Positions 1 through 64,000 of a DNA stretch of 64,000 bases are shown one piece after another. The notes under the pieces are model-generated. The model saw nothing but the letters and a program-made list of their open reading frames with translations, had not been told where the DNA came from and searched no databases. Position 1 is the stretch's first letter; the number at the start of each line of letters is the position of its first letter. A program made the translations under genes and the position numbers. The stretch is taken from positions 682,001-746,000 of the forward strand of contig NZ_CP091787.1 of assembly GCF_022024035.1 (NCBI RefSeq). Reading direction: 5' to 3'. This stretch comes from Prevotella sp. E13-17. GTDB taxonomy: Bacteria > Bacteroidota > Bacteroidia > Bacteroidales > Bacteroidaceae.

Positions 1-1
1 C

Positions 2-646
2 ATCGTCGTGAAGGCGGAGAAGAAGAAGAGACCGGAATTCGTACCAGGCGCGACAATCCAGAATATAGAATCATTTGTCGAAGTCGAAAACAACAGGGAT
101 GGCACCATCACCCTCCACATGCCTACGCTGAACCCGTCGACATACAATGTAACCGGCAGTGGTTTTAGCAATGGTGAACACACACTGCATTTCGGCTATG
201 AAAAAGGTAGTGGCACAAATATGTCCCCTATCGGAGCGAATATCATTGAATATAGCTGGGCCGGCCATACGCCTTTCAGCGAACTGGACAAAACCATTGA
301 CATTACTTCGGGGGAGCCGAGGGTGGCCATCCTGATTACAGGCCACGTACAATCTGCCACTTGTCCAGCGCCAGGCAAAGAACACTATTGGGGACTGTAC
401 CGCTACACCAACCCCGTGAAGGTGACCTACAACCTGGGCGGCGGCAGCGTCAGTGGCTCCACTGCCGACAAGGTGGAATACCTCTTCAGCGGCGATGCCC
501 TTGCCACCACTTTCGCAGCACCCACACGTGAGGGCTACACCTTCGACGGCTGGTACACCTCTGCTGAAGGCGGCACGAAACTTACCGCCAGCAACGCTAC
601 CAGTGCCACCACCATCTACGCTCACTGGAACGCGATTGCCGAGTAA
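2..646 (+). CDS. Secreted/surface protein with C-terminal InlB-type repeat (5' truncated)
   Basis: The frame is open to the window edge, so the real start is probably upstream; a GTG at 8 is the first internal start but has no signal peptide behind it. The last 75 or so residues form an InlB B-type (Listeria-Bacteroides) repeat: a V-x-Y-N-L-G-G-G opening, then the R-E-G-Y-T-F-D-G-W-Y core and an A-H-W ending. This fold is common on surface and adhesion proteins. The first two thirds are unrecognised and beta-rich. It lacks the K-G-x-Y-x-x-x-G-K-K tail seen in some later proteins. The stop codon lies in a 38-base repeat that also follows the next gene, so the neighbouring secreted genes probably arose by duplication or recombination. 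Confidence 0.75.
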   Translation: MVVKAEKKKRPEFVPGATIQNIESFVEVENNRDGTITLHMPTLNPSTYNVTGSGFSNGEHTLHFGYEKGSGTNMSPIGANIIEYSWAGHTPFSELDKTIDITSGEPRVAILITGHVQSATCPAPGKEHYWGLYRYTNPVKVTYNLGGGSVSGSTADKVEYLFSGDALATTFAAPTREGYTFDGWYTSAEGGTKLTASNATSATTIYAHWNAIAE

Positions 647-681
647 CCCCCTCTCGCGCGTATATAATATAAAAGGTATAA
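644..681 (+). repeat. 3'-flank direct repeat, copy 1
   Basis: This AT-rich segment begins with the stop codon of the first gene and recurs almost exactly after the next gene (2162-2198), with one C fewer there. Both copies carry CTCTCGCGCG followed by TATATAATATAAAAGG. Confidence 0.85.
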
Positions 682-686
682 AAGAC

Positions 687-723
687 TCTCCCCCGACCCC
701 TCCCTGTGGAGGGAGGGGAGTAG
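687..723. repeat. GC-rich palindromic intergenic repeat, copy 1
   Basis: The core 697-718 is an inverted repeat, CCCCTCCCT and AGGGAGGGG around GTGG. The same core and its GAGTAG edge recur at 3899-3923, and an opposite-facing variant lies at 3979-4013. It looks like a REP-type dispersed element; as RNA it would fold into a stable hairpin and could act as a 3'-end stabiliser between the secreted-protein genes. Confidence 0.8.
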
Positions 724-760
724 ATAGAAAAGAAAGAAAACAATTAAACGAATAAATATT

Positions 761-2164
761 ATGATACATAAATTTAGATATATATTGACGCTCGTCGCGC
801 TCTTTGCAATGACCGCGGGCGCGTGGGCACAAAGCTACGAAGCCAAAGTCTTTGACGTTCCCGCTTCGTGGGCAGAAGACCAGACTAAATTATCGGCTGC
901 CGACCTGCCGAAAGACTTTGTGCAGATAACCAAAGAAGAGGCAAAGGCGCTGGCCGTTCCAGATGGCTCTGTTATTCTCATCTATGGTTTTGAGGGCGAA
1001 AATGTTAAAGTGTTGATATTTAGTAGTGGCACTCTTGCCGATGAGGATGAAGCTCCAGAAGTCAGGGGAATGTTTAGAATGTATCAGACAGATGCTAATA
1101 TTATAATCTGCTATCCCGCCCCCGGCGGTCCCAAGGTCGCTTGGAACGCTGCAAACAAGACCGGCACCTTCACGATGCCCGGCAGCGACGTGGTGCTGAC
1201 ACCCATCTACGCCAAGACAGCCGCATTCGCCACCACGGGCACCGAGCCCGAAGTGAAGACGCTCCTGCCCGAAGCCGCTGAAGGCGTCATCGCCGGCACC
1301 GACGCATCGCTCATCGCCGAGGGCACCGGCATCGTGGCCTTCGCCGGAACGAGCACCGAGGATACGCAGGGCACGCTGATGTACGCCATCGGCACCTCAG
1401 CCACCGAGGCCCCAGCACTCACCGCATTCAGCGCCACAGTGCCCACAGCCGAGAACGTCGCTGACGACGGAGGAAATGTCTATGTATGGTACTACATCAA
1501 GGGCGTCGACGCCCCCGAGGGTGTAGCCGCCACGCTCGACAACACCTTCGAAAACACCGAGCCCGCCTGCCTCACCGTCACCGTGCTCACCAACAAGTTC
1601 GACATCACCTTCAACGCCGCCAACGCCAACACCATCGAGGCAGGCAAGGCTACCGTTACTGTAGGTGGCACAGCCGCCACCGTCACCGAGGGTAAGCTCG
1701 AGGGCGTGAAGATGGGCAGCGAGGTGAAGGTCAAAGCCAACACCGGCTACAAGTTCCGCAAGGTGGAGGTGAAGAAGGGCGGAGCGAAGCCCACGCTGGC
1801 TGCTACCTTGACCACCGCCGGCATGACCGTGAAGGTGTCATTCCTTTTGGTTGGTAACGCAGAAACCGTGAACTTCACCAGCAACGGCGACGGCACGTAC
1901 ACTAAAACGGGTGGCACAGGAACTACTGCAACTGCCCCTGACTGGATCATACAGTTGGTCGAAAATAGCGGCATGATTGTCTTCAAAGCATATCCAAACG
2001 ATGAAAATGAGAATAGCAAAACGGCATTCAAATTCAATTTCTTCCCATCGGATAATACTTATTACATGTGGGCAGGAAATGCAGCCCGAGATCTCGAACC
2101 CACCTTCACCAGCATCAGTGTGAACGACACGGCCATCGCAGTGACCGAGGCGCAGGACAACTAA
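761..2164 (+). CDS. Secreted repeat-rich protein of unknown function
   Basis: The 467-residue product starts with a clear signal peptide ending in A-W-A-Q at about residue 24, nearly the same as in the next two proteins. I do not recognise an enzyme domain. Residues about 115-360 are alanine/threonine-rich and beta-like; around 275-360 the pattern F-x-I-T-F-N-A-A-N-A-N ... G-Y-K-F-R-K-V-E-V resembles bacterial surface repeat domains. Unlike the next two proteins it has no YDLxGRK ... GKKVVxK tail and ends abruptly at E-A-Q-D-N, so it may be retained differently or have lost its tail. The following sequence repeats the 3' flank of the upstream gene. The coding sequence is rich in GCC/ACC codons. 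Probably a surface protein; function unknown. Confidence 0.8.
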   Translation: MIHKFRYILTLVALFAMTAGAWAQSYEAKVFDVPASWAEDQTKLSAADLPKDFVQITKEEAKALAVPDGSVILIYGFEGENVKVLIFSSGTLADEDEAPEVRGMFRMYQTDANIIICYPAPGGPKVAWNAANKTGTFTMPGSDVVLTPIYAKTAAFATTGTEPEVKTLLPEAAEGVIAGTDASLIAEGTGIVAFAGTSTEDTQGTLMYAIGTSATEAPALTAFSATVPTAENVADDGGNVYVWYYIKGVDAPEGVAATLDNTFENTEPACLTVTVLTNKFDITFNAANANTIEAGKATVTVGGTAATVTEGKLEGVKMGSEVKVKANTGYKFRKVEVKKGGAKPTLAATLTTAGMTVKVSFLLVGNAETVNFTSNGDGTYTKTGGTGTTATAPDWIIQLVENSGMIVFKAYPNDENENSKTAFKFNFFPSDNTYYMWAGNAARDLEPTFTSISVNDTAIAVTEAQDN

Positions 2165-2198
2165 CCCCTCTCGCGCGTATATAATATAAAAGGTATAA
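2162..2198 (+). repeat. 3'-flank direct repeat, copy 2
   Basis: Near-identical to 644-681 and again starts at a stop codon. The repeat between two unrelated reading-frame ends suggests duplication of the 3' region rather than of the whole gene. Confidence 0.85.
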
Positions 2199-2217
2199 CA
2201 TAAAAAGAATACAATAT

Positions 2218-3882
2218 ATGAAAACAATATCAAGATATATAATGACGCTCGCGCTGCTACTGACCGCAGCCACGGGCGCATGGGCACAAGGTGATTATCT
2301 TATTAATGTCGACTTCGCCTCTATTTATGATCGTATGGGAACACATTTTCGTTGTATGATTATGAATCAGATGGATCCTGAGGCAGAAATTAAAGGTACG
2401 CTCAACCTATCCGTCGATGGTGTGTCAAAGGGCAGTTTCAATGTTAATGATAACATGGTTGATGGTTTTATTGCCCCTGTAGATGCGGGAGATCATACCT
2501 GGTCTGCCGTGTTTTCTCCAGATGGAGGCGGTTCCTTTAACGGGAATGGAAATTTTACAATAGACAAATTGTCTACTTCTATCGCTTATTATGGCTCTAC
2601 TTCAATTAATATGGGTGAGGGTGAAAGTACTGAACTTGAAGTTTATGTGGCTCCTGATGGAACAGAAGGGTTAAGCTATTCATCAAGTGACGCTTCTGTT
2701 GCTTCTATATCCAAAAAGGAATATAGTAATGATACATATATTATTCAAGCTAAGGCTACAGGCACTGCAACAATTACATTTTCATTCGCAGGCAATAAAA
2801 ATTATGAAGCTGCCAAAGAAGATAAAACAATCACTGTCACCGTCTTACCAGCCCCCGTCGAGGTAACCACCAACAAGGCTGAGAACGATACCGTCTTCAC
2901 TGAGGCATCGTTCACCATGCCCGCCTTCGACGCAACGGCCGAGTACGAGCTGGTGCGCGACATGAGCGTGCAGATGACCGCCAAGATGGGCGACGGCACC
3001 GACGGCCTGCGCTACCGCGTGAAGAAGGCAGAGCAGGGCGAAGGCTATGAGCCCGCCGACATGAACATGTTGCAGGTGCTGGCACTCGTAGAAGTGTACG
3101 ACGGCATCGAGCAGAAAGACCTCACACTGGATCAGGACTACTTCTGCCGCATCTATAAGCTCGACGAGCAGACACTGCAGCCCGAAGGCGACGGCGTCAA
3201 GCTCTACGACTTCGACTTCGCCCCCGGCCTCTACGCCCTCAAGGCCTTCGCCTATGACGACAGCGACTACGCCGGCGAGACCGCCTTCTCCAACACCTTC
3301 AAGCTCTTCCAGGGCTACGAGGTAGAGGTGGCCGCCAAGGAGTTCATCACCTACTATAGGGACGAGCCCCTCTACGTGGAGGACGAGGATGCCGTGCTCT
3401 ACACCATCAGCAGCGTAAACGGCGACCAGGCCGTGCTGAGCGACAGGAGCGACGCCATGCCAAGCAACACTCCAATGCTGGTTTATAACAAGAGCAATGA
3501 GACGAAGGTCATCCTCCTCATCCCATGCGCCGAGCCCGACATGGCCATCACCGTAGCACCTGAGTTCCAGGGCACCCTGACCGGCACCACCATCGCCGCC
3601 AGCACCGAGAACGTGACCAACTACGCCTTCAACGGCAAGGCTTTCGTCTTCGTGAAGAACGACCTCGCCATCGGCGCCAACAAGGCTTGGCTGAGCGTCA
3701 ACACTGGCGTGCCCAGCGCACGAATCACGCTCGTCTTCGACGAGACCACAGGAATAAACCTCACCCCAACCCTCTCCGAAGGCGAGGGAGCATGGTACGA
3801 TCTGAACGGACGTAAGCTCGACAAGATGCCGACGAAGAAGGGCGTTTACCTCTTCAAAGGAAAGAAGGTCGTGATTAAGTAA
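2218..3882 (+). CDS. Secreted protein with Ig-like region and type IX-like C-terminal tail
   Basis: 554 residues with a signal peptide ending at about residue 24 (T-G-A-W-A-Q). Residues about 110-215 form a BIG2-like Ig domain (S-S-D-A-S-V-A-S-I ... A-T-G-T-A-T-I-T-F). The C-terminus carries the pattern T-G-I-N, then Y-D-L-N-G-R-K, then K-K-G-V-Y-L-F-K-G-K-K-V-V-I-K, which recurs on five proteins here and resembles type IX sorting domains. The linker between T-G-I-N and Y-D-L is encoded by a palindromic repeat (3757-3794). Codon use changes at about 2850: the front half is AT-rich, the back half GC-rich, suggesting a mosaic gene. Probably a cell-surface protein; ligand unknown. Confidence 0.8.
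   Translation: MKTISRYIMTLALLLTAATGAWAQGDYLINVDFASIYDRMGTHFRCMIMNQMDPEAEIKGTLNLSVDGVSKGSFNVNDNMVDGFIAPVDAGDHTWSAVFSPDGGGSFNGNGNFTIDKLSTSIAYYGSTSINMGEGESTELEVYVAPDGTEGLSYSSSDASVASISKKEYSNDTYIIQAKATGTATITFSFAGNKNYEAAKEDKTITVTVLPAPVEVTTNKAENDTVFTEASFTMPAFDATAEYELVRDMSVQMTAKMGDGTDGLRYRVKKAEQGEGYEPADMNMLQVLALVEVYDGIEQKDLTLDQDYFCRIYKLDEQTLQPEGDGVKLYDFDFAPGLYALKAFAYDDSDYAGETAFSNTFKLFQGYEVEVAAKEFITYYRDEPLYVEDEDAVLYTISSVNGDQAVLSDRSDAMPSNTPMLVYNKSNETKVILLIPCAEPDMAITVAPEFQGTLTGTTIAASTENVTNYAFNGKAFVFVKNDLAIGANKAWLSVNTGVPSARITLVFDETTGINLTPTLSEGEGAWYDLNGRKLDKMPTKKGVYLFKGKKVVIK
3757..3794. repeat. Palindromic repeat inside coding sequence (tail linker)
   Basis: CTCACCCCAACCCTCTCC followed by GAAGGCGAGGGAG forms an imperfect inverted repeat and is translated as L-T-P-T-L-S-E-G-E-G. 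The matching element at 7449-7489 occupies the equivalent place in another protein. It is related in layout to the intergenic GC-rich palindromes nearby. Confidence 0.75.
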
Positions 3883-3888
3883 AAAGAC

Positions 3889-3925
3889 CCACCCCCAACC
3901 CCTCCCTGTGGAGGGAGGGGAGTAG
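3889..3925. repeat. GC-rich palindromic intergenic repeat, copy 2
   Basis: The core 3899-3920 is identical to 697-718, with the same GAGTAG edge. It lies just after a stop codon. Confidence 0.8.
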
Positions 3926-3978
3926 TAAGAAAAGAATAATGCGTGATTGATAGTAAATAAAATACGTACAGAGTGACT

Positions 3979-4013
3979 TCCCCCTCCCTCAACAGGGAGG
4001 GACGGGGAGGGTC
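3979..4013. repeat. GC-rich palindromic intergenic repeat, copy 3 (opposite orientation)
   Basis: CCCTCCCT and AGGGAGGG around CAAC at 3982-4001, followed by GACGGGGAGGGTC. Read on the minus strand it matches the GACCC...CCCTCCCTG start of the other copies, so it is an inverted copy just upstream of the next start codon. Confidence 0.7.
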
Positions 4014-4026
4014 CTAAAATTTATAT

Positions 4027-7000
4027 ATGAATATGAAACAAAAGATATTTTCATTGCTCGTGCTGCTGGTGACGGCAGTAACGGGCGCGTGGGCGCAGAC
4101 CACCTACACCGTGGCCGGCAACAACGCAGCCATGTTTGGCTCGGTTTGGGATCCTACTTACACCGCCAATGACATGACGAAGAACGGTGATGGCACCTAC
4201 AGCATCACCTACACCAACGTCTATCTCGATGATAATGTGCTATACAAGGTCGTGAAGGATCACAGCTGGGATGAGGCATATCCTAATGTTGACCGCGTTA
4301 TCAATATCGCTAAGGCTGGCACCTACACCTTGACCATACACTTCAACCCAAATACCCATGAAGTATATGAGACGATGCCTGGCGTCGCTCCGACCTACGA
4401 CCTCAAGGTGGGCACGAACGCTCAGGGCACCGTGAAGTTCTACGTGGGCGAGAACGAGGTGACAAAGGCTGAGGAAGGCGCCACCGTAACGGTAGCGATC
4501 GAGCCCAACACGGGCTGGAGCGTAGGCGGACTGCAGGGACTGTGGTACGCCGCTGGCAGCGCCGTGAAGGCACCCAAGCGCATACAGGCTGGCGTGGATT
4601 TGCTGAAGGACTTCGAGCTGGAGCCCGTAGAGGGCAACCCCAATGCCTTCACGTTCACCATGAAGCGCGCCAACGCCGAGATCTCGGTGAGCTACCGCAA
4701 GCTGCTCACCCACACCGACATCAGCTTCGAGGACATCGCAGCCGTGACCTACACCGGTCAGGCACTGACACCCGACGTCACAGTGAAGGACGGTCAGACC
4801 GTTCTTACCAAGGACACCGACTACAGCGTGAGCTACGAGAGCAATGAGAACGCCGGCACGGGTAAGGCTACCATTGTGGGTATCGGCCTCTATAGCGGAC
4901 AGGTGGAGAAGACATTCACCATCAACAAGGCCGACATCACGCCTACGGCTCCCACTGCCATGACACAGCTGACCTACAACGGCGAGGCGCAGACGCTGGT
5001 TGCTGCCGGTAGCATTACCGGCCCAGGCAATATGGAGGCATGCGAGATGCAGTACTCGCTGGACGGACAGACCTATGCCAAGGAGCTGCCTACAGCAGTC
5101 AACGCAGGAAGCTACACCGTATTCTACAAGGTGGTGGGCGATGCCAACCACAACGGTGTGGACGCACAGTTTATCAACGTGGCCATCTACAAGGCTGCCC
5201 TGACCAACGTGCTGCTGGAGGCATCGACCCTGACCTACAACCAGCAGGAGCAGTCGCCCATCATCACCAGCGTGAAGGCCGGCACACTGGACGTTCCAGC
5301 CGAGGCCTACACCATCAGCGGCAACAAGGCCACCAACGTGGGCAACTACCTGATTGAGATTCTGCCGAAGGACGACGCACAGAACTTCGACGGCACGGCC
5401 AAGGCCCAGTGGAGCATCGTGGCTGCCAACGCCAACCTGTTCAACATCGAGCTGAGCAACTCATCGCTGGTATATAACGGCACTGAACTGAAGCCTACCG
5501 CTACCGTGAAGGACGGTGAGACCACACTGGTGGAGAACACCGACTACACTCTGGCCTACACGAACAACGTGAACGTGGGCACCGCTACCGTGACCGCAAC
5601 GGGTATTGGTAACTACAGCGGCACGAAGACGGCTACCTTCACCATTACACAGGCCGACATGGTGATTACAGCGCCTACCGTGAAGGAGGGACTCGTCTAT
5701 ACAACCCAGCCGCAGGCACTGGCCAACGCCGGCACCGTGGAGGGCGGCGAGCTGATGTACTCGCTCGACAACACGCAGTGGACCACCACCGTTCCCACTG
5801 GTACGGAGGCTAAGGAATATACCGTATATTATAAGATTGTGAACGACGCCAACCATAAGGCCGTGGAGCCGCAGCAGTTCAAGGTGACCATAGAACAGGC
5901 CACACTGACCGCCGCTCAGCTCACCGAGACGAACTTCGTCTATAACCAGCAGGAGCAGACCGTTCTGGTATCTTACGTGAACGCCGGCACCATCGTAGTG
6001 CCTGCCACCAGCTACGACGTAGAGGGCAACAAGGCCACGAACGTGGGCAACTACGAGGCTAAGATGACCGGTAAGGGTAACTTCAAGGGCGAGGTGAAGG
6101 TGCAGTGGAGCATCGTAGCCGCCAACGCCAACCTGTTCAACATTAGCCTGGGCACGACCGAGTACACCTACGACGGCACTGCCAAGACGCCAACCGTTAC
6201 TGTGAAGGACGGTTCAGCCGTCCTTGTCGAGGGCACCGACTACACCGTTGCCTACACCGCCAACACCGCTGCCGGCACGGCTACCGTAACGGCTACGGGT
6301 AAGGGCAACTACACCGGCACGCAGACGGCTACCTTCGTTATCAAGCCCGCCAAGCTGACCAGCGTAACACTGGCTCAGACAGAGTTCCAGTACAACCTGT
6401 TTACACCGGTGGCTCAGACCGCAGCCATCAGCGAAGTGAAGGCCGGCAACCTGACTGTTCCCGCCGCACAGTATGAGGTGAAGGGCAACACACAGACCGA
6501 GCCGGGCGAATACATCGTGACCGTAACGGGTAAGACTAACTTCACCGACAACGTAACGGCTAAGTTCGTGATCCTCGACCAGGTGGTTGACGGCGACGCC
6601 GAGAAGACTGAGACGGAAGAGAAGGTTGACGACATCGACATGACGGTGACCGTAGTAGATCGCAACAAGAAGGAACTGCAGATCGACGAGATTACCGAGG
6701 GTGCACCTTCGGGCGACAACCTCACCGTAACGATTCCTTCGACCGTCAATGGCTGGAACGTGGTGAGCGTAGGCGCTAACGCCATGGGCGGCATGACCAA
6801 TGTGACCGACATCATCATGCCTGACACTGAGAAGGCTATCCAGGTTGAGAAGGGCGCATTCCCCTCACTGGCTGTCATCCACACCACACTGGCTCTGCTC
6901 GACGACTATGCACTGATGGCTAGTCTGAAGGACAACTACGAGGCAACGAAGGTGCTGTGCACCGTGACTCCGGTGAACAAATTCTGGACACTGGGTACTG

Positions 7001-7578
7001 GCTGCGACGTGATTATCCCCGAGGGCATTGACGCTTATGTCGTGAAGACGAAGAACACCGCCGAGGTGGCTACCGAGATTATACCTGAGGAGATGCTGAA
7101 GAGAGGCAACGAGCGCATCATCAAGGCTAACAATGGTGTGCTGCTGCTCGGCGAGGCTGGCAAGAGCTACGACCTCTGGGCCTACAGCGGACGCATTGCC
7201 AGCGGTATGCCTGTGGCTACAAGCGACAACAAGGACTACGGCAGCGACAACTGCCTGGAGCCCGTCGTGGAGAACAAACACTACGAGAGCGGCCACTACT
7301 TCGTGCTGCAGAACAACGAGTTCCACAGCATCCTGGCAGAGGGTGACGAGGTGAAGGTACCTGCCGGCAAGGCTGTGCTCCACCTGGGTAACGACCAGGC
7401 AGGCGCTAACGCCCGTGTGCTGAAGATTGATGATGGCACAACGGGAATCAGCCTCACCCCCAACCCCTCTCCTGAAGGCGAGGGGAGCGTCTACGACATC
7501 CAGGGCCGCAAGCTGCAAGCTGCACCGACCACGAAGGGACTGTATATTGTCAACGGCAAAAAGGTCGTGGTTAAGTAG
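4027..7578 (+). CDS. Giant modular surface protein with alternating Ig-like repeats and type IX-like tail
   Basis: 1183 residues with a signal peptide ending at about residue 24; the ATG at 4033 is an equal alternative. Residues about 25-115 look like a starch-binding or X25-like beta domain. Residues about 239-855 consist of three module types: A (Y-x-G-x-x-x-x-P-x-V-T-V-K-D-G), B (M-Q-Y-S-L-D / L-M-Y-S-L-D with Y-T-V-[FY]-Y-K) and C (Y-N-Q-Q-E-Q ... A-x-N-V-G-N-Y). Their order is A-B-C-A-B-C-A-C, with the junction Q-W-S-I-V-A-A-N-A-N-L-F-N-I seen twice. Residues about 880-960 resemble a BspA-like leucine-rich segment. The tail is T-G-I-S ... Y-D-I-Q-G-R-K ... K-G-L-Y-I-V-N-G-K-K-V-V-V-K. 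Likely a surface adhesin or binding protein. Confidence 0.8.
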   Translation: MNMKQKIFSLLVLLVTAVTGAWAQTTYTVAGNNAAMFGSVWDPTYTANDMTKNGDGTYSITYTNVYLDDNVLYKVVKDHSWDEAYPNVDRVINIAKAGTYTLTIHFNPNTHEVYETMPGVAPTYDLKVGTNAQGTVKFYVGENEVTKAEEGATVTVAIEPNTGWSVGGLQGLWYAAGSAVKAPKRIQAGVDLLKDFELEPVEGNPNAFTFTMKRANAEISVSYRKLLTHTDISFEDIAAVTYTGQALTPDVTVKDGQTVLTKDTDYSVSYESNENAGTGKATIVGIGLYSGQVEKTFTINKADITPTAPTAMTQLTYNGEAQTLVAAGSITGPGNMEACEMQYSLDGQTYAKELPTAVNAGSYTVFYKVVGDANHNGVDAQFINVAIYKAALTNVLLEASTLTYNQQEQSPIITSVKAGTLDVPAEAYTISGNKATNVGNYLIEILPKDDAQNFDGTAKAQWSIVAANANLFNIELSNSSLVYNGTELKPTATVKDGETTLVENTDYTLAYTNNVNVGTATVTATGIGNYSGTKTATFTITQADMVITAPTVKEGLVYTTQPQALANAGTVEGGELMYSLDNTQWTTTVPTGTEAKEYTVYYKIVNDANHKAVEPQQFKVTIEQATLTAAQLTETNFVYNQQEQTVLVSYVNAGTIVVPATSYDVEGNKATNVGNYEAKMTGKGNFKGEVKVQWSIVAANANLFNISLGTTEYTYDGTAKTPTVTVKDGSAVLVEGTDYTVAYTANTAAGTATVTATGKGNYTGTQTATFVIKPAKLTSVTLAQTEFQYNLFTPVAQTAAISEVKAGNLTVPAAQYEVKGNTQTEPGEYIVTVTGKTNFTDNVTAKFVILDQVVDGDAEKTETEEKVDDIDMTVTVVDRNKKELQIDEITEGAPSGDNLTVTIPSTVNGWNVVSVGANAMGGMTNVTDIIMPDTEKAIQVEKGAFPSLAVIHTTLALLDDYALMASLKDNYEATKVLCTVTPVNKFWTLGTGCDVIIPEGIDAYVVKTKNTAEVATEIIPEEMLKRGNERIIKANNGVLLLGEAGKSYDLWAYSGRIASGMPVATSDNKDYGSDNCLEPVVENKHYESGHYFVLQNNEFHSILAEGDEVKVPAGKAVLHLGNDQAGANARVLKIDDGTTGISLTPNPSPEGEGSVYDIQGRKLQAAPTTKGLYIVNGKKVVVK
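7449..7489. repeat. Palindromic repeat inside coding sequence (tail linker)
   Basis: CTCACCCCCAACCCCTCTCC then TGAAGGCGAGGGGAG, an inverted repeat CCCCTC/GAGGGG translated as L-T-P-N-P-S-P-E-G-E-G-S. It sits between the T-G-I-S and Y-D-I-Q-G-R-K parts of the C-terminal tail, as at 3757-3794. Confidence 0.8.
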
Positions 7579-7579
7579 A

Positions 7580-7608
7580 TAAGAATTTAGAGTTAAGAAT
7601 TTAGAGTT
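7580..7608 (+). repeat. 14-base tandem duplication before a start codon
   Basis: TAAGAATTTAGAGT occurs twice in tandem between the stop at 7578 and the ATG at 7618. AT-rich repeats of this kind near ribosome-loading regions could vary by slippage. Confidence 0.7.
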
Positions 7609-7617
7609 AAGAAAGAT

Positions 7618-8757
7618 ATGAGTAAGAAAATATCAATTCTTGTACTGTTCTGTCTGGCGCTGACAGGTGTACAGGCGCAGACAAGAGACTCGGTGGCCTT
7701 CCAGCCCCACTGGTTCGTCCAGCCCCAGGTGGGCGTGGGCTACCATGTGGGCGAGGCTAAGTTCTCGAAGTTGCTGTCGCCTGCTGCCCAACTGAGCGTG
7801 GGCCGTCAGTTCTCACCTGTGTTCGGACTGCGCCTTGGCGCTGCCGGCTGGCAGGCCCGCAACTGGCAGACACACCCCGTGGCAGAGTATAAGTGGAACT
7901 TCGTGCAGGCCAACCTTGATGCAACGCTGTCGCTGACCAACCTCATCTGGGGCTGGGATGCCGACCGTAAGTGGAACGTCTATGGACTGGCTGGCGTGGG
8001 CTTGAACGTCGGCTTCAACAACGACGACGCCAATGCCCTGCAAGCCATCAACGAGAGCACGGGCATTCCTGCACTGACTAACGGCGGTTTCCAGAAGCTG
8101 TGGGACGGCACAAAGCTGTTCCCTGCCGGACGCATCGGTGCCGGCATCGAATATGACCTCTCTGAGCGCGTGGCTCTCGGATTGGAATACAACGCCAACG
8201 TGCTGCCCGACAAGTGGAACTCGAAGAAGGGCAAGAGCGACAATCTGGATTGGCAGCAGAACCTGCTGGTGGGCGTGAAGATAGCCCTGGGCAAGACGCG
8301 CAAACACATACTCATCGAGGAGCCTGTAGTGCCCGAGCCAGTCGTCGAGGAGAAACCCGAACCTGTGGTGGAGAAGAAACCCGAACCCGTGGTGGTGGAG
8401 AAGAAACCGGAGCCCGTGGTGATCCCCGAGATTCCCGAGATTCCCGAAGTGAAGGTGTACTTCGCTGCCAGCTCATCGCGCCTGTCTCCTGCTGAGGCAG
8501 AGAAGCTGCAGCCCGTAGTAGATTATCTGAAGCAGTATGCCGAGAAGCAGGTCACCATTTGTGGCTATGCCTCTACCGACGGCCAGAAGGCCTACAACCA
8601 GCGTTTGTCTGACCGACGTGCAAAGGCGGTTGCCCGCTGGCTCGTGGACCAGGGCATCGTTGCCGAGCGTATCACGGCCGAGGGTAAGGGCGAGATGGAC
8701 TTAGGCAGTCGCAAGGAGAGTCGCGCAGCAGCTGTGATAAGCGTGAAGAGTGAATAA
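7618..8757 (+). CDS. OmpA-family outer-membrane protein with peptidoglycan-binding domain
   Basis: 379 residues. The signal peptide ends at about residue 21 (V-Q-A-Q). Residues about 25-220 fit an eight-stranded outer-membrane barrel. Residues about 230-275 form a Pro/Glu/Val linker of repeated K-P-E-P-V-V units. The C-terminal OmpA domain (about 280-379) starts V-Y-F-A-A-S-S-S-R-L and contains G-Y-A-S-T-D-G and the N-Q-R-L-S-D-R-R-A-K-A-V helix that contacts peptidoglycan. It should tether the outer membrane to the wall. It follows the giant protein by 39 bases and may share its transcript. Confidence 0.9.
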   Translation: MSKKISILVLFCLALTGVQAQTRDSVAFQPHWFVQPQVGVGYHVGEAKFSKLLSPAAQLSVGRQFSPVFGLRLGAAGWQARNWQTHPVAEYKWNFVQANLDATLSLTNLIWGWDADRKWNVYGLAGVGLNVGFNNDDANALQAINESTGIPALTNGGFQKLWDGTKLFPAGRIGAGIEYDLSERVALGLEYNANVLPDKWNSKKGKSDNLDWQQNLLVGVKIALGKTRKHILIEEPVVPEPVVEEKPEPVVEKKPEPVVVEKKPEPVVIPEIPEIPEVKVYFAASSSRLSPAEAEKLQPVVDYLKQYAEKQVTICGYASTDGQKAYNQRLSDRRAKAVARWLVDQGIVAERITAEGKGEMDLGSRKESRAAAVISVKSE

Positions 8758-8802
8758 TCTGCTGCCGCTATTAATATAAATATAATAATCTAAAAATAAT
8801 AA

Positions 8803-9594
8803 ATGGATATGAAGAAGAACTTCTTTTATGCATTGATGATGCCCGCACTCTTGCTGGGCGCAGTGTCCTGCACCGACTATCAGGACGACATCGACAAGCT
8901 GGGCGCAGAGAACGATGCCCTGCGCAGTTACAACAACCAGACCATCTCGCAGTTGAACTCCATAGTGTTCCAGACGGAGAAAGGCGTGGTGAACATCACT
9001 GTGGATCAGCCGGCTGCTGCTACCATCGTCTATGAGGTAGAGCCCAAGGAGCTCGCTTCTACACTGGCTGCCGACATCACCCGACTGAGCTTCCTCTGCC
9101 AGCACGATGCTGCAATGGCTATCACTGATGCTAAGGGTGATAACTCCAAGGGGACGCTGACCATCACCGCTACGCCCAGCGGCTTCGACGGCAGCAAGGA
9201 CTACAGCCTCTCACTGCTCTACAGCGAGAACGGACGCTCCTATCAGACGGCTTACACACCCGTGAAGGTGATCACTCACCCCACTGCAGGAAGCCTGACT
9301 ATCAATATCCCTGCCACCGCTGGCGGTAAGTACGGCGTCGGTGCCAGCTATCAGCTCAGCGCCGAGTTCACACCTGCCTACGTCACTGAGACCGAGGTAA
9401 CCTGGAGCGTGGATGATCCTACCATCGCCACCATCAGCGAGGACGGCGTGCTTACACCGCTGAAAAACGGCACCGTAACCATCATCTGCACATCTAAGGA
9501 TAATGCTGAAGCCACCGCTTCTATCACCATTGAAATTACTGGTGGTAACTTACCCTTGGACGAGGGAGGTATCAGTCAGGGTGACGCAGAATAA
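8803..9594 (+). CDS. Lipoprotein with BIG2-like Ig domain
   Basis: 263 residues. The N-terminus ends in a lipobox (G-A-V-S-C) with the lipidated Cys near residue 24. A short helical stretch, about residues 28-50, with charged heptads (D-D-I-D-K-L-G-A-E-N-D-A-L) suggests a coiled coil. The middle is beta-rich. Residues about 170-253 form a BIG2-like Ig domain (V-T-W-S-V-D-D-P-T-I-A-T-I ... G-T-V-T-I-I-C). An internal ATG at 8809 is an equally good start. It is the last gene of the first cluster, with a terminator right after it, and is probably a surface lipoprotein that works with the OmpA-like protein. Function unknown. Confidence 0.8.
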   Translation: MDMKKNFFYALMMPALLLGAVSCTDYQDDIDKLGAENDALRSYNNQTISQLNSIVFQTEKGVVNITVDQPAAATIVYEVEPKELASTLAADITRLSFLCQHDAAMAITDAKGDNSKGTLTITATPSGFDGSKDYSLSLLYSENGRSYQTAYTPVKVITHPTAGSLTINIPATAGGKYGVGASYQLSAEFTPAYVTETEVTWSVDDPTIATISEDGVLTPLKNGTVTIICTSKDNAEATASITIEITGGNLPLDEGGISQGDAE

Positions 9595-9641
9595 TGCGGT
9601 TCGGATTTAAGGTTTTCTAGGTTGTTCAGGATGACCTTGAA

Positions 9642-9676
9642 GGCGTACTCACTTCGCGTGAGTGCGCCGCTTTTTA
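9642..9676 (+). terminator. Rho-independent terminator after the surface-protein cluster
   Basis: GGCGTACTCAC at 9642-9652 pairs with GTGAGTGCGCC at 9658-9668 (one G-U pair), loop TTCGC, followed by GCTTTTTATT. Confidence 0.85.
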
Positions 9677-9695
9677 TTAAAAACAAGTTTTTCCT

Positions 9696-9726
9696 TTTGT
9701 ATTTCTCTCGACTTTTCGTAACTTTG
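9696..9726 (+). promoter_or_regulatory. Bacteroidetes-type promoter, module copy 1
   Basis: TTTG at 9696-9699, a 19-base spacer, then TAACTTTG at 9719-9726. It would start transcription into a hairpin. Confidence 0.7.
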
Positions 9727-9864
9727 CGACTAAAAGTCGCTTAGTTACTTCGTCTCGGCAAAAAAAAGAAATGTCTTTCTTTTGTTTTGCGCTCAACTTT
9801 TCGTAACTTTTCCTTTGGAGAAGTTACTTCGTCTCGGAAATAAGAAGAAAAAACAAGTTTTCCT

Positions 9865-9896
9865 TTTGTATTTCTCTCGACTTTTTCGTAACTTTG
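9865..9896 (+). promoter_or_regulatory. Bacteroidetes-type promoter, module copy 2
   Basis: TTTG at 9865-9868, a 20-base spacer, TAACTTTG at 9889-9896. The expected start near 9902 leaves only about 8 bases before the ATG at 9910 but about 20 before the ATG at 9922, so the latter start is preferred. Confidence 0.75.
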
Positions 9897-9921
9897 CACC
9901 AATAAAAAGATGTGGAACGGA

Positions 9922-10611
9922 ATGGAGAATCAGAAGACCTTATCAAATGATGATCTGCTGCAAGCACTGTTCGTTGAAGAAGGTGGTGAACAGCAGTGGG
10001 TGAGCAATATCCTAAAGCAGGAACGGAATCGGCCTGATGCCTTGAACGAGGCGCAGGTGAAACGTGTGTTGGGCTACCTGCATGATTGTGCACAGAGAGC
10101 AAACGTGTCACAACTGCACCCACAGGTGACTGAAGTACGTCCGCAGGTGCTGGAGTGCGATGTGGTTCGCTTTCAGAACAATAAGGAAAAATGGGTGGCT
10201 TTGGTGGGATTGCTGAATGGTTATCCCTACGAGATATTCACTGGCCTGCAAGATGACGATGAGGGCATCGTGCTGCCAAAGTCGGTGACCAAAGGACGTA
10301 TCGTGAAACAGGTGAATGCTGACGGCACCAAACGTTACGACTTCCAATTCACAAACACACGCGGTTATAAGATCACAGTGGAGGGCTTGTCAGAGCGCTT
10401 CAACCCCGAATACTGGAACTATGCCAAGCTGATCTCTGGCGTTCTGCGCTATCGCATGCCTATAGAGCACGTCATTAAGTTGGTGGCCTCGCTGCAACTT
10501 CAGTCGGAAAGCATCAACACGTGGAAGAACGGTGTGGAGCGTGCTTTGAAGAAGTATGTGCCCGATAGTGCTGATAATGAGGAACAAGCTGTTGAAGAGG
10601 GGACCGTATGA
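9922..10611 (+). CDS. Stand-alone protein like the C-terminal domain of B12-dependent ribonucleotide reductase
   Basis: 229 residues; a longer start at 9910 is possible. From about residue 80 onward the sequence reads like the C-terminal region of class II (NrdJ-type) ribonucleotide reductases of Bacteroidetes: W-V-A-L-V-G-L-L, P-Y-E-I-F-T-G-L, E-G-L-S-x-R-F-N-P-E-Y-W-N-Y-A-K-L-I-S-G-V-L-R-Y and N-T-W-K-N-G-V-E-R-A-L-K-K-Y. The catalytic barrel (roughly 600 residues) is missing, and so are the C-terminal zinc-ribbon cysteines. The first 75 or so residues are helical and unrecognised. The frame is intact, has its own promoter and overlaps folB by four bases, so it looks like an expressed small protein rather than a decaying fragment. 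A role is not known; it could be a regulatory or substrate-handling module. Confidence 0.65.
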   Translation: MENQKTLSNDDLLQALFVEEGGEQQWVSNILKQERNRPDALNEAQVKRVLGYLHDCAQRANVSQLHPQVTEVRPQVLECDVVRFQNNKEKWVALVGLLNGYPYEIFTGLQDDDEGIVLPKSVTKGRIVKQVNADGTKRYDFQFTNTRGYKITVEGLSERFNPEYWNYAKLISGVLRYRMPIEHVIKLVASLQLQSESINTWKNGVERALKKYVPDSADNEEQAVEEGTV

Positions 10612-10997
10612 CGACCATTGCACGCAGTGAAGTGCTGCTCTGTGAGGCCCGATTCTATGCGTTTCATGGGGTGATGCCTCAGGAACGGAAAGTGGGTGCC
10701 GAATATACTGTCAGCGTGACGGTGGGCTATGATTATGCCAAAGCAGCCGAGAGCGACGAGGTGGACGACACTCTGAACTATGCTGAGCTGTATGAATTGG
10801 TGAAACATGAGATGCAACAGCCTTCGAAACTACTGGAGCATGTGGCACTGCGTATGGGTGAGGCTATCTTCCAGAAATGGTCACAGGCTGCATATGCCGA
10901 CATACGGGTGATGAAGAACAACCCACCGATGGGGGCTGCCTGCGCAGGAGCAGGCGTCAACCTGCATCTTGTAAACGACAAAACAAAGAAATGCTAA
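10608..10997 (+). CDS. folB: Dihydroneopterin aldolase (folate synthesis)
   Basis: 129 residues, the usual size. It converts 7,8-dihydroneopterin to 6-hydroxymethyl-dihydropterin in the cytosol. Family marks include A-R-F-Y-A-F-H-G-V-x-x-x-E-R-K-V-G at the start, D-D-T-L-N-Y-A-E-L-Y in the middle and L-L-E-H-V-A-L-R near the substrate pocket, plus the K-N-N-P-P-M region. It overlaps the upstream gene by ATGA and the downstream amidase start by seven bases, so the three genes are translationally coupled. Confidence 0.93.
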   Translation: MTTIARSEVLLCEARFYAFHGVMPQERKVGAEYTVSVTVGYDYAKAAESDEVDDTLNYAELYELVKHEMQQPSKLLEHVALRMGEAIFQKWSQAAYADIRVMKNNPPMGAACAGAGVNLHLVNDKTKKC

Positions 10998-12253
10998 GAA
11001 GATTATTATATACCTTTTTTATATTATTGGGGATGACCTGTACCATGACGGCAGCAGGAAAACATCGCTATACGTTGGTGATTGATGCTGGACATGGCGG
11101 AAAGGATGCCGGCGCACTTGGCAAACGATCGAAAGAGAAGAACATTAACTTGAGTGTAGCGTTGGCTTTTGGACGCTACGTGGAGCAGAACTGCCCCGAC
11201 GTAAGGGTCATCTATACCCGTAAGACTGATGTGTTCATTCCTTTGCACGAACGTGCCAGCATTGCCAATAGAAACAAGGCGGATGTGTTTATCTCGATAC
11301 ACACCAACTCTGTGGCAAGTAAGAAACCAGTCACGGGACTGGAAACCTACACCATGGGTATGCGGCGCAGCGACGAGAAACTGAGTGCTGCTATGCGCGA
11401 GAACAACGTGGTGCTGATAGAGCAAGACTACCAACAGCACTATGCAGGCTTTGACCCGCGTTCGCCAGAGAGCTATATCATCTTTGAGATGATCAATGAC
11501 GACAACATGCTGGAGAGCGTAGAACTGGCAAAACTGATACAGAAACGTGTCTGTGCTACGGCAGGACGTCCTAACAAGGGTGTGAAGCAGGATGCTTTCC
11601 TGGTGCTGCGCGAGACCTCTATGCCTGCCTGTTTAGTGGAGTTGGGCTATATCAGCACTGCATCGGAAGAGGCCTATCTGACCAATCCTGCCAATGTGGA
11701 TGCTATGGGGCGTGGCATTTATCAGGCATTCTTGGAATTTAAGAACAAGAGTCAGGGCGTCACGCCTGCATTGCCTGCAAAGACAACGTCAAAAGTAAGT
11801 CAGCCCGCAGAAACAACTAAGCCCGCTGAAACACCTGCACCGACAGAGACAGTCAAGCAGGTTGAACCAGACAAGACGACAGAGGCAACTGTCATCGAAG
11901 TATCTGCCAAGGCTGTAGAACCTGTTGTGGCCGAGGAAGAGAAACCCGTTGGACGGACAGAGGAATCCGCTCCAGTAGGTCATACATCGGCTCCTGTGTT
12001 TAAGGTACAGTTTCTTACCAGCGAACGACAGTTGCGTGTGGGTAATGAACGCTTTAAGGGACTGAAGGATGTAGAGAGTTATAAGGATGGAGGGCTGTGG
12101 AAGTACACCGTGGGTGCCTCGACCGATTACAAGCTGATCAGCGAGAAACGCAGCGAGGTGGCCAAGAAATTCCCCGAGGCTTTTATTGTTGCCTTCAAAG
12201 ACGGCGTGCGCATCAGTGTGCAGGACGCCATTCGTGAATATAAAAACAAATAA
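10991..12253 (+). CDS. N-acetylmuramoyl-L-alanine amidase with C-terminal SPOR-like domain
   Basis: 420 residues from the ATG at 10991. The start was chosen because it gives a proper signal peptide (M-L-R-R-L-L-Y-T ... M-T-A-A-G), whereas an upstream in-frame start would bury it. Amidase_3 fold at about residues 25-235: the zinc ligands include the His of D-A-G-H-G-G and the His of S-I-H-T-N, with a catalytic Glu in L-V-E-L-G-Y. It cleaves the amide bond between muramic acid and the stem peptide. Residues about 245-330 are a Pro/Thr/Glu-rich linker. The last 85 residues resemble a SPOR-type peptidoglycan-binding domain, suited to septal targeting. It lies between folB and the MCE gene. Confidence 0.92.
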   Translation: MLRRLLYTFFILLGMTCTMTAAGKHRYTLVIDAGHGGKDAGALGKRSKEKNINLSVALAFGRYVEQNCPDVRVIYTRKTDVFIPLHERASIANRNKADVFISIHTNSVASKKPVTGLETYTMGMRRSDEKLSAAMRENNVVLIEQDYQQHYAGFDPRSPESYIIFEMINDDNMLESVELAKLIQKRVCATAGRPNKGVKQDAFLVLRETSMPACLVELGYISTASEEAYLTNPANVDAMGRGIYQAFLEFKNKSQGVTPALPAKTTSKVSQPAETTKPAETPAPTETVKQVEPDKTTEATVIEVSAKAVEPVVAEEEKPVGRTEESAPVGHTSAPVFKVQFLTSERQLRVGNERFKGLKDVESYKDGGLWKYTVGASTDYKLISEKRSEVAKKFPEAFIVAFKDGVRISVQDAIREYKNK

Positions 12254-12276
12254 GAAATAAAAATAGAAAGGAAACC

Positions 12277-13179
12277 ATGAAGTATTTTACAAAGGAAGTA
12301 AGAATAGGCTTGATGGCCATTGTGAGCATCATTGTTCTGTTTGCTGGCATGCAGTTCCTGAAAGGATTGAATCTGTTCAACAGAGGCAATGAATACTATG
12401 CAAAGTTTGACAACGTCAGTGGCTTGTCGGCATCGAGTCCTATCTATGCCAATGGCTTCAAAGTAGGTGTTGTCAAGAAGATCATCTATGACTATCATAA
12501 TCCAAAGAACATCTTGGCCTTGGTGGAACTGAACAAGAAGTTGCAGTTGCCTGTTGGTACTTCAGCCGAGATTTCGAGTGATCTGCTGGGTAATGTGAAG
12601 ATGGAACTGAAATTCGGTAAAAATCCGTTAGAACTGATGGAGGTGGGCGACACCATCAGGGGCGAGATAGCTCGTGGCTCAATGGATCAAGCTGCCGACA
12701 TGCTGCCACAGCTTGAGGCCATGATTCCAAAGGTGGACTCTATCTTGATGAGTCTGAACAAACTGTTGGCAGACCCTGCATTGGCAAGTATCCTTCATAA
12801 TGTGGATGGCGTGACTGCCAATCTCACCACAACCACCAGCGAGTTGAACACCTTGACAGCCTCTTTGAACAAACAGATGCCACAGATGTTGAAAAAGGCT
12901 GATGGTGTACTGGCCAATACAGAGGGCTTCACCCGTCAACTGAACGAGATGAACTTGGCTGCAACGATGAATAAGGTGGATGCTACCATGGACAATCTGC
13001 AGCAAACCACCGACAAGATGAATAGCAAGGAGGGCACTCTGGGGCTGCTGATTAATGATCGTGCGCTCTATAACAACCTTAACGCAACGATGTATCACGC
13101 TGATTCTTTAATGATGGATTTGCGCTTGCATCCCAAACGCTATGTTCACTTCTCGGTATTTGGCAGGAAAGGAAACTAA
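12277..13179 (+). CDS. MCE/MlaD-family lipid-transport substrate-binding protein
   Basis: 300 residues. One N-terminal membrane helix (about 9-28) anchors it in the inner membrane. The MCE domain follows at about 35-115 (V-S-G-L-S-A-S-S-P-I-Y-A-N-G-F-K-V-G-V-V) and forms the hexameric ring that binds phospholipid in the periplasm. The remainder is helical and Asn/Thr/Met-rich, fitting the needle or coiled extension of long MCE proteins. In Bacteroidetes the permease and ATPase partners are often elsewhere; none is next to it here. It follows the amidase by 23 bases and is probably co-transcribed. Confidence 0.88.
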   Translation: MKYFTKEVRIGLMAIVSIIVLFAGMQFLKGLNLFNRGNEYYAKFDNVSGLSASSPIYANGFKVGVVKKIIYDYHNPKNILALVELNKKLQLPVGTSAEISSDLLGNVKMELKFGKNPLELMEVGDTIRGEIARGSMDQAADMLPQLEAMIPKVDSILMSLNKLLADPALASILHNVDGVTANLTTTTSELNTLTASLNKQMPQMLKKADGVLANTEGFTRQLNEMNLAATMNKVDATMDNLQQTTDKMNSKEGTLGLLINDRALYNNLNATMYHADSLMMDLRLHPKRYVHFSVFGRKGN

Positions 13180-13361
13180 TTTTATTTTGTCTAAATAACA
13201 AATTGCTCAATTTTATGGTTGGATACCTGCTAAATAGTTGAATAATAGCATGTTTGAATTACACAAGGGGCTATGTTTTATTCATTATCGTGAAACGTTG
13301 TAATTGCCCTATTTTTAAGGAGTTGCGATGTTTGTAAACACGGGAGCGTGATTTAAGTGAT

Positions 13362-13392
13362 TTTGAAAAATAAAAAAAAAGTGCGAACTTTG
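13362..13392 (+). promoter_or_regulatory. Likely dnaA promoter
   Basis: TTTG at 13362-13365, a 19-base spacer, then GAACTTTG at 13385-13392, one base off TAnnTTTG. The expected start near 13398 gives a leader of about 65 bases. In the 283-base gap before dnaA I found no gene and no clear DnaA-box cluster. Confidence 0.6.
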
Positions 13393-13462
13393 CACTCACA
13401 AGTTGAGAAATAGGAAGACACCTATCTTTTAACATAATATAAAAAAAGTATTAACGCCTAAG

Positions 13463-14872
13463 ATGCAAAATAATTATAAGATGCTTTGGGACAACTGCCT
13501 GCATCTGATCAAGCAGAATGTTTCGGAGCAAATATATAAAACGTGGTTTGAGCCAATCGTTTTCGAGTCGTATGACCCTGAAAAGAGAACGCTATTGGTA
13601 CAAGTTCCAAGTCCCTATATCTACGAGTACTTGGAGCAATACTACGTGCGTTTGATAGCTTGGGCGCTGAACAAAAGCTTCAACGAGAACGTCAAGTTGA
13701 CCTATCGACTGGTTACGGATAAGGTTAACAAGAAGATACAAGACTGGGAGAGTGAGGGAGACTCATCCATCGATGAAGTGCCTCCAAGAGCACGTGCCAA
13801 TAAGGCACCTTCGACCATCGAGGCTGCAGTGCCACAGGACTTGAACCCTATGCTTGACACCAAGAAGACGTTCGATAACTATATTGAGGGTGCCTCGAAC
13901 AAGTTGCCTCGCACGGTAGGTCTTTCCATAGCCGAACATCCTGGCAAATCTACCTTCAATCCTTTCTTCGTTTTTGGTCCGTCGGGCTGTGGTAAGACGC
14001 ACCTCATCAATGCCATTGGCTTGAGGTGCAAACGGATGTACCCGAAAAAGCGTGTGCTTTATATCTCAGCACGTCTGTTTCAGGTGCAGTTTACCGACTC
14101 TGTACGGCAGAACACCACCAACGACTTTATCAACTTCTATCAGAGTTTGGACGTGCTCATCGTGGATGATATCCAAGAGTGGGCCAGTGCGAAGGAGACG
14201 CTGAACACGTTCTTCCACATCTTCGACCACCTGTTCCGTTTGGGTAAGCAGATTATCCTTGCCAGCGACCGTCCTCCTGTGGATTTGACATGGGTGAAGG
14301 ACCGCCTGTTGACACGTTTCTCTTGCGGACTGATTGCCGAGCTTGAAAAGCCCAACGTGCAGCTCTGTGTGGATATCCTGGAGTCAAAGTGTCGTCGAGA
14401 CGGTTTGAAGATCTCCAAGGAAGTGTTGCAGTACGTGGCACAGACCGCCAACGGAAGTGTGCGTGACTTGGAGGGCGTGCTGAATTCATTGTTGGCCTAT
14501 AGCATTGTCTATAACTCTAATATCGACTTGCATCTGGCTGAGCGCGTCATCAAGCGTGCGGTGAAGATAGACAATCATCCGCTCACCATCGATGATATCA
14601 TGGAGACAGTGTGCAAGCACTACGGCGTGAACCAGCAGCAAGTGTTTAGCAAGAGCCGTAAGCGTGAGTTTGTGCAGGCCCGTCAGATATCGATGTATTT
14701 GGCACAGAAGTACACCAAGATGCCCGCCTCACGCATCGGACAGTTGATTGGCGGACGCGACCATTCAACGGTGCTCTACAGTTGTTCCAGCGTGGAGAAG
14801 CAGTTGAAGGTGAATCAAGCCTTCAGGGAGGAGATGAACAGCATAGAGCATTCATTTAAGTTGAAACAATAG
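13463..14872 (+). CDS. dnaA: Chromosomal replication initiator DnaA
   Basis: 469 residues, the normal length. Domain I (about 1-90) starts with the W-x-x-C-L-x-x-I-K-x-x-V helix. Domain III AAA+ ATPase has Walker A G-P-S-G-C-G-K-T near residue 172 and Walker B L-I-V-D-D-I-Q near 232. Domain IV carries the DnaA-box signature G-G-R-D-H-S-T-V-L-Y near residue 430. It opens oriC and recruits the helicase. It has its own promoter and a strong terminator. The gene is not flanked by dnaN or gyrB, and I see no origin-like cluster next to it. Confidence 0.98.
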   Translation: MQNNYKMLWDNCLHLIKQNVSEQIYKTWFEPIVFESYDPEKRTLLVQVPSPYIYEYLEQYYVRLIAWALNKSFNENVKLTYRLVTDKVNKKIQDWESEGDSSIDEVPPRARANKAPSTIEAAVPQDLNPMLDTKKTFDNYIEGASNKLPRTVGLSIAEHPGKSTFNPFFVFGPSGCGKTHLINAIGLRCKRMYPKKRVLYISARLFQVQFTDSVRQNTTNDFINFYQSLDVLIVDDIQEWASAKETLNTFFHIFDHLFRLGKQIILASDRPPVDLTWVKDRLLTRFSCGLIAELEKPNVQLCVDILESKCRRDGLKISKEVLQYVAQTANGSVRDLEGVLNSLLAYSIVYNSNIDLHLAERVIKRAVKIDNHPLTIDDIMETVCKHYGVNQQQVFSKSRKREFVQARQISMYLAQKYTKMPASRIGQLIGGRDHSTVLYSCSSVEKQLKVNQAFREEMNSIEHSFKLKQ

Positions 14873-14883
14873 TTTAGATAGCA

Positions 14884-14934
14884 TATCATAAAAAACGCCC
14901 GTTCAGTTCGAACTGAACGGGCGTTTTTTTATGA
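14884..14934. terminator. Strong bidirectional terminator between dnaA and the lyase locus
   Basis: A near-perfect palindrome centred on TTCGAA (14907-14912): ACGCCCGTTCAGTT pairs with AACTGAACGGGCGT, flanked by A and T runs on both sides. It serves dnaA and the convergent minus-strand gene. A separate small hairpin (GCAGCGG/CCGCTGC, 14942-14960) follows. Confidence 0.93.
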
Positions 14935-14980
14935 TGGTGGTGCAGCGGCTCAACCGCTGCCTACGGGGAATTGGGGAATT

Positions 14981-17104
14981 CTATTTGGCAAGATATTTTT
15001 TGCCGTTGTGGATGTAGATGCCGTGCTGCGGCTTCTCGATGCGCTGCCCCTGCAGGTTGTAGTATGCCTTGTCCTGAGTGGTTGGTGCACTCTTCACTTC
15101 CTGGATGCCCGTAGGATCTACGCCCTGGAACGACTCGATGAAGTCGGGCAGGTAATAGCCCAGATGAGGAGGCTGGTTGTAGGCCACGTTCTGCCAGCAG
15201 ATGCCCATGCGATACACATGGTCGTGCATCAGGGTGGGGACGCGGTATTTTGTGGTTGTCAGCGTTGTGTAGATATTCAGTGCATCATTTGTGGCATTGC
15301 GTAGTATGAGCTCTTCGCGCCAGTCGCCAAAGATATCGGCAGAGAGACAAGGCGTGGCCTTCGTGTCATTGTTCGACAGACCGCTTGGATATGAGCGGCT
15401 GCTTAGTCCAAGTCTGGTGGCAGATGTCGTGGCATGATATTTATAGATGTTGATATCATCCTGTAGTTCGTCCAGTGCGTCACCATCCCAATAAATTCGG
15501 AAATTCATCGACGGCATCACTGTGCCTACCTGATCTTTGGTGATAGCATTGAACGGATTTTGGATTCTGTCGCTGCTGTTGAATCCACCGTAGGCCGACC
15601 AGAACTCATAGCCACGAGTATCAGCAATGATATCGGCAGCCAAGCCACGACCGTTGTCTTTCCCTGACTGTCCGCCCTTCAAGAGAATCTCACCGGTAGC
15701 AGCATCATGGATATCCCATGCGTAGGGTCCTTTTTCCTCATGTACATCGAAAACCTCAAGTCCGGGACGATCGGGATTAAGATCACCCATATGTATGGCG
15801 TCGCCATGACCGAAGCCCGTAGCATAGAGCAGATTTCCATTGTCATCAACGGCTGCTGCGCCCCAGATAATTTCATCTTTGCCATCGCCATCAACATCGG
15901 CCACACTGAGGTTGTGGTTGCCATTAGCAAACATTGTATTGCTGCCACTGCCACTGGTGGCCTGAGGAGCTGTCACTTTTGCAGACTCCTTTAAATCTGC
16001 ATCGACCACCGACCATTGTGTGTTAGAATCGGAACGATGAAGCCAGCGATGCTTCAATTGTGTACCATCGAAGTCCACAGCCCATACATAGGCATAACTA
16101 TAGTAGCCGCGGCAGAAAATACCACTGGGATTAGCCTCTGGTCCACTCAGATAGGCTACAGCAGCCAAATAACGGTCGCCACGGTTGTAGCCGTGGTTAT
16201 CCGTCTTGCCAACCGCCCAATTAAATGTTCCGTCTGCTTCGCTCAGTTCGGTCTTGGTATTACGGTTGGGATAGTAGGCAATGGTGTTGATGGCTTTACC
16301 AGTTAAGCCATTGAAGACGGTCAGATACTCGTGTCCGCCATCCATGCGTCCCGATGATGTAATCCATGATTTGGTGTTGTCTGCCGATTTGATGGTGACA
16401 TTTGAAGTAGCTTGGTTCACATAAGTGCCTTGGCTGTCCTTAGAGCCGGGGGCAGTCTTACACATCATCTCTGCCTTGCCGTCGCCATCGAAGTCATAGA
16501 CCATAAATTGCGTGTAGTGGGCACCAGCACGTATGTTCTGTCCCAGATCTATGCGCCATAGCTTTGTTCCATCCAGCTTATAGCAGTCTATTAACACGGG
16601 GCCGGTAATACCATCCTGACTATTGTCCTTAGAGTTGGAGGGATCCCATTTGACAAAGATCTCATATTGTCCATCGCCATCCACATCTCCCACCGAACAA
16701 TCGTTAGGCGAATAGCTGTAGTCACCACTTCCTGCGGGCTTGTCAAGAGGCAACTCAAGGAAAGCTTTGCTCCAAGGGCTGACAGCCTTTGTCGTTTCTG
16801 TCAGTTGACCGTTTTGATAGACATTCACTTGATAGGTGTCAGTGGCAGAACCAGATGTTGACATGAAGGTTGCACCGATGATGTCACTTTTCAGGGACTG
16901 TCCATTTTTCAATACCTCGAATGATGTATTAGGTGTATCAGTGCCCAGCATACGCCAGCTGATGAAGTGCTTATTGGACTGCGGTACAACGACCAGTCCA
17001 CGATCCAGCTTTTCCATCTGGCTTGCTGGCGTATCACTTGGCTTTTGTGCGTAGCCCGTTGATGCTGTCAAGAGGGCGCACAGTGTGATAATACTTTTTC
17101 TCAT
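14981..17104 (-). CDS. Rhamnogalacturonan endolyase, PL11 family
   Basis: 707 residues with a signal peptide ending at about residue 19 (G-Y-A-Q). The sequence reads as a PL11 (YesW-type) eight-bladed propeller that cuts the rhamnose-galacturonate backbone of rhamnogalacturonan I by beta-elimination. The hallmark calcium-binding D-x-D-G-D-G loops appear at V-G-D-V-D-G-D-G, V-Y-D-F-D-G-D-G and V-A-D-V-D-G-D-G, along with F-G-D-W-R-E-E and Y-N-Q-P-P-H. The C-terminus has the shared tail Y-N-L-Q-G-Q-R ... G-I-Y-I-H-N-G-K-K-Y-L-A-K, suggesting type IX secretion. It lies three bases after the larger PL11 gene and is the last gene of the locus. Confidence 0.92.
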   Translation of the reverse strand: MRKSIITLCALLTASTGYAQKPSDTPASQMEKLDRGLVVVPQSNKHFISWRMLGTDTPNTSFEVLKNGQSLKSDIIGATFMSTSGSATDTYQVNVYQNGQLTETTKAVSPWSKAFLELPLDKPAGSGDYSYSPNDCSVGDVDGDGQYEIFVKWDPSNSKDNSQDGITGPVLIDCYKLDGTKLWRIDLGQNIRAGAHYTQFMVYDFDGDGKAEMMCKTAPGSKDSQGTYVNQATSNVTIKSADNTKSWITSSGRMDGGHEYLTVFNGLTGKAINTIAYYPNRNTKTELSEADGTFNWAVGKTDNHGYNRGDRYLAAVAYLSGPEANPSGIFCRGYYSYAYVWAVDFDGTQLKHRWLHRSDSNTQWSVVDADLKESAKVTAPQATSGSGSNTMFANGNHNLSVADVDGDGKDEIIWGAAAVDDNGNLLYATGFGHGDAIHMGDLNPDRPGLEVFDVHEEKGPYAWDIHDAATGEILLKGGQSGKDNGRGLAADIIADTRGYEFWSAYGGFNSSDRIQNPFNAITKDQVGTVMPSMNFRIYWDGDALDELQDDINIYKYHATTSATRLGLSSRSYPSGLSNNDTKATPCLSADIFGDWREELILRNATNDALNIYTTLTTTKYRVPTLMHDHVYRMGICWQNVAYNQPPHLGYYLPDFIESFQGVDPTGIQEVKSAPTTQDKAYYNLQGQRIEKPQHGIYIHNGKKYLAK

Positions 17105-17107
17105 GTT

Positions 17108-20100
17108 TTATTTGATGACCGTTTTTCTGCCGTTAATGATATAGATGCCTTTCTTGCTGGGAGTGCTGATTGCTCGTCCAGAAAGTGTATAGACCGTAGT
17201 TTTGTTGCTATTGTCACGTACATCATTGATACCTGTAGAAGTAGAGATGACGCGCAGCTTACCAGTAGTCTTCAGCAAGTCTGTGGTGTCCCATGCCAAT
17301 CCCTCAGGAAGTGTGGGCAGATTGATAGCAGTAGGCTCAGCATCCAGTGAACCACAGGTCCACATGATGAATTCATCGCCAGCCGCGGGCTCATATTCGT
17401 CACCCATGCCAATATTGATATCGCCTTTAATCTCCAGTTTGCCTTTCACTGTAATAAACGAACGACCGTTGTCGTTGGTAAGCATCTTATAGATGTTCAG
17501 ATTAAGTTTAGACGTGGGGTAGAGGTATATGAATCCAGTAGAGTTGATGCAACCATAATGACGCGTCTTGGTGACATCGCCAGGCTCAAGTGTTCCACCT
17601 TCAATCACTCTGACGTTGCCTACGGTTCCTACGCCCTTCAAACTTGCAGTTTTCTGTACGGTTGCTGTTGCAGAGCCAAAGAGCGACGTGGTAGCCTTTG
17701 CATTGTTCAGTACGATGCTACCGTCAGAGAGCGTGAACTCATTGGCATTGATAGCCGTCTTGATAGTCCAAGCACCTGTTCCTACTTTAAATACATTGAC
17801 CGAACCACTGAATTTTCCACTGAAGTTCATATCTCTGTTGGCATTTCCAACCGTCAGATTACCGGTCATAGCCATTGTGCCGCTGCCATCGAGAGCGCCA
17901 AGGGTCAATGTTGACAGCTTGTTGGTAAACGTGGTCGCACCATCAATATTAAGTGTGGCCTTTGGCAGTCCATAGCTGTTGTTCCAAGTAAATTCATAGC
18001 TGCTACCGCTATGATTTGCAATCAGCGTACCTTCGAAATTGCTCCAATTGCCTTTCAGGATATTTCTGACATAGGTGGCGTAAACCGTCAGAGAGCCCTT
18101 GCCCTTCAGAGTTCCGCTATAGTCACAGCGTCCATCCAGGTAGAGCTTGCCTGTGGCGCCTTCTGTCACTTCATAGTTCGTGGTATTCTTAGAGTAGGAG
18201 TAAGAGTTGTTCTCGTCGGCAACGGTGGTGTTCGTACCATTAAACACGATCGTTGTGGGAGCAGACATAATGCTTGCATTGGTCTCACGGATGTTCACTG
18301 TGCCAGCATCCACATACAGTGTGTCAAAACTATTTGAGGTACTCAACGTCAGTGTGCCATTGCCCGTCTTGTGCAGGAATGCACCTGCATTAGTGCCATA
18401 GCGCGTGGTAGTACCAGAGAGAGTGAACGCACCTTTTGTTTCGAGTGTGCCACCTTTCTTGCTTAGTGCTATTGTTTGACTTGTTCTGCCTCCAGAAGGC
18501 ACAACCAGAGTGCCTCCGTCGAGAATAATTTTTTCGTTGTTACCGCCTAAGGCACCATAGTCACTACCCTCTACATCGGCCAGTGCAGAAACAATCACTT
18601 TTCCGCTTTCGATCTTGGTGCCACCCGTAAACTTATTTGTGTTGTTGATGGTCAGGCTGCCATCGCCTTTCTTAGTCAGCATTGTTGAACCAACGATGTT
18701 GCCATCGCCAGACAGCGTGAAGTCCTTGCTATTGTTGAATTCTACACTGCCAGGATATACTTCTTCTGTGACGTTGACGGTCGTTACATTTGCCTGATCG
18801 TTGAAGGTGACGTCGTCGCCAGTGACGAAAGAACTGTTGGCGCCATTTATAGCGAAGTTCTCGCTTCCTGCGAAGTCCCATACGCCATCTGTGCCACCAT
18901 TCCATACGATGCTTGTTGCATCGCGCAGTTTGATAATGGTAAGCACAATGTTGCCTTCCTCGTATGTCAGCGTAAATTTCTTACCCTTTATGCCCTCTAC
19001 TTTGATGTCGTTGATATTGCCCTCCAGTTCGCTGACTGTGGCCAGCGTATAATTGCCGGGAACAAGGCCGTTGTCAACAATCTCAAAGACGGGTGTCGAA
19101 TATTCAGGACCATACTTCCAGTCTTTCTTCTCAATGCTCAACTTCGTAGCGTTAATCTTGTCGGTATTGTCAGCATTAGCGTCGAAGACAATGCGTGAAC
19201 CGAAGCCCAGCACCAAGTTCGTCGTTGTCAAAGTGCCCGTGGCATTCTTGCCGCCAGGATAGATGGTGGCATTATAGTCGGCCTTGATGCCGCCGTTGAA
19301 GGTGCCACCGTTAGAGATCAGGTTGGTGTGGCGGTTCAGCCATACGGGGCTCGACTGCATGGTACCGTCAAACTGCAGTGTGCCGGCCCATACGTCGGTG
19401 TTGCCGGTGTATGTCTCGGTGACGTTGGGCAGCACCAGTGTGCCGTCGCCCTGCTTCACCAGGCGCATGCCGCCAGTGAAGGCACCGCCGGTCAGCGTGT
19501 GGGTATAGTAGGTTCTGGTGATGTTGTTATTGTTGTTGTGGCCCTGAACCCAGCTTGGCGCATTGTCAAAGAAGATATAGGGCGTAGCACCATTGGCCAC
19601 GCTGACGGTCATGTCGTTGGTTTCGGCCATCATCACCTGCTGGTCGTTCTGAGCCGTACCGATGCTACCGCCATTCTGTATTTCGGTGCGGTTGGTGTTG
19701 GTCAGAGCGGGTGGGGCAGCAGTGATGCCTTCCAGCTCGCCCAGGAAGTAGCTGACATGAGGCGGCTGGTTGTAGCCGTTCATCTGCCATACCATGGCGT
19801 TGCGGTACTGCATGTCGTGCCACAGCGTGTAGTTGCGCCACTCGGTGGGGATGGTGGTGGTGTAGATACGGATCTTATTGTCGGCCGTGCGGGCAATCAC
19901 CTCCTCGCGCCAGTCGCCAAAGAGGTCACCCTGATAGCAAGGTGTGCCCTTGGTGTCGTTGTTGGTCAGCGAGCCAGCCAGCGTCTCCAGTGAGCCCTTG
20001 TTGTACTTATAGATAGCGATGGCAGTGTTCTTGCCGTTCGAGTAGTTCAGTCCCTCGTCGCAGAGGTCACCGTCCCAGTAGATGCGGAAGTTGTCGGGGA

Positions 20101-21568
20101 TGCCTCCTTTGGTCATGCCGCTGACATAGTCGGCGGTGACACAGCTGATGGGGTTGTCGTAGCCCGAGAAGCCCATGGCGCCAGGATAGTCGTTAGAGAA
20201 GTTGCCTGCTATGCAACGACCGTCGTCCCTGCTGCTGACAAAGCGGTGGTAGATCTTCGCCGTGGTGGCATCGCGGTAGTTGTTGCCAGGGTTGTCTTCC
20301 AAGCAGGCAAAGATCTCATGACCATGCTTATAGGGATTGAAGTCGCTGTGGTGCTGTGCGTCGCCATGGCCCAGTCCCGTTGTTGAAAGACCCATTCCGT
20401 TGTCGTCGATGACCATCGAACCGAAGCAAATCTCGTCGCGTCCGTCCCAATCGACATCGGCAACAGCATAGTTGTGATAGCCATTGCCATACCAAGGCGA
20501 ACTGCTGTCGTCGCAGTACCAGCGCCAGCGCTCAGTGAGTGCGTGGGTGGCAGGATCGACATCCAGTGCAATCATCTTATGACGGGTGTAGATACCACGT
20601 GCCAAGAAGATGCTGGGCTTGCGGCCATCCAGATAGGGCGCACCGAAGAAGTGCTTTGACGAGCGGTGACCGTAGCCGTCGCCCCACGCCTTCTCCAGGT
20701 CGGTCTCGCCATCCTCCAGTCGCTTCAGGGGGTATTCCATGATTTGATAGGGCACACCGGTCTCACCGTTCAGATAGACCAGATACTCGGCACCGTCGTG
20801 CATAAACCAGTTGGTGCCGCCGCCAGTGGTTCCACGGTAGTTCTTGGTTGCGTCGCCAATGACGTGAGATTTGCCGAAAGCATCGTAGATGGTTGTGCCA
20901 TCAGCAGCGCGCATGATGACCTCTGCCTTGCCGTCGCCGTCCCAGTCGTAGGCAGCAATGTTCTGCTCGTTGTTCTGGAAGTCGCCCATGTTAGGACCAC
21001 AGTTGATGTACCACAGACGGGTGCCGTCCATTTTCAGACACTCAAAGAGACTATACTCCTTGGTGTCCACACCGTCAATCTTTGGACCGTTCTTGGGGTA
21101 CGACTGCGAAATCTCGCTCTGGTTGTCGAATTTCATCAGCATCTCCACCTGTCCGTCGCCATCGACGTCGGCACAGCAGGCATCGTTGGGCACATAGACC
21201 GACTTCAGTCCGTCATGCGTGGGCGTGATCTCCAGATACTTGTTGGCCCACACATCGGCGGCCTTGCTGCCAGTAGTTTCCTCAGTGCCACGCACCACAG
21301 CCTTCACGGTGTATTTGCTGCCAGTCGTGCCGGCAGCATCAATGAAATTAGATACCTCCAGATTCGAGGCCACCTTTGTGCCGTCGCGATAGAGGTTGTA
21401 CTTCACGTCGTAGTACTCCTCGCCCAGAATACGCCAGGAGCAGAACACACCGTCAGCCGTCTTGACAGCCGTCAGACCGCGGTCGAGTGCGTCGGTGCGT
21501 CGCTGTGCAAAGCCATTGATGGCCGTTGTTAGCAACAGTGCTGATAGGAAATAAAGTCTTTTCTTCAT
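17108..21568 (-). CDS. PL11 rhamnogalacturonan lyase fused to autotransporter-type strand repeats
   Basis: 1486 residues. The signal peptide ends at about residue 22. Residues about 22-630 are a second PL11 propeller (C-A-D-V-D-G-D-G, A-Y-D-W-D-G-D-G, V-A-D-V-D-W-D-G-R-D, F-G-D-W-R-E-E, Y-N-Q-P-P-H). Residues about 640-1400 are glycine/asparagine-rich beta strands with repeated V-K-x-G-x-G-x-L-x-L-x-N-x-x-x-[FY]-x-G-x-T and G-x-[LV] motifs, typical of autotransporter-associated beta-strand (PATR) repeats, here without an autotransporter barrel. The shared tail ends the protein (V-Y-T-L-S-G-R ... K-G-I-Y-I-I-N-G-R-K-T-V-I-K). Likely a surface-displayed lyase with a long stalk or extra binding helix. 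Confidence 0.88.
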   Translation of the reverse strand: MKKRLYFLSALLLTTAINGFAQRRTDALDRGLTAVKTADGVFCSWRILGEEYYDVKYNLYRDGTKVASNLEVSNFIDAAGTTGSKYTVKAVVRGTEETTGSKAADVWANKYLEITPTHDGLKSVYVPNDACCADVDGDGQVEMLMKFDNQSEISQSYPKNGPKIDGVDTKEYSLFECLKMDGTRLWYINCGPNMGDFQNNEQNIAAYDWDGDGKAEVIMRAADGTTIYDAFGKSHVIGDATKNYRGTTGGGTNWFMHDGAEYLVYLNGETGVPYQIMEYPLKRLEDGETDLEKAWGDGYGHRSSKHFFGAPYLDGRKPSIFLARGIYTRHKMIALDVDPATHALTERWRWYCDDSSSPWYGNGYHNYAVADVDWDGRDEICFGSMVIDDNGMGLSTTGLGHGDAQHHSDFNPYKHGHEIFACLEDNPGNNYRDATTAKIYHRFVSSRDDGRCIAGNFSNDYPGAMGFSGYDNPISCVTADYVSGMTKGGIPDNFRIYWDGDLCDEGLNYSNGKNTAIAIYKYNKGSLETLAGSLTNNDTKGTPCYQGDLFGDWREEVIARTADNKIRIYTTTIPTEWRNYTLWHDMQYRNAMVWQMNGYNQPPHVSYFLGELEGITAAPPALTNTNRTEIQNGGSIGTAQNDQQVMMAETNDMTVSVANGATPYIFFDNAPSWVQGHNNNNNITRTYYTHTLTGGAFTGGMRLVKQGDGTLVLPNVTETYTGNTDVWAGTLQFDGTMQSSPVWLNRHTNLISNGGTFNGGIKADYNATIYPGGKNATGTLTTTNLVLGFGSRIVFDANADNTDKINATKLSIEKKDWKYGPEYSTPVFEIVDNGLVPGNYTLATVSELEGNINDIKVEGIKGKKFTLTYEEGNIVLTIIKLRDATSIVWNGGTDGVWDFAGSENFAINGANSSFVTGDDVTFNDQANVTTVNVTEEVYPGSVEFNNSKDFTLSGDGNIVGSTMLTKKGDGSLTINNTNKFTGGTKIESGKVIVSALADVEGSDYGALGGNNEKIILDGGTLVVPSGGRTSQTIALSKKGGTLETKGAFTLSGTTTRYGTNAGAFLHKTGNGTLTLSTSNSFDTLYVDAGTVNIRETNASIMSAPTTIVFNGTNTTVADENNSYSYSKNTTNYEVTEGATGKLYLDGRCDYSGTLKGKGSLTVYATYVRNILKGNWSNFEGTLIANHSGSSYEFTWNNSYGLPKATLNIDGATTFTNKLSTLTLGALDGSGTMAMTGNLTVGNANRDMNFSGKFSGSVNVFKVGTGAWTIKTAINANEFTLSDGSIVLNNAKATTSLFGSATATVQKTASLKGVGTVGNVRVIEGGTLEPGDVTKTRHYGCINSTGFIYLYPTSKLNLNIYKMLTNDNGRSFITVKGKLEIKGDINIGMGDEYEPAAGDEFIMWTCGSLDAEPTAINLPTLPEGLAWDTTDLLKTTGKLRVISTSTGINDVRDNSNKTTVYTLSGRAISTPSKKGIYIINGRKTVIK

Positions 21569-21605
21569 ATTGTTTTAGTATTATTTGTCGTTATTAGTTC
21601 GGTGG

Positions 21606-21613
21606 CAAAGATA
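21606..21613 (-). promoter_or_regulatory. Promoter -7 box upstream of the lyase pair
   Basis: On the minus strand TATCTTTG, about 40 bases before the start codon at 21568. No clear TTTG lies 19-20 bases upstream, so it may need an activator. Confidence 0.6.
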
Positions 21614-21706
21614 AGAAAAATCTGTTAAACACAACAGAAATAATTGGTTTTTAACTTGTGGAATTTGAGAGAAAAGAGGTTTAACCGTAGTAAACCACAT
21701 GTGCGA

Positions 21707-21832
21707 TTTTGGTACCATCGCTTGGTAGCCCGGCTACCACGGCTTGGTAGTGTGACTACCGACGCTTGGTAGCCTCAGTACCAACGCCTGGTACGACCAG
21801 TACCAAAACGTGGTACTGATTTTGGTACTGAG
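21707..21832. repeat. Degenerate 22-base-period tandem array with dyad units
   Basis: This is most of what the 331-base gap holds. Units begin at 21721, 21743, 21765, 21787 and 21811 (lengths 22, 22, 22, 24, 22), preceded by a partial unit. Each contains GGTA[GC] facing [CG][TA]ACC, for example GGTAGCCCGGCTACC and GGTACGACCAGTACC. Sequence between the arms varies while the spacing is kept. Confidence 0.8.
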
Positions 21833-21842
21833 AGAATACAAA

Positions 21843-21872
21843 AATCCCCACAACCTGTTGGCTGTGGGGATT
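21843..21872 (-). terminator. Terminator after the surface-protein gene
   Basis: AATCCCCACA pairs with TGTGGGGATT around a 10-base loop; on the minus strand it is followed by TTTG. It separates the 21900-24074 gene from the lyases, which therefore have their own promoter. Confidence 0.8.
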
Positions 21873-21899
21873 GGTATTTAAACGAGTTTGATTCTTCGC

Positions 21900-24074
21900 T
21901 TACTTAATCACAAACTTTTTACCCTGCTTAACGTAAACACCCTTCTTCAGGTTGTTCATGTCCATGCGGACACCATTCATGTTGTAAACAGGAGCATTGC
22001 TGTCTGAAACCACCTTGTTGTAGTTCATGTTGTCGATGCCATCAGTGCTATCAGCGCTCAGTACGAGAACACGGCTCAGGGCAGTGTCAATACGATAGAG
22101 CTGGAAGGTCTCAGTACCCTTAATGGTTGATACGACACCGGCAATGTGATCGGCCTTGTATTTAGCCAAAGCTTCTGCAGGCTCTGTACCTACAGGATAC
22201 TGTGGGTGGATAGAACCGCCACCATAGTTGTCAATCTTAGAAATAACGACCAAGTCGTCGTCAGTCAAACCATCGAAGCTAAATGTTACATTGTTTACTG
22301 CAATGCTTCCGCTCTGTGCGTCACCCTTCACACCTGTGTTGATGAGACCAATACCCTCATTAATCTTGGCAGCAGCAATATCATCGCCAGCAGCTTGACC
22401 TTCACCAGGATTGGTGTTCCACATCTTCAGAGGAGCAAACATCGTTGCAGCAGTCTCTTCTGTCAGTTTAGAAGGAACGAGCAGATAACGCTTGATAGCT
22501 TCTGCAGTCTCCAATGATTTGTAGGTTCTGCCATCGAGAGTGTAGCCATTCTCTTTCTTGTAGCCGGCAACAGTTGCCTCATAGTTTTCAGCAGCGCTGG
22601 TGAAACCATATGCGGGATAGAGAGCGTAGATGTCCTGATCCTCGTTTTTCTCTCCAGTAGCGATTTCGAAGTATAATCTCATGCGACCACTCCAGCTGTT
22701 TTCGCCGCTCATTGATACAGAGTTCAGATCGTCAATCGGCTCAAAGCCTTTCTCCTTCAGAGCTTCGCCAGTCATGTGCTGGAAGTCGATATCGTTCTTA
22801 ATAGCGTATTTGATGTCGTTGACAACGCTTGAAGTGCTGCTTGCATAGCCAAGTGCTTTGGTCGTAATTTTCAGAGTACCCTTGTTTGGAACAGAAACTT
22901 TAGCACCAGAGGTCTGGTTGTTCAGAGTGAAGTTACCCTGGCCGCCTTCGCCTTCAAAAGTGAAGTCCATAAATACATCGGGTTGGAGGGGAATAACTTT
23001 GTTGTCAACAGTGAACTGATAGGTCTTTGAATAACCTTCGTCTGCACCTACAACAGCATAGGTGGGATTAGGCAGTACGACAGGCTCGCAAACAACATCT
23101 ACAGTGACTACTTCTGAGGTCTTTTGTCCTGCAGTAGTCCAAGCGCTCAGTTTACCAGAGGTCTTGGTTGTATATAATACGCTACCTTCTTCAACATCGT
23201 CGTAAGAATAGGTCTTTTCTACACCATCTGTACCCTTAACGTGCAAAGTCTCACCCTCAAGGAAAGTAATCATATAGGTGCGCTCAGAATCATTCAGACC
23301 TGTCAACGCAATAACGGGTTCGTTGGCCCAATCTACATCCAAGTAAACTTGAAGATTGTCGATGCTGTAAACAGACTGATAACGAGCTGCCATCAGGTAA
23401 AGACCTGTAGCGAAGAGCTTTTCATCATCATTCATGGTCTTTGTACCAGTAGCTACTGCTTTCTGTGTGTCGTAGTCGAAGATTTCGTAAGAAACCTCTT
23501 TGGTCTGAGTGTCAACATTCAGAGTTACCAAGTACCATGTAGCTGCATTACCTGAATTTGGAATGAAGACCTTTGTAGAGTCGTTGTTGATATACCAGTG
23601 AGTGTGGTCATAATCACATGCACCTACAACCTTCTTTTCGTCGTTGCTATTCTGTGTCAAACTGAACAGACAGTTTGGAAGCTTTGAGTATGGCAACCAC
23701 TGACCAGCACCATTACCATTGGTATTTTTACAGCCATCTTCATCAGCAAAAATGGCAACCTCACCATTCCACTGGTTGTTACCCTGAGCATCAAAGCGAA
23801 TTTCAAAACTCAGCGAGTAAGATGTTTCTGTAATACCTTCGAAAATTGAAGGTCCCCAGAAGTCATGGGCAGAACGACCATTGTTCTGACCAAGAGCAAA
23901 TTGGAAAATGTTACTTGCATCTGTTGAAGCAATAGTGCCTGTACCGCCATTGATGGTCCATGTTGCAGGAACACCACCTGCCTCAAAGTTCTCAGAATAG
24001 AGAACGCGAATGGCATTTGCATTGATAGCAAACATTGCTAATAATGCAGACATGAAAACGTAGATCTTTTTCAT
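21900..24074 (-). CDS. Secreted surface protein of the rhamnogalacturonan locus
   Basis: 724 residues, signal peptide ending at about residue 21 (I-N-A-N-A). Residues about 25-245 look like a jelly-roll, LamG-like binding domain (Y-S-E-N-F-E-A-G-G-V-P ... S-I-D-N-L-Q-V-Y). The middle is beta-rich and unrecognised. The tail is D-G-I-D ... V-Y-N-M-N-G-V-R-M ... K-K-G-V-Y-V-K-Q-G-K-K-F-V-I-K, as on the lyases. It directly follows SusD and sits where surface glycan-binding proteins usually lie, so binding of pectin chains is inferred, not shown. Its base composition is more AT-rich than the lyases. Confidence 0.75.
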   Translation of the reverse strand: MKKIYVFMSALLAMFAINANAIRVLYSENFEAGGVPATWTINGGTGTIASTDASNIFQFALGQNNGRSAHDFWGPSIFEGITETSYSLSFEIRFDAQGNNQWNGEVAIFADEDGCKNTNGNGAGQWLPYSKLPNCLFSLTQNSNDEKKVVGACDYDHTHWYINNDSTKVFIPNSGNAATWYLVTLNVDTQTKEVSYEIFDYDTQKAVATGTKTMNDDEKLFATGLYLMAARYQSVYSIDNLQVYLDVDWANEPVIALTGLNDSERTYMITFLEGETLHVKGTDGVEKTYSYDDVEEGSVLYTTKTSGKLSAWTTAGQKTSEVVTVDVVCEPVVLPNPTYAVVGADEGYSKTYQFTVDNKVIPLQPDVFMDFTFEGEGGQGNFTLNNQTSGAKVSVPNKGTLKITTKALGYASSTSSVVNDIKYAIKNDIDFQHMTGEALKEKGFEPIDDLNSVSMSGENSWSGRMRLYFEIATGEKNEDQDIYALYPAYGFTSAAENYEATVAGYKKENGYTLDGRTYKSLETAEAIKRYLLVPSKLTEETAATMFAPLKMWNTNPGEGQAAGDDIAAAKINEGIGLINTGVKGDAQSGSIAVNNVTFSFDGLTDDDLVVISKIDNYGGGSIHPQYPVGTEPAEALAKYKADHIAGVVSTIKGTETFQLYRIDTALSRVLVLSADSTDGIDNMNYNKVVSDSNAPVYNMNGVRMDMNNLKKGVYVKQGKKFVIK

Positions 24075-24150
24075 ACGATTAAGTTTTTAATTAGTAATTA
24101 AGTTAATTAAATGGTTTTTTAATAAAGGTTTTAGAGTTTCAATCTGTAAC

Positions 24151-24174
24151 CCCAGGATGTGTTACCATCCTGGG
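24151..24174 (-). other. RNA hairpin at the stop codon of a SusD gene
   Basis: CCCAGGATG at 24151-24159 pairs with CATCCTGGG at 24166-24174. On the minus strand the first arm is the coding end N-P-G-W plus the stop codon, so the stop lies at the hairpin loop. No U run follows, so it is more likely an mRNA stabiliser or partial attenuator than a full terminator. Confidence 0.65.
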
Positions 24175-25808
24175 TTTTGTTTCAGTGCGCCACCTGACTT
24201 CAATATCTCGCTCTGGGCGATGGGGAAGAAGTACATCTTGTCGTCCCAGTACTTACGAGAGTTGCTGTCGGTGATTACTTGTTCGTCAAATGTGTCCTCT
24301 CCAGTCTTGGTGATGCGCACACTCTTGATAGTACGATACTTGATGTCGCCAGCCTTTTTCCAACGACGCAGGTCGAAGAAACGATGTCCCTCGAAAGCAA
24401 GTTCTACAAAACGTTCGTTCTCGAGTTTCTCGGCAAACTGTTCTTTACTCAACCCATCAGCAATATTACCTATCTTTGCACGGGTACGTACAACGTTGAT
24501 GGCTTGTGCAGCAGTCATCGAAAGACCCGTTGCAGTTGTGTAGGCATCATCTGTGTAGTTAAGCATTGCCTCAGCATAGTTCAGGTAGAACTCTGCCAAA
24601 CGGAAGGTCACCCAGTGATGACGCTCGGTGGTAGCACCGCTGGCGCCAATGGTCAAACTCTTGTTGACATACTTCTTCAGATAGTAGCCAGTTGGCGTTG
24701 CATAGGCAATGGGCTGTCCGTTGGCACCACCAATGAAGGTTTCCAATGTGGCATTGGGCCACTGATCGCCATTCTTGGCAATGGTTGCTTCTTTACGGAT
24801 GTCACCATCCTCGTAGGCTTCAAAAAGGTTCTGGGTAGGACAGTTGCCACCTCCAGCATTCTCCAATCCAATGGGGAAGTTGTACTTCTCAAAACTATTG
24901 GTAGATGAAACCACACGACGCACAAAGATGCACTCTTCGGTGTTGGTCCAGTTGTCCTTCTGGAACAGACTTGCATAGTCTGCGGTGAGTTTCATGCCAC
25001 GACTCTTACACTCATCAATGACTTCTTTGTTGGCAAGGGCAGCCTGATGCCAGCGCTCTTTGTCGTTGCTGGGATTGAACAAAGGGCTTGCGTAGTAGAG
25101 GGCGGCACGAGCTTTCAGAGCAAGAACGGCGAGGTTATTAACTCGGCCTGTCTCATTCTTGTTTTTTAGCTGCATGTTGCCAAGGTTTGAATAGTCCTTC
25201 ACAATGAGGTCTTTGATATCGTCGCATTCGCTGATGATGTAATCGAAAATCTCATCGGAAGACTTACGTGGCTGCACGTTTGCCTCGTTAGCATCCATGA
25301 CGGTGGTAATCAGGGGCACACCACCAAACATGCGTACCAAAGTGAAGTAGTAGTAAGCACGCAGGAAACGGGCCTCGTACTGAAGGTTCTTGTATTGTGC
25401 CAACTCCTGTTTGTAGTCAACGTCGGTCAGATATTCCTCAAACTCCTCGTCCTTAAACTTGTCCAAATACAGGTTGGCATAGCTGATACCACGCCAGCAT
25501 TTGGTCCATGTTGAACCATCATTATTGTCTGATGCACTCCAACCACCATTGTAGAACTTCTCGATGGCGTTGCCGGCATGGCTATACACGGCCTCGTCGG
25601 TAGCAGAAGCCAGCATCGCGCCACTATAGTTGCCAAAGTCTGTGTCCAGATCGTTGTAGGCCGACGTCACAAGACCAGCAGCGCGGCCGAACGTCTTCTT
25701 TACGTAGTCCTCATCATAAACGCTATACTCCTTGTAGTCCATCTTGTCGCCACATGAAGCGAGTGCGACAACTACTGCGGCGAGGCTCAGAATATTCTTG
25801 ATTTTCAT
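24162..25808 (-). CDS. SusD/RagB-family glycan-binding lipoprotein (second pair)
   Basis: 548 residues. The lipobox L-A-S-C puts the lipidated Cys at about residue 19. The helical TPR-like RagB/SusD fold is clear: Y-E-A-R-F-L-R-A-Y-Y-Y-F-T-L-V-R-M-F-G-G-V-P-L and A-L-K-A-R-A-A-L-Y-Y-A-S-P-L-F-N near the N-terminal half, R-L-A-E-F-Y-L-N-Y-A-E-A-M and A-F-E-G-H-R-F-F-D-L-R-R-W near the C-terminal half, ending K-Q-N-P-G-W. It caps the SusC pore at the cell surface. It lies 27 bases after the SusC gene at 25836-28676. Confidence 0.95.
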   Translation of the reverse strand: MKIKNILSLAAVVVALASCGDKMDYKEYSVYDEDYVKKTFGRAAGLVTSAYNDLDTDFGNYSGAMLASATDEAVYSHAGNAIEKFYNGGWSASDNNDGSTWTKCWRGISYANLYLDKFKDEEFEEYLTDVDYKQELAQYKNLQYEARFLRAYYYFTLVRMFGGVPLITTVMDANEANVQPRKSSDEIFDYIISECDDIKDLIVKDYSNLGNMQLKNKNETGRVNNLAVLALKARAALYYASPLFNPSNDKERWHQAALANKEVIDECKSRGMKLTADYASLFQKDNWTNTEECIFVRRVVSSTNSFEKYNFPIGLENAGGGNCPTQNLFEAYEDGDIRKEATIAKNGDQWPNATLETFIGGANGQPIAYATPTGYYLKKYVNKSLTIGASGATTERHHWVTFRLAEFYLNYAEAMLNYTDDAYTTATGLSMTAAQAINVVRTRAKIGNIADGLSKEQFAEKLENERFVELAFEGHRFFDLRRWKKAGDIKYRTIKSVRITKTGEDTFDEQVITDSNSRKYWDDKMYFFPIAQSEILKSGGALKQNPGW

Positions 25809-25835
25809 ATCCTTCTTGTTTTTTGGTTATTGATG

Positions 25836-28676
25836 TTAAAGAGTAACAGAAACACCGAAAGCTACACTGCGTGTAAGAGGTGTTGTTGCGCTGTAGGCAG
25901 CAGCATCGACCTCATCGAGATGATCGAAAGTGAAGAGGTCAACACCACGCAGATATACCTTGGCACCATTAATGTACTTGGTCTTGGCCAGCAACTGCTT
26001 GGGTACGTTGTAGTAGAACTCAATGTTGCGCAGCTTCAGATAAGAACGGTCGCGCAGCCAGAAATCACTGGTCTGATAGTTGTTGGCATTGCTTTCAGAA
26101 CTCAAGCGAGGATATTTGGCATTGGCATTGTTGTTCTCCTGGCTCCAGCGGTTGTCGTAAACCTGCTGGGCAAGGCTGCTGTTGCCAACAAGTCCCCAGT
26201 AGTAACCAGTTGTGTTGAGCATGGCAGAGAAGCGACCTACGCCCTGGAACATCATGTCAAGGCCGAAGTTCTTGTATTCAGCTCCGAGATGGAAGCTATA
26301 GTACAACTCTGGTGCGGTAACGCTGTAGCCCATACGAACCTTATCGTTGGCATCAATCACATTGTCGCCATTAACATCTTTGTAGCGGATATCACCAGGA
26401 CGTACGGTGGTGAACGTCTGACGGGGAGCAGCATCAATCTCTTCCTGACTGGTGAAGATGCCCTCAGAAACAAGTCCGTAGATAGAGTTGAGAGGATTGC
26501 CAGTCTGAACAAGGTTGTCGTAAGCACGTAGCTCTTCTGCCATATCCTTAATCTTGCTCTTTGCCAGTGTCATGTTGCCACCGATGTTGAGTGTGACGTC
26601 TCCAAACTGGTGGGTATAGTCGATAGATGCATCGAAACCGTGCTGGTTGACAACACCCTGGTTGACGTAGGGAGTACCGAAACCAATCAAGGCTGTGTAG
26701 GCACCGGCACCAGAGCACCAGATGTCGTAACGATGATTGAAGAAGTAGTCAAACTCCACGTTCAGACCCTTGAAGAGCGTAGCATCGAAGCCAACATTGA
26801 ACTTGGTGGCCTTCTCGTGGCTGGGGTTGACTGTAGCCATGGTGCCGAGTGTTGTGGTACCATAAAGATCTTGTGCGGCTGTTGCATCTACGAAATAGTA
26901 GGCAGATGCACCGCTGATAGAATAGCTCTGCGTGTAGTAGGTCCAGATGTTGTCACCAGGGAGGTAGTCGGCATTCAGTTTGCCGATAGAGGCTCGCAGC
27001 TTCAGGAAATCAATCCACTTGATGTCTTTCATGAAGTTCTCCTTTGAGATGACCCATGCTGCAGAGAGGGTAGGGGCAAAAGCCCACTTAGTGTTTGGAG
27101 CCAGGCGGCTTGAACCACTATAGGATAAAGCCAACTCAGCGATATACTTCTGTTTGTAGGCATAGTGCGACCACCAAGAATAGTTCTGACGGTAGATAAT
27201 GTTGTTATTACCATTCAGGTGCTGATAGTCGTAGTCCCACTTCAGCTGGCTATATACATAGTGGTCGTCGAAAGTGCGGTCGAAATTGACACCGCCGGCA
27301 GCAGTCAGACGGCGAGCAAAAGCACGGGTAGCAGCAACCTGAGCCATTTCGGTACGTTCACCACCTGTGAAGTAGTCGCCCAATACGGGCTCGCCAGCAT
27401 TCCAGCCAGTCACGGGATAGCTTCCATAGACGTAGCCCTTGCTGTGATTCTCGTAAAGCGTTGAGTAGGTATCATAGCCTAGCTTCAGGAAGAAACCTAA
27501 GCCCTTAACCCAGCTGGACAAATCCTGTGTGAGAGTTATGTCTGCGAAAAGTCCACGCTCATGAATCTTAAAGTAAGCAGCGTCGGTTGTTAAAGCCACG
27601 GGATTCAGAGTACCTGCCCATGTTGAATTACCACCCCAGTCGCCTGTTTCGCTCTTGATGGGGAAGGCTGCAGATGGCAAATTGTAGATGTTGCTCCAAG
27701 GTGTTGCTTCATTGCCAGGCTGTGAATTCTCGCTGAGCAAACCAGAGATATTGGCTTTCAACATTGTGGTTGGTGTCAGGTCGATATCCAAATTGATGCG
27801 CAGGTTACCGCGTACGTACTTATCCTGAGTAGAATAACCGCTGGTAGCATCAGGTGTCTTGATGAAACCTTTATCAGAAAGCAGGTTCAAGGCGGTGTAG
27901 TAGCGGAAACGCTCGCCACCACCTGTAAAGTCAATGCCCACTTTGTTGGTGACGCCATGATGACGGAAGGTCTCATCTACCCAATTCACGTTGGGGTATT
28001 GGTAAGGATATTGTCCATTTTGGAACGCTGCCATAGCCTCCTGGCTATAGCGTGCATATTCGCCTTTGCCCTCGTTGAACAGAGCCTCGTTCATGGCTGC
28101 TGCATAGGTAGGACCATCAATGAACTTAGGACGGTCGGTCTGATAGTTAATCAGGTGGTCGTAGTGTACAGACATCTCATTGGAGTTGTATTTACCACGC
28201 TTGGTGGTGATGAGAATAGCACCGTTGATACCTTTATAACCATAGAGCGCAGTGGCTGCAGCATCCTTCAGGATGGTAACATTCTCAACATCTTCGGGGG
28301 TTACAACCGAAATCTCGCGCTCAACACCATCGACCAGAATCAGTGGCGTGCTGGTGCTGAGACTCTGTAGGCCACGAACATAGAACGTAGGATTCTTGGC
28401 AAAGTAAGAGCCTGTGCCATCGAGCGAAACCAGACCATTGCCTTGGCCCAGGATAGAGTTGCCGATATTCTTGGCGGAACGCTTATCCACATTGTCGCGT
28501 GTAATGACAGAGGCTGACGATGTAGATTGCTCACGGCTGAACGTCTTTTCTGCTCCCACATCGATGCTCTGCTGGACAAAAGTGTTGCCTTTTTGCGCTA
28601 TGCTGTCTTTCTGTGCTGCTGCTGGCAGGCTGAGGCCTGCAAGCAGTGAGAGCACGAATATATTTTTTCTATTCAT
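25836..28676 (-). CDS. SusC/RagA TonB-dependent outer-membrane transporter (second pair, no carboxypeptidase-like domain)
   Basis: 946 residues. Signal peptide ending at about residue 21 (A-A-A-Q). The protein goes nearly straight into the plug domain (F-Y-V-R-G-L-Q-S-L ... L-I-L-V-D-G-V-E-R-E ... L-K-D-A-A-A-T-A-L-Y-G); the carboxypeptidase-like domain at the front of most SusC proteins is missing, which explains the shorter length. The beta barrel fills the rest. With SusD it imports oligosaccharides using TonB. The four-fold 7-base repeat just before its ATG may influence translation. Confidence 0.94.
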   Translation of the reverse strand: MNRKNIFVLSLLAGLSLPAAAQKDSIAQKGNTFVQQSIDVGAEKTFSREQSTSSASVITRDNVDKRSAKNIGNSILGQGNGLVSLDGTGSYFAKNPTFYVRGLQSLSTSTPLILVDGVEREISVVTPEDVENVTILKDAAATALYGYKGINGAILITTKRGKYNSNEMSVHYDHLINYQTDRPKFIDGPTYAAAMNEALFNEGKGEYARYSQEAMAAFQNGQYPYQYPNVNWVDETFRHHGVTNKVGIDFTGGGERFRYYTALNLLSDKGFIKTPDATSGYSTQDKYVRGNLRINLDIDLTPTTMLKANISGLLSENSQPGNEATPWSNIYNLPSAAFPIKSETGDWGGNSTWAGTLNPVALTTDAAYFKIHERGLFADITLTQDLSSWVKGLGFFLKLGYDTYSTLYENHSKGYVYGSYPVTGWNAGEPVLGDYFTGGERTEMAQVAATRAFARRLTAAGGVNFDRTFDDHYVYSQLKWDYDYQHLNGNNNIIYRQNYSWWSHYAYKQKYIAELALSYSGSSRLAPNTKWAFAPTLSAAWVISKENFMKDIKWIDFLKLRASIGKLNADYLPGDNIWTYYTQSYSISGASAYYFVDATAAQDLYGTTTLGTMATVNPSHEKATKFNVGFDATLFKGLNVEFDYFFNHRYDIWCSGAGAYTALIGFGTPYVNQGVVNQHGFDASIDYTHQFGDVTLNIGGNMTLAKSKIKDMAEELRAYDNLVQTGNPLNSIYGLVSEGIFTSQEEIDAAPRQTFTTVRPGDIRYKDVNGDNVIDANDKVRMGYSVTAPELYYSFHLGAEYKNFGLDMMFQGVGRFSAMLNTTGYYWGLVGNSSLAQQVYDNRWSQENNNANAKYPRLSSESNANNYQTSDFWLRDRSYLKLRNIEFYYNVPKQLLAKTKYINGAKVYLRGVDLFTFDHLDEVDAAAYSATTPLTRSVAFGVSVTL

Positions 28677-28679
28677 AGT

Positions 28680-28707
28680 TTCTTAATTCTTAATTCTTAA
28701 TTCTTAA
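28680..28707 (-). repeat. Four tandem 7-base repeats next to a SusC start codon
   Basis: TTCTTAA four times on the plus strand, TTAAGAA on the coding strand, ending three bases before the ATG. This region would hold the ribosome-loading site. Confidence 0.85.
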
Positions 28708-28724
28708 TTTTTCACTCAAGAATT

Positions 28725-30824
28725 TTACCAGCCAGGGTTCTGAATGAGACCGTAGCCCTTGTTTATCTCAGTGATTGGCAGTGGGAAGAGGAACCACTTC
28801 TTAACTTTAAGATCGTTTGGATCCATGTCCCACATCACACGGCGACGATTCTGCAGGGTGAACTTCTCATATTTGAAGTGGTCGGGTTCAGCCAAGCCAT
28901 TATCCTTGTCTGTACCAATGTATGGGTTGTAGTTGGGAAGCCACTCGCCCATAACGTTCTGCAGACGGGTAATCTTCATGCCATGCAGTTCTTTACACAT
29001 CCAATCGGTGCGCTTGTAACGAATCATGTCATAGTAGCGGTTGTTGCTCATGCCCAACTCGCAAGCACGTTCTCGAAGAATTTCTTCGATGAGCTTGCTC
29101 TTGTCGGTGGTCAGCGTGTTGTCAAATTTCTCCATGGGGTCAAGACCTACACGAGCACGCACTCTGTTCACACAGTTGAGTGCAGCAGTCAAATCGCCTG
29201 TCTGGGCCAGTGCTTCTGCCCACATGAGCAGCATTTCGTCGTAGCTCAGATATACCCAGTGCATAAACTTACGGTGATACTCCTCACCCAAGTAGTACTT
29301 CATGGTACCGAAACCGGTAGAATATCTGAATGTCAGCTGTTCGACAATGGTACCATCGGTTTTAGCGATGCTTTGACCTACATTGTTGCCACCAGTCCAC
29401 AACTCATAGATGTCGCCAGAAGACTTGCCTGAGTTCCAGTCAAGTGTCATGGGCTGACCATTGACAATAGCATTCTCGTAAAGACGTGGGTCGCGGATGG
29501 CATATTTCTGGATAGTCTTCTTACCTGACTTCTGTGGAGGACTGAAGAATAGCTGACCATCAGGCTTAACCGTCTGGTTGGCGTTATTCTTGATTGCATA
29601 TGTCGGAGCTACAGGAGCACTGGCAGCATCGTCCCACTTGAAAGGTTCGCCATTTGCCCATGGGAACATCTCAACATACTCGACAGTAGGACAGTAAGAG
29701 TTTCGACCGATGCCAACCCAGTTCCACCATGCATAGGTGCCCTGTGTGCCATAGATGGTAGCTACGCGGGTAGAGTGGATTACTTCCTTGCTACCTTGAT
29801 ATATGTATCCCATACGATAGGCCTGACGATAAGCATCGGCACTATTCTCTGTGGGTTGGTTCAACTCATAAAACGCGCCGCCTGTACCCAGCGTTTCGCT
29901 ATTGGGGTTGGCTTCACCGTTGGCTGCAAAGAATTCGCGGCATGCCTGCTCAGCGCGAGTCCAGCGGGCAGGATCGTAGTTGCCATACCATACCAGATGC
30001 TCTTTCTCTGCCTCAGAGTTACCTCCATAGTAACCCTCGTTGTCGTTGAACAGAGGTGATGCAGCGAAAACCAGAATCTTAGCTTTCAAAGCCAGTGCAC
30101 CTGCCTTCGTCCAGCGACCAGTATTGTTGTAGGCATCAGTGTCTTTGGTGTCTCCGTCCCATGCCCAACGCAGGTCGGGAGCAGCTTCATCGAGCAGGTT
30201 AACCATGTAGTTAACGGTTTCTTCGACCGTAGCGCGTTTCAGATGAGAGTAGTCACCCTCTGTGCCTGAGTAAACCTTGTCAATGATAGGCAGACCTCCG
30301 TAAACACTGAAAAGGTCGAAATAACGTGCAGCTATCAGACACTTGGCTTCTGCAATATAGCTTTTCTTGTCGGCCTCTGCCAATCCGGGAACTCGATCGA
30401 TGTTTTCAAGAAGCAGGTAGGCTTGACGAACAGCAGCCCACACCTTGTCATTAATAAAAGAAATTAATGGATCGTCGTTGGCAGACAGCGTGTTGCTATA
30501 ATAAGAATTGAAGATGGCTGTACCATTCCAGTGAATCTGGTAACAGTCTGTCAGTGCATCCAACTTACCCCAGTAGTGATTCTGACTGGTTGGCAGACCA
30601 GAAGCATTCGAGAATGGCAGTCCATAGTACTGCATGCCGTAGATACCTGTCAGAAACTGTCGGGTGTATTCGGCACTATTAAATACTGTGTCGATGGTGA
30701 CAGTTCCGCCTGGCGCTTTTTCTACAAAGCTATCGCCCACTTTTACATCATCGGTACATGCGGTGAATGCTGCACCAGAGACCAATGCCATTGCGGAGGC
30801 GTAAATGATATGTTGAAGTTTCAT
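28725..30824 (-). CDS. SusD/RagB-family glycan-binding lipoprotein (first pair)
   Basis: 699 residues, longer than usual for SusD. The lipobox A-F-T-A-C gives a lipidated Cys near residue 23. Fold marks: A-K-C-L-I-A-A-R-Y-F-D-L-F-S-V-Y-G-G-L-P, A-L-K-A-K-I-L-V-F-A-A-S-P-L-F-N, V-Y-L-S-Y-D-E-M-L-L-M-W-A-E-A-L and R-A-C-E-L-G-M-S-N-N-R-Y-Y-D-M-I-R-Y, ending I-Q-N-P-G-W. Extra length lies in loops between about 260 and 480, which may shape specificity for branched pectin. It follows its SusC partner by 36 bases. Confidence 0.94.
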   Translation of the reverse strand: MKLQHIIYASAMALVSGAAFTACTDDVKVGDSFVEKAPGGTVTIDTVFNSAEYTRQFLTGIYGMQYYGLPFSNASGLPTSQNHYWGKLDALTDCYQIHWNGTAIFNSYYSNTLSANDDPLISFINDKVWAAVRQAYLLLENIDRVPGLAEADKKSYIAEAKCLIAARYFDLFSVYGGLPIIDKVYSGTEGDYSHLKRATVEETVNYMVNLLDEAAPDLRWAWDGDTKDTDAYNNTGRWTKAGALALKAKILVFAASPLFNDNEGYYGGNSEAEKEHLVWYGNYDPARWTRAEQACREFFAANGEANPNSETLGTGGAFYELNQPTENSADAYRQAYRMGYIYQGSKEVIHSTRVATIYGTQGTYAWWNWVGIGRNSYCPTVEYVEMFPWANGEPFKWDDAASAPVAPTYAIKNNANQTVKPDGQLFFSPPQKSGKKTIQKYAIRDPRLYENAIVNGQPMTLDWNSGKSSGDIYELWTGGNNVGQSIAKTDGTIVEQLTFRYSTGFGTMKYYLGEEYHRKFMHWVYLSYDEMLLMWAEALAQTGDLTAALNCVNRVRARVGLDPMEKFDNTLTTDKSKLIEEILRERACELGMSNNRYYDMIRYKRTDWMCKELHGMKITRLQNVMGEWLPNYNPYIGTDKDNGLAEPDHFKYEKFTLQNRRRVMWDMDPNDLKVKKWFLFPLPITEINKGYGLIQNPGW

Positions 30825-30860
30825 ATTGTATTCTTCTTTATATGTTAAACAGTAACACCA

Positions 30861-33800
30861 TTAGAATCCGAGCTTAAGGCTCGCTGTGTATGTACGCTGC
30901 AATGGATAAGAGGGCGCATTGCTGGCGCGTGTTTCAGGATCACCCCAGATGTAGGGTGAGAATGTCAGCAGGTTATAGCCACTGAGGGCCAGCTGCATCT
31001 GGTTCAGACCAAGTGATTTCATGAATGGAAAATGGAAATCGTAGGCCAACTGGATGGTCTTCACACGCAGGTACTTGGCATCCTTCTCGTAGAGCGTGCA
31101 TTCTGCATAGTTCTGAAGTGCGTTATTCCATGTGGCACGGGGATATTCAGCACTCTGTGATGGATTGTCAACGGTCCATGTGTGGTCGAGATGGTATTTC
31201 AGCAGACCACCATCGGTGTTAGTGCTGGCTGCCTGGAATGGACGACGGAATACATCGGAGATGAGACGGCTAACGTTCCAAGCACCGGTCAGCTGAGTGT
31301 TAAATGACCATTCTTTGTATTGGAAACCAAGGGTTAAACCTGCGATGTATTCTGGATCGTCAGTATAGGCATTACCACGGAACATATCGTTACCGTCAAT
31401 CTTACCATCCTTGTTGAGGTCAACAAATATAGCGTCACCAGGCATTAGTTTTCCTACCATCTGCTCAGGGAAAGCTGAACCGAATTGTGCTTCGTAATCG
31501 GCTTCGGCACCCTCATAGTAGAACTTCCAGAATTTGTACAAAGGGCGTGAACCAATGCGGTTGCCGCGTTCATACATGTAGTCATAGGCCTTTGGAGCTT
31601 CCTTTCTTTCGATAATCTCGTTTTGGTTGTAAGAAACGTTGAACTTAGCCCAGTAACGGAAGTCGCTGCCAATCTTGTCCTGCCAGTTGAGTGATGCTTC
31701 CCAACCCCAGCTGTTTACCTCACCGAGGTTGCTAAATGGAACGGTGAAGCCGAGGATACTGGGAGCTGTCTGGTCCTGCAGCAAAATGTCTTTACGTTTT
31801 TCGCGATAGATATCGAATACGCCACGCAGACGGTCGTTGAGGAAATTTACATCAATACCGTAGTCCTGCTTGAAGGCCGTTTCCCAAGAAACGTCAGGGT
31901 TGTTCTTGGTTGCTTCTACAGCGCCCTTCGCAACGGTACCATTCTCTACACCGAAGTCGTAAGCATAAGGATTGGTGTCTTTACCAATACGTTCTGCAAG
32001 TGCAGTGGTATTAACAAAGTATGGATCGGGGATATACATGAATCGGCTGCCACCAATCTTATCATTACCTACGAGACCCCAAGAAGCACGCAACTTAACG
32101 AAACTGAATACCTTCTTAAGGGGCTTGAAGAAGGGCTCATCGCTAATCACCCAACCTACAGAACCTGCAGGGAAGGTACCAAAGCGCTTGCCGGGAGCGA
32201 AGTTCTCAGAACCGTTGTAACCAATATTGAACTCAGCAATATAGCGGTTGTTCCAGTCGTAGGTTACACGACCTACCAGACCTACGTAAGTACGTGGTAT
32301 ATCAAGATAAGTACCGCTAATATAGTAGTCCTTACTTTGGTTGTATAGGGCAAGGGCAGAAATGGTGTGCAGACCGAAGGCACGGCTGTAGTTTACAGAA
32401 CCTTCCATATACCAGTTACGACCCGGACGGCCGCTTATATCTGTTGAGTATAATGGAAGTGTGGGTTCTATATTCTTACGATATAAGATGGTTTCACCAT
32501 CAGCCTGAAGAATAGGTGTGTAGGTTGCAATTTCAGCTGTGGTGGTGCGACGTGAAGTGAAGCTGCTGCTATAAGAGCCTTTGATTTTGGCAGATAGTCC
32601 TTTGGTAATAAAATCCAACTTCTGATCCAAAATCAAGTCGAAACTCAATTTGTTGTTGTTGTCATGCCAACCACCAGGCTGATAGGCGTAGTAGGTCATT
32701 GGAGAGCTACCTAAAAATGGCAACATGTTTGCAGGATTCTGCTCGAAGTTTAGGTTGTCAGTGGGCGAGACGGAGTTAACAATATAACGACCATCAACGA
32801 TTCCGGGGCTCACAAAAGGAGTGGCCTGATAGATAGCCTTAATCATACCGCCAGATCCTTGACCTGTACGTGGAGAATCCTTATCGTCAACCTTACCAGA
32901 AACATTGACACTCAGCAAGGTCGTCTTTGTGACGTTCAAGTCGATGTTGGCACGGTAGTTGAAACGCTGATACTGATAACCAAAGTCGTAGTCAGCATCA
33001 AATTGCTTGAACAGACCGTCTTGTGTGAACATACCGGCAGAAATGAAGTATCGAACTTTCTTGTTACCGCCAGATATATTAATATTGTGTTGCTGCTGGA
33101 GCGTTACATCTTTCATGATGTAGTCTGCCCAGTTCATGCTTGGGAAACGAATGGGGTCGCTTCCATCACGGAACTTGTTGATGACATAGTCGCTGAATGG
33201 TGCTGCAAATGGCTTGGCTGGATCTGGGGTGTAGTCGTTGTATGCCATCTGGTTGTAGAAGTTGGCATACTCATAAGAGTTAGCCAACTCAATCATCTTG
33301 GTGGGAGTCATGGCTGAGAAAGAGGCGTTAGCCGTAATCTTTGCCTTTCCTTCAACACCACGCTTAGTGGTGATCAAGATAACACCGTTGGCACCACGTA
33401 CACCGAATACAGCTGTAGCAGAAGCGTCCTTCAGTACGGTGATGCTCTCAATTTCGTTGGGGTCGATGTCCCACATCTCACGTTCAACACCGTCCACCTG
33501 AATAAGGGGGTTGGCATCTACCCATGTAGCTTTACCACGAACGAAGATGCTGGCAGCATCACTACCAGGCTCACCTGAGTACTGGACCGTGGTCACACCT
33601 GAAAGCTGACCAGCCAGCACGTTGTTGACAGATGATACAGGTGTGCGAACCAAGTCTTCGGCCTTCACTGAAGAAAGGGCACCCGTGACGGTCACCTTCT
33701 TCTGAACACCGTAGGCGACAACCTCAACGCCTTTCAGCATGGTCGATTCTTCTTCGATGACCACCTTCATGCCGTTAGCGGCTTTCACGGTGGCCTCTTT

Positions 33801-34091
33801 GAAGCCTACATAAGAAATCTTTAACTGGGTACCTGGGGCTACGTTCAAAACGAAGTTACCGTCGAAGTCGGTTACGGTACCTTGAACAGTTTTGCCACCT
33901 ACGATGACAACGCTGGCGCCAATAATTGGCTCACCTTGACTATCCACAACCGTACCTTTGATCTGGCTCTTCTGTTGCTGAACAGCTGCATTAACAGCCT
34001 GCCATCCTAACATGGGGGGAGTGAAAAGCATCATTGCGCAAGTCAAAGCACAAGGCATGATAGTCTTCTTGATGGAAGTTAGTTTGATCAT
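30861..34091 (-). CDS. SusC/RagA TonB-dependent transporter (first pair)
   Basis: 1076 residues. A long N-terminal leader ends near residue 35. A carboxypeptidase-like regulatory domain follows (I-K-G-T-V-V-D-S-Q-G-E-P-I-I-G-A-S-V), then a plug domain (P-L-I-Q-V-D-G-V-E-R-E-M, L-K-D-A-S-A-T-A-V-F-G-V-R-G-A-N-G-V) and a 22-strand barrel ending in a terminal Phe. It should import rhamnogalacturonan oligosaccharides together with the next SusD. First gene of the minus-strand locus, facing the SGNH esterase gene. Confidence 0.95.
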   Translation of the reverse strand: MIKLTSIKKTIMPCALTCAMMLFTPPMLGWQAVNAAVQQQKSQIKGTVVDSQGEPIIGASVVIVGGKTVQGTVTDFDGNFVLNVAPGTQLKISYVGFKEATVKAANGMKVVIEEESTMLKGVEVVAYGVQKKVTVTGALSSVKAEDLVRTPVSSVNNVLAGQLSGVTTVQYSGEPGSDAASIFVRGKATWVDANPLIQVDGVEREMWDIDPNEIESITVLKDASATAVFGVRGANGVILITTKRGVEGKAKITANASFSAMTPTKMIELANSYEYANFYNQMAYNDYTPDPAKPFAAPFSDYVINKFRDGSDPIRFPSMNWADYIMKDVTLQQQHNINISGGNKKVRYFISAGMFTQDGLFKQFDADYDFGYQYQRFNYRANIDLNVTKTTLLSVNVSGKVDDKDSPRTGQGSGGMIKAIYQATPFVSPGIVDGRYIVNSVSPTDNLNFEQNPANMLPFLGSSPMTYYAYQPGGWHDNNNKLSFDLILDQKLDFITKGLSAKIKGSYSSSFTSRRTTTAEIATYTPILQADGETILYRKNIEPTLPLYSTDISGRPGRNWYMEGSVNYSRAFGLHTISALALYNQSKDYYISGTYLDIPRTYVGLVGRVTYDWNNRYIAEFNIGYNGSENFAPGKRFGTFPAGSVGWVISDEPFFKPLKKVFSFVKLRASWGLVGNDKIGGSRFMYIPDPYFVNTTALAERIGKDTNPYAYDFGVENGTVAKGAVEATKNNPDVSWETAFKQDYGIDVNFLNDRLRGVFDIYREKRKDILLQDQTAPSILGFTVPFSNLGEVNSWGWEASLNWQDKIGSDFRYWAKFNVSYNQNEIIERKEAPKAYDYMYERGNRIGSRPLYKFWKFYYEGAEADYEAQFGSAFPEQMVGKLMPGDAIFVDLNKDGKIDGNDMFRGNAYTDDPEYIAGLTLGFQYKEWSFNTQLTGAWNVSRLISDVFRRPFQAASTNTDGGLLKYHLDHTWTVDNPSQSAEYPRATWNNALQNYAECTLYEKDAKYLRVKTIQLAYDFHFPFMKSLGLNQMQLALSGYNLLTFSPYIWGDPETRASNAPSYPLQRTYTASLKLGF

Positions 34092-34135
34092 AAATTATTA
34101 TGTTAGTAATATCTGCTTAGAGAATTAGTTTGGTG

Positions 34136-34143
34136 CAAATATA
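34136..34143 (-). promoter_or_regulatory. Promoter -7 box of the rhamnogalacturonan locus
   Basis: On the minus strand TATATTTG, about 45 bases before the SusC start at 34091. A T-rich stretch lies at the -33 position. Confidence 0.7.
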
Positions 34144-34237
34144 GACATTATTTTATATCCATAAAAACGAAAAAGCCATTTTTTTTTAATTTTAGCTAAT
34201 TTTTGTGGTAAAAAATCAATTTTCAAAGTTTTTTGAT

Positions 34238-34245
34238 TAAGTTTG
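34238..34245 (+). promoter_or_regulatory. Promoter -7 box of the SGNH esterase gene
   Basis: TAAGTTTG, 38 bases before the ATG at 34283. A small dyad, TTTGC-ATTT-GCAAA (34242-34255), overlaps its 3' edge and the likely start site and could bind a repressor. Confidence 0.6.
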
Positions 34246-34282
34246 CATTTGCAAATCAATTCCTAAACAAACGGTAAAAACA

Positions 34283-34963
34283 ATGAAACGGTTATTCTTA
34301 TTTGTTCTTCTCACTGTGGGGAGTGTTCTGACTATAGCTGCACAGGAGAGTCTGGCAGGAAAGCGTATTGGTATCTTGGGCGACAGCTATGTGCGCAACC
34401 ATCGTGAGCCTATTGAAAATACTTGGCATTATAAGTTTGCTAAGCGGCATGGAATGCAGTACTTTAACTATGGGCGCAACGGCAACTGTGTTTCTATCGA
34501 CCTGAAACAGTGGGGTAGGGCGATGGTTAATAGATATCAGGAGATGGACGACTCGCTTGATTATGTGGTGGTTATTGCTGGTCATAACGATGCGGCACGT
34601 TTGGATAGTATAGGTGCAGATTTGTTTAGAGAAAAACTGACAGAATTATGCGATGGACTGATTGAACGCTATCCACGTGCGCAACTGTTTTTCTTTACCC
34701 CATGGATGCGAGCCGACCATGATGTGAATGCGCATAACTTCGAAGTCGTGGTAGATTGTATTCTGCAGGTTTGTGCTTCGCGTTCTATCCCTGTTTTTGA
34801 TGCTTACCACCATGGTAATATATATGCGCAGAGTGACCACTTTCGTGATCTCTTCTTCCAGAATGGGCGTCGTGATAAGGCTCATCTCAATGCCAAGGGG
34901 CATGATCGCTTTCTGCCAATAGCCGAACATTTCATCATGCAGTATATCTCATTAGATAAATAA
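34283..34963 (+). CDS. SGNH/GDSL esterase, probably rhamnogalacturonan acetylesterase
   Basis: 226 residues with a signal peptide ending at about residue 20. SGNH marks: block I G-I-L-G-D-S-Y with the catalytic Ser, block II around Y-G-R-N-G-N, block III A-G-H-N-D, and block V D-K-A-H-L-N, the catalytic Asp-His pair. The fold removes acetyl or other ester groups from sugars. Facing a rhamnogalacturonan locus, a pectin acetylesterase role is likely, but SGNH enzymes are too broad to fix the substrate from sequence alone. It would clear acetyl groups that block PL11 lyases. Confidence 0.82.
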   Translation: MKRLFLFVLLTVGSVLTIAAQESLAGKRIGILGDSYVRNHREPIENTWHYKFAKRHGMQYFNYGRNGNCVSIDLKQWGRAMVNRYQEMDDSLDYVVVIAGHNDAARLDSIGADLFREKLTELCDGLIERYPRAQLFFFTPWMRADHDVNAHNFEVVVDCILQVCASRSIPVFDAYHHGNIYAQSDHFRDLFFQNGRRDKAHLNAKGHDRFLPIAEHFIMQYISLDK

Positions 34964-34998
34964 CGCGACGATTTCTTGGGCATTATGTTTTTTTTATT

Positions 34999-35006
34999 TA
35001 TTTTTG
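34999..35006 (+). promoter_or_regulatory. Likely -7 box of the fructan regulator gene
   Basis: TATTTTTG, 34 bases before the ATG at 35040. No copy of the operator seen before the fructan genes is present here. Confidence 0.5.
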
Positions 35007-35039
35007 CAAATCAAACGCTGTGTTAATGTACGTTGATAG

Positions 35040-36551
35040 ATGAAGAAGCTATTTTGGACTTTTATCTGTTTTGCTCTTTTCCTGGTATCATGTACTGAGC
35101 GCCAAGCCAAATATCGTATTGGCATTTCTCAGTGCTCGGAAGATATCTGGCGCGACAAACAGAATTATGAACTTCGGATGGGAACCTATTTCCATAATAA
35201 TGTGGAACTGAAGTTTGCCGCAGCTCATGATAACGATGAGCGTCAGGTACAACAAATTGATAGTCTGGTGAACGAGGGCATCGATCTCTTGATAGTGGCT
35301 CCAAATCAGGTGCAGACCATTTCTCCTGCCATAGACCGCACTTTTGATAAGGGCATCCCGGTCATCGTGTCTGAACGAAAGACTAATTCTCGGAAATATA
35401 CCGCCTTTATTGGTGCAGATAACTATGAGATGGGGCGAGTGATGGGTGAGTACATCATTTCTTGTCTTCATGGTCGTGGCACCGTTTTGGAAATCAAAGG
35501 ACTAGAAGGTTCTTCGCCTGCTATCGAACGCCACAATGGTTTTATTGATGCTTTGAAAAACGCACCACAGATTAAACTGGTGGCATCGCTGCAAGGAGAC
35601 TGGACTGAAAACACTGGTTATGAGACCACCCGTCAGTGGCTGGCCAACCATCAAGACGAACATGTGGATTTAGTGTTCGGAGCCAACGACCGCACAGCGA
35701 TGGGGGCACGAAAAGCATTGGGCAATGGCGTGCGCTATTGTGGTATAGATGGTCTTCAGGGCGAAGGCGGCGGCATCCAGCTGGTTCGCGATTCTTTGTT
35801 GGAAGCCTCTTATATCTATCCCACTCATGGCGATCAGTTGATTGACCTGGCAGTGAAGATACTCGAGGGCCAGCCCTATGAAAAAGAGACTATGATGATG
35901 TCAGCTCTTGTGACGCGCGATAATGCCAAGGTACTATTGATGCAGAACGAAGAACTGATGCGACAAACACATCGGCTGGACCAAATACATCAAAAAGCAG
36001 ACTCGTACTTGCGAGAGCTCAACACCCAATATGTCATTAATTGGTTAGCTGCAGGTGTGATTGTCTTGTTGTTGGTGGTTATTGTGTTGTCTTATCTGCA
36101 GCATCTGCGCAAGTTGGCTATCCAGCGCGAACGTGTTACGAACACCATCTGGAATATGGAGCCCATCACTTCTGTTGAAGAACAGCAGACGCACGAGGAT
36201 GTGGACAAAGAGGAAGAAACAAATGCCAGTCCTGTCGAAGGGACGTTCATCTCTCATTTTCGTGAAGTGGTGGAAACCCGACTCGGTGATAGCGACCTGA
36301 GTGTTGATGACTTGGCCTCTGCTATGAACCTCAGTCGTGTTCAACTCTATCGCAAGGTGAAGGCTATGACAGGTTCTTCGCCCGTAGAACTGCTTCGCAC
36401 CGCACGTTTGAATCGTGCCTATCAGATTCTGCTCACTACAGACAAGAGTGTCAGTGAGGTAGCCTATGCTGTTGGTTTCACGGCTCCTTCTTACTTTACC
36501 AAATGTTTCAAAGAAGCCTATGGCATGGTGCCAGGCGATGTCAGGAAGTAA
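35040..36551 (+). CDS. Membrane one-component sensor-regulator: sugar-binding domain, membrane helix, AraC DNA-binding domain
   Basis: 503 residues. A lipobox-like L-V-S-C ends at Cys18. Residues about 24-300 form a periplasmic LacI/ribose-type binding protein (Y-R-I-G-I-S-Q-C-S ... A-F-I-G-A-D-N-Y-E-M-G ... F-G-A-N-D-R-T-A-M-G-A ... G-I-D-G-L). A helical signalling stretch spans about 305-330, one membrane helix about 333-354, then a linker. Residues about 401-503 are an AraC-type double helix-turn-helix (L-S-V-D-D-L-A-S-A-M-N-L-S-R-V-Q-L-Y-R-K-V-K ... V-A-Y-A-V-G-F-T-A-P-S-Y-F-T-K-C-F-K). The kinase, phosphotransfer and receiver domains of the hybrid fructose sensor in the corresponding Bacteroides locus (BT1754) are absent. 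It most likely senses fructose in the periplasm and activates the next genes from the membrane. Confidence 0.88.
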   Translation: MKKLFWTFICFALFLVSCTERQAKYRIGISQCSEDIWRDKQNYELRMGTYFHNNVELKFAAAHDNDERQVQQIDSLVNEGIDLLIVAPNQVQTISPAIDRTFDKGIPVIVSERKTNSRKYTAFIGADNYEMGRVMGEYIISCLHGRGTVLEIKGLEGSSPAIERHNGFIDALKNAPQIKLVASLQGDWTENTGYETTRQWLANHQDEHVDLVFGANDRTAMGARKALGNGVRYCGIDGLQGEGGGIQLVRDSLLEASYIYPTHGDQLIDLAVKILEGQPYEKETMMMSALVTRDNAKVLLMQNEELMRQTHRLDQIHQKADSYLRELNTQYVINWLAAGVIVLLLVVIVLSYLQHLRKLAIQRERVTNTIWNMEPITSVEEQQTHEDVDKEEETNASPVEGTFISHFREVVETRLGDSDLSVDDLASAMNLSRVQLYRKVKAMTGSSPVELLRTARLNRAYQILLTTDKSVSEVAYAVGFTAPSYFTKCFKEAYGMVPGDVRK

Positions 36552-36565
36552 TTCGCTGAAATATT

Positions 36566-36632
36566 AAATATCGTTCATTCCGTCGCAAAAATGTTACATT
36601 GCAACAATTTTTGGGTGGCATGAACGATATTT
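36566..36632. promoter_or_regulatory. Compound operator before the fructan SusC gene
   Basis: Two inverted copies of one site. The left copy is ATCGTTCAT (36570-36578), then 7 bases, then CAAAAATGTT (36586-36595). The right copy, on the other strand, has AACAATTTTTG (36603-36613) and ATGAACGAT (36620-36628). It matches the operator at 44795-44840. It is the probable target of the AraC-domain regulator encoded just upstream. Confidence 0.78.
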
Positions 36633-36657
36633 TCAATCTGTAGCTACTAATAATATA

Positions 36658-36665
36658 TACTTTTG
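36658..36665 (+). promoter_or_regulatory. Fructan SusC promoter -7 box
   Basis: TACTTTTG, identical to the box at 44886-44893. No TTTG lies 19-21 bases upstream, which fits an activator-dependent promoter. Confidence 0.75.
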
Positions 36666-36711
36666 TCGAAAATTCATTTTAACAAGAGTATTAACTAAAA
36701 ACTGAAAGCTA

Positions 36712-39700
36712 ATGAAACAAGCAAAACGAGTGTTTTTGAGTTTCCTGACCCTGCTGTTTTGTACGGTGATGCATGCACAGTCAACAGTTTCGGGAACGGT
36801 GGTCGATGAAACTGGTGAAACAGTCATCGGTGCCACTGTTAAGGAAAAAGGCACAGCAAATGGTACTGTGACCAACTTTGACGGTGAGTTCACGCTGAAG
36901 GTGGATGCTGGCAAGGTCCTCGTGGTCACCTACATCGGTTATCAACCGCAGGAGATGCCGGCCAAGAACGGCATGCGTGTGGAGTTGAAGCCCGACAATC
37001 AGGTGTTGCAGGAAGTAGTGGTGACGGGTTACACTACTCAGCGCAAGATTGATCTGACAGGTGCTGTCTCGACTGTGAATATTGGCGAACTGGCCAAGCA
37101 GAACGAGAACAACCCCATGAAAGCCCTGCAGGGTCGTGTGCCAGGTATGAACATTAGTGCCGATGGTAATCCATCAGGAGCCGCCACGGTACGTATCCGT
37201 GGTTTGGGTACGCTGAACAACAATGATCCTTTATATATTATAGATGGTGTGCCCACCAAGTCGGGCATGCACGAGCTGAACGGCAATGATATCGAGTCTA
37301 TTCAGGTTCTGAAGGATGCCGCTTCGGCTTCTATCTATGGTTCGCGCGCTGCCAATGGTGTGATTATCATCACGACCAAGCGCGGTAAGGAAGGAAAGGT
37401 GAGAGTAGATTTTGACGGTAGTGTCGCTGCTTCTTTCTACGCTCATAAGATTGAGACCCTCAATGCCCGCCAGTTTGGTCAGGCACTTTGGCAGGCAAAC
37501 ATCAACGATGGCAAGAATCCCAATAATAATATTGTGGGCTATAACTTTGACTGGGGATACGATCAGAACGGTCATCCGCAGCTCTATGGCGTGACCATGG
37601 ACAACTATCTGGACACCAACGGCACACTGCACGCTGGCGACACCGACTGGTTTGACGAGGTCACTCGCACAGGCATCGTTCAGCAGTACAACCTCTCTGT
37701 CAGCAGTGGCTCCGAGAAGGGTAACTCGTTCTTCTCTATGGGCTATTACGATAATAAAGGTACGATCAAAGAGTCAGAGTTCAGTCGTCTGTCGGCACGT
37801 GCCAATACCGAATATAAGTTGCTGGATGACATTGTAACGATCGGTGAGAACTTTACCCTGAACCGCACCAAGGGAACCGATGCTCCTGGCGATATTCTCA
37901 GAAACGCCTTGCAGTTCAGTCCCAATTTCCCCATCTATGCTGAAAATGGTGAGTATGCTCAGCCCGTGGGAGCATTCCCAGAGCGTGAGAATCCCCTGAG
38001 TATGCTTTCAAGAACGAAAGACAACGAATATACGATGTGGCGTATCTTTGGTGATGCCCACATCAGCATTACGCCGTTTAAGAACTTCATGATTCGTTCT
38101 ACCGTCGGCTTGGACTACAGTCAGAAGCAACAGCGCAATTTCCAGTATCCCGTGGCTAATGGTAAGATTGCCAACTCCGAGACCGCTGCCGAGATGCGTC
38201 AGGAGCATGCCCAGCGCTGGATGTGGAATGCCATTGCTACTTATAATTTGGAGATTGGCAAGCATCGTGCAGATGCCATGATTGGTACAGAGTTGAACCG
38301 CACGGACGACAACTGGAGTAATGCCCGTCGCTATGGCATGGCAGTACTCACTACCGATTATATGTGGCCCACAGCAGGCTCTGGTCGTCAGGTGGCCGAA
38401 GGCTCAGGCGGTGGCTTCTCGCTGGTTTCTTTCTTTGGAAAAGCCAACTACACCTATAATGATACTTACATGGCATCTTTCACCCTGCGTCGTGATGGTT
38501 CAAGCCGTTTTGGTAAGAACAACCGATACGGTACCTTCCCATCAGCATCAGCTGGTTGGCGTATCACTCAAGAGAAATTCATGGAAGGCACCAGAAGTTG
38601 GCTCGATGATTTGAAGGTACGTTATTCTTGGGGTATGACTGGTAACCAGGAAATCTCGAATACAGCCCGATTCACCATGTATGCACCCGTCGTTACCACC
38701 GAGTTGTGGAATGGTGAGGCCCCTGCCGGCACCGTTTACGACATCACCGGTAGCAATGGTGGCACCAACCTCCCCAGTGGTTATATCCGCAAGCAAATTG
38801 GCAACGAGGATATCAAATGGGAGACAACCATGCAGCACAACCTTGGTTTTGATTTCTCACTTCTCAACAGAGATATTTACGGCAGCTTTGACTGGTTCTA
38901 CAAGAAGACCACCGACATCCTCGTCGAGATGAAAGGACTTGGCACACAGGGTGAAGGTTCTTCGCAGTGGATCAATGCCGGCGAGGTGAAGAACGTAGGT
39001 TGGGAGTTCTCGTTGGGCTATCGTCATAAACTGGCCAACGGCTTCTCTTGGGACATCACAGGAAACATCAGTAAGTACACCAACGAAGTAACGAAACTGC
39101 CAGAGACCGTCGCTGCTGCCGGTACCTACGGTGGCAATGGCGTGTTCAGCATCATCGGTCACCCCATGTATTCAGAGGTTGGCTATGTGGCAGACGGTTT
39201 GTTCCGCACGCAGGAAGAAATCAACAACCACGCCTCTCAGGAAGCTGCCGGACTGGGCCGTATTCGCTATCTCGATGTGGTTAAGGACGGCACTATCAAC
39301 GAGAGCGACCAGGCATGGATCTACGACCCCACACCCGACTTTACCTGGGGTCTGAACATCTATCTGCAGTATAAGGATTGGGACCTGTCCATGTTCTGGC
39401 AGGGCGTTCAGGGCGTCGATGTCAACTGCTACGACTATAAGACCCAGACCGATTTCTGGACCAATACTTATGATAAGGTGAACCTTCCCTATTTGAATAA
39501 GGGCACCCGAGTTCTTGACGCATGGAGCCCTGCCAATCCTGGTAGCGATATCCCTGCGCTGAGCACCAGAGATGTTGCCAACGAAGGCCGCCTGTCTTCA
39601 TATTACATTGAGGATGGCTCATTTGCTAAGCTTCGTACCATTCAGTTGGGCTACAACCTGCCCAAGTCTCTTGTCAACAAGTTGAAGATGGAACGTGTAC

Positions 39701-39831
39701 GTCTTTATGCTTCAGCCCAGAACCTGCTGACCATCAAGAGCAGCAAGTTCACGGGTGTCGATCCTGAGAATCCTGGCTTCGGCTATCCAATCCCTCTCAA
39801 CCTCACATTCGGCATGAATGTATCGTTTTAA
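36712..39831 (+). CDS. SusC-type TonB-dependent fructan transporter
   Basis: 1039 residues. Signal peptide ending at about residue 23 (M-H-A-Q). Carboxypeptidase-like domain at about 26-105 (V-S-G-T-V-V-D-E-T-G-E-T-V-I-G-A-T-V), plug domain with V-R-I-R-G-L-G-T-L-N-N-N-D-P-L-Y-I-I-D-G-V-P, L-K-D-A-A-S-A-S-I-Y-G-S-R-A-A-N-G-V, then the barrel ending in a terminal Phe. It lies at the head of the fructan operon, right after the sensor gene and the operator. In Bacteroides thetaiotaomicron the corresponding gene is BT1763. It imports levan- or inulin-derived oligosaccharides together with SusD; linkage preference cannot be read from sequence. Confidence 0.94.
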   Translation: MKQAKRVFLSFLTLLFCTVMHAQSTVSGTVVDETGETVIGATVKEKGTANGTVTNFDGEFTLKVDAGKVLVVTYIGYQPQEMPAKNGMRVELKPDNQVLQEVVVTGYTTQRKIDLTGAVSTVNIGELAKQNENNPMKALQGRVPGMNISADGNPSGAATVRIRGLGTLNNNDPLYIIDGVPTKSGMHELNGNDIESIQVLKDAASASIYGSRAANGVIIITTKRGKEGKVRVDFDGSVAASFYAHKIETLNARQFGQALWQANINDGKNPNNNIVGYNFDWGYDQNGHPQLYGVTMDNYLDTNGTLHAGDTDWFDEVTRTGIVQQYNLSVSSGSEKGNSFFSMGYYDNKGTIKESEFSRLSARANTEYKLLDDIVTIGENFTLNRTKGTDAPGDILRNALQFSPNFPIYAENGEYAQPVGAFPERENPLSMLSRTKDNEYTMWRIFGDAHISITPFKNFMIRSTVGLDYSQKQQRNFQYPVANGKIANSETAAEMRQEHAQRWMWNAIATYNLEIGKHRADAMIGTELNRTDDNWSNARRYGMAVLTTDYMWPTAGSGRQVAEGSGGGFSLVSFFGKANYTYNDTYMASFTLRRDGSSRFGKNNRYGTFPSASAGWRITQEKFMEGTRSWLDDLKVRYSWGMTGNQEISNTARFTMYAPVVTTELWNGEAPAGTVYDITGSNGGTNLPSGYIRKQIGNEDIKWETTMQHNLGFDFSLLNRDIYGSFDWFYKKTTDILVEMKGLGTQGEGSSQWINAGEVKNVGWEFSLGYRHKLANGFSWDITGNISKYTNEVTKLPETVAAAGTYGGNGVFSIIGHPMYSEVGYVADGLFRTQEEINNHASQEAAGLGRIRYLDVVKDGTINESDQAWIYDPTPDFTWGLNIYLQYKDWDLSMFWQGVQGVDVNCYDYKTQTDFWTNTYDKVNLPYLNKGTRVLDAWSPANPGSDIPALSTRDVANEGRLSSYYIEDGSFAKLRTIQLGYNLPKSLVNKLKMERVRLYASAQNLLTIKSSKFTGVDPENPGFGYPIPLNLTFGMNVSF

Positions 39832-39861
39832 TTGATAACAGACAATCGAAATATGATAATT

Positions 39862-41622
39862 ATGAAGACTATATATAAAGCATTTGTCGCATGTTGTGCG
39901 CTTGGTGGTTTAACTTCTTGCTCTGACTTCCTCGACGACCAACTGCCACAGGCTACACTGACCGAGGAACAAGCAAAGGATCCTGCTAATGCAGACAACA
40001 TCCTTACCTCTGCATACGCTGGACTGGTAACCATCGAGGATATGAACGCCTCGTTCTCCTTGTGGAACTATGACACGCGCTCGGACGATGCATACGTTGG
40101 TGGTGCCGACCATTCTGATGGTACTCCTTTCCATAACCTGGAGCTATGTACCGGTGTGATGACCACCGACTGGAACTTCAGTTCCATCTGGACCAGACTC
40201 TATAAGTATTTGTCGCGCGTTAATCTTTGTCTTAATGTGCTGTCGAATGGCAATCAGGACGATGCAGCCGTTCAGGAGCGCATAGCAGAGATGCGCTTCC
40301 TGCGTGCCTACGGTCACTTCCAGCTGAAGCGCTTGTTCAAGAAGATTCCTTTTGTCAACAAGCCCAATCTGGAGGAAGATGATATTAAGAATATCTCAAA
40401 TACCGAATACACCAACGACGAAGGTTGGATGCAGATCATCGAGGACTTGAACTATGCCTACGAGCATCTGCCTCAGACGCAGGCCGACAAAGGTCGTCCC
40501 AACAAGTCTGCTGCCGCTGCTTTCCTAGCCAAGGCTTATCTCTACAAGGCCTACCGCCAGGACGATGCCAACAGCAATCAGGTGACCAGCATCAACGAAG
40601 ACGACCTGAAGAAAGTGGTGGAATACACCGAGCTCACCCTGTATCGTGGCTACGACCTTGAGGGCGACCTGCACAACAACTTCCGTCCTGAAGAAGCCTA
40701 CGAGAATGGCAAGGAGAGCATCTGGGCCATTCAGTATTCAAAGAACGACGGTACGAACTACGGTAACCTGAACTTCTCAAATCGTCTGATTCCACCCGAG
40801 CTTGAAGGTATCTTGGGCGGTTGTGACTTCTACAAGCCCTCACACAATTTGGTGAATGCCTACAAGACCGACTTCGAGGGCCATCCCATGTTTGATGAGG
40901 CTAATGCCACAGACTATGCTGTGCTTGTAGGCAAGACCGTCGGCAACAGCCAGACTGTTGACCCGCGACTCTTTATCACCGTGGGCATGCCCGGTACACA
41001 GTTTATGTTCAATCCCAATCCCAAACTTACCATTGGTGAGGGCAAGCCTTGGAGTCGTTCTAATGGCAACTATGGCAATTTCATCTCTCTGAAGCAGTGC
41101 GTTGACCCCGACCTGACAGATAAGTACATCTTCAATGCAGACAACCAGTGGGCTACATCGATGAACCGCATCGTGTTCCGCTATGCTGATGTGCTGCTCA
41201 TGCGTGCAGAAGCATTGGCACAGTTGAACAAGACCGGCGAGGCTATTCAGCTGGTGAACAAGCTGCGCAATCGCGCCAAGAGCATGCAGTCAAGCAGTGT
41301 TGTGGCCAACTATCCCAGTACGCTGAACGTACGTTTCAATGTGAAGCCCTACGAAGGCACTTACGACAAAGCCAAGACTTTGAGTATTGTCAAGATGGAA
41401 CGTCGTCTGGAACTGGCTATGGAGTGCGAGCGCTTCTTCGACTTAGTGCGTTGGGGCGAAGCAGCCAGCGTGATCAATAACTTCTATGCCACCGAGAGCA
41501 AAAGTGCCAAATTCCTTGAAGGTGCACAATTCGTGGCCGACAAGAACGAATACCTGCCTATACCTCACGAGCAGATGGCTGCCTCTAATGGAAAATACAC
41601 TCAGAACTGTGGTAATTGGTAA
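39862..41622 (+). CDS. SusD-type fructan-binding lipoprotein
   Basis: 586 residues from the ATG at 39862. This start gives a compact lipoprotein signal with lipobox L-T-S-C; upstream starts at 39853 (ATG) and 39832 (TTG, directly after the SusC stop) would add residues before it. RagB/SusD marks: M-R-F-L-R-A-Y-G-H-F-Q-L-K-R-L-F-K-K-I-P, R-Y-A-D-V-L-L-M-R-A-E-A-L-A, E-L-A-M-E-C-E-R-F-F-D-L-V-R-W-G, ending T-Q-N-C-G-N-W. Surface cap of the fructan transporter; corresponds to BT1762. Confidence 0.94.
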   Translation: MKTIYKAFVACCALGGLTSCSDFLDDQLPQATLTEEQAKDPANADNILTSAYAGLVTIEDMNASFSLWNYDTRSDDAYVGGADHSDGTPFHNLELCTGVMTTDWNFSSIWTRLYKYLSRVNLCLNVLSNGNQDDAAVQERIAEMRFLRAYGHFQLKRLFKKIPFVNKPNLEEDDIKNISNTEYTNDEGWMQIIEDLNYAYEHLPQTQADKGRPNKSAAAAFLAKAYLYKAYRQDDANSNQVTSINEDDLKKVVEYTELTLYRGYDLEGDLHNNFRPEEAYENGKESIWAIQYSKNDGTNYGNLNFSNRLIPPELEGILGGCDFYKPSHNLVNAYKTDFEGHPMFDEANATDYAVLVGKTVGNSQTVDPRLFITVGMPGTQFMFNPNPKLTIGEGKPWSRSNGNYGNFISLKQCVDPDLTDKYIFNADNQWATSMNRIVFRYADVLLMRAEALAQLNKTGEAIQLVNKLRNRAKSMQSSSVVANYPSTLNVRFNVKPYEGTYDKAKTLSIVKMERRLELAMECERFFDLVRWGEAASVINNFYATESKSAKFLEGAQFVADKNEYLPIPHEQMAASNGKYTQNCGNW

Positions 41623-41645
41623 TAAGAACATTTAAACTGAATATT

Positions 41646-43055
41646 ATGAAGACTAAAATATTTAATATCATCTGTGCACTGATGGTTGCCTGCGGGTTTG
41701 CTGCCTGCTCAGACGATCATACAGGCAGTCTCAGCGTCGGTGGCGATTGTCTGGTGCAGAAGTTCGTGCTTAACGACCAGTACGAAGCAACCATCGACAT
41801 GGCCACCAAGCTGATCAAAGTGAAGGTGCCCGTCGATTTTACCGCTAAGAACGACATGGTTGTCACCAGCATGATTGTTTCGCCAGGAGCATCCAGCAAT
41901 ATCAAGCAGGGCGACCATATCAATGTGGAAGCCGACCAGACCTTGCGCATCACCAATGGCGACCTGATGATGGAATATCGCATTGCCGTGCGCAATGACG
42001 AGGCCAAGCTCTATAACTTCTACCTTTCAGGCATCAAAGGTGCCATCAACGAAGAAGATAAGACCATCACTGTCTATGTGCTGGGCATCAGTGGCATCGA
42101 CCTGAGCAATGCTTCCTTCACTGTAGATAATAGCGAGGATGCTGTCAGTTTCCCGGCCAGCGGTTCGACTGCCGATTTTAGCGATCCGAACAATCCGTTC
42201 CAGCTCACGCTGAACGATGGCACGGCTACTAATACATATACCGTGAAGATCGTGATGATCGATAAACCTGTAGCCATCTTCGCAGGCAACGCAGCTAATG
42301 TCGATGAACTGAAAGACGAGGAGAAGGCTGCTGCCAAATGGCTGACCAGCAATATTCAAGGCTCGGCTTATGTCTCTTGGGAACAGATTGCCAACTTCGA
42401 CGGTCTGCTGGATGAGTGTAAGTTCATCTTCTTCCATCGCCAGACAGGTGCTTATACCTCCTTCTCTGGATTTGAGGGAGGCGAGAAGAGTGCCATGGAT
42501 GCTCTGCCAAAACTGAAGGAATACTGGAAGAAGGGTGGCGCTTTCGTGCTGCAGCGCATGGGTGTTAACCTGGCAGCAGCGTTAGGTGCTATGCCACAAG
42601 ACGGTTGTCCTAACAACTGTTGGGGTGGCAATGGCGAAGGTGGTCCACAGATGGGTGATGATCCCTGGACGTTGCCTGTCTTCGACAAGAACCATGCTTT
42701 GTGGCAAGGACTTGTTGTCAACCCTGCCAATCCCGAAGCCATTTACACGCTTGATAAGGATTACACCATCTGTAACTCAGCATCTCAGTATCACTGGGAC
42801 GGCGTTTCCGACGAAGCCCTCTATCAGAAGTTCGACGAAGTGACCGGTGGTAAGGCTCGCCGCCTGACCGGACATGGCAACGAGATTTCTTCTTGGGAAC
42901 TGAAAAACTACAATGGTGAGTTTGGAAAGGGTGGTATCATCTGTTTCGGTGCCGGTCTGCTCGACTGGTATTCTCCCACCGACTATACCTCTGTTTACCA
43001 TGAGAACATGGGCAAGATTCTGATGAATGCCTATCATTATCTCACCGGTGAATAA
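41646..43055 (+). CDS. Surface fructan-binding lipoprotein (DUF5018/DUF4960 type)
   Basis: 469 residues from the ATG at 41646, chosen because it gives a lipoprotein signal (lipobox F-A-A-C, Cys near residue 20). Residues about 35-205 fit two Ig-like domains (DUF5018 type: D-Q-Y-E-A-T-I-D ... Y-N-F-Y-L-S-G-I-K-G-A-I). Residues about 210-469 look like the DUF4960 domain (P-V-A-I-F-A-G-N-A-A-N-V-D-E-L ... K-K-G-G-A-F-V-L-Q-R-M-G), seen in the binding protein BT1761 of the Bacteroides levan locus. It probably holds fructan at the surface for the enzyme encoded next. Confidence 0.87.
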   Translation: MKTKIFNIICALMVACGFAACSDDHTGSLSVGGDCLVQKFVLNDQYEATIDMATKLIKVKVPVDFTAKNDMVVTSMIVSPGASSNIKQGDHINVEADQTLRITNGDLMMEYRIAVRNDEAKLYNFYLSGIKGAINEEDKTITVYVLGISGIDLSNASFTVDNSEDAVSFPASGSTADFSDPNNPFQLTLNDGTATNTYTVKIVMIDKPVAIFAGNAANVDELKDEEKAAAKWLTSNIQGSAYVSWEQIANFDGLLDECKFIFFHRQTGAYTSFSGFEGGEKSAMDALPKLKEYWKKGGAFVLQRMGVNLAAALGAMPQDGCPNNCWGGNGEGGPQMGDDPWTLPVFDKNHALWQGLVVNPANPEAIYTLDKDYTICNSASQYHWDGVSDEALYQKFDEVTGGKARRLTGHGNEISSWELKNYNGEFGKGGIICFGAGLLDWYSPTDYTSVYHENMGKILMNAYHYLTGE

Positions 43056-43090
43056 TCAATAACTGTCTAACCTTATATAAATAGAACAAT

Positions 43091-44710
43091 ATGAACACTA
43101 AAAGCATAAATAAACTGCCCCACACAATGACAGTGATGAGTTTTTGCTTGGCGGCCATTGCACTCTTTTCCTGCTCTGACGACAAGATTGTAGGCGATCC
43201 CGGCAAGGACTGGAATAGCAGCGAAGAGCGTTATTCGCCTGTTGACGAAGATGCTTTTTTGACCTACTTTAAGCCCGCACTTGGACGCGTAGGCGACCCC
43301 ATGCCGTTCTACGACCAGAAGGCAGGCAACTTCAAGGTGCTCTATCTGCAAGACTATGACGACAATGCCAAGTATTGTTTCCACCCCTATTGGGGCGTTC
43401 AGACCACCGATGGATGTAACTATCAGTCGATTGGCGAGGTGCTGGCAGTAGGTAGCAACGACTATCAGCAGGATGCTGCGCTTGGCACTGGCTGCTGTTA
43501 TTATAACGAGAGTGAAGGTCTGTACTATATTTACTACACTGGCGAGAACGCCGACTGTAAGGATCGCCAGGTGGTAATGCGTGCCACATCACCCGACTTC
43601 AAGACCTGGACGCGCGACAATCTTTGGCAGCTCCATGGTTCCGACTATGGCTATTCTGGCTGGGACTTCCGCGACCCACAGATCTTCGTGGCCGACGACG
43701 GTCTCTATCACATGGTTATCTCTACCAAGCCTTCCTACGGTGGCGATCCCAAGTTCGCCGACTTCAAGTCTGCCGATATGAAAAACTGGGAGCACGTCGG
43801 TCAGTTTAACATGGTGTGGGAGCGCATGTGCGAATGCCCCGATGTGTTTAAGATGGGCGAATGGTGGTATCTCGTGTTCAGCGAGGGACAGGCAGTCAAC
43901 TGGAGCCGCAAGGTGAAGTATGTCAAGGCCAAGAGCTGGGACGAGCTGAAGACTTGCCTCAACGACCCCAAGGTGTGGCCCGACTATAAGGAAGGCGTGC
44001 TCGACAGTCGTGGTTTCTATGCCGGCAAGACGGCCTCAAACGGCACCGACCGTTATATTTGGGGATGGTGCCCATACCGTTCTGGCGCAGATATCGATGC
44101 CAAGAATGTCAATGTGGGTGCTGGCGGCGAGCCAAACTGGGGTGGTGCGCTGGTTTGCCACAAGATTATCCAGCACGAAGACGGCACCATCTCACTCGGC
44201 GAGGTGCCTGCCATGGCGGCCAAGTACAACAAGCAGCAGGCGCTTCAGGTGGTGGCCAGCAATGGTTACGCCAATAGTCAGCTCACTGGCGAAGACGCCT
44301 ATGTGATGTTCGGCCGACTGGGTTATCACAACCACATCAGCATGACGGTGAAGACCGAAGGCAATGCCGACAGATTCGGCATCTCGCTGGTTCGCAGTGT
44401 CGATGCCAAAAAATACTATACGCTGATGGTAAACCCCGAGGCCGGTGGCGAAAAGCGCAAGGTGAACTTCGAGCAGGAGGGCGAGGAAGGCAAGGGCTTC
44501 ATCGAGGCAATCGATGGCTACGAGGTTCCACGTCCTGAGGATAATACCTATCAGATTGATATCTACACCGACAACTCCGTTTGTGTGATATATATCAACG
44601 ACAACGTCTGCTACACCAACCGCATCTATGGCATCCAGAATAACAACTGGAGCATCAACAGCTATGGTGGAATGGTGACCGTCAGTGACGTCAAAGTCAG
44701 TCAATATTAA
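43091..44710 (+). CDS. GH32-type surface fructanase lipoprotein
   Basis: 539 residues. Lipobox F-S-C gives a lipidated Cys near residue 28, so it probably faces outward. The five-bladed propeller motifs are present but atypical: the nucleophile region reads V-G-D-P-M-P-F-Y-D (near 66-74) instead of W-M-N-D-P-N-G; the stabiliser is F-R-D-P (near 193-196); the acid/base Glu is in E-C-P-D-V-F (near 247). Residues about 375-539 form a beta-sandwich resembling DUF4975, which replaces the usual GH32 C-terminal module. The place in the operon corresponds to the endo-levanase BT1760. It likely releases oligosaccharides from levan or inulin; which one is unknown. Confidence 0.82.
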   Translation: MNTKSINKLPHTMTVMSFCLAAIALFSCSDDKIVGDPGKDWNSSEERYSPVDEDAFLTYFKPALGRVGDPMPFYDQKAGNFKVLYLQDYDDNAKYCFHPYWGVQTTDGCNYQSIGEVLAVGSNDYQQDAALGTGCCYYNESEGLYYIYYTGENADCKDRQVVMRATSPDFKTWTRDNLWQLHGSDYGYSGWDFRDPQIFVADDGLYHMVISTKPSYGGDPKFADFKSADMKNWEHVGQFNMVWERMCECPDVFKMGEWWYLVFSEGQAVNWSRKVKYVKAKSWDELKTCLNDPKVWPDYKEGVLDSRGFYAGKTASNGTDRYIWGWCPYRSGADIDAKNVNVGAGGEPNWGGALVCHKIIQHEDGTISLGEVPAMAAKYNKQQALQVVASNGYANSQLTGEDAYVMFGRLGYHNHISMTVKTEGNADRFGISLVRSVDAKKYYTLMVNPEAGGEKRKVNFEQEGEEGKGFIEAIDGYEVPRPEDNTYQIDIYTDNSVCVIYINDNVCYTNRIYGIQNNNWSINSYGGMVTVSDVKVSQY

Positions 44711-44734
44711 ATTAATACTATGATGATAATCTAA

Positions 44735-44780
44735 GGGGACAAGCATCATCAACGGCTATTGCGCCGTTGTGATATGCCCC
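44735..44780 (+). other. Imperfect hairpin after the surface fructanase gene
   Basis: GGGG ... AACGGC pairs with GCCGTT ... CCCC around a short loop, with internal mismatches and no T run. It probably protects or ends the first fructan transcript before the second promoter. Confidence 0.4.
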
Positions 44781-44794
44781 TCAGACAATTAGGA

Positions 44795-44840
44795 AAAAAT
44801 CGTTCATTGTGCTCAAAAATGTTGCTATGAACGATTTTTC
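44795..44840. promoter_or_regulatory. Compound operator before the second fructan unit
   Basis: ATCGTTCATT at 44799-44808 and CAAAAATGTT at 44814-44823, as at 36570 and 36586, then the inverted ATGAACGAT at 44827-44835. The CAAAAATGTT element begins exactly 72 bases before the -7 box in both operators. Confidence 0.78.
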
Positions 44841-44885
44841 CTATTGTTTGCAACAAGAATGATAACAGAAAAGAGAAAAAACATC

Positions 44886-44893
44886 TACTTTTG
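44886..44893 (+). promoter_or_regulatory. Promoter -7 box of the second fructan unit
   Basis: TACTTTTG, identical to 36658-36665 and again without a TTTG at the -33 position. The leader to the ATG at 45002 is about 100 bases and holds no gene. Confidence 0.72.
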
Positions 44894-45001
44894 CAACCAA
44901 CAACAATAAAAAAAACGTTTTGGTAAAAGGTTAGGTGATCATAAAAAGGTAAGAGATTGCGTTCGGGATAACATTGATATTGAAACTAAAAACTCGAATA
45001 G

Positions 45002-46708
45002 ATGAACGCAAAAAAGTTATTATCATTCTTGACGGCTGTCGCAATGACAACAGGCATCATGGCGCAAGTGACGCCCATTGTGCTTGGCGACAGTCATGCC
45101 ATGCTAAAGGTGACTCAACACTCACGCTATCTTCTGATACCCATACAGGAAACAGAAGACATCGCTTCTATTGCCGTGCTGGACGGACAAAACAATATGG
45201 TGCAGCGGCTCAACGTGAAGTTGGCCATTGACCGTGTTGACTATTGGGTGCCCTATGAGTTGCAGAATGCCTGCCTGATGGACATTGAGTTCCATGGCGA
45301 TCGTCGTCAGAAGGGTGCTGTCAGCGAGTTTGTTTGCTGGCACGAGATTCAGTATTCTGATAGCTTCAACGTAGCCAATCGTGAACGATTCCGTCCGCTA
45401 TACCATCACACACCGCAGTATGGCTGGATGAACGATCCCAACGGCATGTTTTATATGCCGTCGTCGCCGACAGGCAACGACGGGAAGACAGGTGCTGCCG
45501 GCGGCGTGTGGCACCTCTATTATCAGTATAATCCTTACGGTTCGCAGTGGGAGAACATGCACTGGGGCCACTCTACCTCGCGCGATCTCGTTCACTGGGA
45601 GTCACAACCCATCGCCTTGGAGCCTGACTGGCTGGGCAGCATCTTCAGTGGGTCGTGTGTGACCACCGGCGATTCAGTGGTGGCTTTCTACACTTCTGCC
45701 GGCATGCACCAGACGCAGTCCATGGCTGTCTCGAAAGATGGCGGACGTAGCTTCAAGAAATACTCGGGCAATCCGATTATGTTTACCAGCGATGTGCCCG
45801 ACTTCCGCGACCCCAAGGCCTTCTGGAACGAGGATGCCAAGATGTGGAATCTCATTCTGGCTGCCGGTCAGGAGATGCGTATCTACTCATCAAAGGACCT
45901 GAAACAGTGGCAGTACGAGAGCTCTTTTGGCAAGGAGTATGGCAACCACAGTGGTGTGTGGGAGTGTCCCGACCTGTTCAAGCTCGACGATAAGTGGGTG
46001 CTGATTTGTAACATCAACCCTGGCGGACCCTTTGGTGGCAGTGCCACGCAATATTTCGTCGGCCACTTTGATGGTCATAAGTTCACCTGCGAGTCGATGC
46101 CCAAGGTGACGAAGTGGATGGACTACGGCAAGGATCACTATGCCACGGTGTCGTTCTATAATGCACCCGAGAATCGCAGGGTGGTGCTGGCATGGATGAG
46201 CAACTGGCAGTATGCCAACCAAGTGCCCACGAAGCAGTTCCGCTCGGCCAACTCAATCCCCCGCGATCTGGGACTGTTCACCTGTGGCGAGGAAACCTAT
46301 GTCAGTGTGGTTCCGTCGAAAGAGATGCTGGCCCTCCGTGGTCAGAAGGTGAAACGTCCTACCGAGGCTTGCGAGATTGTGGTCGATGTGAAGTCGCAGG
46401 CCGAGATTGTGCTTTCAAACACCAAAGGTGAGCAGGTGGTGATGACCTATGATGCCGTTCGGCAGCAGTTTGTCATGGACCGCACGAAGGGGGGCGATGC
46501 CACCTTCAGCGAGACCTTCCCTTGCGTCACCGTTGCGCCCACCTATGGCCACATCAAGCAGTTGCGCATCTTCGTTGACCGTTGCAGCATCGAGGTCTTC
46601 GATGCCGAGGGCAAGATGGCCATGACCAATCTGGTGTTCCCGGCCGAGCCATATAACAACATCAAGGTGAAGGGCGGCAAGGCTGTTGTCTATCAAATTA
46701 AGTATTGA
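45002..46708 (+). CDS. Periplasmic GH32 exo-fructanase (fructan beta-fructosidase)
   Basis: 568 residues, signal peptide ending at about residue 22 (I-M-A-Q), no lipobox, so probably periplasmic. Residues about 25-115 form an extra N-terminal beta domain. GH32 catalytic marks: W-M-N-D-P-N-G near 142 (Asp nucleophile), F-R-D-P near 269, W-E-C-P-D-L-F near 321 (acid/base Glu). A C-terminal beta-sandwich (about 440-568) ends with the typical I-F-V-D-R-C-S-I-E-V-F segment. It should release fructose from imported oligosaccharides. First gene of the second operator-controlled unit, followed by transport and phosphorylation of its product. Confidence 0.93.
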   Translation: MNAKKLLSFLTAVAMTTGIMAQVTPIVLGDSHAMLKVTQHSRYLLIPIQETEDIASIAVLDGQNNMVQRLNVKLAIDRVDYWVPYELQNACLMDIEFHGDRRQKGAVSEFVCWHEIQYSDSFNVANRERFRPLYHHTPQYGWMNDPNGMFYMPSSPTGNDGKTGAAGGVWHLYYQYNPYGSQWENMHWGHSTSRDLVHWESQPIALEPDWLGSIFSGSCVTTGDSVVAFYTSAGMHQTQSMAVSKDGGRSFKKYSGNPIMFTSDVPDFRDPKAFWNEDAKMWNLILAAGQEMRIYSSKDLKQWQYESSFGKEYGNHSGVWECPDLFKLDDKWVLICNINPGGPFGGSATQYFVGHFDGHKFTCESMPKVTKWMDYGKDHYATVSFYNAPENRRVVLAWMSNWQYANQVPTKQFRSANSIPRDLGLFTCGEETYVSVVPSKEMLALRGQKVKRPTEACEIVVDVKSQAEIVLSNTKGEQVVMTYDAVRQQFVMDRTKGGDATFSETFPCVTVAPTYGHIKQLRIFVDRCSIEVFDAEGKMAMTNLVFPAEPYNNIKVKGGKAVVYQIKY

Positions 46709-46728
46709 GAATCAAAACATTGAACGAT

Positions 46729-47889
46729 ATGAAACAGAATAAGTCTATTTATCTGATTCCCGTCATGCTCTGCTTCTTCTGCATGGGCTTTGTGGATTTG
46801 GTGGGCATTGCCTCCAATTATGTGAAGAGCGATCTGGCGCTGAGCGACTCGGTGGCTAACGTGTTTCCTTCACTGGTATTCTTCTGGTTTTTAATCTTTA
46901 GTGTGCCAACAGGCATGCTGATGAATAAGATAGGGCGCAAGAAGACTGTGCTGCTTTCGCTCGTCGTTACGGTCGTCTCTTTGCTGTTGCCTCTGTTTGG
47001 CGAGAGCTTCGGCATCATGTTGGTGGCCTTCTCACTGCTGGGTATCGGTAATGCCTTGATGCAGACGTCGCTCAACCCGCTGGTATCTACGGTGATGGGC
47101 GGAGGCAACTTGGCTTCTACGCTTACCTTCGGTCAGTTTGTGAAAGCCATCGCTTCGTTCTCGGCTCCCTATTTGGCTATGTGGGGCGCCACGAAGGTGA
47201 TACCCGATTTTGACCTCTCTTGGCGAGTGCTGTTTGGCATCTTCTTCGTGGTGGGCGTCCTCTCCACCGTCTTGTTGTTTGTGACGCCTATCGACGAACC
47301 CGCCACCGAGGGCAAGGCCTCCTCGTTTATGGAGTGCCTGAAACTGTTGGGCACGCCCATCGTGCTGTTGTCGTTTCTGGGCATCATGTGCCATGTGGGT
47401 ATCGATGTGGGTACCAACACCACGGCACCAAAGATTCTGATGGAACGTCTTGGCATGACGCTTAATGAGGCTGCCTTTGCCACGTCGCTATACTTTATCT
47501 TTCGCACCGTGGGCTGTCTGACGGGATCGTTCTTCCTGCGTGTGTTGAAGATGCGCACTTTCTTTATCGTCAGCATCTCGATGATGGCCTTGTCCATGTT
47601 GTTGCTGTTCATCGGTCAGGCACAGTGGGAACTCTATCTCGCCATCGCCCTGGTTGGCTATGGCAACTCGAACGTGTTCTCGATGTGTTTCGCCACTGCC
47701 CTTGAGTCGATGCCCGACAAACAAAACGAGGTGAGCGGACTGATGATCATGGGACTCTTTGGCGGCACCATCTTCCCGCTGCTGATGGGCTTCGCCAGCG
47801 ACGGTTTCGGACAGGCTGGTGCCGTACTGGTCATGGCAGTCGGTGTGCTCTATCTCTTCACCTATATCAAACAATTAAAAACCGCATAG
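46729..47889 (+). CDS. MFS fructose/sugar transporter (FHS-like)
   Basis: 386 residues from the ATG at 46729; a TTG at 46705 overlaps the enzyme stop and is less likely. Twelve hydrophobic helices and the major-facilitator loop motif M-N-K-I-G-R-K-K between helices 2 and 3 are visible. It resembles the inner-membrane fructose transporter of the Bacteroides locus (BT1758). It takes up fructose made by the GH32 enzymes. Located between the enzyme and fructokinase genes, four bases before the latter. Confidence 0.88.
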   Translation: MKQNKSIYLIPVMLCFFCMGFVDLVGIASNYVKSDLALSDSVANVFPSLVFFWFLIFSVPTGMLMNKIGRKKTVLLSLVVTVVSLLLPLFGESFGIMLVAFSLLGIGNALMQTSLNPLVSTVMGGGNLASTLTFGQFVKAIASFSAPYLAMWGATKVIPDFDLSWRVLFGIFFVVGVLSTVLLFVTPIDEPATEGKASSFMECLKLLGTPIVLLSFLGIMCHVGIDVGTNTTAPKILMERLGMTLNEAAFATSLYFIFRTVGCLTGSFFLRVLKMRTFFIVSISMMALSMLLLFIGQAQWELYLAIALVGYGNSNVFSMCFATALESMPDKQNEVSGLMIMGLFGGTIFPLLMGFASDGFGQAGAVLVMAVGVLYLFTYIKQLKTA

Positions 47890-47893
47890 AACT

Positions 47894-48778
47894 ATGAATG
47901 AGAAACGTTATGTAGTAGGACTCGGCGAGGTCCTGTGGGACGTGCTTCCCGAAGGCAAGAAACTGGGTGGCGCCCCTGCCAACTTCGCTTATCATGCCGG
48001 ACAGTTCCTGGGCATGGACAACACGATTGCCGTGAGTGCGCTGGGCGAAGACCGTCTGGCTGAAGAGACACTGGATGCACTGCGCGAACACAACCTGAAC
48101 GACCTGCTGCCTCGTGTGCCCTATCCAACGGGAACCGTACAGGTGCAGCTCGATGAACAGGGCATCCCCAGCTATGACATCAAGGAGAATGTGGCATGGG
48201 ACAACATCCCCTACGATGAGGATATCCGTCAGATTGCCAAAAACTGCCGTGCCGTGTGCTTCGGTTCACTGGCACAGCGCAACGTGGTGAGCCGCACGAC
48301 CATCCAGAAGTTCCTCGACGACACCCCTGCTGACTGTCTGAAGATTTTCGATATCAACCTGCGTCAGCAGTTCTACACGATGGAGATTGTCAAGGAGTCT
48401 CTGCAGCGTTGCAACATCTTGAAGATCAACGACGAGGAGCTGGTATTGATAGGACGCATGTTTGGCTATCCCGGTCTTGATATGGAAAACAAGTGCTGGC
48501 TCATCCTCGGCAAGTACAACCTCGACATGTTGGTGCTGACTTGCGGTACCAATGGCTCGTATGTGTTCACACCTGGTCAGATGTCGTTCCAGGAGACCCC
48601 GAAGGTGAAGGTGGCCGACACCGTTGGCGCCGGCGACTCGTTCACGGGTTCTTTCGTGGGTTCTATCCTCAATGGCAAGTGTGTGCCCGAGGCACATCGC
48701 ACCGCCGTTCAGGTTTCGGCCTATGTCTGCACGCAGAATGGTGCCATGCCTGATATACCATCAGAGTTTGTGAAGTAA
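47894..48778 (+). CDS. Fructokinase (PfkB family)
   Basis: 294 residues. PfkB/ribokinase fold: the first signature region G-L-G-E-V-L-W-D with G-G-A-P-A-N-F-A-Y-H near 26-35, and the second signature D-T-V-G-A-G-D-S-F-T-G-S-F near 242-254, whose Asp is the catalytic base. It phosphorylates fructose in the cytosol, bringing fructan breakdown into glycolysis. Last gene of the unit, with a clear terminator after it. Corresponds in position to BT1757. Confidence 0.92.
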   Translation: MNEKRYVVGLGEVLWDVLPEGKKLGGAPANFAYHAGQFLGMDNTIAVSALGEDRLAEETLDALREHNLNDLLPRVPYPTGTVQVQLDEQGIPSYDIKENVAWDNIPYDEDIRQIAKNCRAVCFGSLAQRNVVSRTTIQKFLDDTPADCLKIFDINLRQQFYTMEIVKESLQRCNILKINDEELVLIGRMFGYPGLDMENKCWLILGKYNLDMLVLTCGTNGSYVFTPGQMSFQETPKVKVADTVGAGDSFTGSFVGSILNGKCVPEAHRTAVQVSAYVCTQNGAMPDIPSEFVK

Positions 48779-48815
48779 AATTATATCGTGCGCCACAGGC
48801 GCTCCAAGTGTGCAT

Positions 48816-48846
48816 GAGGTCGTGTCTGTTACACGACCTCTTTTCA
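48816..48846 (+). terminator. Terminator after fructokinase
   Basis: GAGGTCGTGT (48816-48825) pairs perfectly with ACACGACCTC (48831-48840) around CTGTT, followed by TTTTC. Confidence 0.88.
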
Positions 48847-48852
48847 TTTTCA

Positions 48853-48962
48853 ATAGTTCTGCTTTTGTCTTGTTATAGTTCCGCTTTCGTCTTGTTATAG
48901 TGCTGCTTTCGTCTTGTTATAGTTTCGCTTTTGCGTTGTAATAGCTTTACTCTTGATGTCCA
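48853..48962. repeat. Tandem array I, five 22-base units
   Basis: Units start at 48853, 48875, 48897, 48919 and 48941, all exactly 22 bases. They share ATAGTTNNGCTTTNGTCTTGTT, the last two being degenerate. No gene, no spacer-repeat structure like CRISPR. Confidence 0.88.
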
Positions 48963-49070
48963 TCCAGCCCCTAGATGTGGCGCATCCAGCCCCTGGAACG
49001 AGTCGTTTTAGCCCCTGGATGCGGTTGTTCTAAGGGCTGGATGTAGAGCATCCAGGGGCTAGAGAAGAAA
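48961..49070. repeat. Tandem array II, five 21-23-base units, some inverted
   Basis: Units start at about 48961, 48983, 49006, 49028 and 49049. The core is CCAGCCCCTGG or its inverse (AGGGGCTAG, AAGGGCTGGATG). Core sequence is unrelated to array I but the period is the same. Confidence 0.8.
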
Positions 49071-49080
49071 TGATAGCTTC

Positions 49081-49169
49081 GGTTTTAGACTTTAGAATTG
49101 CCACTTCTAGACTTTAAAAACGCCTCTTTTAGACTTTAAAACGACCCTCTCCAGACTGCCGTCTGACAG
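49081..49169. repeat. Tandem array III, four 22-23-base units
   Basis: Units start at 49081, 49103, 49125 and 49147 around TTTAGACTTTAAAA or TCTAGACTTTA, the last unit diverging (CCAGACTGCCGTCTGA). A third core with the same period. The rest of the gap to 49283 holds a promoter and no gene. Confidence 0.78.
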
Positions 49170-49222
49170 CCCCAAAGCCACGGTTGGACAACCCTATACC
49201 GCCAACTTTCCTGCCGAAAACC

Positions 49223-49253
49223 TTGGCAGTTTGGGATTTTTGTCATACCTTTG
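49223..49253 (+). promoter_or_regulatory. Promoter of the double esterase gene
   Basis: TTGG at 49223-49226, a 19-base spacer and TACCTTTG at 49246-49253, 30 bases before the ATG at 49284. It lies just after the arrays. Confidence 0.65.
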
Positions 49254-49283
49254 CGCGTTGGTAACTAACAACCAAAAACAACA

Positions 49284-50681
49284 ATGAAACGACTATTACT
49301 CTTCGCATGCGCCCTGGTGGCCATGACCGTGCAGGCACAGACTGCACGCAAGTTCACAGTAAACATCACGCCCGACGGGGCTTCAAACATGGTGGCCTAT
49401 CTGCCCGACATGCCGACGGGTAGGGCAGTGGTCGATTGTCCCGGTGGTGGCTACAGCCATCTGGCTCTGCAGCACGAGGGACACGACTGGGCTGCGTATT
49501 TCAATAAGCAGGGCATTGCCTACTTCGTGCTGACCTATCGCATGCCGAAGGGCGACCGTGATATCCCCCTGAGCGATGCACAGACAGCCATACGTATGGT
49601 GCGCGACTCTGCCGACTTCTGGCATGTGAACCCCTACGATGTGGGCATCATGGGCTTCTCGGCAGGCGGTCATCTGGCTTCATCTGTGTCAACGCATAGT
49701 GAGTTTGACTGTCGTCCCAACTTCAGCATCCTGTTCTATCCCGTCATCTCGATGAATCCGCGTGAGGGACATCGCGGAAGCAGCGAGGGCTTCTTGGGCA
49801 AAGAGGGACTGGAGAACGAACAACTGGTCAAGGAGTGGTCTAACCAGAATGCTGTGCGCCGCCATCTGACACCGCCAGCCGTCATCTTCACCGCCAGCGA
49901 CGACCAGGTGGTGCCCGTCGTCAACAACTGCCTGCGTTACTATGAGTCCATGCGACGTGCAGGCAACGACTGCGCCATGTATATCTATCCCACCGGTGGC
50001 CACGGCTTTGGCTTCCGTGACAGTTGGACCTATCACAACCAGATGTTGAACGACCTGACCACCTGGCTCAATGCACACAAGGCCCCCCGCAAGGATGCCA
50101 TCCGCGTGGCATGCATCGGCAACAGCATCACCGATGGGTCGGGCATTGACATGGCCGACCTGAAAGGCTATCCCGCACAGTTGCAGAAACTGCTGGGCAA
50201 GGGCTATCACGTGAAGAACTACGGCGTGGGAGCACGCACCATGCTGAACAATGGCGACCATCCCTACATGATAGAGCAGGCGTGGCGCGACGCGCAGGCT
50301 TTCCAACCCAACATCGTGGTCATCAAGTTGGGGACCAACGACTCAAAGGATTTCATCTGGAGCAAGCATTCAAAGGAGTTTGCGGGCGACATGCAGACGA
50401 TGGTCAACGCACTGCGCAAACTGCCGTCTAATCCGAAAATCTATCTGTGTACGCCTATCAAGGCCTTCCGCGACAAGTGGGGCATCACCGACTCTGTCAT
50501 CGTGAACGGTGTCATTCCCGCCATCCGACAGGTTGCCAAGAAGAACAAACTGACGGTCATCGACCTCCATGCGGTGCTCACCGATGAGGCCAGCATGACA
50601 CACGACATGATACATCCCAACGAGAAAGGAGCAGGGCAGATGGCGAAAGCCATTGCCGATGCTATTCGACTAAAAGAATAA
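49284..50681 (+). CDS. Double-domain carbohydrate esterase: alpha/beta hydrolase plus SGNH hydrolase
   Basis: 465 residues with a signal peptide ending at about residue 19 (V-Q-A-Q). Residues about 30-265 are an alpha/beta hydrolase like acetyl-xylan or feruloyl esterases: oxyanion region C-P-G-G-G-Y, nucleophile G-F-S-A-G-G near 126, Asp in A-S-D-D-Q-V-V, His in G-G-H-G-F-G. Residues about 272-465 are an SGNH esterase: I-G-N-S-I-T-D-G, L-G-T-N-D and D-M-I-H-P-N with the catalytic Asp-His. Two different esterase folds in one chain suggest removal of two kinds of ester decoration from plant polysaccharide. Substrate not readable from sequence. Confidence 0.88.
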   Translation: MKRLLLFACALVAMTVQAQTARKFTVNITPDGASNMVAYLPDMPTGRAVVDCPGGGYSHLALQHEGHDWAAYFNKQGIAYFVLTYRMPKGDRDIPLSDAQTAIRMVRDSADFWHVNPYDVGIMGFSAGGHLASSVSTHSEFDCRPNFSILFYPVISMNPREGHRGSSEGFLGKEGLENEQLVKEWSNQNAVRRHLTPPAVIFTASDDQVVPVVNNCLRYYESMRRAGNDCAMYIYPTGGHGFGFRDSWTYHNQMLNDLTTWLNAHKAPRKDAIRVACIGNSITDGSGIDMADLKGYPAQLQKLLGKGYHVKNYGVGARTMLNNGDHPYMIEQAWRDAQAFQPNIVVIKLGTNDSKDFIWSKHSKEFAGDMQTMVNALRKLPSNPKIYLCTPIKAFRDKWGITDSVIVNGVIPAIRQVAKKNKLTVIDLHAVLTDEASMTHDMIHPNEKGAGQMAKAIADAIRLKE

Positions 50682-50708
50682 TAAAAAGAAAGAAAAGCGG
50701 GATTTTTC

Positions 50709-50739
50709 TTTGCAATTTGGTAGATTATTCGTACCTTTG
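50709..50739 (+). promoter_or_regulatory. Promoter of the thiamine operon
   Basis: TTTG at 50709-50712, a 19-base spacer and TACCTTTG at 50732-50739; the riboswitch starts within about 15 bases downstream. Confidence 0.78.
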
Positions 50740-50752
50740 CACGCAGAATAAA

Positions 50753-50864
50753 TTACTCGGGGTGCTTTTTGCTTACCTTTCTTATTGTAAATAAGAAGAA
50801 ATGCAGGAGGCTGAGATTATACCCATTGACCTGATGCAGGTAATGCTGCCGTAGGGAATGAGCA
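50753..50864 (+). promoter_or_regulatory. TPP riboswitch (THI element)
   Basis: The conserved pieces are present in order: CGGGGTGC (50758-50765), CTGAGAT with TATACCC (50811-50823), and TGACCTGATGCAGGTAATGC with TAGGGAA at the 3' side. It binds thiamine pyrophosphate and switches off the thiamine operon when the vitamin is plentiful. Confidence 0.95.
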
Positions 50865-50882
50865 CTGATGATATGTATAAAC

Positions 50883-50924
50883 CTCGGGTAAGGACCGTAA
50901 GTGGGTCTTTGCCCGAGTTTTTTT
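50883..50924 (+). terminator. Riboswitch-controlled terminator
   Basis: CTCGGGTAAGGACC pairs with GGGTCTTTGCCCGAG (ends at 50917), followed by seven T. It lies between the aptamer and thiS, so control is by early termination. Confidence 0.88.
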
Positions 50925-50935
50925 GTTTAAGAGGT

Positions 50936-51133
50936 ATGACTATTAGACTAAATGGGAAAGAACAGCAGACAGCGGCTGCTACATTAGAAGAACTGGCACA
51001 TGAACTAGGATTGCCTGAAAAGGGCATCGCCATGGCGATGGAGATGAGAATGGTACCGCGACAAGCGTGGGCTGAGACATGCCTCAACGCTGGTAGCGAA
51101 GTGATAATTATTAAAGCTGCTTGTGGCGGATGA
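50936..51133 (+). CDS. thiS: Sulfur carrier protein ThiS
   Basis: 65 residues from the ATG at 50936; an upstream in-frame start would run through the terminator and is not real. Ubiquitin-like fold, M-T-I-R-L-N-G-K start and the essential C-terminal Gly-Gly, which ThiF adenylates and which then carries sulfur as a thiocarboxylate to the thiazole synthase. Overlaps thiE by four bases. First gene after the TPP-controlled terminator. Confidence 0.94.
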   Translation: MTIRLNGKEQQTAAATLEELAHELGLPEKGIAMAMEMRMVPRQAWAETCLNAGSEVIIIKAACGG

Positions 51134-51750
51134 TACAGTTTATTAGTCATTACAACGACCAGTATAATTATTTGGACACGATTGCTCTGGCCCTGCAAGG
51201 CGGATGCCGATGGGTGCAGCTGCGCATGAAGAATGCGCCTGTCGATGAGGTGCGGCGTACGGCAAGACTGGCACAGCTGATGTGTCGCAGCGCCGGCGCC
51301 ACGTTTATCATCGACGACCACGTGGAACTGGTGAAAGAACTGCATGCCGACGGTGTGCATCTGGGACTGAGCGACATGCCGATAGCCGAGGCACGCCGTC
51401 TGTTGGGTCCCGACTATATCATTGGTGGCACCGCCAATACGTTCGACGACGTGAAAGCACATGCTGAGGCAGGAGCCGACTACATAGGGTGCGGGCCCTT
51501 TCGGTTCACCACCACCAAAGAGCGCTTGTCGCCGGTGTTGGGACTGGAGGGCTACCGACAGATTGTGGAAAAGATGAAGAGCGAGCATATCAACCTGCCG
51601 ATTGTTGCCATTGGAGGCATCACGGCTGCCGATGTGCCCGACATCATAAAGACAGGTGTGACGGGCATTGCCCTCAGTGGCGCCGTCATCAATGCGGTTG
51701 ACCCTGTCGATGAAATGAAAAGATTGATAAAGATTGTAGATCATGAGTAA
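51130..51750 (+). CDS. thiE: Thiamine phosphate synthase ThiE
   Basis: 206 residues from the ATG overlapping the thiS stop. TIM-barrel enzyme that joins the pyrimidine and thiazole halves to thiamine phosphate. Marks: [38 protein letters not shown] and A-I-G-G-I-T. All catalytic regions look intact. It overlaps thiG by eight bases. Confidence 0.94.
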
Positions 51751-52516
51751 ATTGGTAATCGCAGGTCGTGAGTTCAGCTCACGTCTGTTCCTGGGAACGG
51801 GAAAGTTTAACGACAACACCCTGATGGCAGAGGCTATCAAGGCAAGTGAGACGGAAATGGTGACGGTGGCCATGAAACGCATCGAACTGGGTGATAGGGA
51901 TGACGACCTTCTGACGCACATCACGCAGAACAAAAATATACAGTTGCTGCCCAACACTTCGGGGGTGCGCAATGCCGAAGAGGCCGTGTTTGCTGCACAG
52001 ATGGCCCGCGAGGCCTTTGGCACCAACTGGCTGAAACTGGAGATACATCCCGATCCGCGCTATCTGCTGCCCGACTCGGTGGAGACGCTGAAGGCCACCG
52101 AGCAGCTGGTGAAGCTCGGCTTCGTGGTTCTGCCTTACTGTCAGGCTGACCCCACATTGTGTAAACATCTGGAGGAGGCAGGCGCAGCCACTGTGATGCC
52201 CCTGGCAGCACCCATCGGCACCAACAAGGGACTGCGCATGAAGGACTTCCTGCAGATCATCATTGACCAGGCAACCGTGCCGGTGGTGGTCGATGCAGGC
52301 ATCGGTGCACCCAGTCATGCAGCCGAAGCCATGGAGATGGGTGCCGACTGCTGCTTGGTGAACACGGCCATTGCCGTGGCAGGCGACCCCGTCAGGATGG
52401 CGGATGCCTTCCGTCAGGCGGTGATAGCAGGACGTCAGGCCTACGAGGCTGGCCTTGGAGCTATTGCCGAATGTGCTGAGGCCACGAGTCCTCTTACTGC
52501 TTTTCTTAACGCTTAA
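51743..52516 (+). CDS. thiG: Thiazole synthase ThiG
   Basis: 257 residues. TIM-barrel enzyme that forms the thiazole ring from deoxyxylulose phosphate, dehydroglycine and the ThiS thiocarboxylate. Marks: [10 protein letters not shown] near the start, [12 protein letters not shown] in the middle, [23 protein letters not shown] near the phosphate site. The glycine donor comes from ThiH, encoded later in this operon. Overlap with thiE indicates translational coupling. Confidence 0.95.
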
Positions 52517-54115
<1,599 letters not shown>

Positions 54116-54129
54116 ACGACTGAAGACCG

Positions 54130-54930
54130 ATGGAACTGTCCAACGAACAACGCAGGCGTTATAACCGTCACTTGATACTGGAGGGCTTTGGTGCTGAGGC
54201 TCAAGAACGTCTGTTGCAGTCAAAAGTGCTACTGGTCGGTGCCGGTGGCCTGGGGTCGCCAGTGGCTCTCTATCTGGCTGCTGCCGGGGTCGGCACGATG
54301 GGCGTGGTGGATGGCGATAGCGTGAGTATCACCAATCTGCAACGACAGGTGTTGCACAGCACAAGGGATATCAATCGCCCGAAGGTGGAGGTGGCACGCG
54401 AACGCATCGAGGCTCTGAACCCTGATGTAAGCGTGCATACGTATGAACTCTATCTGAACGAGGCCAATGCCATGAACCTGATAGAGCCGTATGATTTTGT
54501 CATCGATGGTACCGACAACTTTGCCACGAAGTATCTGGTCAACGATGCTTGTGTGATGCTGGGCAAGGCCTTCTGTATGGGTGGCATCAGTCGTTACAGC
54601 GGGCAGCTGATGACTCATGTGCCTGGTTCTGCATGCTACCGATGCTTGTTTCCTGAACCGCCAGCTAAAGAGGACGTGGAAACCTGTGCCATGGTGGGCG
54701 TGCTGGGGGCTGTTGCCGGCATGTTGGGCACGGTTCAGGCTACTGAGTGTGTGAAGTATCTGGCTGGGGTGGGGCAGTTGCTCACCAACGCCCTTCTCAC
54801 CTTCGATGCGCTGACCATGCGGTGGCAGCGCTTTGACTTCGGACAACGAGACGACTGTGCTCTTTGCGGCGAGCACCCAACGATACATGAACTGAAGGAA
54901 TATGCCTTCCGACCTTGTAAATCAAAATGA
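54130..54930 (+). CDS. thiF: ThiS adenylyltransferase ThiF
   Basis: 266 residues. E1-like fold: the ATP-binding G-A-G-G-L-G-S-P near residue 37, the D-x-D-x-V-x-x-x-N-L-Q-R-Q segment, the catalytic Asp in D-G-T-D-N-F, and paired zinc cysteines C-Y-R-C (near 169) and C-A-L-C (near 243). It adenylates the C-terminal glycine of ThiS. A MoeB role for molybdopterin cannot be excluded by fold, but the operon position fixes ThiF. Confidence 0.93.
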   Translation: MELSNEQRRRYNRHLILEGFGAEAQERLLQSKVLLVGAGGLGSPVALYLAAAGVGTMGVVDGDSVSITNLQRQVLHSTRDINRPKVEVARERIEALNPDVSVHTYELYLNEANAMNLIEPYDFVIDGTDNFATKYLVNDACVMLGKAFCMGGISRYSGQLMTHVPGSACYRCLFPEPPAKEDVETCAMVGVLGAVAGMLGTVQATECVKYLAGVGQLLTNALLTFDALTMRWQRFDFGQRDDCALCGEHPTIHELKEYAFRPCKSK

Positions 54931-54937
54931 AAGAGAT

Positions 54938-56071
54938 ATGTTTTCTGACGAACTAAAGAATATCAACTGGGACGAGACGACCGAGCGTATTGCACGGATG
55001 ACCGATGCCGACGTGCGCCGGGCATTAGGTAAGAGTCGTCTGGACGTGAACGACTTCATGGCTTTGCTCTCGCCCGCTGCCGAGCCTTATCTGGAGACGA
55101 TGGCCCGACTGTCACGCCGTTACACCGAGGAGCGCTTCGGGCGCACCATGTCGATGTTTATTCCCCTCTACATCACTAACTCGTGTTCTAACTCATGTGT
55201 CTATTGCGGGTTCCACCGCGAGAACCCGATGGCGCGCACAATTCTCACCCCCGAGCAGATTGAGGATGAGTATAAGGCCATCAAGCAGTTGGCGCCTTTC
55301 GAGAATATACTGCTGGTCACGGGCGAGAATCCTGCCAAAGCGGGCGTGCCCTATCTGGCCAAGGCCATTGATATCGCCAAGCGATACTTCTCGAACATCA
55401 AGATAGAGGTGATGCCACTCAAGATGGAAGACTATCGGGAACTGACACACCATGGACTGAACGGTGTCATCTGTTTCCAGGAGACCTATAACCGTGAGCA
55501 CTATCAGCTGTATCATCCACGTGGCATGAAGAGTCGTTTTGAGTGGCGCTGCGATGGGTTCGACCGGATGGGACAGGCTGGTGTGCACTCCATCGGTATG
55601 GGCGTACTCATTGGACTGGAGAAAGAGTGGCGTACCGACGTGACGATGATGGCTCACCACCTGCGCTACTTGCAGAAGCACTACTGGCGCACCAAGTACT
55701 CTATCAACTTCCCTCGCATGCGCCCGGCACAGAACGAGGGGTTCCAGCCTAACTGCTTCATGACCGATCGTGAGCTGGCACAGTCCACCTTCGCCATGCG
55801 TATCTTCGATCACGACGTGGATATCTCTTACTCTACCCGTGAGCCTGCTTATATACGTGACAACATGTGTACGCTGGGTGTGACCACCATGTCGGCAGAA
55901 AGCCATGTGAATCCTGGTGGCTACCACACCTATCCACAGGCACTGGAGCAGTTCTCGGTGAGCGATGAGCGCACGGCCAGGGTGATCAACGCCCGACTGA
56001 AAGAGTTGGGGCGCGAGCCTGTGTGGAAAGATTGGGATGCTTCGTTCGATTATGTTAATCGTGCCGTATGA
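54938..56071 (+). CDS. thiH: 2-iminoacetate synthase ThiH
   Basis: 377 residues from the ATG at 54938, which has a purine-rich stretch before it and gives the standard length; an in-frame start at 54902 would overlap thiF. Radical-SAM tyrosine lyase producing dehydroglycine for ThiG. Motif C-S-N-S-C-V-Y-C-G-F (CxxxCxxC, near residue 82) binds the cluster. Its presence and the absence of thiO show the oxygen-independent route, as expected for an anaerobe. Confidence 0.95.
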   Translation: MFSDELKNINWDETTERIARMTDADVRRALGKSRLDVNDFMALLSPAAEPYLETMARLSRRYTEERFGRTMSMFIPLYITNSCSNSCVYCGFHRENPMARTILTPEQIEDEYKAIKQLAPFENILLVTGENPAKAGVPYLAKAIDIAKRYFSNIKIEVMPLKMEDYRELTHHGLNGVICFQETYNREHYQLYHPRGMKSRFEWRCDGFDRMGQAGVHSIGMGVLIGLEKEWRTDVTMMAHHLRYLQKHYWRTKYSINFPRMRPAQNEGFQPNCFMTDRELAQSTFAMRIFDHDVDISYSTREPAYIRDNMCTLGVTTMSAESHVNPGGYHTYPQALEQFSVSDERTARVINARLKELGREPVWKDWDASFDYVNRAV

Positions 56072-56604
56072 CAATTGTTATAACCCGTCCAGACTTCTTT
56101 GATGGTGAAGCAGAGCGCATCACCGAACTGCTGCACAGCGGCAGGGCTGACTTAGTGCATATCAGAAAGCCACAAGCCAGTCGTGAAGAGATGATGCGAT
56201 TACTAATAGCGTTGCCAGGTGACATCTACGACCGGCTGGTGTTGCACGATCATCATCAGTTGGCCGTAGTATGTCATTTACATGGCGTCCACTTGAACAG
56301 TCGCAATCCGCAGCCACCGGCAGGATGGACTGGGACTGTCAGCATTTCGTGTCACTCGTTCCAAGAGTTGGCCGAGTGTCGTCGCAAGCCCTATGACTAT
56401 ATGTGCCTGAGCCCCATCTTTGACAGTATTTCGAAAGAAGGGTATCGCTCTGCTTTTACGCGTGAACAGATAGCAGAAGCCAGAGCAAAGGGAATCATCG
56501 ACGAACGTGTGATGGCGCTGGGTGGCGTGACGTTTGACAGAGTGGAAGAGGTGATGGAAATGGGCTTCGGAGGAGCCATGATACTGGGCGACGCATGGAG
56601 ATAG
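56068..56604 (+). CDS. Second ThiE-family protein (TenI-like)
   Basis: 178 residues, about 30 shorter than ThiE. It keeps the fold marks A-D-L-V-H-I-R-K-P, V-L-H-D-H-H, G-V-H-L-N, S-C-H-S-F-Q-E and A-L-G-G-V-T, but the pyrimidine-binding Q-L-R-x-K region is changed to H-I-R-K. C-H-S near the middle is typical of TenI thiazole tautomerases. Most likely it isomerises the thiazole product of ThiG before ThiE uses it; a second thiamine phosphate synthase is the alternative. Overlaps thiH and thiD. Confidence 0.78.
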   Translation: MTIVITRPDFFDGEAERITELLHSGRADLVHIRKPQASREEMMRLLIALPGDIYDRLVLHDHHQLAVVCHLHGVHLNSRNPQPPAGWTGTVSISCHSFQELAECRRKPYDYMCLSPIFDSISKEGYRSAFTREQIAEARAKGIIDERVMALGGVTFDRVEEVMEMGFGGAMILGDAWR

Positions 56605-57332
56605 TACTGAGCATAGCAGGCAGTGACAGCAGTGCTGGTGCCGGCATTCAACAAGACTTGAAAACCATCACGGCGTTGGGATGCTATGGGGCCACGGTGA
56701 TAACGGCGGTCACATCGCAGAACACCATGGGGGTGCAAGATGTGATGGCTGTGCCTCAGCAGGTGGTGATGAGCCAGATGACGTCGGTCTTGTCTGACCT
56801 CGACGTCAAGGCTGTGAAGATTGGCATGGTTCCTAATAGGGAGGTGGCGGAAGGTATTGTGGAGGTGTTGGAAAGGTTCGCTTGTGAAAACATTGTCTAT
56901 GACCCAGTCATGATATCTACAAGTGGCACGCGGTTGATGACAGATGATTGTATATCGTATGTGCAGCACCACTTAATGCCGCTCTGCACACTTGTCACAC
57001 CGAACATCCCTGAGGCTGCTGTGCTCGATCTGCAGGCATTGCATGACGCTGGCGTCGCCTATCTTGTGAAGGGCGGTCATGCTGATGGCGAGGAGATGAC
57101 CGACAGACTGTATCTGGCTGATGGCGCACAACGAGTGTTCTCTTCGGCTAAAATTGCAACGACCAACCTGCATGGAACGGGGTGTACGCTCTCAAGTGCT
57201 ATAGCAACCTTTTTAGCCAAAGGTGCATCACTGACCGAGGCTGTTGCTCTGGCAAAGGAACATATAAAAAGGGCCATTCTCGCGGGGCGTCACCTTGGCG
57301 TGGGTCACGGGAATGGTCCTTTATGGTTTTAA
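56595..57332 (+). CDS. thiD: Hydroxymethylpyrimidine phosphate kinase ThiD
   Basis: 245 residues. Ribokinase fold: S-I-A-G-S-D-S-S-A-G-A-G-I-Q-Q-D-L-K-T at the start, Y-D-P-V-M-I-S-T-S-G in the middle and L-H-G-T-G-C-T-L-S-S-A near the C-terminus with the catalytic Cys/anion-hole region. It makes the pyrimidine pyrophosphate for ThiE. Last gene of the operon, overlapping the previous gene by ten bases and converging on cmk. Confidence 0.95.
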   Translation: MEIVLSIAGSDSSAGAGIQQDLKTITALGCYGATVITAVTSQNTMGVQDVMAVPQQVVMSQMTSVLSDLDVKAVKIGMVPNREVAEGIVEVLERFACENIVYDPVMISTSGTRLMTDDCISYVQHHLMPLCTLVTPNIPEAAVLDLQALHDAGVAYLVKGGHADGEEMTDRLYLADGAQRVFSSAKIATTNLHGTGCTLSSAIATFLAKGASLTEAVALAKEHIKRAILAGRHLGVGHGNGPLWF

Positions 57333-57344
57333 GAGTACCTTTTC

Positions 57345-58037
57345 TTATTTGTTGATGGCCTCGTTATAGCGCTCCATCAACCATTCGTCTTGCTCGGGAA
57401 TGGTCATGTGGCTGTTGTCGAGCAAGAGGGCATCGTCAGCCTGACGAAGGGGCGACACCTCACGATGAGAGTCGATGTAGTCGCGCTCCTGCACATTCTT
57501 CAGAATGTCGGCATAGTCGGCAGGCATTCCTTTTTCCTTTAACTCATCGAAGCGACGCTGTGCACGAACCTCGGCCGAGGCGGTCACAAAGATCTTCAGT
57601 TCGGCATCGGGGAACACCACGGTGCCGATGTCGCGTCCGTCCATCACGACGCCTTTGTCCTTGCCCATCTGCTGCTGTTGTGCCACCATTGCCTCGCGCA
57701 CAAAACCCAGTGTGGCGATGGGTGACACATGGTTGCTCACCTCCAGCGAACGAATCTCCTGTTCCACGCACTCACCGTTGAGGTAGGTGTCAGGGCGGCC
57801 GGTCTCAGCATTTAGTTGGAACGATATGCTGATGTTGGCCATCTGTTGTTTCAACTCGTCGGTCTTGATGCTGCCATCCTCGCAAAACAGATTGTTGCGC
57901 AAGGCATAGAGGGTGACCGAACGGTACATGGCACCGGTATCTACATAGATATAGCCCAGTTTGCGAGCCAGTGCCTTTGCCATCGTGCTCTTACCACATG
58001 ATGAGTGGCCATCGATGGCTATCGTAATCTTTTTCAT
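57345..58037 (-). CDS. cmk: Cytidylate kinase
   Basis: 230 residues, usual length. P-loop G-H-S-S-C-G-K-S-T near residue 9, Y-V-D-T-G-A-M-Y-R and the [11 protein letters not shown] lid region. It phosphorylates CMP and dCMP. Its start overlaps the stop of porQ (four bases), and the porQ-cmk order is known from other Bacteroidetes such as Porphyromonas. Confidence 0.96.
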
Positions 58038-58978
58038 AGTGTATAGCTGAAATTAATGATTAATGAAGTGCTACTAACATGATATTTGCCATAGGCAACG
58101 TGCAACTTGAGGCGCTCTAACGACATACCTGCACCCAATGACAAACCAGCACCGTGTGAGGATGTATCTTCGCCGGCGTTGATCTTCATCTCTGAGGCAC
58201 GCATGCCATTATAGCCAGCGGCAACATAAAACTGATCGGTGAGCAACAGGTCGGCACCGAGCACCACGTGCTTGCCAATGCCATATTCCCAGTCGTTCAG
58301 TCGTACCAGTGTTGCCGAGAAGCGCAGGGGCGAACCAATCAGTCGTTTGGTGACACCCAGTTGCAGGTCGAGTGGGATGCGCTCGAAGTCGTCTTCGTAG
58401 GCTTTAATCTGCCCACCCAGGTTGCGTGCCACAGCACCGATGCCCCATTGTGACGCTTCGTCGAAGTAGTGCAGTCCCAGGTCAACAGCCACTGCCATTG
58501 AGTTATAGTTGCCAATATATGAGGCTGCCCACTTGGCAGTGATGCCACCGCTGAGATGTTCGGAAAGTCCGTAAGCAAAGGTGCCACCCAATGCAAAATC
58601 GTTGGCACGGAAAGTGCCAGTCTCTTGATGGTCGTAGGTGGTCTGTTTCATCTCTCCGAACGAGATGAAGCGTCCCTGTATTCCCCATGTGCTTCTTTCG
58701 CCTAAAGCACGCGTATAAGAGGCCGAACCAGTGAGCGTCCCTTGCATATACGTCATCATGTTCAGGTTCATGGTGCGGTCTGTCACATTGTTGATAAGGG
58801 CGGGGTTGTGGAATACCAGTGAGGCATCGTCTTCGTCTATCGACACATTGTCACCGCCCAGCGCAGCAACATGGGCACTGACAGGCAACCGCAGGAAGTT
58901 GAATGCGGTCTCACTGTCTTGGGCCTTCGCCCATAGGGTGAAGACCGACAACAGGCATAACAGAACGGTTCTTCTCAT
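58034..58978 (-). CDS. porQ: Type IX secretion system protein PorQ
   Basis: 314 residues, signal peptide ending at about residue 19. A 14-strand FadL/PorV-like outer-membrane barrel: the front reads [18 protein letters not shown], then [10 protein letters not shown], typical of PorQ/PorV. PorQ with PorZ and PorU forms the attachment complex that processes type IX cargo. This supports the view that the K-G-x-Y ... G-K-K-tail proteins here are type IX cargo. Pairs with cmk as in Porphyromonas. Confidence 0.9.
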
Positions 58979-58999
58979 TGTTTATTCCGAAATTGACGG

Positions 59000-59007
59000 C
59001 AAATATA
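59000..59007 (-). promoter_or_regulatory. porQ-cmk promoter -7 box
   Basis: On the minus strand TATATTTG, 22 bases before the porQ start. Confidence 0.65.
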
Positions 59008-59072
59008 CAAAAAATATATGCCATTACTTTATTATAACGTGTTATTTTATGATTTATTTCGGAATAGTTTTG

Positions 59073-59080
59073 TATATTTG
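59073..59080 (+). promoter_or_regulatory. -7 box of the barrel-protein gene
   Basis: TATATTTG, about 65 bases before the ATG at 59148; divergent from the porQ promoter. Confidence 0.65.
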
Positions 59081-59147
59081 CAGCCGAAGCCTGTTTCTTT
59101 ACGGGTTTTTCATTGAGAAAAGTAACTAATTAATAATGTGTATAATC

Positions 59148-59837
59148 ATGGGAAATATCAAGAAACTGTTGTTTGTATTTGTTGCATTGATGCTGGCAAC
59201 CACCACTGTTCATGCTCAGACTCACAAGTATTACGACACCAAACATGAGGTTGGCGTCTCGGTTGGTGTTGGTGCTAATACGGAGATTATTGGTGCTATC
59301 GGCGATGCTGTAGAGATTGTAACTACCAATGTGGTACTGCCTATATTGACGGGGGGCTACAGTCTTGAGAGTCAGAAATACACCTATGGCGATGCGTCCT
59401 ATTATCCGACGGTTGCTGTGGAGTATTATTATCATGTTAATAGAGTCATTGGCCTGGGTGGCATCATGGCCTACAACGGAATGAGTCGCGATATGTTTGT
59501 CACGGTAAAGGATAATAATACCGGCGCACGAAGTACGCAAAAGACGGGCGTGGCCAAGCGTCATAACTTCAGCATCATTCCTACGGCTAAGTTCGATTGG
59601 TTGCGCAAAAAGAACTTTGGCATGTATTCAAAGTTGGGTGTTGGTGTCAGTTTCCTCAATGAGAGTCAGAAAGATGATGCAGCAGGTGGAACAGACTATA
59701 GCAACACCGATGCCGTTGTCAACTTCCAGTGTTCGCTTTTAGGCATAGAAGTGGGAAGTCAGCGTTTGCGTGGTTTTGTTGAGGCGGGTGTTGGCGAACG
59801 TGGTATCTTCTCTGCTGGACTGCAATATAAATTTTAA
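59148..59837 (+). CDS. Outer-membrane beta-barrel protein
   Basis: 229 residues from the ATG at 59148; the ATG at 59136 adds four residues before an otherwise normal signal peptide ending at V-H-A-Q. The rest is alternating beta strands with aromatic residues near strand ends and a terminal Phe (L-Q-Y-K-F), as in small 8- to 10-strand outer-membrane barrels. Function not recognised. It is a single gene between porQ and the tRNA region; copy 1 of the duplicated hairpin follows and can end its transcript. Confidence 0.8.
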   Translation: MGNIKKLLFVFVALMLATTTVHAQTHKYYDTKHEVGVSVGVGANTEIIGAIGDAVEIVTTNVVLPILTGGYSLESQKYTYGDASYYPTVAVEYYYHVNRVIGLGGIMAYNGMSRDMFVTVKDNNTGARSTQKTGVAKRHNFSIIPTAKFDWLRKKNFGMYSKLGVGVSFLNESQKDDAAGGTDYSNTDAVVNFQCSLLGIEVGSQRLRGFVEAGVGERGIFSAGLQYKF

Positions 59838-59896
59838 ATAGAAAAAACGCCAAGCTCATGCTTGACGTTTTTTGTTTGCGGAGAGAACAGGATTCG
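59838..59896. repeat. Duplicated tRNA-tail plus terminator block, copy 1
   Basis: 59 bases identical (apart from one T in a T run) to 59968-60027. It contains a terminator hairpin (CGCCAAGC/GCTTGACG at about 59847-59870, with T and A runs on either side) and the last 17 bases of the tRNA-Ser gene (GGAGAGAACAGGATTCG, 59880-59896). Beyond that the sequence is unrelated to the tRNA. Confidence 0.88.
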
Positions 59897-59967
59897 TGCT
59901 CGACCTGTAAGGGCGCTTTCACAAAGCAAAGCGACTGAAAGAACCGTGAGAACCTGTTGTCAACGCA

Positions 59968-60027
59968 ATAGAAAAAACGCCAAGCTCATGCTTGACGTTT
60001 TTTTGTTTGCGGAGAGAACAGGATTCG
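59968..60027. repeat. Duplicated tRNA-tail plus terminator block, copy 2 (true tRNA end)
   Basis: Second copy, continuous with the intact tRNA-Ser gene. Its hairpin pairs better on the minus strand and ends the tRNA transcript there. The 71 bases between the copies (59897-59967) hold no gene, only a small hairpin CGCTTT/AAAGCG. Confidence 0.88.
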
Positions 60028-60097
60028 AACCTGCGAACCGGTTTTGCCGGTTACACGCTTTCCAGGCGTGCCTCTTCAACCACTCGAGCACCTCTCC
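60011..60097 (-). tRNA. tRNA-Ser (anticodon GGA)
   Basis: 87 bases. On the minus strand the acceptor arm GGAGAGG pairs with TCTCTCC (last pair G-U); the anticodon stem CACGC/GCGTG holds the loop CTGGAAA, anticodon GGA. A long variable arm (AACCGG/CCGGTT) is typical of tRNA-Ser. The T arm contains GGTTCGAATCC. CCA is not encoded. Confidence 0.95.
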
Positions 60098-60158
60098 TTT
60101 TACAATGCGAGTGCAAAGATACTAATTAGTGAGCAAAACACAAAATAAAAGTGATTAT

Positions 60159-60950
60159 TTATTTTGCCTTAAACACTCTTTCCACATTTTCTGTAGTCTG
60201 CCTGCCAATCTCCTTTTCGCTCACGCCGTAGCTCTTGGCTAAAAGTGCGATAATGTGTGGAATATAGGCACTCTCGTTTCGTTGTCCACGCATGGGAACG
60301 GGCGCCATATAGGGCGCATCGGTTTCCAGTACCAGACGGTCGAGTGGGACAGCTGCTGGCAGAACCTCGGGCAGATGACTCTTTTTAAATGTAGATACAC
60401 CACCGATGCCCAACACAAACTGCGGGAACTGTAGCAGCTCGCGCGCCTCTATCTCGTTGCCTGTGAAGCAGTGAAACACACCGCCTGGCAATTCGTCGGC
60501 ATAGCGCTTTAGAATGGCAATCATCTCGTTTTGTGCCTTTCTGCAATGAATCATCAGTGGCAGTCTGGTTTCTACAGACCAACGGACCTGTTCCTCGAAG
60601 GCTTCCAGTTGTTCCTGCTCAAACTCCCGACTCCAGTAGAAGTCCAGTCCCACCTCGCCTATAGCCAGTACCTTTTGCCTGTTGGCATCCAGCAGTTGGC
60701 GTATCGCTCTCAACTGCTCTTGCCAGTCGGCATGCACCTCCTCAGGATGCAGTCCGACCATTGGGTAGAGGAAATCCGGATGACGGTCGCAAAGTGCCAG
60801 AATACGTTGTGAAGAAGCAAGATCGATGGCTGGTATGAAGAGGGCGGTGGCTCCTGCTTCACGAGCACGATCCATCACCTCTTGGCGGTCGGCATCAAAC
60901 TCCTCGCCATCGATGTGTATATGCGTATCAATGAAGTTTAAGTCCATCAT
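60159..60950 (-). CDS. tatD: TatD-family metal-dependent deoxyribonuclease
   Basis: 263 residues. Metallo-TIM-barrel marks: D-T-H-I-H-I-D near the start, G-E-V-G-L-D-F-Y, L-M-I-H-C-R-K-A, F-H-C-F-T-G and L-E-T-D-A-P-Y, which together bind two metal ions. The family acts as a 3'-5' DNA exonuclease with roles in DNA repair and turnover. The next gene, a polyprenyl synthase, ends at 60951, so the two are abutting and probably co-transcribed. Confidence 0.93.
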   Translation of the reverse strand: MMDLNFIDTHIHIDGEEFDADRQEVMDRAREAGATALFIPAIDLASSQRILALCDRHPDFLYPMVGLHPEEVHADWQEQLRAIRQLLDANRQKVLAIGEVGLDFYWSREFEQEQLEAFEEQVRWSVETRLPLMIHCRKAQNEMIAILKRYADELPGGVFHCFTGNEIEARELLQFPQFVLGIGGVSTFKKSHLPEVLPAAVPLDRLVLETDAPYMAPVPMRGQRNESAYIPHIIALLAKSYGVSEKEIGRQTTENVERVFKAK

Positions 60951-61925
60951 CTATTTCTTGCGCTTCATCATCTCGTCGGTATAGTTCAGCAACAGTTGTT
61001 TACGTTCTTCGCTGACGTTGACCTTAGCCAGATACTTGCGACATTCGTTGAAGTAGTAGTTGATTTTTTCCTCACACAGCTGACGAATGCCAATTTCGTC
61101 GTAGAGCGCTGTCACGGCATGTACTTTTTCCTCGCGGTCAAACTCCTTAGCCTCAATCCAGTGCATCAGTTCGCTGCGCTGCTTATCGTTGGCGCGGTTC
61201 ACTGCATTGATGAGCATGTAGGTCTTTTTGTTGGAGGTGATGTCACCGCCAATAGCTTTGCCAAAAACTGCGGGGTCGCCATACACATCGAGCAGGTCGT
61301 CTTGCAGTTGGAATGCTAATCCCAGCTGCTCGCCAAACTTATAGAGATGATAAGTGTCCTCTTCGGAGGCATCGGCCAGGATGGCTCCAATCTTGGTGGC
61401 ACAGGCCAGTAGTACGCTGGTCTTCAAGCGAATCATCTCAATATATTCTTCTTCGGTGACGTCGTTGCGCGTCTCGAAGGTCATGTCGTACTCTTGTCCT
61501 TCGCCAATCTCGAGTGCTGTTTCGGTGAACACCTCCAGTACGGCCTGCAGATGTCGCGCATCACATTGCATCATGCGCTGATAGGCCAGCACCAGCATCG
61601 AGTCGCCCGAGAGGATGGCCTTGTTAGCATCCCACTTCTTGTGCACCGTCTTATGACCGCGACGCAGGTCGGCATTGTCCATCAGGTCGTCGTGCAGCAA
61701 GGTGTAGTTATGATAGGTCTCCAAACCCAAGGCGGGCATCATGATGTCTTCGGGCTGGTCTTTGTATAGTTGGTAGGCAAGGAGCATCAGCACCGGACGG
61801 ATGCGCTTTCCTCCAAGAGACAGCACATAGCTGATGGGGTCGTAGAGTGATGTGGGCTTTCGGTCATAGCTCATGCCGTCGAGGGCGGCGTTTACTTTCT
61901 TTAGAATGTCGTTTGCGTTCAACAT
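60951..61925 (-). CDS. Trans-polyprenyl diphosphate synthase
   Basis: 324 residues. The first Asp-rich motif L-L-H-D-D-L-M-D, with N-A-D-L-R-R-G after it, and the second L-Q-D-D-L-L-D-V-Y-G-D bind magnesium-diphosphate. G-G-K-R-I-R-P is the IPP-binding segment. It chains isopentenyl units into farnesyl, geranylgeranyl or longer diphosphates; length cannot be decided from these motifs alone. Lies between tonB and tatD. Confidence 0.93.
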   Translation of the reverse strand: MLNANDILKKVNAALDGMSYDRKPTSLYDPISYVLSLGGKRIRPVLMLLAYQLYKDQPEDIMMPALGLETYHNYTLLHDDLMDNADLRRGHKTVHKKWDANKAILSGDSMLVLAYQRMMQCDARHLQAVLEVFTETALEIGEGQEYDMTFETRNDVTEEEYIEMIRLKTSVLLACATKIGAILADASEEDTYHLYKFGEQLGLAFQLQDDLLDVYGDPAVFGKAIGGDITSNKKTYMLINAVNRANDKQRSELMHWIEAKEFDREEKVHAVTALYDEIGIRQLCEEKINYYFNECRKYLAKVNVSEERKQLLLNYTDEMMKRKK

Positions 61926-61942
61926 AATCTCTATTGCTTTTT

Positions 61943-62638
61943 TTACAATTTAAATATTACGGGGATGCACACCTTGGTGCGACAGGGCTTTCCATCCTGA
62001 ATGCCGGCAGTCCAGCGGGGCATGGTGCGCAGTACGCGCAGTACCTCGTGATCGCAGGCTGGATGAAAAGAAGAAACCACCTTGACGTCGGTCACCGAAC
62101 CGTCTTTGTTGACGATGAACTCTGCCACCACCTTACCTTGTTTCTTGGCTTGTTGCAGGTTGGCAGGATATTTCAGGTTGCGTGTGAGCCATTTCATAAA
62201 CTCCACCGGACCACCGGGAAACTGTGGCAGATCCTCAACCACTCGGAAACTCACAGCCTCTTCGTCGGGTGGGGGAGGCGGTTCCATCTCGTCATCCACG
62301 GCATCCATGTCGCTGCTGAGGTCAGTCTCTACAGGCTCTTCGTCCGTCTGTGGCTTGTTGTCTTGCGTTTGGTCGTCGGGCTTCACCACCAGCTTCATCG
62401 TGGGCTTTGGCTCAGCCTTGGGCGCCAGCGCCAGCTCATCCTCTGTTCTCATCAGCGACGAGAGGTCTTCATCGTTGGACAACATCTCCAGCAGATCCGG
62501 GTCGTCAAGGGGGTCGTCGGGGGTTATCGTGTACTCTAATGCCACGAACAAGCAAGCCAACGCAACAATCAGTCCCAGCAGGAACCGTTCGGTGCGCTTG
62601 CCTTCCAAATCAGCCTTATCGCTCTTCTTTATCTCCAT
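61943..62638 (-). CDS. TonB-family energy-transducing protein
   Basis: 231 residues from the ATG at 62638 (coding strand M-E-I-K-K-S-D-K); a longer frame from 62713 would overlap the divergent promoter. One membrane helix at about 20-40, a long acidic/proline linker (about 55-135) crossing the periplasm, and the TonB C-terminal domain at about 140-231 (F-P-G-G-P-V-E-F-M-K-W-L ... G-K-V-V-A-E-F-I-V-N-K-D-G-S-V-T-D-V-K). It drives TonB-dependent uptake such as that of the SusC transporters. Confidence 0.92.
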   Translation of the reverse strand: MEIKKSDKADLEGKRTERFLLGLIVALACLFVALEYTITPDDPLDDPDLLEMLSNDEDLSSLMRTEDELALAPKAEPKPTMKLVVKPDDQTQDNKPQTDEEPVETDLSSDMDAVDDEMEPPPPPDEEAVSFRVVEDLPQFPGGPVEFMKWLTRNLKYPANLQQAKKQGKVVAEFIVNKDGSVTDVKVVSSFHPACDHEVLRVLRTMPRWTAGIQDGKPCRTKVCIPVIFKL

Positions 62639-62646
62639 TGACGCGG

Positions 62647-62654
62647 CAAAGGTA
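62647..62654 (-). promoter_or_regulatory. tonB promoter -7 box
   Basis: On the minus strand TACCTTTG, only 8 bases before the start codon used above, so the leader is short or the transcript nearly leaderless. Confidence 0.6.
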
Positions 62655-62697
62655 CTATTTTTCTTTTTAATTACGACATCTTTTGAAATATTATTAT

Positions 62698-62705
62698 TAC
62701 CTTTG
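62698..62705 (+). promoter_or_regulatory. exbB promoter -7 box
   Basis: TACCTTTG, 22 bases before the ATG at 62728. It faces the identical tonB box, 43 bases apart. Confidence 0.62.
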
Positions 62706-62727
62706 CCACGCAAAACGAAAAAAGATT

Positions 62728-63519
62728 ATGAAAAAGTTTTTGTTTATACTTGTCGTACTCCTGCTGACCATCGCCGCAGGCGAAATCATGGCGCAAGACA
62801 GTCTGGCTAATATCTCTGTCGAAGAGATGGTTGGCGAAGAGGATATGGCTGCCTTGCAGGAGATGGCCGATGGCGACATGAGTTTCCACCAGCAGCTGAA
62901 GACCAAGTTTGTGGAAGGCACGGCCGGCTTTATGTCGCTGGTAGCCATTGCACTGGTGCTGGGCATGGCTGTCTGCATTGAGCGCATCATCTATCTGACA
63001 CTGTCGGAAATCAACGCAAAGAAACTGTTGGAGGACATCGAGAAGAAGGTGGAATCCGACGATGTAGAGGGCGCCAAGACCCTGTGTCGTAACACACGCG
63101 GTCCTGTTGCCAGCATCTGCTATCAGGGACTGATGCATGTGAAAGACAGCATGGACACCATCGAACGATCTGTGATGAGCTATGGCTCGGTACAGACAGC
63201 CAAGTTGGAGAAGGGCTGTTCGTGGATACGTCTGTTTATTGCCATCGCCCCTTCGTTGGGTTTCTTGGGTACCGTGATCGGTATGGTGATGGCCTTCGAC
63301 CAGATACAAGAGGCTGGCGATACCAATGCCACGATTGTGGCATCGGGCATGAAGGTAGCCCTGATTACCACCATCTTTGGTATTATCGTTGCGCTGATTC
63401 TGCAGTTGTTCTATAACTTCATTCTTTCTAAGATAGAGCATCTGACCTCGCAGATGGAAGAATCGGCTGTTTCGCTGCTTGATATTATCTCAGAACAAAA
63501 GTCAAAGCAAGGGAAATGA
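62728..63519 (+). CDS. exbB: MotA/TolQ/ExbB-family proton channel protein
   Basis: 263 residues from the ATG at 62728; upstream in-frame starts would remove the leader from its promoter. A signal-like helix at about 1-23, then a periplasmic segment, membrane helix at about 72-90, cytoplasmic domain, and two more helices (S-L-G-F-L-G-T-V-I-G-M-V and T-I-F-G-I-I-V-A-L-I), the P-x-x-G-x-x-G-T-V-x-G pattern of ExbB. With ExbD it feeds proton-motive force to TonB. It overlaps the next gene by ATGA. Confidence 0.92.
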   Translation: MKKFLFILVVLLLTIAAGEIMAQDSLANISVEEMVGEEDMAALQEMADGDMSFHQQLKTKFVEGTAGFMSLVAIALVLGMAVCIERIIYLTLSEINAKKLLEDIEKKVESDDVEGAKTLCRNTRGPVASICYQGLMHVKDSMDTIERSVMSYGSVQTAKLEKGCSWIRLFIAIAPSLGFLGTVIGMVMAFDQIQEAGDTNATIVASGMKVALITTIFGIIVALILQLFYNFILSKIEHLTSQMEESAVSLLDIISEQKSKQGK

Positions 63520-63827
63520 TAGACGTCATACTCTATACCATCTACATCCTGTTGGCCGTGGGCATTGGGCTTGCATTGTGGTCGGCACTGCGTCATGTAC
63601 GTGTGACACCGCTGATGCTGGGCGTAGCAGCAGGCATGTTGATCATCCTGACGCTGACCTATTTTCTGGCCGACACCACACCGCTGACCATCAATGGCCG
63701 TACGTTTGATGATGAGTTCTGGTTGCGCGTCAGCGACATGCTCATTTGGACATCGGTTGTGCTGATGCTGATAGCAGTCTTGGGTGTTGTGATCAGCGCC
63801 ACGGGGTTGGGACGTAAACTAAAGTAA
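63516..63827 (+). CDS. Small membrane protein between exbB and exbD
   Basis: 103 residues with three predicted membrane helices (about 2-25, 30-52 and 73-95). No catalytic motif seen. It overlaps exbB by four bases and precedes exbD by six bases, so it is made in step with the channel. A similar small protein often sits in this place in Bacteroidetes, and an accessory role in the ExbBD complex is inferred. Confidence 0.75.
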   Translation: MIDVILYTIYILLAVGIGLALWSALRHVRVTPLMLGVAAGMLIILTLTYFLADTTPLTINGRTFDDEFWLRVSDMLIWTSVVLMLIAVLGVVISATGLGRKLK

Positions 63828-63833
63828 TTGATC

Positions 63834-64000
63834 ATGTTTCGAAGACGAGAGCAGAGGGACGTACCCGAATTGAACACCACATCGACAGCTGACATCTCTT
63901 TCATGTTGCTGATATTCTTCCTCGTTGCCTCATCGATGGACGATGTGGACAAGGTGATGCCTCGCCAATTGCCCCCTCCCGAGGAGAGCGCTCAGGTGCA
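63834..64000 (+). CDS. exbD: ExbD-family protein (3' truncated by the window)
   Basis: The first 55 residues are visible. One membrane helix (about 20-40, with the conserved Asp in S-T-A-D-I-S-F-M-L-L-I-F-F-L) follows a short basic N-terminus, the normal ExbD layout. The Asp is the proton-carrying residue. The helix is followed by a proline-rich periplasmic start (R-Q-L-P-P-P). The gene continues past the window end. Confidence 0.9.
   Translation, partial: MFRRREQRDVPELNTTSTADISFMLLIFFLVASSMDDVDKVMPRQLPPPEESAQV

Follow-up and report, generated by a model that had tools for sequence, protein, structure and literature searches.

How fructan loci are switched in Prevotella and its kin is not settled. 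In its account of the inulin locus, a 2024 study of Segatella copri (PMC11784079) reports no contiguous gene for a hybrid two-component system (HTCS) and calls the connection of an upstream homolog unclear. The 64,000-nucleotide stretch of the rumen-type Prevotella sp. E13-17 analyzed here (the window) carries a fructan locus in which similar short sequences precede two promoters, one before a SusC gene and one before the second GH32 gene, with a regulator gene upstream. What are these sequences, and which protein reads them? A conserved operator of a fructan regulon is present at both promoters, and it is quite probable that the transmembrane regulator encoded at 35040–36551 binds it and activates transcription when triggered by fructose.

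Operator layout at the two fructan promoters

The elements that a first-pass annotation placed before both genes were recovered to the base. ATCGTTCATT lies at 36570 and 44799 and is separated from CAAAAATGTT (36586 and 44814) by 6 bases at the SusC promoter and 5 bases at the second GH32 promoter; at each, CAAAAATGTT starts 72 bases before TACTTTTG (36658 and 44886). TACTTTTG matches TAnnTTTG, the −7 box consensus described for Bacteroidota primary sigma promoters in PMC7366714. The corresponding −33 box, TTTG, is absent from −38 to the −7 box at both promoters, which fits activator-dependent promoters. A genome-wide search with the two-part motif (gap 3–8) returned 2 matches in the 3.45-Mb genome, both at the window promoters, and the motif read backwards with the same gap occurred nowhere in the genome. 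Among 3000 dinucleotide-preserving shuffles of both 100-base upstream regions, none produced an identical 10-mer at equal offsets; the real regions' tally of shared 8-mers was reached by 1, and their tally of reverse-complement shared 8-mers by 64.

The shared operator of the annotation is retained, but its compound ATCGTTCATT–CAAAAATGTT element is not the core: both sequences are parts of an opposite-strand pair in mirror image, forming the upstream mirror half. The core unit, as predicted from the sequence, is a plus-strand pair of half-sites, wTGnAMSAw, 21 bp apart with starts at −59 and −38, which is the direct repeat of two sites approximately 21 bp apart that marks HTCS-type operators. 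Both window promoters share one precisely spaced set of four short sites (Table 1), and of the window's 41 scored TAnnTTTG boxes, only the 2 at the fructan promoters have the half-site pair (12/12; runner-up, 7). The half-sites are of two types, A (TGAACGA) and B (TGnAACA). As had been noted, TTGCAACAA starts 59 and 38 bases before the −7 box (36599 and 44848), and ATGAACGAT 38 and 59 bases before it (36620 and 44827). The reading of the ATGAACGAT offsets as a displacement by two helical turns was dropped, and is replaced by an exchange of types A and B between two fixed positions 21 bp apart. B-first operators carry the 15-bp palindrome TGTTnCA-w-TGnAACA at their centre. A divergent promoter as the general role of the mirror pair was rejected, with a minus-strand −7 box at the mirror position (−125) in 4 of 111 promoters and at that exact position in neither window promoter.

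Table 1 Operator parts, promoters, operons and regulator gene of the fructan locus (window positions)
Feature	Coordinates	Strand	Basis or conservation
Regulator gene, 503 aa	35040..36551	+	Pfam, sequence, structure match, AlphaFold model
Promoter 1 outer mirror half-site, type A (TCGTTCA on +)	36571..36577	-	conserved in relatives
Promoter 1 inner mirror half-site, type B (TGTTACA on +), overlapping CAAAAATGTT	36592..36598	-	conserved
Promoter 1 distal half-site, type B, TGCAACA; 9-mer start 59 before -7 box	36600..36606	+	conserved
Promoter 1 proximal half-site, type A, TGAACGA; 9-mer start 38 before -7 box	36621..36627	+	conserved
Promoter 1 (SusC operon) -7 box TACTTTTG, without TTTG -33 box	36658..36665	+	
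Promoter 1 probable operon	36712..44710	+	Pfam
Promoter 1 operon genes: SusC; SusD; DUF4960 protein; GH32	36712-39831; 39832-41622; 41616-43055; 43091-44710		Pfam
Promoter 2 outer mirror half-site, type A; 20 bp to inner one, not 21	44800..44806	-	
Promoter 2 inner mirror half-site, type B, one mismatch (TGTTGCT on +)	44820..44826	-	
Promoter 2 distal half-site, type A, TGAACGA; 9-mer start 59 before box	44828..44834	+	
Promoter 2 proximal half-site, type B, TGCAACA; 9-mer start 38 before box	44849..44855	+	
Promoter 2 (second GH32 operon) -7 box TACTTTTG, without TTTG -33 box	44886..44893	+	
Promoter 2 probable operon	45002..48778	+	Pfam
Promoter 2 operon genes: GH32; MFS transporter; PfkB-family sugar kinase	45002-46708; 46705-47889; 47894-48778		Pfam

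Conservation of the operator in relatives

Among the checks on chance, conservation in relatives is the strongest. The −7 box nearest each gene was used, and a pair was counted at a score of at least 10/12 at positions −58/−37. The 107 SusC genes (4 without a box) yielded 98 distinct nearest boxes, and the 48 second-GH32 genes (16 without a box) yielded 29. In related Prevotella, a comparison for which the annotation had called, the operator is kept at both promoters: both half-sites were present at 91 of 98 SusC boxes (92 of 98 with the best-scoring box per gene instead of the nearest) and at 18 of 29 second-GH32 boxes. The pair occurred 0 times at each of 11 slid control positions and, upstream of regulator genes, at 0 of 78 nearest boxes. 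At a score of at least 9, it was missing from 7/98 SusC and 10/29 second-GH32 boxes. When 27 distance × spacing combinations were permitted, pairs scoring 17–18/18 fell at 38/21 in 24 of 24 cases and pairs scoring 16 in 9 of 10. A TTTG start within −32..−19 was found at 10 of 92 operator promoters versus 24 of 65 operator-less boxes upstream of regulator genes. The mirror pair, with its inner site at −60 and the outer 21 bp beyond, is present at 64 of 92 operator promoters. A lag test asked whether the spacing could be a generic signature of SusC promoters within the own genome (loci for 30 of 34 Plug-domain genes, 29 used after exclusion of the fructan locus). The mean match at lag 21 (5.35/16) was the highest of 22 lags but differed little from the others (3.65–5.18); 13 of the 29 loci had a box, 17 boxes in total, which need not be true promoters.

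The two half-site types are usually combined. SusC promoters alone included 0 AA and 1 BB among 90 typed pairs, and clustering this set at 70% left 21 clusters (AA 0, AB 5, BA 13, BB 1, unclear 2; p 5e-4). Of the 122 pairs typed at one-component loci, with TGnATCA counted as a variant alongside A and B, 115 were mixed, in either order. An absolute A+B rule was rejected: when all boxes in 155 loci were scanned, one-component Prevotella loci showed 5 AA and 2 BB pairs, so the pairing is a strong tendency only. Three of the AA loci (L110, L113 and L121) fall together in a well-supported clade of the tree; of the others, L102 and L116, the latter lies outside that tree's set. Mixed pairs in both orders might suggest a heterodimer of two regulators, each reading one half-site, but the own genome has a single sensor-type regulator, AA and BB pairs do occur, and the order swapping is more simply explained by a single protein that has one strong and one weak site. 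Loci of other genera and families also speak against it: 11 of 30 have the same geometry, all 11 pairs are B-type on both sides, and 10 stand beside full-length regulators (1 regulator is cut by a contig end). The remaining 19 of 30 had no pair at a score of at least 11 in the fetched stretch. We regard a heterodimer as very improbable.

The inverted repeats could alternatively be RNA hairpins or terminators that end the upstream genes, rather than protein sites. RNA folding of both regions was indeed far stronger than that of shuffles (z −5.6, −7.1 and −6.8 for three stretches), but a stem is expected anywhere a protein reads a palindrome, and a hairpin could lie at any distance from the −7 box, whereas the distance seen here is fixed. 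Complementarity exceeded shuffles at five outer pairs of B-first promoters (n = 41; observed vs shuffled: (−89,−29) 32 vs 22.9; (−78,−40) 32 vs 22.1; (−77,−41) 29 vs 25.6; (−76,−42) 18 vs 12.4; (−75,−43) 32 vs 27.9) and at one pair of A-first promoters (n = 24; (−79,−60) 22 vs 19.4). However, at 80% identity the covarying sets shrink to 6 and 4 clusters and no pair remains significant, and pairing of the free base of the central palindrome would be possible in only 4/55 and 1/27 sequences, below shuffles. A terminator scan matched neither place, though with loops of 3–8 only it is blind to these repeats. Overall, hairpins are a quite unlikely explanation, and we return to a protein-bound operator.

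The adjoining regulator and its putative regulon

The annotation had named the upstream AraC-type regulator as the natural binder. Its AraC domain is borne out, with HTH_18 and HTH_AraC scores of 75.9 and 43.7 bits against cut-offs of 33.6 and 26.6 that place it in AraC/XylS, but it is not a plain AraC protein; it is a transmembrane sugar sensor related to BT1754, the fructose-sensing HTCS of B. thetaiotaomicron. A Peripla_BP_4 periplasmic sugar-binding domain (residues 56–278, Pfam) is followed by a hydrophobic stretch at about 335–353, a flexible linker at about 369–399 and the AraC-type DNA-binding domain (HTH_18, 425–503). The AlphaFold model has one continuous long helix, 293–372, including the membrane span; the approximately 47 residues from the end of the hydrophobic stretch (353) to the first AraC-domain helix (400) are partly of low confidence in this model. 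Like an HTCS, the regulator joins a periplasmic sensor and an AraC-type domain in a single chain, but the histidine kinase (HisKA, HATPase) and receiver domains of an HTCS have no Pfam match in its 503 residues. It is of a transmembrane one-component type, with a predicted span between sensor and AraC domain and without phosphorelay modules. The nearest solved structure is 2x7x (E 8.4e-78), which we take to be the sensor structure of BT1754; the predicted ligand, fructose, is taken from a relative with 42% identity in the sensor.

This adjoining AraC-domain sensor is most likely the binder of the operator, judging by protein and DNA sequence. Regulators that are full-length, ATPase-less or without any kinase parts have a common operator geometry, and the DNA-reading stretch RVQLYRK is invariant in 23 of 23 aligned one-component regulators, with few departures in a longer listing (L035, L104 and L215). 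Among 35 other same-genus genomes, the operator profile matched in 23 of 24 genomes with a sensor-type regulator versus 1 of 11 without, at a threshold of E ≤ 1e-4 chosen after the matches were known; removing the 12 genomes that had supplied profile rows left 11/12 versus 1/11 (Fisher p 1e-4). This co-occurrence is partly due to both sitting in one locus. In one 79% complete genome (G015), the operator matched and the regulator was not found.

A different binder is unlikely, whether a second hybrid regulator with an AraC domain or a dimer sitting symmetrically on the palindrome TGTTnCA-w-TGnAACA at the centre of B-first operators. Searching the own genome with the regulator gave 19 matches; among the matches listed, the two besides the regulator itself align in the AraC domain only, but just one sensor-type regulator is found there at E ≤ 1e-60, and it is this type that the operator follows across genomes. 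Moreover, A-first promoters break the palindrome (e.g., TGTTGCA-T-TGAACGA) and keep the tandem pair.

The operator probably extends beyond the two window promoters. In the own genome, the profile scored 75.1 bits at promoter 1, itself a training row, and 42.9 at promoter 2; its third match (20.1 bits, E 0.0019), at C1:2593950, about 1.9 Mb away, has the exact 37/21 geometry and precedes the gene of a 303-aa secreted protein, which occupies genome positions 2592987–2593895. Relatives of this protein lie inside fructan loci in all 5 genomes having one (59 other genomes searched). Weak profile matches at seven further own-genome places (L234 and L254–L259) had no box with a pair at a score of at least 9.

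Proposed mechanism and comparison with known systems

We propose a plausible mechanism for activation. Fructose would close the periplasmic sugar-binding domain, and the closure signal would cross the membrane via one long helix. The AraC domains of a regulator dimer would then settle on the two tandem half-sites starting at −59 and −38, which, being 21 bp apart, face the same side of the helix. Because the near half-site ends at the place of a would-be −33 box, regulator bound there may substitute for the lost −33 contact and recruit RNA polymerase. The mirror half-sites, symmetric about −59, probably hold a second dimer back to back. The scheme has no phosphorylation step because the kinase and receiver are absent.

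More tentatively, and with somewhat less than even confidence, we speculate that the BT1754-type phosphorelay is dispensable and was lost several times in Prevotella, the ATPase domain first and then the other kinase and receiver parts, with the operator geometry unchanged. The drive across the membrane would be mechanical, two dimers would occupy a four-site mirror operator back to back, and the A+B combination would tune one strong and one weak contact. Because full, ATPase-less and kinase-less regulators occur naturally on one operator geometry, the need for phosphorylation is directly testable. A kinase-less sensor-regulator with a readable operator is also a direct candidate for fructan loci such as that of S. 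copri, and the distant third site suggests that the operator profile can serve as a regulon finder.

The activator layout has a classical counterpart. At I1-I2 of E. coli AraC, tandem half-sites 21 bp apart adjoin the −35 region in an activator position, and AraC is a cytoplasmic protein that loops to a distant site. The tandem 21-bp layout is shared, whereas the tandem pair of the fructan promoters is directly adjoined by two mirror half-sites. Among HTCS regulators, direct repeats with an average spacing of 21 bp were predicted for 16 members, according to the description in PMC3878776, and the operator given there for HTCS_Fru of BT1754 likewise consists of tandem copies spaced by 21 bp ahead of susC and GH32 genes, in a fructan locus encoding a BT1754-type sensor (PMC3878776). 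The likeness seen lies in spacing and locus context; beyond that description, the operator here keeps a set distance from the −7 box, has two half-site types usually combined as A+B, and carries a mirrored pair on the opposite strand. BT1754 and the window protein have homologous sensors (E 8.4e-78), an AraC domain and similar locus content, but the window protein is without HisKA, HATPase and receiver domains. The 37/21 geometry also occurs in loci with sensors as much as 96% identical to that of BT1754, the best identity among the genomes searched, where B. thetaiotaomicron itself was not found. As reported in PMC3404733, intact, membrane-bound BT1754 bound DNA in ChIP-seq, with the strongest signal in the 3′ region of the BT1754 gene and not at a mapped promoter. 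Transmembrane transcription regulators, as described in a genome census (PMC10269533), similarly combine an outside sensor, a membrane helix and a cytoplasmic DNA-binding domain with no phosphorelay; the main text of that census mentions AraC, Prevotella and 'periplasmic binding' 0 times. Unlike the regulators of the census, the form found here seems to be derived from an HTCS.

Operator anatomy at the fructan promoters

Re-reading of the window sequence bore out all coordinates and distances of the first-pass annotation, which had placed a matching compound operator before the SusC operon (promoter 1) and the second-GH32 operon (promoter 2); both carry the -7 box TACTTTTG, with no TTTG in the preceding 38 bases. 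The similarity of the two regions is rarely reproduced by shuffled sequence, and a search of the whole 3.45-Mb genome for the two-part motif returned matches only at these two promoters. The two words of the operator are real; what had been read as a compound element, ATCGTTCATT plus CAAAAATGTT, is a mirror pair of half-sites on the other strand. Two further words, said to move by 21 bases between the promoters, proved to be two fixed sites with their letters swapped.

A scan of 552 TAnnTTTG boxes, drawn from the window plus 34 relatives' loci, with 27 distance/spacing combinations allowed, assigned the combination 38 + 21 to 24/24 half-site pairs scoring 17 or 18 of 18 and to 9/10 scoring 16. 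A motif-independent alignment of 98 distinct SusC promoters (107 SusC genes, 4 without a box), aligned on the box nearest the gene, showed four conspicuous blocks. Comparison with fructan loci of relatives, as proposed in the earlier reading, showed that the + strand pair is kept: both half-sites (score ≥10 of 12) were present at 91/98 nearest SusC boxes, or 92/98 if the better of several boxes was chosen. Of 48 second-GH32 genes, 16 have no box; among the 29 distinct nearest boxes of the others, 18 carry the pair at this score and 10 lack it even at ≥9. The pair occurred at 0/78 boxes lying nearest upstream of a regulator gene, and at none of 11 slid offsets. Blocks 1 and 2 repeat this half-site on the opposite strand, and this mirror pair, with its inner site at -60 and its outer site 21 bp beyond, was seen in 64/92 promoters; thus, the operator as a whole comprises four sites arranged in mirror symmetry around -59.

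Features of the fructan locus and operator (negative positions, bases before the start of the -7 box)
Feature	Position	Sequence or content	Source
Fructan locus, gene order	regulator at window 35040-36551 (+)	GDSL protein, regulator, SusC, SusD, DUF4960 protein, GH32, promoter 2, GH32, MFS transporter, PfkB kinase	Pfam
Block 1	-91..-79	AAAAATCGTTCAT	98-promoter SusC alignment
Block 2	-72..-60	CAAAAATGTTnCA	98-promoter SusC alignment
Block 3	-59..-46	near wTGnAMSAwnTTTT	98-promoter SusC alignment
Block 4	-38..-25	near wTGnAMSAwnTTTT	98-promoter SusC alignment
GC-rich hairpin	window 44711-44798	CAACGGC..GCCGTTG, between first GH32 gene and operator 2	
Gene behind third site	G000 (own genome):C1:2592987-2593895 (locus L260:4985-5896), outside window	303-aa secreted protein, no Pfam match	

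Such a mirror could instead be kept as an RNA hairpin. Hairpin potential at the operator regions is strong, and covariation exceeded shuffles at five outer pairs in B-first promoters and at one in A-first promoters (half-site types defined below), but this covariation does not hold at cluster level, and at the operator centre pairing falls below shuffles, the opposite of what a hairpin would give.

Half-site types and a third site

The half-sites fall into type A (TGAACGA) and type B (TGnAACA, with the variant TGnATCA). Among 92 SusC promoters, 58 pairs were BA, 28 AB, 3 variant-A, 1 BB, none AA and 2 unclear; the 19 second-GH32 promoters (score ≥9) comprised 14 A-variant, 4 AB and 1 BB. Because 11 of the 19 loci with a second-GH32 operator are B-first at SusC and A-first at GH32, the order swap between the window promoters recurs in relatives. 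Five are A-first at both, one combines AB with BB, and two have no visible SusC operator. Typing was extended to all boxes of 155 loci (score ≥11, 153 distinct boxes). In the Prevotella set, boxes nearest a one-component regulator were 115 mixed, 5 AA, 2 BB and 4 unclear, and those nearest an ATPase-less regulator were mixed in 7/7 cases; those nearest a full-length regulator, a part that takes in four other-family loci (L055, L056, L058 and L060, the last being one of the BB cases), were 4 mixed, 2 BB and 2 unclear. Thirty loci of other genera or families gave 11 pairs, B-type on both sides. From the A+B pairing, in promoters that are mutually related, we infer a single protein that binds one half-site strongly and the other weakly.

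Run on the own genome, a sequence-only operator profile built from 62 promoters gave promoter 1, one of its rows, 75.1 bits; two places outside the profile followed, promoter 2 with 42.9 bits and a third site, C1:2593950, with 20.1 (E 0.0019). The sole other matches ranked among these three were the two operators read on the minus strand, and seven weaker own-genome matches that were inspected showed no box with a half-site pair. At the third site, an A and a variant-B half-site are spaced by 21 bp, and TACATTTG stands at exactly the expected position. Relatives of the 303-aa protein behind it occur in 5/59 other genomes, in 5/5 cases inside a fructan locus, and in 10/155 loci (the same five genomes included), 8 of them directly after the first GH32 gene; three of the 10 have their own operator (score ≥10), and one more, in locus L066, shows both mirror sites together with an A site and a poor box. 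The profile thus led to a gene of the relatives' fructan loci that here lies ~1.9 Mb off on the contig. A low-confidence model of the protein (pLDDT 67.6) is similar in Foldseek (E ~1e-5) to carbohydrate-binding modules of families 11, 29 and 4. In several relatives, the 303-aa gene occupies the spot of the GC-rich hairpin.

Operator matches (E≤1e-4, a cut-off chosen after the matches were seen) were present in 23/24 same-genus genomes with a sensor-type regulator (E≤1e-60) vs 1/11 without, among 35 other genomes; G022, a genome without the regulator, had a match just above the cut-off (2.7e-4). With the 12 genomes that supplied profile rows left out, the contrast was 11/12 vs 1/11, which fits locus inheritance as well as function. 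In a 120-genome sample of the genus, overlapping the earlier set, 90 had a match at E≤1e-4.

A sensor–AraC regulator lacking kinase modules

The regulator differs from a simple AraC protein: a periplasmic sugar-binding domain precedes its membrane helix and AraC domain (Pfam and sequence), and Pfam gave no kinase or receiver match. In an AlphaFold model (23 input sequences, mean pLDDT 83.7), a single unbroken helix (293-372) follows the sensor, and a linker of low confidence (369-399) leads to the AraC domain. The RVQLYRK stretch of the AraC domain is invariant in 23 aligned one-component regulators, with a few departures in a longer listing. The closest solved structure to the sensor, 2x7x, is labelled only SENSOR PROTEIN; we take it to be the fructose sensor BT1754. 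According to excerpts of PMC3878776 and PMC3404733, BT1754 senses fructose through a sugar-binding-family domain located in the periplasm. The regulator starts with a lipobox-like LVSC (window 35040-35100); since all 23 aligned regulators share its cysteine (residue 18), the sensor may be lipid-anchored besides membrane-spanning.

Of 169 regulator ORFs in the loci (duplicates kept, Pfam check on 9), 111 were sensor-AraC, 44 had all modules, 10 had HisKA and receiver without HATPase, and 4 were partial. The HATPase-less regulators (L041, L042, L043, L045, L049, L057, L059, L061, L062 and L066, with a cut one in L065) lack the domain for self-phosphorylation, which is therefore impossible in the usual way. 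They occupy at least three places in a tree of 146 sensor domains, whose well-supported branches require the one-component label to change at least seven times and the ATPase-less label at least five times, rough counts from a short search with 51/143 forks open. As regain of lost modules is unlikely, we read this as repeated loss of the kinase modules, probably via the ATPase-less form. A second one-component regulator, 35-40% identical, is present in L038, L045, L048, L063, L064, L076, L094, L102, L119, L135, L140 and L146, and often adjoins a further fructan SusC gene; among the operators listed, those of its type keep the + strand pair and seemingly lack the outer mirror site.

Proposed mechanism and relation to known sensors

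Tandem sites two turns apart would place two AraC domains on the same face, and the near site ends ~25 bases before the box, the expected place of a -33 element. TTTG is depleted there (10/92 operator promoters vs 24/65 operator-less boxes upstream of regulator genes), and together this placement fits an activator in contact with polymerase. Tethered to the membrane by helix and flexible linker, a symmetric dimer could reach the direct repeat. The mirror pair could accept a second dimer or, alternatively, lock the dimer into an inactive placement as long as sugar is absent. A divergent promoter was excluded as its general role, with a minus-strand -7 box at the mirror position (-125) in only 4/111 promoters. 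Such a box stands at the exact SusC-promoter mirror position in loci L087, L095, L135 and L143, which may have divergent promoters. The binder, the ligand and activation are putative for the window operator.

In the open-access literature, we recognised no description of the kinase-less sensor-AraC architecture or its operator. According to excerpts of PMC3404733, intact membrane-bound BT1754 binds DNA by ChIP-seq, with the strongest signal in the 3' region of the BT1754 gene. In HTCS, as sections of PMC11253607 have it, the receiver keeps the AraC domain inactive, and one HTCS, BT4236, is without the phosphorylated histidine; kinase-free signalling has thus already been proposed.
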